Positions 1 to 20,007 of a stretch of 20,007 nucleotides of DNA are shown one piece after another. The DNA is taken from the NCBI RefSeq assembly GCF_000003605.2, contig NW_003124897.1, forward strand, positions 289,338-309,344. Reading direction: 5' to 3'. The notes beneath the pieces were generated by a model. That model had not been told where the DNA came from. It was given only the letters and a program-made list of their open reading frames with translations, and did not search any database. Position 1 is the first letter of the stretch, and every line of letters starts with the position of its first letter. The position numbers and the translations under genes are program-made. Source of the DNA: Saccoglossus kowalevskii. Its lineage: Eukaryota > Hemichordata > Enteropneusta > Harrimaniidae.

Positions 1-1010
1 TAAATTATACAGAAAGTAGATCTAACTTGTTGGTAAATTATACAGAAAGTAGACCTAACTTGTTGGGAAATTATACAGAAAGTAGACCTAACTTGTTGGG
101 AAATTATACAGGAAGTAGACCTAACTTGTTGGGAAATTATACAGGAAGTAGACCTAACTTGTTGGGAAATTATACAGAAAGTAGACCTAACTTGTTGGGA
201 AATTATGCAGGAAGTAGATCTAACTTGTTGGTAAATTATACAGAAAGTAGACCTAGCTTGTTGGTAAATTATATAGGAAGTAGACCTAACTTGTTGGTAA
301 ATTACACAGGAAGTAGACCTAACTTGTTGGTAAATTATACAGAAAGTAGACCTAACTTGTTGGTAAATTATACAGAAAGTAGACCTAGCTTGTTGGTAAA
401 TTATACAGAAAGTAGACCTAGCTTGTTGGTAAATTATACAGAAAGTAGACCTAGCTTGTTGGTAAATTATACAGGAAGTAGACCTAACTTGTTGGTAAAT
501 TATACAGGAAGTAGACCTAACTTGTTGGGATATTATACAGAAAGTAGACCTAACTTGTTGGGAAATTATACAGGAAGTAGACCTAACTTGTTGGGAAATT
601 ATACAGAAAGTAGACCTAACTTGTAGGTAAATTATACAGGAAGTAGATCTAACTTGTTGGTAAATTATACAGGAAGTAGACCTAACTTGTTAGGAAAATA
701 TACAGGAAGTAGATCTAACTTGTTGGTAAATTATACAGGAAGTAGACCTAACTTGTTGGTAAAATATACAGGAAGTAGACCTAACTTGTTGGTAAAATAC
801 AGGAAGTAGACCTAACTTTGTTGGTAAATTATACAGGAAGTAGATCTAACTTGTTGGTAAATTATACAGAAAGTAGACCTAACTTGTTGGTAAATTATAC
901 AGGAAGTAGATCTAACTTGTTGGTAAATTATACAGGAAGTAGACCTAACTTGTTGGGAAAATATACAGGAAGTAGACCTAACTTGTTGGGAAATTATACA
1001 GTTAGTAGAA
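1..1010. repeat. 33-bp minisatellite array (about 30 copies, continues left)
   Basis: The array consists of head-to-tail copies of a 33-bp unit containing ATTATACAGAAAGTAGACC followed by TAACTTGTTGG. Common variants are GAAAGT/GGAAGT, GACCT/GATCT, CTAAC/CTAGC and TTGGT/TTGGG. The window starts inside it, and its right end decays in ATTATACAGTTAGTAG near 1010. Because 33 is a multiple of three, one plus-strand frame stays open for almost 200 codons (27-626, repeat NYTESRPNLLG). That frame has no ATG, only TTG, ends when one TTG mutates to TAG, and is broken by a length change near 795. Nearly every variable site changes the amino acid, so it is not a coding region. The array lies in the CaMKII intron just before the hub exons. 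Confidence 0.95.
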
Positions 1011-1308
1011 AAATAACTGTAGTTGTGTACATGTACACAAGAGGCTTTGCTTCAAGTATACGTCATCATAAAATGTCAGTTCAAAAAAAAATATAGATTA
1101 GTGACCATTGGGTTAGTATATCTGGTTTTTACACCATGCTTTGCCACTTAGCACATATACCAGAAGGTGTCTTAAATATCACAATAAGGTGAATTGAGAT
1201 TCCCAGGCAGTCTTTGCATCCAGTATCATGTTATTTACTGCAAGGAAAAAACAAACAGGGCCAGGATTCTATGCCCCATCAATGGGTTAGTGGTTTGTTA
1301 CTTCTTAC
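1011..1308 (-). other. CaMKII intron, non-repeat part downstream of the 84-nt exon
   Basis: This is unique, AT-rich intron sequence between the 33-bp array and the 84-nt exon donor. It contains a strong acceptor-like site on the minus strand (pyrimidine run then TTGCAG, AG at 1238-1239), only about 70 nt beyond the donor, which could define a short alternative end (see findings). No other gene is seen. Confidence 0.7.
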
Positions 1309-1392
1309 CTCTAACATCTTCATCTTCAATTGTATTACTATCTAAGGACTCCTTAACTCCGTTTGATTTCTTATTCATCAATGTCCGCCCAG
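1309..1392 (-). CDS. CAMK2: CaMKII linker exon adjoining the hub domain (84 nt)
   Basis: The exon follows TTATTTTACCTTAG (AG at 1393-1394) and ends TTAGAG|GTAAGAAG (donor 1301-1308). In phase 1 it has two leading bases, 27 codons and one trailing base. The peptide begins GRTLMNKKSNGVKES and ends NTIEDEDVR. This matches the conserved C-terminal part of the CaMKII linker, which in mammals runs KKPDGVKES...NTTIEDEDVK before the hub (ARKQEIIK...). The GRTLM-NKK start also resembles the fly CaMKII linker GRSM-ITKK, quoted from memory. The trailing G would start a GCN (Ala) codon, as expected for ARKQ. The other two frames contain stops. The hub exon itself is not found between 1 and 1300, so the 33-bp array lies in the next intron. 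Confidence 0.92.
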
Positions 1393-1853
1393 CTAAGGTA
1401 AAATAAATAATTTGAAAAAATAAATAAAATTATTGTGAGGGGTGAAAAATTGTTTGATCCCAATTTCACCATAAATGGTACAATTTATCTGTCAACAAAA
1501 CAAAATATGGTTATTCCCAACTTTATTTATTTGATAATTTGAAGGAAGCTAACCATTCTTATTATAGTGAACTTTGACATCAACTTGTTAGTCATCATCA
1601 CAAAACTTTCAACATCAGCAAAAAAAAATATTATAGTATGTCAGAAGTTCTAAACATTGTCAGTGAAAACTCAACATGCATATTGTACACTCAAATATAT
1701 ACTGCCATTTAATTAGACTAATAGCTGAAACGACAGCTTTTGTAAAATTTTTGTAAAATTGGACATGGAAGACTAATCATTGTTATTTACAGTCTTTGAA
1801 TTGCGAGATAATTACCTGGAAAAATAATTATCTAGGTGGTACATTAAATTATC

Positions 1854-2027
1854 AGGTAATACATCCTGGTATTTTAGGTCATACATCCTGGTATTTTTGG
1901 TCATACATCCTGGTATTTTAGGTCATACATCCTGGTAATTTAGGTTATGCATCCTGGTAATTTAGGTCATATCAAATATTTATATGTCATACATTCTGGT
2001 ATAACAAATTATCTAGGTCATACTTGA
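1854..2027. repeat. 24-bp minisatellite, small block
   Basis: This has about five recognisable copies of a unit with core GGTCATACATCCTGG separated by TATTTTA or TAATTTA, decaying to the right (GTCATACATTCTGG, then CTAGGTCATACTTG). It is the same family as the large block that begins 220 bp further on, and the two are split by unique sequence. Confidence 0.85.
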
Positions 2028-2249
2028 ATTATTTGGATTACATATATTCTATATTAGGGGGTCAACATTTATTGCAATATGACATGATTAATGTCTTCAC
2101 AAACTTTCATTTCTTATATTCCTTCAAAAATAAGGTGGCTTATAAATCTACAAATTTGCTTAGTTTCGGAAAATATATGACCTGCTGTCTCAAAGACAAA
2201 GTTAAAAAATGGACCCTTAAGTTCAAATGTCCTTGTATATTTTATTGTT

Positions 2250-3072
2250 TAGGTCATACATCCTGGTACTTTTTTAGGTTGTATACACTGCTTTTTTTAG
2301 GTCATACATCCTGGTACTTTTAGGGTCATACATCCTGGTACTTTTTCAGGTCATACATCCTGGTACTTTTTAGGTCATACATCCTGGTACGTTTTTAGGG
2401 TATACACCCTTCCTTATTTTATGTCATACATTCTGGCACTTTTAGGGTCATACATCCTGGTACTTTTAGGATCCTACATCCTGGTACTTGTTTTAGGTCA
2501 TACATCCTGGTACTTTTTTAGGTTATATACCCTGCTCTTTTAAAGTCATACATCCTGATACTTTTAGGGTCATACATCCTGGTAATTTTAGGGGCATACA
2601 TCCTGGAACTTTAATGGTCATGGGTCCTAGTACTTTTAGGGTCATACATTCTGGTACTTTTTAGGTCATACATCCTGGTACTTTTTTAGGGTATACACCC
2701 TGCTCTTTTTATGTCATACATCCTGATACTTTTAGGGTCAAACATCCTGGTACTTTTAGGCTCACACATCCTGTTTTTTTTTTACGGTCATACATCCTGG
2801 TACTTTCAGGGTCATACATCCTGGTACTTTTAGGCTCACATATCCTGGCATTTTTAGGGTCATACATCCTGGTACTTTTTTAGGTCATACATCCAGGTAC
2901 TTTTTTAGGGTATACACCCTGCTCTTTTTAGGTCATACATCCTGGCACTTTCAGGGTCATACATCCTGGCACTTTCAGGGTCATACATCCTGGTACTTTT
3001 TTAGGTCATACATCCTGGTACTTTTTTAGGTTATATATCCTGCTCTTTTTAGGTCATACATCTGGCACTTTC
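2250..3072. repeat. 24-bp minisatellite, main block (about 34 copies)
   Basis: The copies of GGTCATACATCCTGG are followed by TACTTTTTA or TACTTTTAG, with unit length varying from about 22 to 26 bp through the T-run. A diverged unit of the type GGTATACACCCTGCTC recurs at about 2277, 2398, 2521, 2689, 2908 and 3029. Three of the five spacings are 121-123 bp, or about five units, which shows amplification of multi-unit blocks. Unit length varies and stops are present, so there is no coding potential. Confidence 0.93.
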
Positions 3073-3738
3073 AATATTTGATAGTTAGTACACTACTAAC
3101 AAGTAACACAATATGTCACAAAGTTCATGCATCAGAATAAACTACTTCTGGAAGTGCAGGAAAACACTAATACAGTAGTAATGTTATTAAAACAAACACA
3201 CAAATATAATCATAAGTAAATAATGCACTTGTATCGCTAGAAACAAGCATGGTTACGGTATAAGTACTATATTAATAATATTAAAACTACAACTAATATC
3301 AACATTCTCAGACAATTTAAATTGTAATAAATTTGTTGGAAATATTGCAGATCAATTAGCAAAGCATTCTAAACCATGCTGTTTCCCTATAGAAACCAGA
3401 CAAACTAAGACCTGTTGAAGTATAATTACCCAAAATGCATTGCACTTTCAATTGAACCAATCAATGTTGGCTTGACAAAACAATTGTAAAGCAGCATGCT
3501 CTATGAATGTTTCAACTTTAAACTCTCAATGTAGGATCCACAAATGGACAACTGAACAAGTGAATGACAAAAGAAGCCAACATGACCAAACTTTTCAATC
3601 TTAAAAGACACCTTTCTATATTTTCTCAAATCACTGGTTGTGATATTAAAACAAGAGAAGGTAAAATGTATCTAATTTTATTTTTAAGGGATATTGGTTC
3701 TGTTAAAATTATTTTTTGATTCTATAACCAGCAATCAA

Positions 3739-3907
3739 GCTCTCTGATTGGCTGAACCATTAGCGTGTGTATATATAAAGCTTTCTGATTGGCTGATCCA
3801 GTAACGAATGTGTATATATCAAGCTTTCTGATTGGCTGAACCATTAGTGTGTGTATATATCAAGCCTTCTGATTGGCTTAGTAAGTATCGTGTGTGTATA
3901 TATATTA
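3739..3907. repeat. Four tandem 41-44 bp units, each with a CCAAT box and a TATA-like tract
   Basis: The units start at 3739, 3780, 3823 and 3864 and are 41, 43, 41 and 44 bp long. Each begins TTCTGATTGGCT or close to it, an inverted CCAAT box in the context preferred by NF-Y, and ends in GTGTGTATATAT. A fifth, degenerate copy follows (TTTTTAATTGG at about 3912-3922), then TCAATCACAG. The region is intronic in the kinase gene. The repeated spacing of CCAAT and TATA-like tract is visible in the sequence; any promoter or enhancer role is inference. Confidence 0.85.
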
Positions 3908-5072
3908 ACGTTTTTTAATTGGTTAAATCATCCTTTGGTCAATCACAGCCAAAACAGCTCTGTATAATTCAAGATATAGTGAAGATGAGATGAAAGATGA
4001 GAAAGACGCCAAGTTGTGAAAATATAATACAATTATTAAGTTAGTTAGTTGACACACCATATAAATAGAACTGATGCTGGTATCAATTAATAAATCCCCC
4101 CAAAATTATGAGATGGTACCTGTAAATAGTTGTAAGTAAACCACATTTTGACAATTTTTTTTTTTGGAACAACTTACAGAGCTAAAACTAAAACATACTG
4201 ACTGCTAAAGTTATGCCAAGAGAAATTTCCTGATACACCATGTAACACAGTTTTCCCTTCTGATTTGTGTGCAAGTGCTTATTTTAAACACAGAAACCAT
4301 ACCAATTTTTGGAATTACATGACAGGGCTTGTTCATCTTCTATTTATCAAATGGCAATTTCATGTGCTATTCTGCCATAGACCCAATTCTGTTGTTCCCC
4401 CAAAGTTATCTCAGCTAATGACATTTCATTTTTTTAAATTTCTGACCAACCCTATGATCAAATTTCTTTAGGAATGGATCACCATAAAAAGAATGGTAAT
4501 AATGTTTGAAATTACTGAAAAGCATTCTATTCCGGTAGATTATATTACCGGTATACCAAATGACATTGAACTTGAATCAGTCAGAGCCAATGAAATTATA
4601 ATTTATAACTGTCAACTTTTATGAACACCGTTTCATGCAGGGAAAGATATTAGTAGTGGTTATGAGTTTAATAAGAACAACAATTTCACACAATCTGCAT
4701 AATAGATTCTCAAAACAATTGCAAAAATATGCATAAGCTCAAAGTTTCAGATATTCTTTATACAATAGCACCCAGGGTACTAAGGTCTGAAAGTCATGTT
4801 TTTTACGGGGTGAGTGCTTCTTGGTCAAGCACACCCACCAAAAAAATATCAAATTTTTGTTGTACCAGGACAGGGGACGATCAAGTTTTTTAGGGGGATA
4901 TGAAAAATCATTTTTACGAAGGACGTTACATCATCATCTACTAGGCGAACACAAACATAGGCATATTTGGTTTACATTTATGAGGCACCAAAGAATTTGT
5001 CAGGGGAATTTTGATGATGTCATGATGATGTCATGTTATTTGTCACCGTCTTGATCAGCAGATACATATTAA

Positions 5073-5247
5073 TACTGTAAAATCTGTATTAAAAGCCGCG
5101 GCTTCCATTAAAATAGTACAATGCAACAGAGGCTTCTATTGGAGCATCTACATGATGAGAATTGATGAATTTTTGATTCTCAATTATTCAAAAAGAATGG
5201 GTACGTCTTCTATTAGAGATGCGGCTTCTAATACAGATTTGACAGTA
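5073..5247. mobile_element. TA-flanked MITE (Tc1/mariner-like non-autonomous element)
   Basis: This 175-bp segment is bounded by TA and has terminal inverted repeats of 27 bp (5073-5099 and 5221-5247) that match at 25 positions. Both start TACTGT and share AAATCTGTATTA and AAGCCGC. The interior contains related copies of GGCTTCTATTGGAGC-type sequence and no open frame. TA ends with long inverted termini and no coding capacity fit a miniature element mobilised by a Tc1/mariner-type transposase; that assignment is inference. It sits 85 nt downstream of the 18-nt exon donor. Confidence 0.75.
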
Positions 5248-5340
5248 CTAGTGATTAGCACAGATTGCAGTGAGACTGTTGCCTGTAATAAGCAGTATTA
5301 GTATAATAAGTAAAATTGTCTTTAAACATCCTCGTCTTAC

Positions 5341-5358
5341 CCTTGTCCTGTGTCTCGC
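5341..5358 (-). CDS. CAMK2: CaMKII variable-linker microexon (18 nt)
   Basis: This short candidate exon follows a C- and T-rich acceptor ending AATCCCTAG (AG at 5359-5360) and is followed by the donor GTAAGACG (5333-5340), giving AAGG|GTAAGA. In phase 1 it has two leading bases, the five codons ETQDK, and one trailing base. With the neighbours it reads R-ETQDK-A, then into GRTLMNKK of the 84-nt exon, with no stop. At 18 nt it is symmetric and would add exactly six residues. It has the features expected of a regulated microexon. There is too little peptide for similarity evidence, so the call rests on the paired splice sites, the matching phase and its position between two better exons. The TA-flanked MITE at 5073-5247 sits 85 nt downstream of its donor. 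Confidence 0.6.
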
Positions 5359-6307
5359 CTAGGGATTGTGTGAGTGTGCGTGTGGAAGTGAGAAAATGCT
5401 ATGTTAAATAAAACACAACAGACTTGGACTCTCAAAAACCAAAACATTCAGAAAAAAAACAGCCAAAGAATAGCAGAGACACCAACATCCAGTCATTAGA
5501 CAAGATGATAGCATGGCAGAGTCACCAAAATCCAACACAGACGGAAAATCTGAGATGCTCATGTCAATCACAGATCATGATAGTTATATGACTGACAAAA
5601 GAACATGCTTTTAATATAATTAGTGAGATGTAGTATTTAATAATTAATAAAATAACAAATTTGTGGATTCAGGCAGATAGCTAGGAAATCATTACAACTA
5701 TCAATTGTCTTTATTAAGTGTTTTAAGTTTGAACCAACCAGACATCAGTTAATATTATTTTTTTTAACAAAATTTAGTAGTTAAAAAAATATGGAAGTTC
5801 ATTTATTTAGCTTAAAACTAAGTATATTTTTTGTTTGTTTTAGTGCTGTAAAATTGAATAGCTAAAACAAAAATGACAGAAACTTCATGTATTCTCAGAG
5901 AAGTCAATAAAGAAAGAAAAAAACATCAATTCAATGTTTTGCAGAAAATACAATGAAATGGGCTACAATACTCAATGAACTGTCAAAGCTAAAGAGCAGT
6001 TAGAAAATATTAAGAAGCGCCAACAGGATTCACAAACACATATTACGTAACTGCAAAGAATGTACTACATAGCAATGTGACTGAGATATATGCAGAGCAG
6101 ACAAGACCGATGAAGAGAGAATCAATACAAGTAAAATGGAAATCTCCGAAATTGGATAAAAATGGCTGTCGTGGCATGCAACTAAACTGAACCTACAGTT
6201 ATTTACCAGCATGTGAAAGTCACAGGCCAATCAAAAACATGGTTACATTTGACTGACCAATCACATTCAATGTTGTAAAACCCTGCAGAATCAGCTGTGC
6301 AACTTAC
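5359..6307 (-). other. CaMKII intron between the 72-nt and 18-nt exons
   Basis: This 949-nt phase-1 intron has no tandem repeat or mobile element that I can see. On the minus strand a TGCATG (RBFOX-type) motif lies at 6175-6180, about 127 nt after the 72-nt exon donor. The open frame at 6030-6230 has no splice or family support. Confidence 0.7.
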
Positions 6308-6379
6308 GTAGTGGATCTTGTTGTACTCTGTTCGTAACATTTGTAATATTTGCAACTTTTGCTTTATTAGCTACCTGAC
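6308..6379 (-). CDS. CAMK2: CaMKII variable-linker cassette exon (72 nt)
   Basis: The exon starts after AATATTTCAG (acceptor AG at 6380-6381) and ends CTAC|GTAAGTTG (donor 6302-6307). In phase 1 it has two leading bases, 23 codons beginning QVANKAKVANITN and ending VQQDPL, and one trailing base. The other two frames hit stops within the first four codons. Joined to the 43-nt exon it adds a Ser at the junction (A+GT), and joined to the 18-nt exon it adds an Arg (C+GC). The peptide is polar, rich in Asn, Val, Thr and Lys, and I do not recognise it in vertebrate CaMKII linkers; linker inserts are known to be poorly conserved. Its length is a multiple of three and both flanking introns are phase 1, so it suits optional inclusion. 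The intron upstream is about 11.1 kb and carries the 52-, 31/32- and 29-bp arrays. Confidence 0.75.
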
Positions 6380-7443
6380 CTGAAATATTGAGAATATAAT
6401 TGAGTTACCCTAGCAATGATACAACAGCCTGAAAACACATACTGTGTGGTTACTACGACAACCTATACAGAGCAGCATCAGTAAGCAAAGTGAGGATCCA
6501 GTTTTTCTGCAAAGAGTGTTGCTATGGTGATGTCAGCGATGATACCAGCATTGTATCCAATAACTCTGCTTCTTTCACATTTGTTATTTATGTTGCTTTT
6601 AATTCCTAATAAGGATGGGTGTATTTCACAGCATCATTCAAGGCAATGTTACAATGAAGCAATACCTTTAGTGGTTTTAGTAATACATGAAGTTTCTGTC
6701 ATGAAATGATAGGTTTTAAAAGGAGTCAAAAAATAAAATCATGCTTCGACAAGATGTTGTTGCCTAGCAAGCTATCATCATGGCAACCAGCAAATATGTT
6801 TCAGCGTGTTTGTTCTCTTTTCTATCTCACACCCGTTTGTTTTATTTTATTCTTACTATCCTACATTTGTACCAGTGTAGTAGAAAAGTGGAATAGAAAT
6901 CTCAGTATAAAGTCTAAATAGTGTTTGACACCGAAAAAATTCTAATTTGGAAAAAAATTTTCAATGTCAATGCCAAATCTGTTAAGTGCAAACTAACACT
7001 ACATACTATTCAAATATTAAAAAAAAAGAAATCAATTGATTTGTTGGTATGGCAACCATTACCAACGACATTTTTGGGTGAAAATAAAAAAGTTAACACA
7101 CACAAAAAAAGTGGTCCGCTAAAATGTTTTTTGTGATTTCAAATAAAACTGAGATGGTAAAAATTCGGGAATTTGTTTTATGGACATTACAGCCATGCAA
7201 TGAAATGAAGACCAAGCAAGCATGAAGAGATGCAATGCATTCTGGGAATGTAGGTATGGATATTGTCTAGAAGAGAGGAGGGTATACAGCACTGAATAAA
7301 CTTGTCAATGGTTGTTTGTGATGAAATATTGTCTATTGTTTTGTTTCAATCAGACCAAACAGAACAAGATATCTAGTTGGTTATTCAACTTTCACATCGG
7401 GACACATGGTGTTTTATTCTAAAGGATTAACCATAGTAATCTT

Positions 7444-7486
7444 GGGGGTTGGGGCAATCAATTGAGTAAATTACCCCCCCCCCCCC
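7444..7486. other. G-run and 13-C run forming a potential G:C hairpin
   Basis: GGGGGTTGGGG at 7444-7454 is followed about 20 bp later by thirteen consecutive C (7474-7486). The two can pair on one strand, and the minus strand carries a run of 13 G. The C-run length is prone to sequencing or assembly error. Confidence 0.6.
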
Positions 7487-7734
7487 ATTTCTTTCTTGTT
7501 TTAAATTTCACCATCTCCTGTCTAAATTTCGTTTGTGTTTTTTTTCTAACAAATAAATGTTGAGATTTTTCAGATATCAGAGCAATAGAGGGCAATCAGG
7601 TAATTACATAGAGGGGAACTGGAGAATCTATAAATCCACACAACATCCTTATTTCATTCATGCAAGAAAACAGACATGCATGTGTGGATATGGAAACCCT
7701 ACAAGTAGACAATATGGGATGCTGTGACATGTTT

Positions 7735-8792
7735 AAGGAAAGGTGTAGAACAGAGAGAAGGAACTGGAGAGGAAGATGAAATAACAATATGCAACAGAGA
7801 AAAAAAAATTGGGAACGAGGATGAGACATGGATGAAAAGATGTGAAACAGAGAAGAATTTGTGGATGAAGAGAAGACATGCAAGAAAAGAAGTGAAACAG
7901 AGAGAAGAATTTGTGGATGAAGAGGAGACGTAGTGAAAAGATGTGAAACAGAGAGAAGAATTTGGGGACGAAGATGAGACATGGATGAAAAGATGTGAAA
8001 CAGAGAAGAATTTGTGGATGAAGAGAAGACATACAAGAAAAGAAGTGAAACAGAGAGAAGAATTTGTGGATGAAGAGGAGACGTGGATGAAAAGATGTGA
8101 AACAGAGAGAAGAATTTGGGGATGAAGAGAAGACATGGATGAAAAGATGTGAAACAGAGAGAAGAGTTTGTGGATGAAAATGAGAAATGGCTGAAAAGAT
8201 GTGAACAGGAAAAAGAATTTGTAGGCAAAGATGAGACAAAGATGTGAAACAGAGAGAAGAATTTGGGGACGAAGATGAGACATGGATGAAAAGATGTGAA
8301 ACAGAGAGAAGAATTTGTTGATGAAAATGAGACATGGATGAAATGTATGAAACAGAGAAGAATTTGGGAATGAAAATGAGACATGGATTAAAAGATGTGG
8401 AACAGAGAGAAGAATTTGTGGATGAAGAGGAAACGTGGATAAAAAGATGTGAAACAGAGAGAAGAATTTGGAAATGAAGAGAAGACATGGATGAAGAGAT
8501 GCAAAACAGAGAGAAGAATTTGGGGATGAAGAGAAGACATGGATGAAAAGATGTGAAACAGAAGAATTTGTGGATGAAGAAAAGACGTGCATGAAAAGAA
8601 GTGAAACAGAGAGAAGAATTTGTGGATGAAGAGGAGACGTGGATGAAAAGATGTGAAACAGAGAGAATGAATTTGTGGATGAAAATAAGACATGGATGAA
8701 AAGATGTGAAACAGAGAGAAGAATTTGGGGATGAAGAGAAGACAAGGATGAAAAGACTTTGTGGATGAAGAGGAGACGTGGATGAAAAGATG
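7735..8792. repeat. 52-bp purine-rich minisatellite (about 20 copies)
   Basis: The unit contains GATGAAAAGATGTGAAACAG, then AGAGAAGAATTTG(T/G)GGATG, then AAGAGAAGACATG. Copies differ by small insertions and deletions, and the left end is degenerate. The plus strand is strongly purine-rich, so the pre-mRNA sense is CU-rich. The reverse complement of the unit lacks TAA, TAG and TGA, and 52 leaves remainder 1 on division by three. All three minus frames therefore run open for 260-390 codons and spell the same cyclic peptide (FHPQILLSVSHLFIHV type). These overlapping frames are a repeat artefact, and the longest one starts at GTG. Confidence 0.95.
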
Positions 8793-11118
8793 ATTAAATG
8801 GAAAAAAGGAAAATAATATTTAATGAGTAATAAACAAAAATCATAATATAATGAAAGACAGTTGTAAGAATGAATCAGGACAGATGAAAAGAGTTCCACT
8901 CTAAGATGTATTATGTAAGAATGACAAACTCCTAAAATCTAAGTAATGTGAGAAAGTTGATGGTTTGAGTAAATAGATTTTACAGAGCAAGAAAAAATAC
9001 AGATTCAAATCTGTTATTGACTGTACAAATTATTATAATAGCAGCTGAAGTTTTGACTTAATAATTGAATAATAAATGTAGTTAATATTTAACTACAGGT
9101 AACAGAAATCTGGATATAAGACAACTGCATAAATTCACTGCTATAAAAGTCAGAAATATAATATACAACTGATTACAAGGGGAATGAATATCGTGATGTG
9201 TTGAGGCAGCAAACTGGCAAGCATTCGAGAACTGGCCATTAACTTTTTGTTGAATTTTGTGTGCATGATGATGACGGTACAGTGTACAATTTCGAATTGT
9301 AGGATTAATTAAAAGAAATTATTTGTCAAATTAAATTATTGCAGTGAAATTACCAATAATCACTGAACTGGATGTTGACTATTGGTTTCCACCATGTGTT
9401 CCTTTTCAATGATGTTCAAAGTACACAGAGTAGAAAAACACTGAAGAGTAAACCTTGACAGTTTTATACTCTCTGTACAGTAGTTGTTGTTATGAAAACA
9501 TGGATAGCAACACAAAATGAACGGCAAACAAATTAACTCAAATATGCGTGTACGATTTAAACTTGCTGCCGCAACACTTCACAGAAATCCCTTTAATACG
9601 TCTGAGAATGAGTTTTCCAGAGTTTCAGAACAAAAACCAATATTATTTCTAATTATAGTTCGTAATCGCTTTCCTTACGCAATGAAGTTCTTCCAACTAC
9701 TAACCAATATGCTACACTGAATATACAAATTTTCAAAGAAAAAAATATAAAGTTTGAAAAATGAACTTTCCTCAAGTGCCGCCACACAGAGAGAACCATG
9801 CAATATAGTTAAGTCTCATATTTATTTATTTTTCACACAAAATGGTCAATGCAATTCCAGCAAAATCCAAGAAATTCATCACAATATAAATTGACACAAG
9901 CTTAGTTTTAAAATCAAGAATGTGTTAACACTATTTGCAGTACAAAGTAATATTTGCATAACAGGCCTCTTTAACTTACTGAAGAAAAAGAAAGGAATCA
10001 TCAAGATGGCAGTAGTTAGCTTACACAAGAAATTCCAGCAAATACCTGAACCAACATATCAAAGATTGAATCACAAAGAGAGTGAAAGAAAAACACTGAA
10101 AAGAAACACACTCAAGAGAGCAATTGTAAATCACAAAACAAATGAAAACGAGAAAAAAAATATATATATATATCTGGCATGCAGAATGAGTAAGAATGAA
10201 GGCTGACCTGATTTGGTCTGTACATTGCCTAGAAAAATAGCATAAAGGAGAAAGAAAAAGGAGAAAGATAAGGGAACATGTTAGTATGCAAACCATTTTG
10301 ATTGGATGATGTGAAGTGGAAGCTCTAGTTTGGAGTTTAGTAACAAATTCTTATCTTCTGATATAATTTTAGAAAAATAGTTATTGTTTCAAAACAAAAA
10401 CAGGATTAGAATTGTTTTCAAGAATGATCTAATGGTAACTGATATCCAGTTGACCAGAAAGCCAAAGTACCGGGTATACATTTTTCAGTCATATAATTTC
10501 TGATAACGCAAAATTTGAACAAATATTCAAACACAGAGTGGAAGATAGATGTAGAGTATAAGATAAGATGTTAATCTAAACTCGCTAAATCGTAACAAGA
10601 ACCCTTAGCCACGTTTTGCTTTTTATAGTTTGGATGTTTACCATGGAAACTGCCACTCAGTGCCTAGACAATAATGTTCAACAAAATTTTGAAGACAACA
10701 TACTGTCAATTAACAACTAATTCAAAACATGAAAAAGAAATTATTTCAATCCTATGAAGCTAGAGGGTCTTAAGCCTGCTCAAGTTATGTGACAAATATA
10801 ACCTCTCAAAGTCTACCATGGAACAGGACATTTTTGTGTTTTAAAATGAGAACAATTCAGTTCTTGAAATAAATAATGACTTAATATGTAAATTTATATG
10901 AAGCATTCATTTCACATTATTGCAAAACACAACCAAGAACTTCTCAAATCTAAGAGGTATAAAGAGAACAGGTGATATGTTGTATTATGAAGAGAAGACA
11001 GTTCCCAATTGTCAACACATGAAATGAACATATATGTATGAATAGTTTACAGCAGGTTGATAATATGGAATCTAACTTTGAAAGGAGACAAACTTTTTAT
11101 CTTATTAGCCGTATGATA

Positions 11119-12495
11119 TTGATGGGATCACCCACCAACTTTTAGTCATGATGGGTCCATCACCCCCCGACTTTTAGTCATGATGGGTCCATCACCCCCA
11201 ACTTTTAGTCATGATGGGTCCATTACCCACCAACCTTTAGTCATGATGGGTCCATTACCCACCAACCTTTAGTCATGATGGGTCCATTACCCACCAACCT
11301 TTAGTCATGATGGGTCCATTATCCACCAACCTTTAGTCAAGATGGGTCCATCACCTTCGACTTTTAGTCATGATGGGTCCATTACCCACCAACCTTTAGT
11401 CATGATAGATTCAATACCCACAACCCTTAGTCATGATGGGTCCATTACCCACCGACCTTTAGTCATGATGGGTCCATTACCCACCGACCTTTAGTCATGA
11501 TGGGTCCATTACCCACCAACCTTTAGTCATGATGGGTCCATTACCCACCAACCTTTAGTCATGATGGGTCTATTACCCACCAACCTTCACTCATAATGGG
11601 TCCATTACCCACGACCCTTAGTCATGTTGGATCCATTACCCACGACCCTTAGTCATGTTGGATCCATTACCCACGACCCTTAGTCATGTTGGATCCATTA
11701 CCCACGACCCTTAGTCATGATGGATCCATTACCCACAACCCTTAGTCATGATGGGTCTATTACCCACCAACCTTCACTCATGATGGGTCCATTACCCACG
11801 ACCCTTAGTCATGATGGGTCCATTACCCACGACCCTTAGTCATGTTGGGTCCATTGCCCACGACCCTTAGTCATGTTGGATCCATTACCCACGACCCTTA
11901 GTCATGTTGGATCCATTACCCACGACCCTTAGTCATGTTGGATCCATTACCCACGACCCTTAAGCATGATGGGTCCATTACCCACGACCCTTAAGCATGA
12001 TGGGTCCATTACCCACGACCCTTAGTCATGATGGGTCTATTACCCACCAACCTTCACTCATGATGGGTCCATTACCCACGACCCTTAGTCATGATGGGTC
12101 CATTACCCATGACCCTTAGTCATGTTGGATCCATTACCCACGACCCTTAGTCATGATGGGTCCATTACCCACCGACCTTTAGTCATGATGGGTCCATTAC
12201 CCACCGACCTTTATTCATGATGGGTCCATTACCCACCGACCTTTATTCATGATTGGTTCATCACCCACCGACCTTTAGTCATGTTGGGTTCATCACCCAC
12301 CAACCTTTAGTCATGATGAGTCCATTACCCTTAGTCATGATGGGTCCATTACCCATGACCCTTAGTTATGTTGGATCCATTACCCACCGACCTTTAGTCA
12401 TGTTGGGTCCATTACCCACTGACCTTTAGTCATGTTGGGTCCATTACCCACTGACCTTTAGTCATGATTGGTTCATCACCCACCAACCTTTAGTC
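11119..12495. repeat. 31/32-bp minisatellite (about 44 copies)
   Basis: The unit has core TCATGATGGGTCCATTACCC followed by ACCAACCTTTAG, ACCGACCTTTAG or ACGACCCTTAG (31 or 32 bp). A marker unit with GGGTCTATTACCC and CCTTCACTCA recurs at 11566, 11754 and 12034, i.e. spaced by about 6 and 9 units, showing block duplication. A subfamily with GTTGGATCC occupies runs at about 11624-11700 and 11870-11950. Each intact unit can fold TGGGT-CCATT-ACCCA. It is contiguous with, and related to, the 29-bp array on its right. Confidence 0.95.
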
Positions 12496-13290
12496 AAGTA
12501 CCCACTAGCCTTCAGCAATGGGTTCAGTACCCACTAGCCTTCAGCAATGGGTTCAGTACCCACTAGCCTTCAGCAATGGGTTCAGTGCCCACTAGCCTTC
12601 AGCAATGGATTCAGTGTCCACTAGCCTTCAGCAATGTGTTCAGTACCCGCTAGCCCTCAGCAATGGGTTCAGTGCCCATTAGCCTTCAGCAATGGGTTCA
12701 GTACCCACTAGCCTTCAGCAATGGGTTCAGTGCCCACTAGCCTTCAGCAATGGGTTCAGTGCCCATTAGCCTTCAGCAATGGGTTCAGTGCCCACTAGCC
12801 ACAAACAATGGGTTAAGTACCCACTAGCCTTCAGCAATAGGTTCAGTACCCACTAGCCGTCAGCAATGGGTTCAGTGCCCACTAGGCTTCAGCAATGGGT
12901 TCAGTGCCCATTAGCCTTCAGCAATGGGTTCAGTGCCCATTAGCCTTCAGCAATGGGTTCAGTGCCCACTAGCCACAAACAATGGGTTAAGTATCCACTA
13001 ACCTTCAGCAATAGGTTCAGTGCCCACTAGCCTTCAGCAATGGGTTCAGTGCCCACTAGCCTTCAGCAATGGGTTCAGTGCCCACTAGCCTTCAACAATG
13101 GGTTCAGTGCCCACTAGCCTTCAGCAATGGGTTCAGTGCCCACTAGCCACAAACAATGGGTTAAGTACCCACTAGCCTTCTGCAATGGGAATGGTAACCT
13201 CTGACCTTCATTAATGGGTTCAGTTCCCACCAACCATCCTCGATGGGTTCAGTTCCCATCAGCCTTCAGCAATAGGTTTAGTCCCCACTC
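12496..13290. repeat. 29-bp minisatellite (about 27 copies) with 174-bp higher-order unit
   Basis: The unit is built from GGGTTCAGT(A/G)CCCACTAG and CCTTCAGCAAT. A variant in which CCTTCAG is replaced by CCACAAA, followed by GGGTTAAGT, starts at 12801, 12975 and 13149. The two gaps are exactly 174 bp (six units), so a six-unit block has been copied. The first two blocks also share AATAGGTTCAG in the following unit. The stem TGGGT-N5-ACCCA of the neighbouring 31/32-bp family is preserved here with a different loop, or with a G-T pair when the unit reads GTGCCCA. Confidence 0.94.
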
Positions 13291-13775
13291 TGATGATTTT
13301 AAATTGGACAGCTTACAATCATTGGGAAATAATTACTGCAAAATGTAAATATTTAACAAACAAAAAGCTAGACATAAATACGAAAAATTTGAAATAAAAG
13401 TTTGTCTCCATCTAGGTCACCTTAACAAGAACATGCTAGAAATGTAAGTTAGTAAAAAGATCTATCATAATAGTACATTAAGGAACAATGTTAATCTAAT
13501 AGGTTCTGAGTATACTAGAATATAGCATACTTATCACCTGATCATGTCACATGATTTAAACACAAAAGGGTCAAAGGTCAGGCAAGAGATAAATCAATGA
13601 TTTTTGTGTCAATCAGAGATATTTACTTTTAATTTCATTGTAGCCATAGTAACATGATGGGACAAGTTATGCAATATTTTATGAAAAGAAAAAATATTTG
13701 GAGAATATCAAAGTATTAGTTTATAAAAAGAGTATTTCTAAATCTATCTGCATGCTAATGACCCGGCTTACTTAC

Positions 13776-13778
13776 CAG
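13776..13778 (-). CDS. possible 3-nt CaMKII microexon (CTG) or splice decoy
   Basis: On the minus strand a pyrimidine-rich stretch (13781-13810, built on TTTG repeats) ends in CTGTCTGCAG. It is followed by only CTG and then a consensus donor GTAAGTAAG (13767-13775). If used as an exon it would be 3 nt and, set between phase-1 exons, would insert one codon's worth of sequence without breaking frame. From the 43-nt exon the junction would read A+CT, G+next exon, giving Thr then Gly or Ala. Alternatives are a non-productive splice decoy or a recursive-splicing (ratchet) point, although the classic ratchet has no bases between acceptor and donor. No longer exon ending at this donor looks plausible, because the sequence upstream is pyrimidine tract. 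RNA evidence would be decisive. Confidence 0.25.
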
Positions 13779-14156
13779 CTGCAGACAGTAAAGAAACAAC
13801 CAACAAACAAACAAATGTCATTCAAAAAGAAGCCTAAATGTATCTGTTGACTACAGTGTTCAGACTAATCTGAGAAAATCATTTAATATTCAGAATTGTC
13901 ATTGACTGTAACGTTTATATGTGCACAATAAGTTTGTGGGGAAAAAAATCTCCAGGTTCCTGCTGAACAATTATATAAAATATTTTGTCAACTTTTGGTA
14001 AAAAACCAAAATTTGGACAAAAAAAAGAAAAATGGTAGAATATTTGGCACAAATATTTGGCTCAAACATTTTTGTTTCCCATCAAATTATTATACATACT
14101 TTTATGTACCAATTAGAATTAAACAGACAATACTGAACTAATAAAATTATGTCATA

Positions 14157-14213
14157 AATGACTTTTTCCAAACGGCAAATGACTTTTTCCAAACGGCAAA
14201 TGGATTTTCCGCA
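14157..14213. repeat. 21-bp short tandem duplication
   Basis: There are two perfect copies of a 21-bp unit (AAATGACTTTTTCCAAACGG plus C) at 14157-14177 and 14178-14198, followed by a partial diverged third (AAATGGATTTTCCGC). It is a small local slippage product within intron sequence. Confidence 0.85.
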
Positions 14214-15109
14214 ATAAGCCAGTCCACTGTTAACAGTTTATTTTTTTGTATTTCATGCAAGATGCATTTTCAGTAAGCTAGCGTCTGTGAATGACTTCGC
14301 AAAAATCTAATGATTCATAGAAATTCACTTTGTACAATTAAAGATACTGATCCTGACAGTACTATTCATGTGTCATGTTGTTGTTTTTTCTTATTTTTGA
14401 GGAACAGGTAGGGAAGTATGGAACAAGTTTTCCATGGAAGGACTAATGAACATTATTTTGCAGCAAACAACAATAGATTAGAACATGATTACTGACTTTA
14501 AATGCATTATGATATAAATAACTCGTGAAAGGGTCTTGGTCTAGCGTTGCTCAGTGTAAACTTAACCAATCAAATCAGTAACGAAAAAAAGTGTATAATT
14601 CACAAACAATGACAACAGACATAATCTCTAATCACACAAAGTGTAATTTCTTGTTTTTTTGATCTACAGACATTCCTAATACATTGTACATTCTAATTGG
14701 ATTAACATGCACACAAACATATGAAATATCAACTTCAGCTCTACAAGACCAGTCTTGAAAATGTGTAAAAACCCAAAAATTAGAAAGAATTTTTTTTTTA
14801 GAGCAGTGCTGTGTTTATCACTACTGCAATTATGGCCAGAACCAGCAACCACAACTGTTCTCGCGTAAATTGTTGGAGCAATATTTTTCTACATATTGTT
14901 ATAATTTCTCAGTTAATTTTTAACCAAATGAACATAATTTCCCATTGCCTGATTGTCTCAACCTTATTTGTTGCAAAATATTAAAAAAATTGATACATTT
15001 TTGGTTGTTTTTGAGCGAGAAGTGGTGAAAGACGGGTTTAAATTACTCTCTGCAAATTATTGTTTTAAGACATCTCGAGTATGATGAAACAAGCAAAAAA
15101 TTGAATAAA

Positions 15110-15141
15110 GTTGAAATTCAATGAAGTTGAAATTCAATGAA
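15110..15141. repeat. 16-bp perfect tandem duplication
   Basis: GTTGAAATTCAATGAA occurs twice in direct succession (15110-15125 and 15126-15141). It is preceded by a related partial copy (TTGAATAAA). Confidence 0.85.
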
Positions 15142-16728
15142 ACAAATCTACTAAAATTAGTTGAATTAATTTTTCCAAGAAGCAAATATTCTACAAGCAT
15201 GGGTGTATAAAGCTGTATTGGGAGAAATTACATTTACTACAATTCAAGATTAAGGTATAGCAGAAAGTACAATATTAGACTCGGAAATATACTAAAAATG
15301 AACAATTTATGGGAAAAAAAAACTACAAAGAGCACACCTTGTGGCAAGATCAAAGAAAATTGGGGGAGGGCCGAATACTATGATAATATAAAAATTAATA
15401 AGAATCAACAGCCAGAGAGAGGTTGATGAGATAAGATGAAATGAAAATGATTATGATAATGATTTGCCTTATATGGTAATAGAATGGAAACTGAATAATT
15501 CTATGGTAGTGAAATTACTGCTACTGAAACAAAAGTAAAACGACTTAAAAAAAAGCCGCTATAAAAAAAAAAAAAAATCACCACACAAGAACGGAAGCTC
15601 TGACCTTGGCTTTGACTTTTGTTCTGTATAAAGCCCACTAAAGAGAGAGAATTAGGGAGAGAAAAAGAAAAAAATACACAAAGGAAATGGTTTGGTTTGG
15701 ATTATTACCGTGTTTGCAGATTTAATTTTATCGTGTATTGCATGCAAATGTGATGTTAAAAATGCGGCATTACTGAGAGAATGAGATGAGGACAATATTC
15801 AAGCTGATGTGAAACCATAACATTCCATTTTGTGAGTGCTATTGTCAGGAAAAATAAACAATTTCAAGATGCAATGCATTGCTATGACAATAGTAAAATT
15901 GAATCCTGCTGAGAAGTTTACTAGATTCCACAAAAGAAAAAGATTTTAGATCCTTGAAATCAAAAATCACCACTATCACTTTTGGATGATTTATTAAAAT
16001 AAATACCAATGAGAAAAATCTGTTGTGATGGAACAAAAACAAAATGGTCGCCTCTAATACACTATTATGGACACCATAGAAATAATGATGGCCACCACCA
16101 TTTTCTAACTTCTGTTTGTAAGTAGCAGGCATGGTCATTTAAAGTACAAACAATGACTTCCACAAAATGATTCTAAAATAATCAAGTAGTCAAATTACAA
16201 TTCATTCTGCATTTCAGATTTGAAGCGGTTGTCAGGGTTATACATTGAAAATAAGCATAATTGGGCATTCTGGAAAAGTTTTCAAGCAATCATATTTTTA
16301 ATACATGTACCAACCAAATCCTCACTTATGGGAATTTTATTCAACCATGAACTTCTCAGCAGATTTTTAAGGTTTTAGCCATGCTAAAAAAGGAACAAGG
16401 TGATTGTCATGGTAACAGAACTATATTTTACTAATCATCTAACATGCTCTATATTGTGTTCTATTTTAGCACAACAAATATATCTTTTGATGATGTTGAA
16501 ATTTCTGTCATGTGACCATTTCCATCCAATCAAATCATCCCCATAGTCATATGATCTCAGTCCACCAATAGTAAAGCCATACAATCATATGACCACTATC
16601 TACCAATCATATCACTGCCGGTAGATTTACATTTGTTTGTATTACATGTACATGCATTTCCTGTTTTCTTTAAACATGTTGTTTTCTGCATCCAGTAAGT
16701 CCATGCTGACAATAGCATGCAACAAGAT

Positions 16729-16950
16729 TTAACCCTTTCAGTGCTATTGTCAATTTTGGCATCATCTACAAAATTATTTTATATAGTCTGCTTCTCAAAC
16801 ATTAAATGTTGATAAAAATTGACAAATTTGATCAAAAACTAAAAGCAAAATCTGAACTAAAATAATAATGAAATTCAATGTAAATTTTAAAAATTTTAAT
16901 ATATGCAATAAATTTTGAGTGGGAAATATATCTTGCACCCAAAGGGTTAA
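16729..16950. mobile_element. TTAA-flanked MITE, piggyBac-like
   Basis: The segment begins TTAACCCTTTCAGTGC and ends GCACCCAAAGGGTTAA. Both ends carry TTAA, and the termini are inverted: CCCTTT matches perfectly, and GTGC matches after a two-base difference. TTAA target sites and termini starting CCC are the hallmark of piggyBac elements. At 222 bp with an AT-rich interior and no open frame, it would be a non-autonomous copy. The inverted repeat is short, so the assignment is less certain than the boundaries. Confidence 0.65.
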
Positions 16951-17519
16951 ATTCCATATTTATTTTGAGGTCGGTTTTCCATGCCACAAAGTGCTCTTCA
17001 TCTCAAGGCCATACCAGATGAAAATAAAATAAAAATAACTAACTTCGTTCATAAATTCAGGAAAAAAATGCATATTTTTCCATTTCTGTCCACATGCAAT
17101 TTTATTTTAGACTCATTATAGTAACAGACTATTCATGACAATCCTTATTTGGTTATAGGGAACGGGATTTTTTGGGAAAAAAAAATCATAAAACTTAAAA
17201 AGCAGAAACATTTATAATTTTCTCGCTACAAATTTCTCCATGCAAAAAAAAAAAAATAATTTTATGAACATGGACAGAAATGAGAGTGCAAAAACCTAGA
17301 CTAAAAATTCTTCTGGTCATTCTAAAACTAACTAATCTTTTGCAATGTACATGTAGATATCTTTCCTGTAAATGAATGGAATAACCCATGGATCAAACCA
17401 TTAACTTGTAGGGTTGAATTCTGTACTCCAATGTAACTTCGTTATTTGGCTGATTGAAAAAAAAAAAGTAACAATTGGAAACGTTTTTCTGCAAACAAAA
17501 AAACAGAAATGATACTTAC

Positions 17520-17562
17520 TTGAAAAATTCCGTGTTGCTAGCATGGTGGTAAGAATAGCCCC
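17520..17562 (-). CDS. CAMK2: CaMKII exon, end of calmodulin-binding/autoinhibitory segment (43 nt)
   Basis: The exon reads GAILTTMLATRNFS in phase 0 and leaves one base (A) for the next codon. It encodes the C-terminal part of the calmodulin-binding helix. The two Thr of ILTTML correspond to Thr305/Thr306 of mammalian CaMKII alpha, the inhibitory sites that block calmodulin rebinding when phosphorylated. Splice signals are very strong. On the minus strand a TACTAAC branch-point match (17594-17600) is followed by a T-rich tract and CACTAG before the exon, and the exon ends CAA|GTAAGTA (donor 17514-17519). From memory, vertebrate CAMK2 genes also use a short exon with exactly these residues, ending at the same point before the variable linker. 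A second frame is open but gives no recognisable peptide. The preceding exon is not in the window, so the intron upstream is at least 2.4 kb and holds the 19-bp minisatellite. Confidence 0.95.
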
Positions 17563-17600
17563 CTAGTGGAAAAAAAAAATAAAATACATAAATGTTAGTA
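17563..17600 (-). promoter_or_regulatory. 3' splice site of the 43-nt CaMKII exon (branch point, pyrimidine tract, AG)
   Basis: Read on the minus strand, this has TTACTAAC with the branch adenosine region at 17594-17600, then a long T-rich tract, then CCACTAG at 17563-17569, with the exon starting at 17562. It is a textbook acceptor and anchors the exon boundary. The branch sequence matches the optimal U2-pairing heptamer exactly. Confidence 0.85.
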
Positions 17601-17659
17601 AGCGTTTTTTTTTTTTTTTGGACTTAATTTAAATAGAAATGAGGCATAGCTAAGAATAA

Positions 17660-18150
17660 ATAAGATGAGTCACTTAGTGATGTGTCTTCAATTCAAGACA
17701 ATTCCAGAATGTCGTTACATACGATGCAAGCGTCTCATGTCAGCACTGACTTGAGTTGTTTTCACGTCTCCAAATTGTAATCTTTAAAACTAGATCTCCC
17801 GTATGCAAGCAAAATGACAGCTAATTAATAATCTGGTTTCTTTGTCCAAATGATTTCGAAGAATGACATTTCGATCAAGAATGAGTCAACTTCACTGGCA
17901 AAGGTCACCAAAACGATGGGAACGTGACCACACACGTCATTTGTGGTTACGCTTATATTCTCTTGGAGTTGGGGGTCAGAGCCGATACTGAGGTGCAGTT
18001 AGAGTCAGAATGAATCAAGTCTGACTCGTGAAGTTGATTGACATATGACGTGAAACCACACCTAGGAGTTACCTACTGGATGGTTGGTTTTGATCTCTAC
18101 TGCAAAGTAAGACGCTGAACACAATATTTGTCAATGTGCGTTATTTATAG
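17660..18150. promoter_or_regulatory. Candidate intronic regulatory region (CpG-enriched, AP-1/CRE-like sites)
   Basis: I count about 14 CpG dinucleotides between 17700 and 18060, roughly one per 25 bp, in a window where CpG is otherwise scarce. Two perfect TGAGTCA (AP-1 type) sites lie at 17666-17672 and 17882-17888. CRE-like ACGTCA/TGACGT cores occur at about 17934-17939 and 18046-18051, and AAAGGTCA at about 17900. The stretch lies upstream of the 43-nt exon in gene orientation. Motif matches of this length can arise by chance, so the function is inference. Confidence 0.35.
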
Positions 18151-18810
18151 ATGAGCAAAAATAATATATTCTGATGACATCAATTATTGGAATTTGTATA
18201 AGGTTTCAGTTTCATTTCATAGATTGAATTATTAATGATTGACATTTCTTATCTTATGTAAATGAAACTTATTTTCATAACTCGGGGGAGGATACAGTAA
18301 CACAACCCGGGGTCACCAAGGTATACATGTACAATGTAAGATGGCTGATCAGTCATTGCATACCAGATTCATAAAAGTATAAATTGAAAGGTAGCAATAC
18401 AGCCATCTTAAGGTAGAAGCCTAGTCATAATTTTTGACAAAATTGGTCATAAATCGCATGACAATGTTCATTAGTTTATTATGTACAATCATGAAGCTAA
18501 TGTCCCATGGTACAATGAAATAGCATTATTTTGTGTGTTACAGTTATGCTTTTTGAGAAACATGTTCAATTAAACAATTTCTTCAAGAAACTATGATAGA
18601 ATATAGAAGTATGCAATCTTTGATCAAAACATATGAACAACACATTAATATTTCAGAAATCAGCAAATATGCCTCAAGAAGGAATATCACTAAAGAGCAT
18701 TATCAAACTGTTGTCATGACAACTTGATGATGCCTATCTCAAATTTGAAAGTACTATGAATCTGTGTCTGCTTTCTTACAACCTTAGAAGCTGATTTACA
18801 GGTAAATATA

Positions 18811-20007
18811 GTTCATCCAGAGTGAAGTAGTGCATCCAGGGTAAGGCAGTGAATCCAGGGTAAGGCAGTGAATCTAGGGTGAGGCAGTGAATCCAGGGTG
18901 AGGTAGTGAGAATCCAGGGTGAGGCAGTGAATCCAGGGTGAGGCAGTGAATCCAGGGTGAGGCAGTGAATCCAGGGTAAGGCAGTGAATCCAGGGTAAGG
19001 CAGTGAATCCAGGGTAAGGCAGTGAATCCAGGGTGAGGCAGTGAATCCAGGGTGAGGCAGTGAATCCAGGGCGAGGCAGTGAATCCAGGGCGAGGCAGTG
19101 TATCCAGGGTAAGGCAGTGAATCCAGGGTGAGGCAGTGAATCCAGGGTGAGGCAGCGAATCCAGGGTGAGGTAGTGAATCCAGGGTGAGGTAGTGAATCC
19201 AAGGTGAGGTAGTGAATCCAGGGTGAGGTAGTGAATCCAGGGTGAGGTAATGCATTGAGGGTCAGGTAGTGAATCAAGGGTGAGGTAGTGCATTCATGGT
19301 GAGGTAGTGCATCCATGGTGAGGTAGTGCATCCAGGGTGAAATAGTGCATCCAGGGTGAAATAGTGCATCCAGGGTGAAATAGTGCATCCAGGGTGAAAT
19401 AGTGCATTCATGGTGAGGTAGTGCATCCATGGTGAAGTAGTGCATCCAGGGTGAAATAGTGCATCCAGGGTGAAATAGTGCATCCAGGGTGAAATAGTGC
19501 ATCCAGGGTGAAATAGTGCATTCATGGTGAGGTAGTGCATCCATGGTGAAGTAGTGCATCCAGGGTGAAATAGTGCATCCAGGGTGAAATAGTGCATTCA
19601 TGGTGAGGTAGTGCATCCATGGTGAGGTAGTGCATCCATGGTGAAGTAGTGCATCCAGGGTGAAGTAGTGCATCCAGGGTGAAGTAGTGCATCCAGGGTG
19701 AAATAGTGCATCCAGGGTGAAATAGTGCATCCAGGGTGAAATAGTGCATCCAGGGTGAAATAGTGCATCCAGGGTGAAATAGTGCATCCAGGGTGAAATA
19801 GTGCATCCAGGGTGAAATAGTGCATCCAGGGTGAAATAGTGCATCCAGGGTGAAATAGTGCATCCAGGGTGAAGTAATGCATTCAGAGTGATGTAGTGCG
19901 ACCAGGGTGAGGCAGTGAATCCAGGGTGAGGCAGTGCATCAAGGGTCAGGCAGTGCATCTAGGGTCAGGTAGTGCATCCAGGGTCAGGTAGTGCATCCAG
20001 GGTCAGG
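18811..20007. repeat. 19-bp minisatellite (about 63 copies, continues right)
   Basis: The unit is GTG(C/A)ATCCAGGGTGA followed by AATA, GGCA or GGTA, mostly exactly 19 bp. Sub-blocks are clear. From about 18840 to 19250 units start GTGAATCC and end GGCA/GGTA. From 19290 to 19660 there are six-unit blocks marked by CATTCATGG. From about 19685 to 19870 there is a run of near-identical GTGCATCCAGGGTGAAATA. From 19900 on, units carry GGTCAGG. The reverse complement has no stop codon in any frame and 19 is not a multiple of three, so minus-strand frames up to 381 codons (MHYFTLDALFHPGCTISPW repeat) are artefacts. Confidence 0.95.

Follow-up and report, generated by a model that had tools for sequence, protein, structure and literature searches.

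A minus-strand CaMKII gene in Saccoglossus kowalevskii: linker exons and a tandem-duplicated catalytic-loop exon

JNK is a kinase with mutually exclusive exons, 6a and 6b, and exons 2 and 3 of alpha-tropomyosin are a steric-hindrance pair. FYN is also a kinase with mutually exclusive exons, 7A and 7B (PMC9741552). A distance of less than 50 bp between donor and branch point is regarded as a sign of steric interference, and 57 human clusters show such a distance (PMC5740500). In CaMKII, diversity has been described as arising in the linker (PMC7991079). Human CAMK2D is reported to have a tandem duplicated exon in the kinase domain (Genome Biol Evol 2022, PMC9741552). It is also listed with four clusters of mutually exclusive exons, which the available text leaves unnamed (PMC5740500). 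On the excerpts of these sources, a tandem kinase-domain exon is of a kind already known from human CAMK2D. Among the literature matches listed, none describes a catalytic-exon pair in an invertebrate CaMKII.

Here we analyzed a window of 20,007 nucleotides from the hemichordate Saccoglossus kowalevskii (contig NW_003124897.1, positions 289,338 to 309,344) together with flanking DNA. A lancelet as the source was rejected, since the mitochondrial contig is at odds with the inversions reported for Asymmetron (PMC2034537). The window probably holds the linker part of a minus-strand CaMKII gene whose exon 6, located outside it, is duplicated in tandem, with one copy used per mRNA.

The CaMKII gene and its linker

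The gene spans about 101 kb on the minus strand, including the window and the DNA on both sides. On this strand, six kinase exon positions are located to the right of the window and the last hub exon, stop codon included, to its left. This is the arrangement that an earlier note, made from the window alone, had anticipated. The stretches directly next to the window, C1732:309345-317250 on the right and 276286-289337 on the left, read N. The right-hand stretch would hold the exon expected to end in KKFNARRKLK and the exon with the autophosphorylation Thr of the regulatory segment, and the left-hand one the first hub exons, expected to start with ARKQEIIK; the analysis covered the kinase as far as exon 6. 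Splicing exons 1-6 in silico produced a single open frame starting at an ATG; apart from the gap between the two copies of exon 6 (6A and 6B), the introns seen among these exons measure 123 to 53,704 nt. The encoded 138 residues form an N-terminal CaMK-type kinase domain up to HRDLK, and match the Pkinase profile at 115.7 bits with 6A and 116.4 bits with 6B (cut-off 31.7). The top PDB matches of the exon 4-6 join (65 residues) are CaMKII chains (E 2.4e-37). The C-terminal association domain, or hub, is seen in the last exon alone, which matches PF08332 at 43.4 bits (cut-off 22.1) over profile positions 96-128 of 128. This profile by itself is no proof of CaMKII, because 3 of the 14 prokaryote genomes used as controls also match it.

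Two exons of the gene are found within the window. The first, GAILTTMLATRNFS (17520..17562, minus strand), is 43 nt long, starts in phase 0 and ends in phase 1. It encodes the end of the regulatory segment that binds calmodulin, and its PDB matches include CaMKII chains as well as calmodulin-binding peptides. The second, (T/A)GRTLMNKKSNGVKESLDSNTIEDEDVR (1309..1392, minus strand), is 84 nt long, runs from phase 1 to phase 1 and represents the variable linker. Splice sites were scored by consensus only, with matrices from general knowledge: the acceptor and donor score 10.6 and 9.2 bits in the first exon, and 4.0 and 11.3 bits in the second. Joined directly, the two exons encode 42 residues that match CaMKII-alpha (PDB 6w4o/5u6y, E 2.4e-10) and CaMKII-delta (2wel, E 2.1e-6). 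The alignment with CaMKII-alpha has no gap at the junction. The earlier note had called this pair of exons, the second quoted as NKKSNGVKES..IEDEDVR, diagnostic of CaMKII; its coordinates are exact and the match to 6w4o bears the identification out. Direct splicing between them would produce a short, CaMKII-alpha-like linker. The direct join also implies that a 16.1-kb intron (1393..17519, minus strand) separates these two certain exons, provided that the cassettes described below are both skipped. This region contains several minisatellite arrays.

The earlier note had placed two more exons between this pair, a 72-nt cassette SQVANKAKVANITNVTNRVQQDPL (6308..6379, minus strand) and an 18-nt microexon (ETQDK; 5341..5358, minus strand), and had taken the in-frame join over 72 codons as support. 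Both cassettes are open in the correct phase, and the splice-like sites that flank them score well, at 12.0 and 15.2 bits, respectively. Cassette exons are known in CaMKII linkers, where the excerpted source describes a variable linker with human delta exons 13-19 (PMC7991079). However, the two rank only 6 and 2 among 84 equivalent minus-strand candidates, and a plus-strand control produced 87 candidates, the best two scoring 15.2 and 13.3 bits. Because both certain exons meet in phase 1, the frame is kept by every open cassette whose length is a multiple of three. With candidates this numerous and similar scores on both strands, the 72 in-frame codons are no evidence for the middle exons, and neither cassette stands above chance. 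CaMKII-alpha is already aligned by the direct join, and we know of no CaMKII linker that resembles the peptides of either cassette. The extra cassettes are thus unsupported, and it is rather unlikely that they are genuine alternative linker exons.

The long open frames of the window do not represent genes, as the earlier note had stated. Seven ORFs of at least 120 residues are present, all wholly or mostly within tandem-repeat arrays. There are 23 stop-to-stop ORFs of at least 75 residues; a Pfam scan of 10 of them produced six weak matches (E 0.02-0.08), none at the curated cut-off. An Rfam search of the window for structured RNA produced no match. The gene is an ordinary, intron-rich animal CaMKII. 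To call it hidden was overdrawn, as a gene split by introns is found exon by exon through a protein-to-genome search. What holds of that reading is the gene, its strand, the order of its parts and the two diagnostic exons, but not the middle exons or the hiddenness.

Two copies of exon 6

Exon 6 is located 10 kb to the right of the window, and its duplication is more notable than the exons of the window itself. It encodes helix alphaE and the HRDLK catalytic loop. The two copies, 6A (C1732:319984-319912, minus strand) and 6B (C1732:319856-319784, minus strand), are both 73 nt long and in the same phase. Their starts are 128 nt apart, which leaves a gap of 55 nt. Homology together with equal length and phase is what characterizes mutually exclusive tandem exons, and the pair has all three. 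By consensus scoring, both copies also have usable splice sites (acceptor 9.6 and donor 10.5 in 6A, 7.7 and 11.7 in 6B), within or above the range for the other exons of the gene.

The copies are identical at 54 of 73 nucleotides and 18 of 25 residues. Over 24 codons there are eight synonymous and seven non-synonymous differences (dN 0.16; dS not calculable by NG86). When the 19 changes were placed at random 20,000 times, no more than seven amino-acid changes, with no stop, resulted at a frequency of 0.0012. At the level of sequence, this synonymous divergence is a mark of constraint in the past rather than of use today. A query with 6B across the genome produced two matches, 6B and 6A. When the 170-kb region was scanned in six frames for more copies, the only matches beyond 6A and 6B were three at 9 of 25 residues, in the repeats of the window.

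Predicted splicing of 6A and 6B

Mutually exclusive splicing is the likeliest use of the two copies, because a transcript with both would hit a stop and the 55 nt between them fall short of a normal intron. In silico, double inclusion shifts the frame and reaches a TGA after seven codons of 6B. Usable branch-point adenines in the gap are at most 34 nt from the 6A donor, and this short distance leads us to expect one copy per mRNA. Joint inclusion thus appears barred in silico, sterically or by the frameshift. The shortest gaps between myosin exon matches elsewhere in the assembly are 105 and 115 nt (on C1210), a comparison of few gaps by eye and not a proper estimate of minimum intron length. 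RNA structure was considered as a cause of exclusivity and rejected: folded alone, the 55-nt gap is no more stable than expected (z -1.37), with equally good folds in 17 of 200 shuffles.

Exon 6 is duplicated in tandem, and the proposed mechanism is that exactly one of 6A and 6B would be spliced into each mRNA. Both isoforms are expected to be active kinases that differ in the packing of alphaE and in the turn before HRD. They could mix within one holoenzyme.

Other explanations were also considered. Counted from alignments, 6A is nearer to known CaMKII, sharing 22 of 25 residues with human delta compared with 16 of 25 for 6B. This speaks for 6B as a relic, an old duplicate formerly used and no longer spliced in. 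However, 6B is free of stops and indels, retains HRDLK and is flanked by strong splice sites, its Pkinase score is on a par with that of 6A (116.4 compared with 115.7), and the changes between the copies are concentrated at synonymous sites. We consider a relic improbable. The TGA reached by the 6A-6B transcript would also suit a role of 6B mainly as a transcript-level switch, in which both copies are included and the mRNA is destroyed after the frameshift and stop. That role is very improbable, as a 55-nt intron whose usable branch points all lie within 34 nt of the donor would have to be spliced, and it leaves the constraint on the 6B protein sequence unexplained. Finally, two diverged alleles or a paralogue could have been collapsed into one contig during assembly. 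Such an artefact is hardly credible for copies starting 128 nt apart that differ at 19 of 73 nucleotides, far above allelic difference, and the genome search revealed no third locus. Mutually exclusive use of 6A and 6B is the reading carried forward below.

Comparison with known systems

The gene resembles animal CaMKII (CAMK2) in having the kinase, GAILTTMLATRNFS, the NKK..GVKES..TIEDED linker and the hub in order on one strand. Compared with the CaMKII chains, over about half of the coding part, the doubled exon 6 is the sole difference found. As in FYN 7A/7B and JNK 6a/6b, a homologous exon would be swapped in or beside a kinase domain, although those pairs belong to other kinase families and involve other segments. 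As in alpha-tropomyosin exons 2 and 3 and the 57 human clusters, the neighbors appear too close to be joined, here judging by sequence.

Human CAMK2D is another close system, and its tandem exon belongs to the same gene family as 6A and 6B. The excerpted source does not name that exon, which may or may not be the same one or of common origin. It is a tentative possibility that 6A/6B is an ancient deuterostome switch held in common with the CAMK2D kinase-domain tandem exon, in which two versions of the catalytic core tune activity. The pair permits a direct test of whether the vertebrate CAMK2D tandem exon is older than vertebrates. If there is such an ancient switch, animals with a single CaMKII gene would have two versions of the catalytic core, mixing in one holoenzyme and tuning its activity. 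Linker cassettes would then tune holoenzyme assembly and 6A/6B would tune activity, so that CaMKII splicing would act on the catalytic center and not on the linker alone. In contrast to the diversity described in the linker (PMC7991079, in excerpt), the variation brought by 6A/6B would fall in the catalytic loop and in helix alphaE themselves.

CaMKII exons in the window and its flanks

Two exons of a CaMKII gene are located on the minus strand of the window (C1732:289338-309344). One, GAILTTMLATRNFS (43 nt, window positions 17562-17520), and the other, ending NKKSNGVKESLDSNTIEDEDVR (84 nt, 1392-1309), are flanked by splice sites on both sides, as an earlier note had proposed. Spliced directly, they encode 42 residues that match CaMKII-alpha (PDB entries 6w4o and 5u6y; E 2.4e-10), CaMKII-delta (2wel; E 2.1e-6) and worm CaMKII (2bdw; E 4.2e-5). 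Judged from sequence, both are certain to be real CaMKII exons.

The earlier note also expected kinase exons to the right and hub exons to the left. A tblastn search with a fly CaMKII query and a family search of the genome (572 Mb) with the hub profile PF08332 located kinase exons to the right of the window and, to its left, the last hub exon, all on the minus strand of contig C1732. The PF08332 search scored two candidates and reported one match; this profile also matches in three of the 14 control prokaryotes. Exons 1 to 6, with their boundaries determined, form a single open frame from the ATG at C1732:377006, MATQTTTTKFSDEYDLKEELGK..HRDLK. The last hub exon, including TAA, is located at about C1732:275900-275783 on the minus strand, with boundaries judged by eye. 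The coding part spans about 101 kb and contains one intron of 53.7 kb. The gene was seen outside three stretches of N, all within it (C1732:276286-289337, 309345-317250 and 340920-354573). Since the first two border directly on the window, they are probably withheld sequence, not gaps in the assembly; the exons ending KKFNARRKLK and starting ARKQEIIK, which the earlier note expected, would fall in them. So far as it is visible, its sequence places it in CaMKII, a textbook family.

Two middle exons on the minus strand, 72 nt (6379-6308) and 18 nt (5358-5341), had also been claimed, with the exons counted as reading in frame across 72 codons. The two certain exons join in phase 1, so any open sequence with a length of 3n nt that is flanked by acceptor-like and donor-like sites will keep the frame. 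Scored by simple splice matrices, 84 such cassette candidates are found in the linker on the minus strand, among which the two exons rank 6th and 2nd, respectively. The top candidate (10228-10208, 21 nt, 16.4 bits) is within chance, and is absent from the exons claimed. The plus strand contains 87 candidates, the best of which equals the 18-nt exon in score. Neither middle exon is needed for the directly joined pair to align to CaMKII-alpha. Both may be cassettes, and are unsupported as such. The earlier note recognized the gene rightly, but the gene is ordinary and two of the four exons claimed lack support.

Repeats and the mitochondrial contig

A third of the window, about 6.5 kb, consists of eight minisatellite arrays (1-1009, 1854-1971, 2248-3071, 3734-3903, 7793-8790, 11130-12496, 12497-13289 and 18809-20007), whose units measure about 19 to 52 bp. 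Two of them, whose units differ (32 and 29 bp), meet directly at 12496/12497. A repeated motif of the 'tagtgccacctaacttagtctagcttag' kind is found in the 3' flank of the CaMKII gene (L001, about 230-520).

In the mitochondrial contig (C4830, 17,037 bp), COX1 runs in the reverse direction relative to most other genes, and nad2 precedes nad1. Conserved sites, read by eye, indicate ATA as Ile, AAA as Lys, AGA as Ser and TGA as Trp. Tandem-like repeated frames are observed near 16243-17037. A COX1 inversion and transposition of ND1 or ND2 are described as separating Saccoglossus from Balanoglossus, and AUA Ile, AAA Lys and AGA Ser are given alongside the Saccoglossus gene order (PMC3121625). PMC2697986 describes the reading of ATA as Ile as characteristic of ambulacrarians, and gives Lys for AAA in Saccoglossus. 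The contig's COX1 inversion and nad2-nad1 order match the Saccoglossus type as PMC3121625 describes it. Gene order and codon readings together therefore point to a Saccoglossus-like acorn worm as the likely source.

Tandem copies of kinase exon 6

The part of the finding worth following is a duplicated catalytic-loop exon. Exon 6, encoding helix alphaE and the HRDLK loop, is present in two 73-nt copies on the minus strand, 6A (C1732:319984-319912; acceptor 9.6 bits, donor 10.5 bits) and 6B (C1732:319856-319784; 7.7 and 11.7 bits). The splice sites of both fit the consensus, and the copies are alike in entry and exit phase. Each encodes 24 residues, preceded by a Ser split over the junction with exon 5.

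Between the copies, 54 of 73 nt are identical, as are 18 of 25 residues. Nine codons are identical, eight differ synonymously and seven non-synonymously (dN 0.16; no usable dS was obtained by NG86). When 19 changes were placed randomly in 20,000 runs, seven or fewer amino-acid changes without a stop arose at a frequency of 0.0012, and the mean was 12.0 changes compared to the seven observed. The differences are located in helix alphaE and the turn preceding HRD (NG to SC). HRD and the Lys after it are retained in both proteins.

Joined to exons 1-5, 6B and 6A give Pkinase scores of 116.4 and 115.7 bits. Of the 25 residues, 22 in 6A and 16 in 6B are the same as in human CaMKII-delta, counted from alignments. 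Compared by itself to the PDB, 6B still matches CaMKII chains best, and CaMKI, CaMKIV, AMPK, GCN2 and CASK more weakly. Of 20 candidates scored in a search of the genome with 6B, only 6B itself and 6A were matches.

Predicted splicing and comparison with known exon pairs

Joined in silico to 6A, 6B is read out of frame and reaches TGA after seven codons. In the 55-nt gap between the copies, the only As that could serve as branch points lie 14 to 34 nt beyond the donor of 6A or are 4 nt or less away from exon 6B. The remaining introns among exons 1-6 are all at least 123 nt. The shortest gaps between abutting myosin exon matches are 105 and 115 nt, read by eye from a few profile-match ends rather than mapped splice sites. 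In a human study, a branch point less than 50 bp from the donor was taken to indicate steric interference (PMC5740500). The simplest and most likely model is either-or use, in which exon 5 would be joined to one copy, either 6A or 6B. Since HRD and the following Lys are kept in each, both kinase forms are expected to be active. CaMKII is a multimer, so the two forms could mix within one holoenzyme.

Among the openly accessible papers listed, none deals with such a pair in an invertebrate CaMKII; both isoforms may well be included in existing gene annotation. Tandem exons spliced in a mutually exclusive way are already known, in kinases too. FYN is one example described in PMC9741552. For human CAMK2D, the same source reports a tandem exon duplication; the segment concerned runs across the kinase domain and extends to the ATP site. 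By this description, in which the CAMK2D exon is unnamed, the segment fits helix alphaE and the catalytic loop, as in 6A and 6B.
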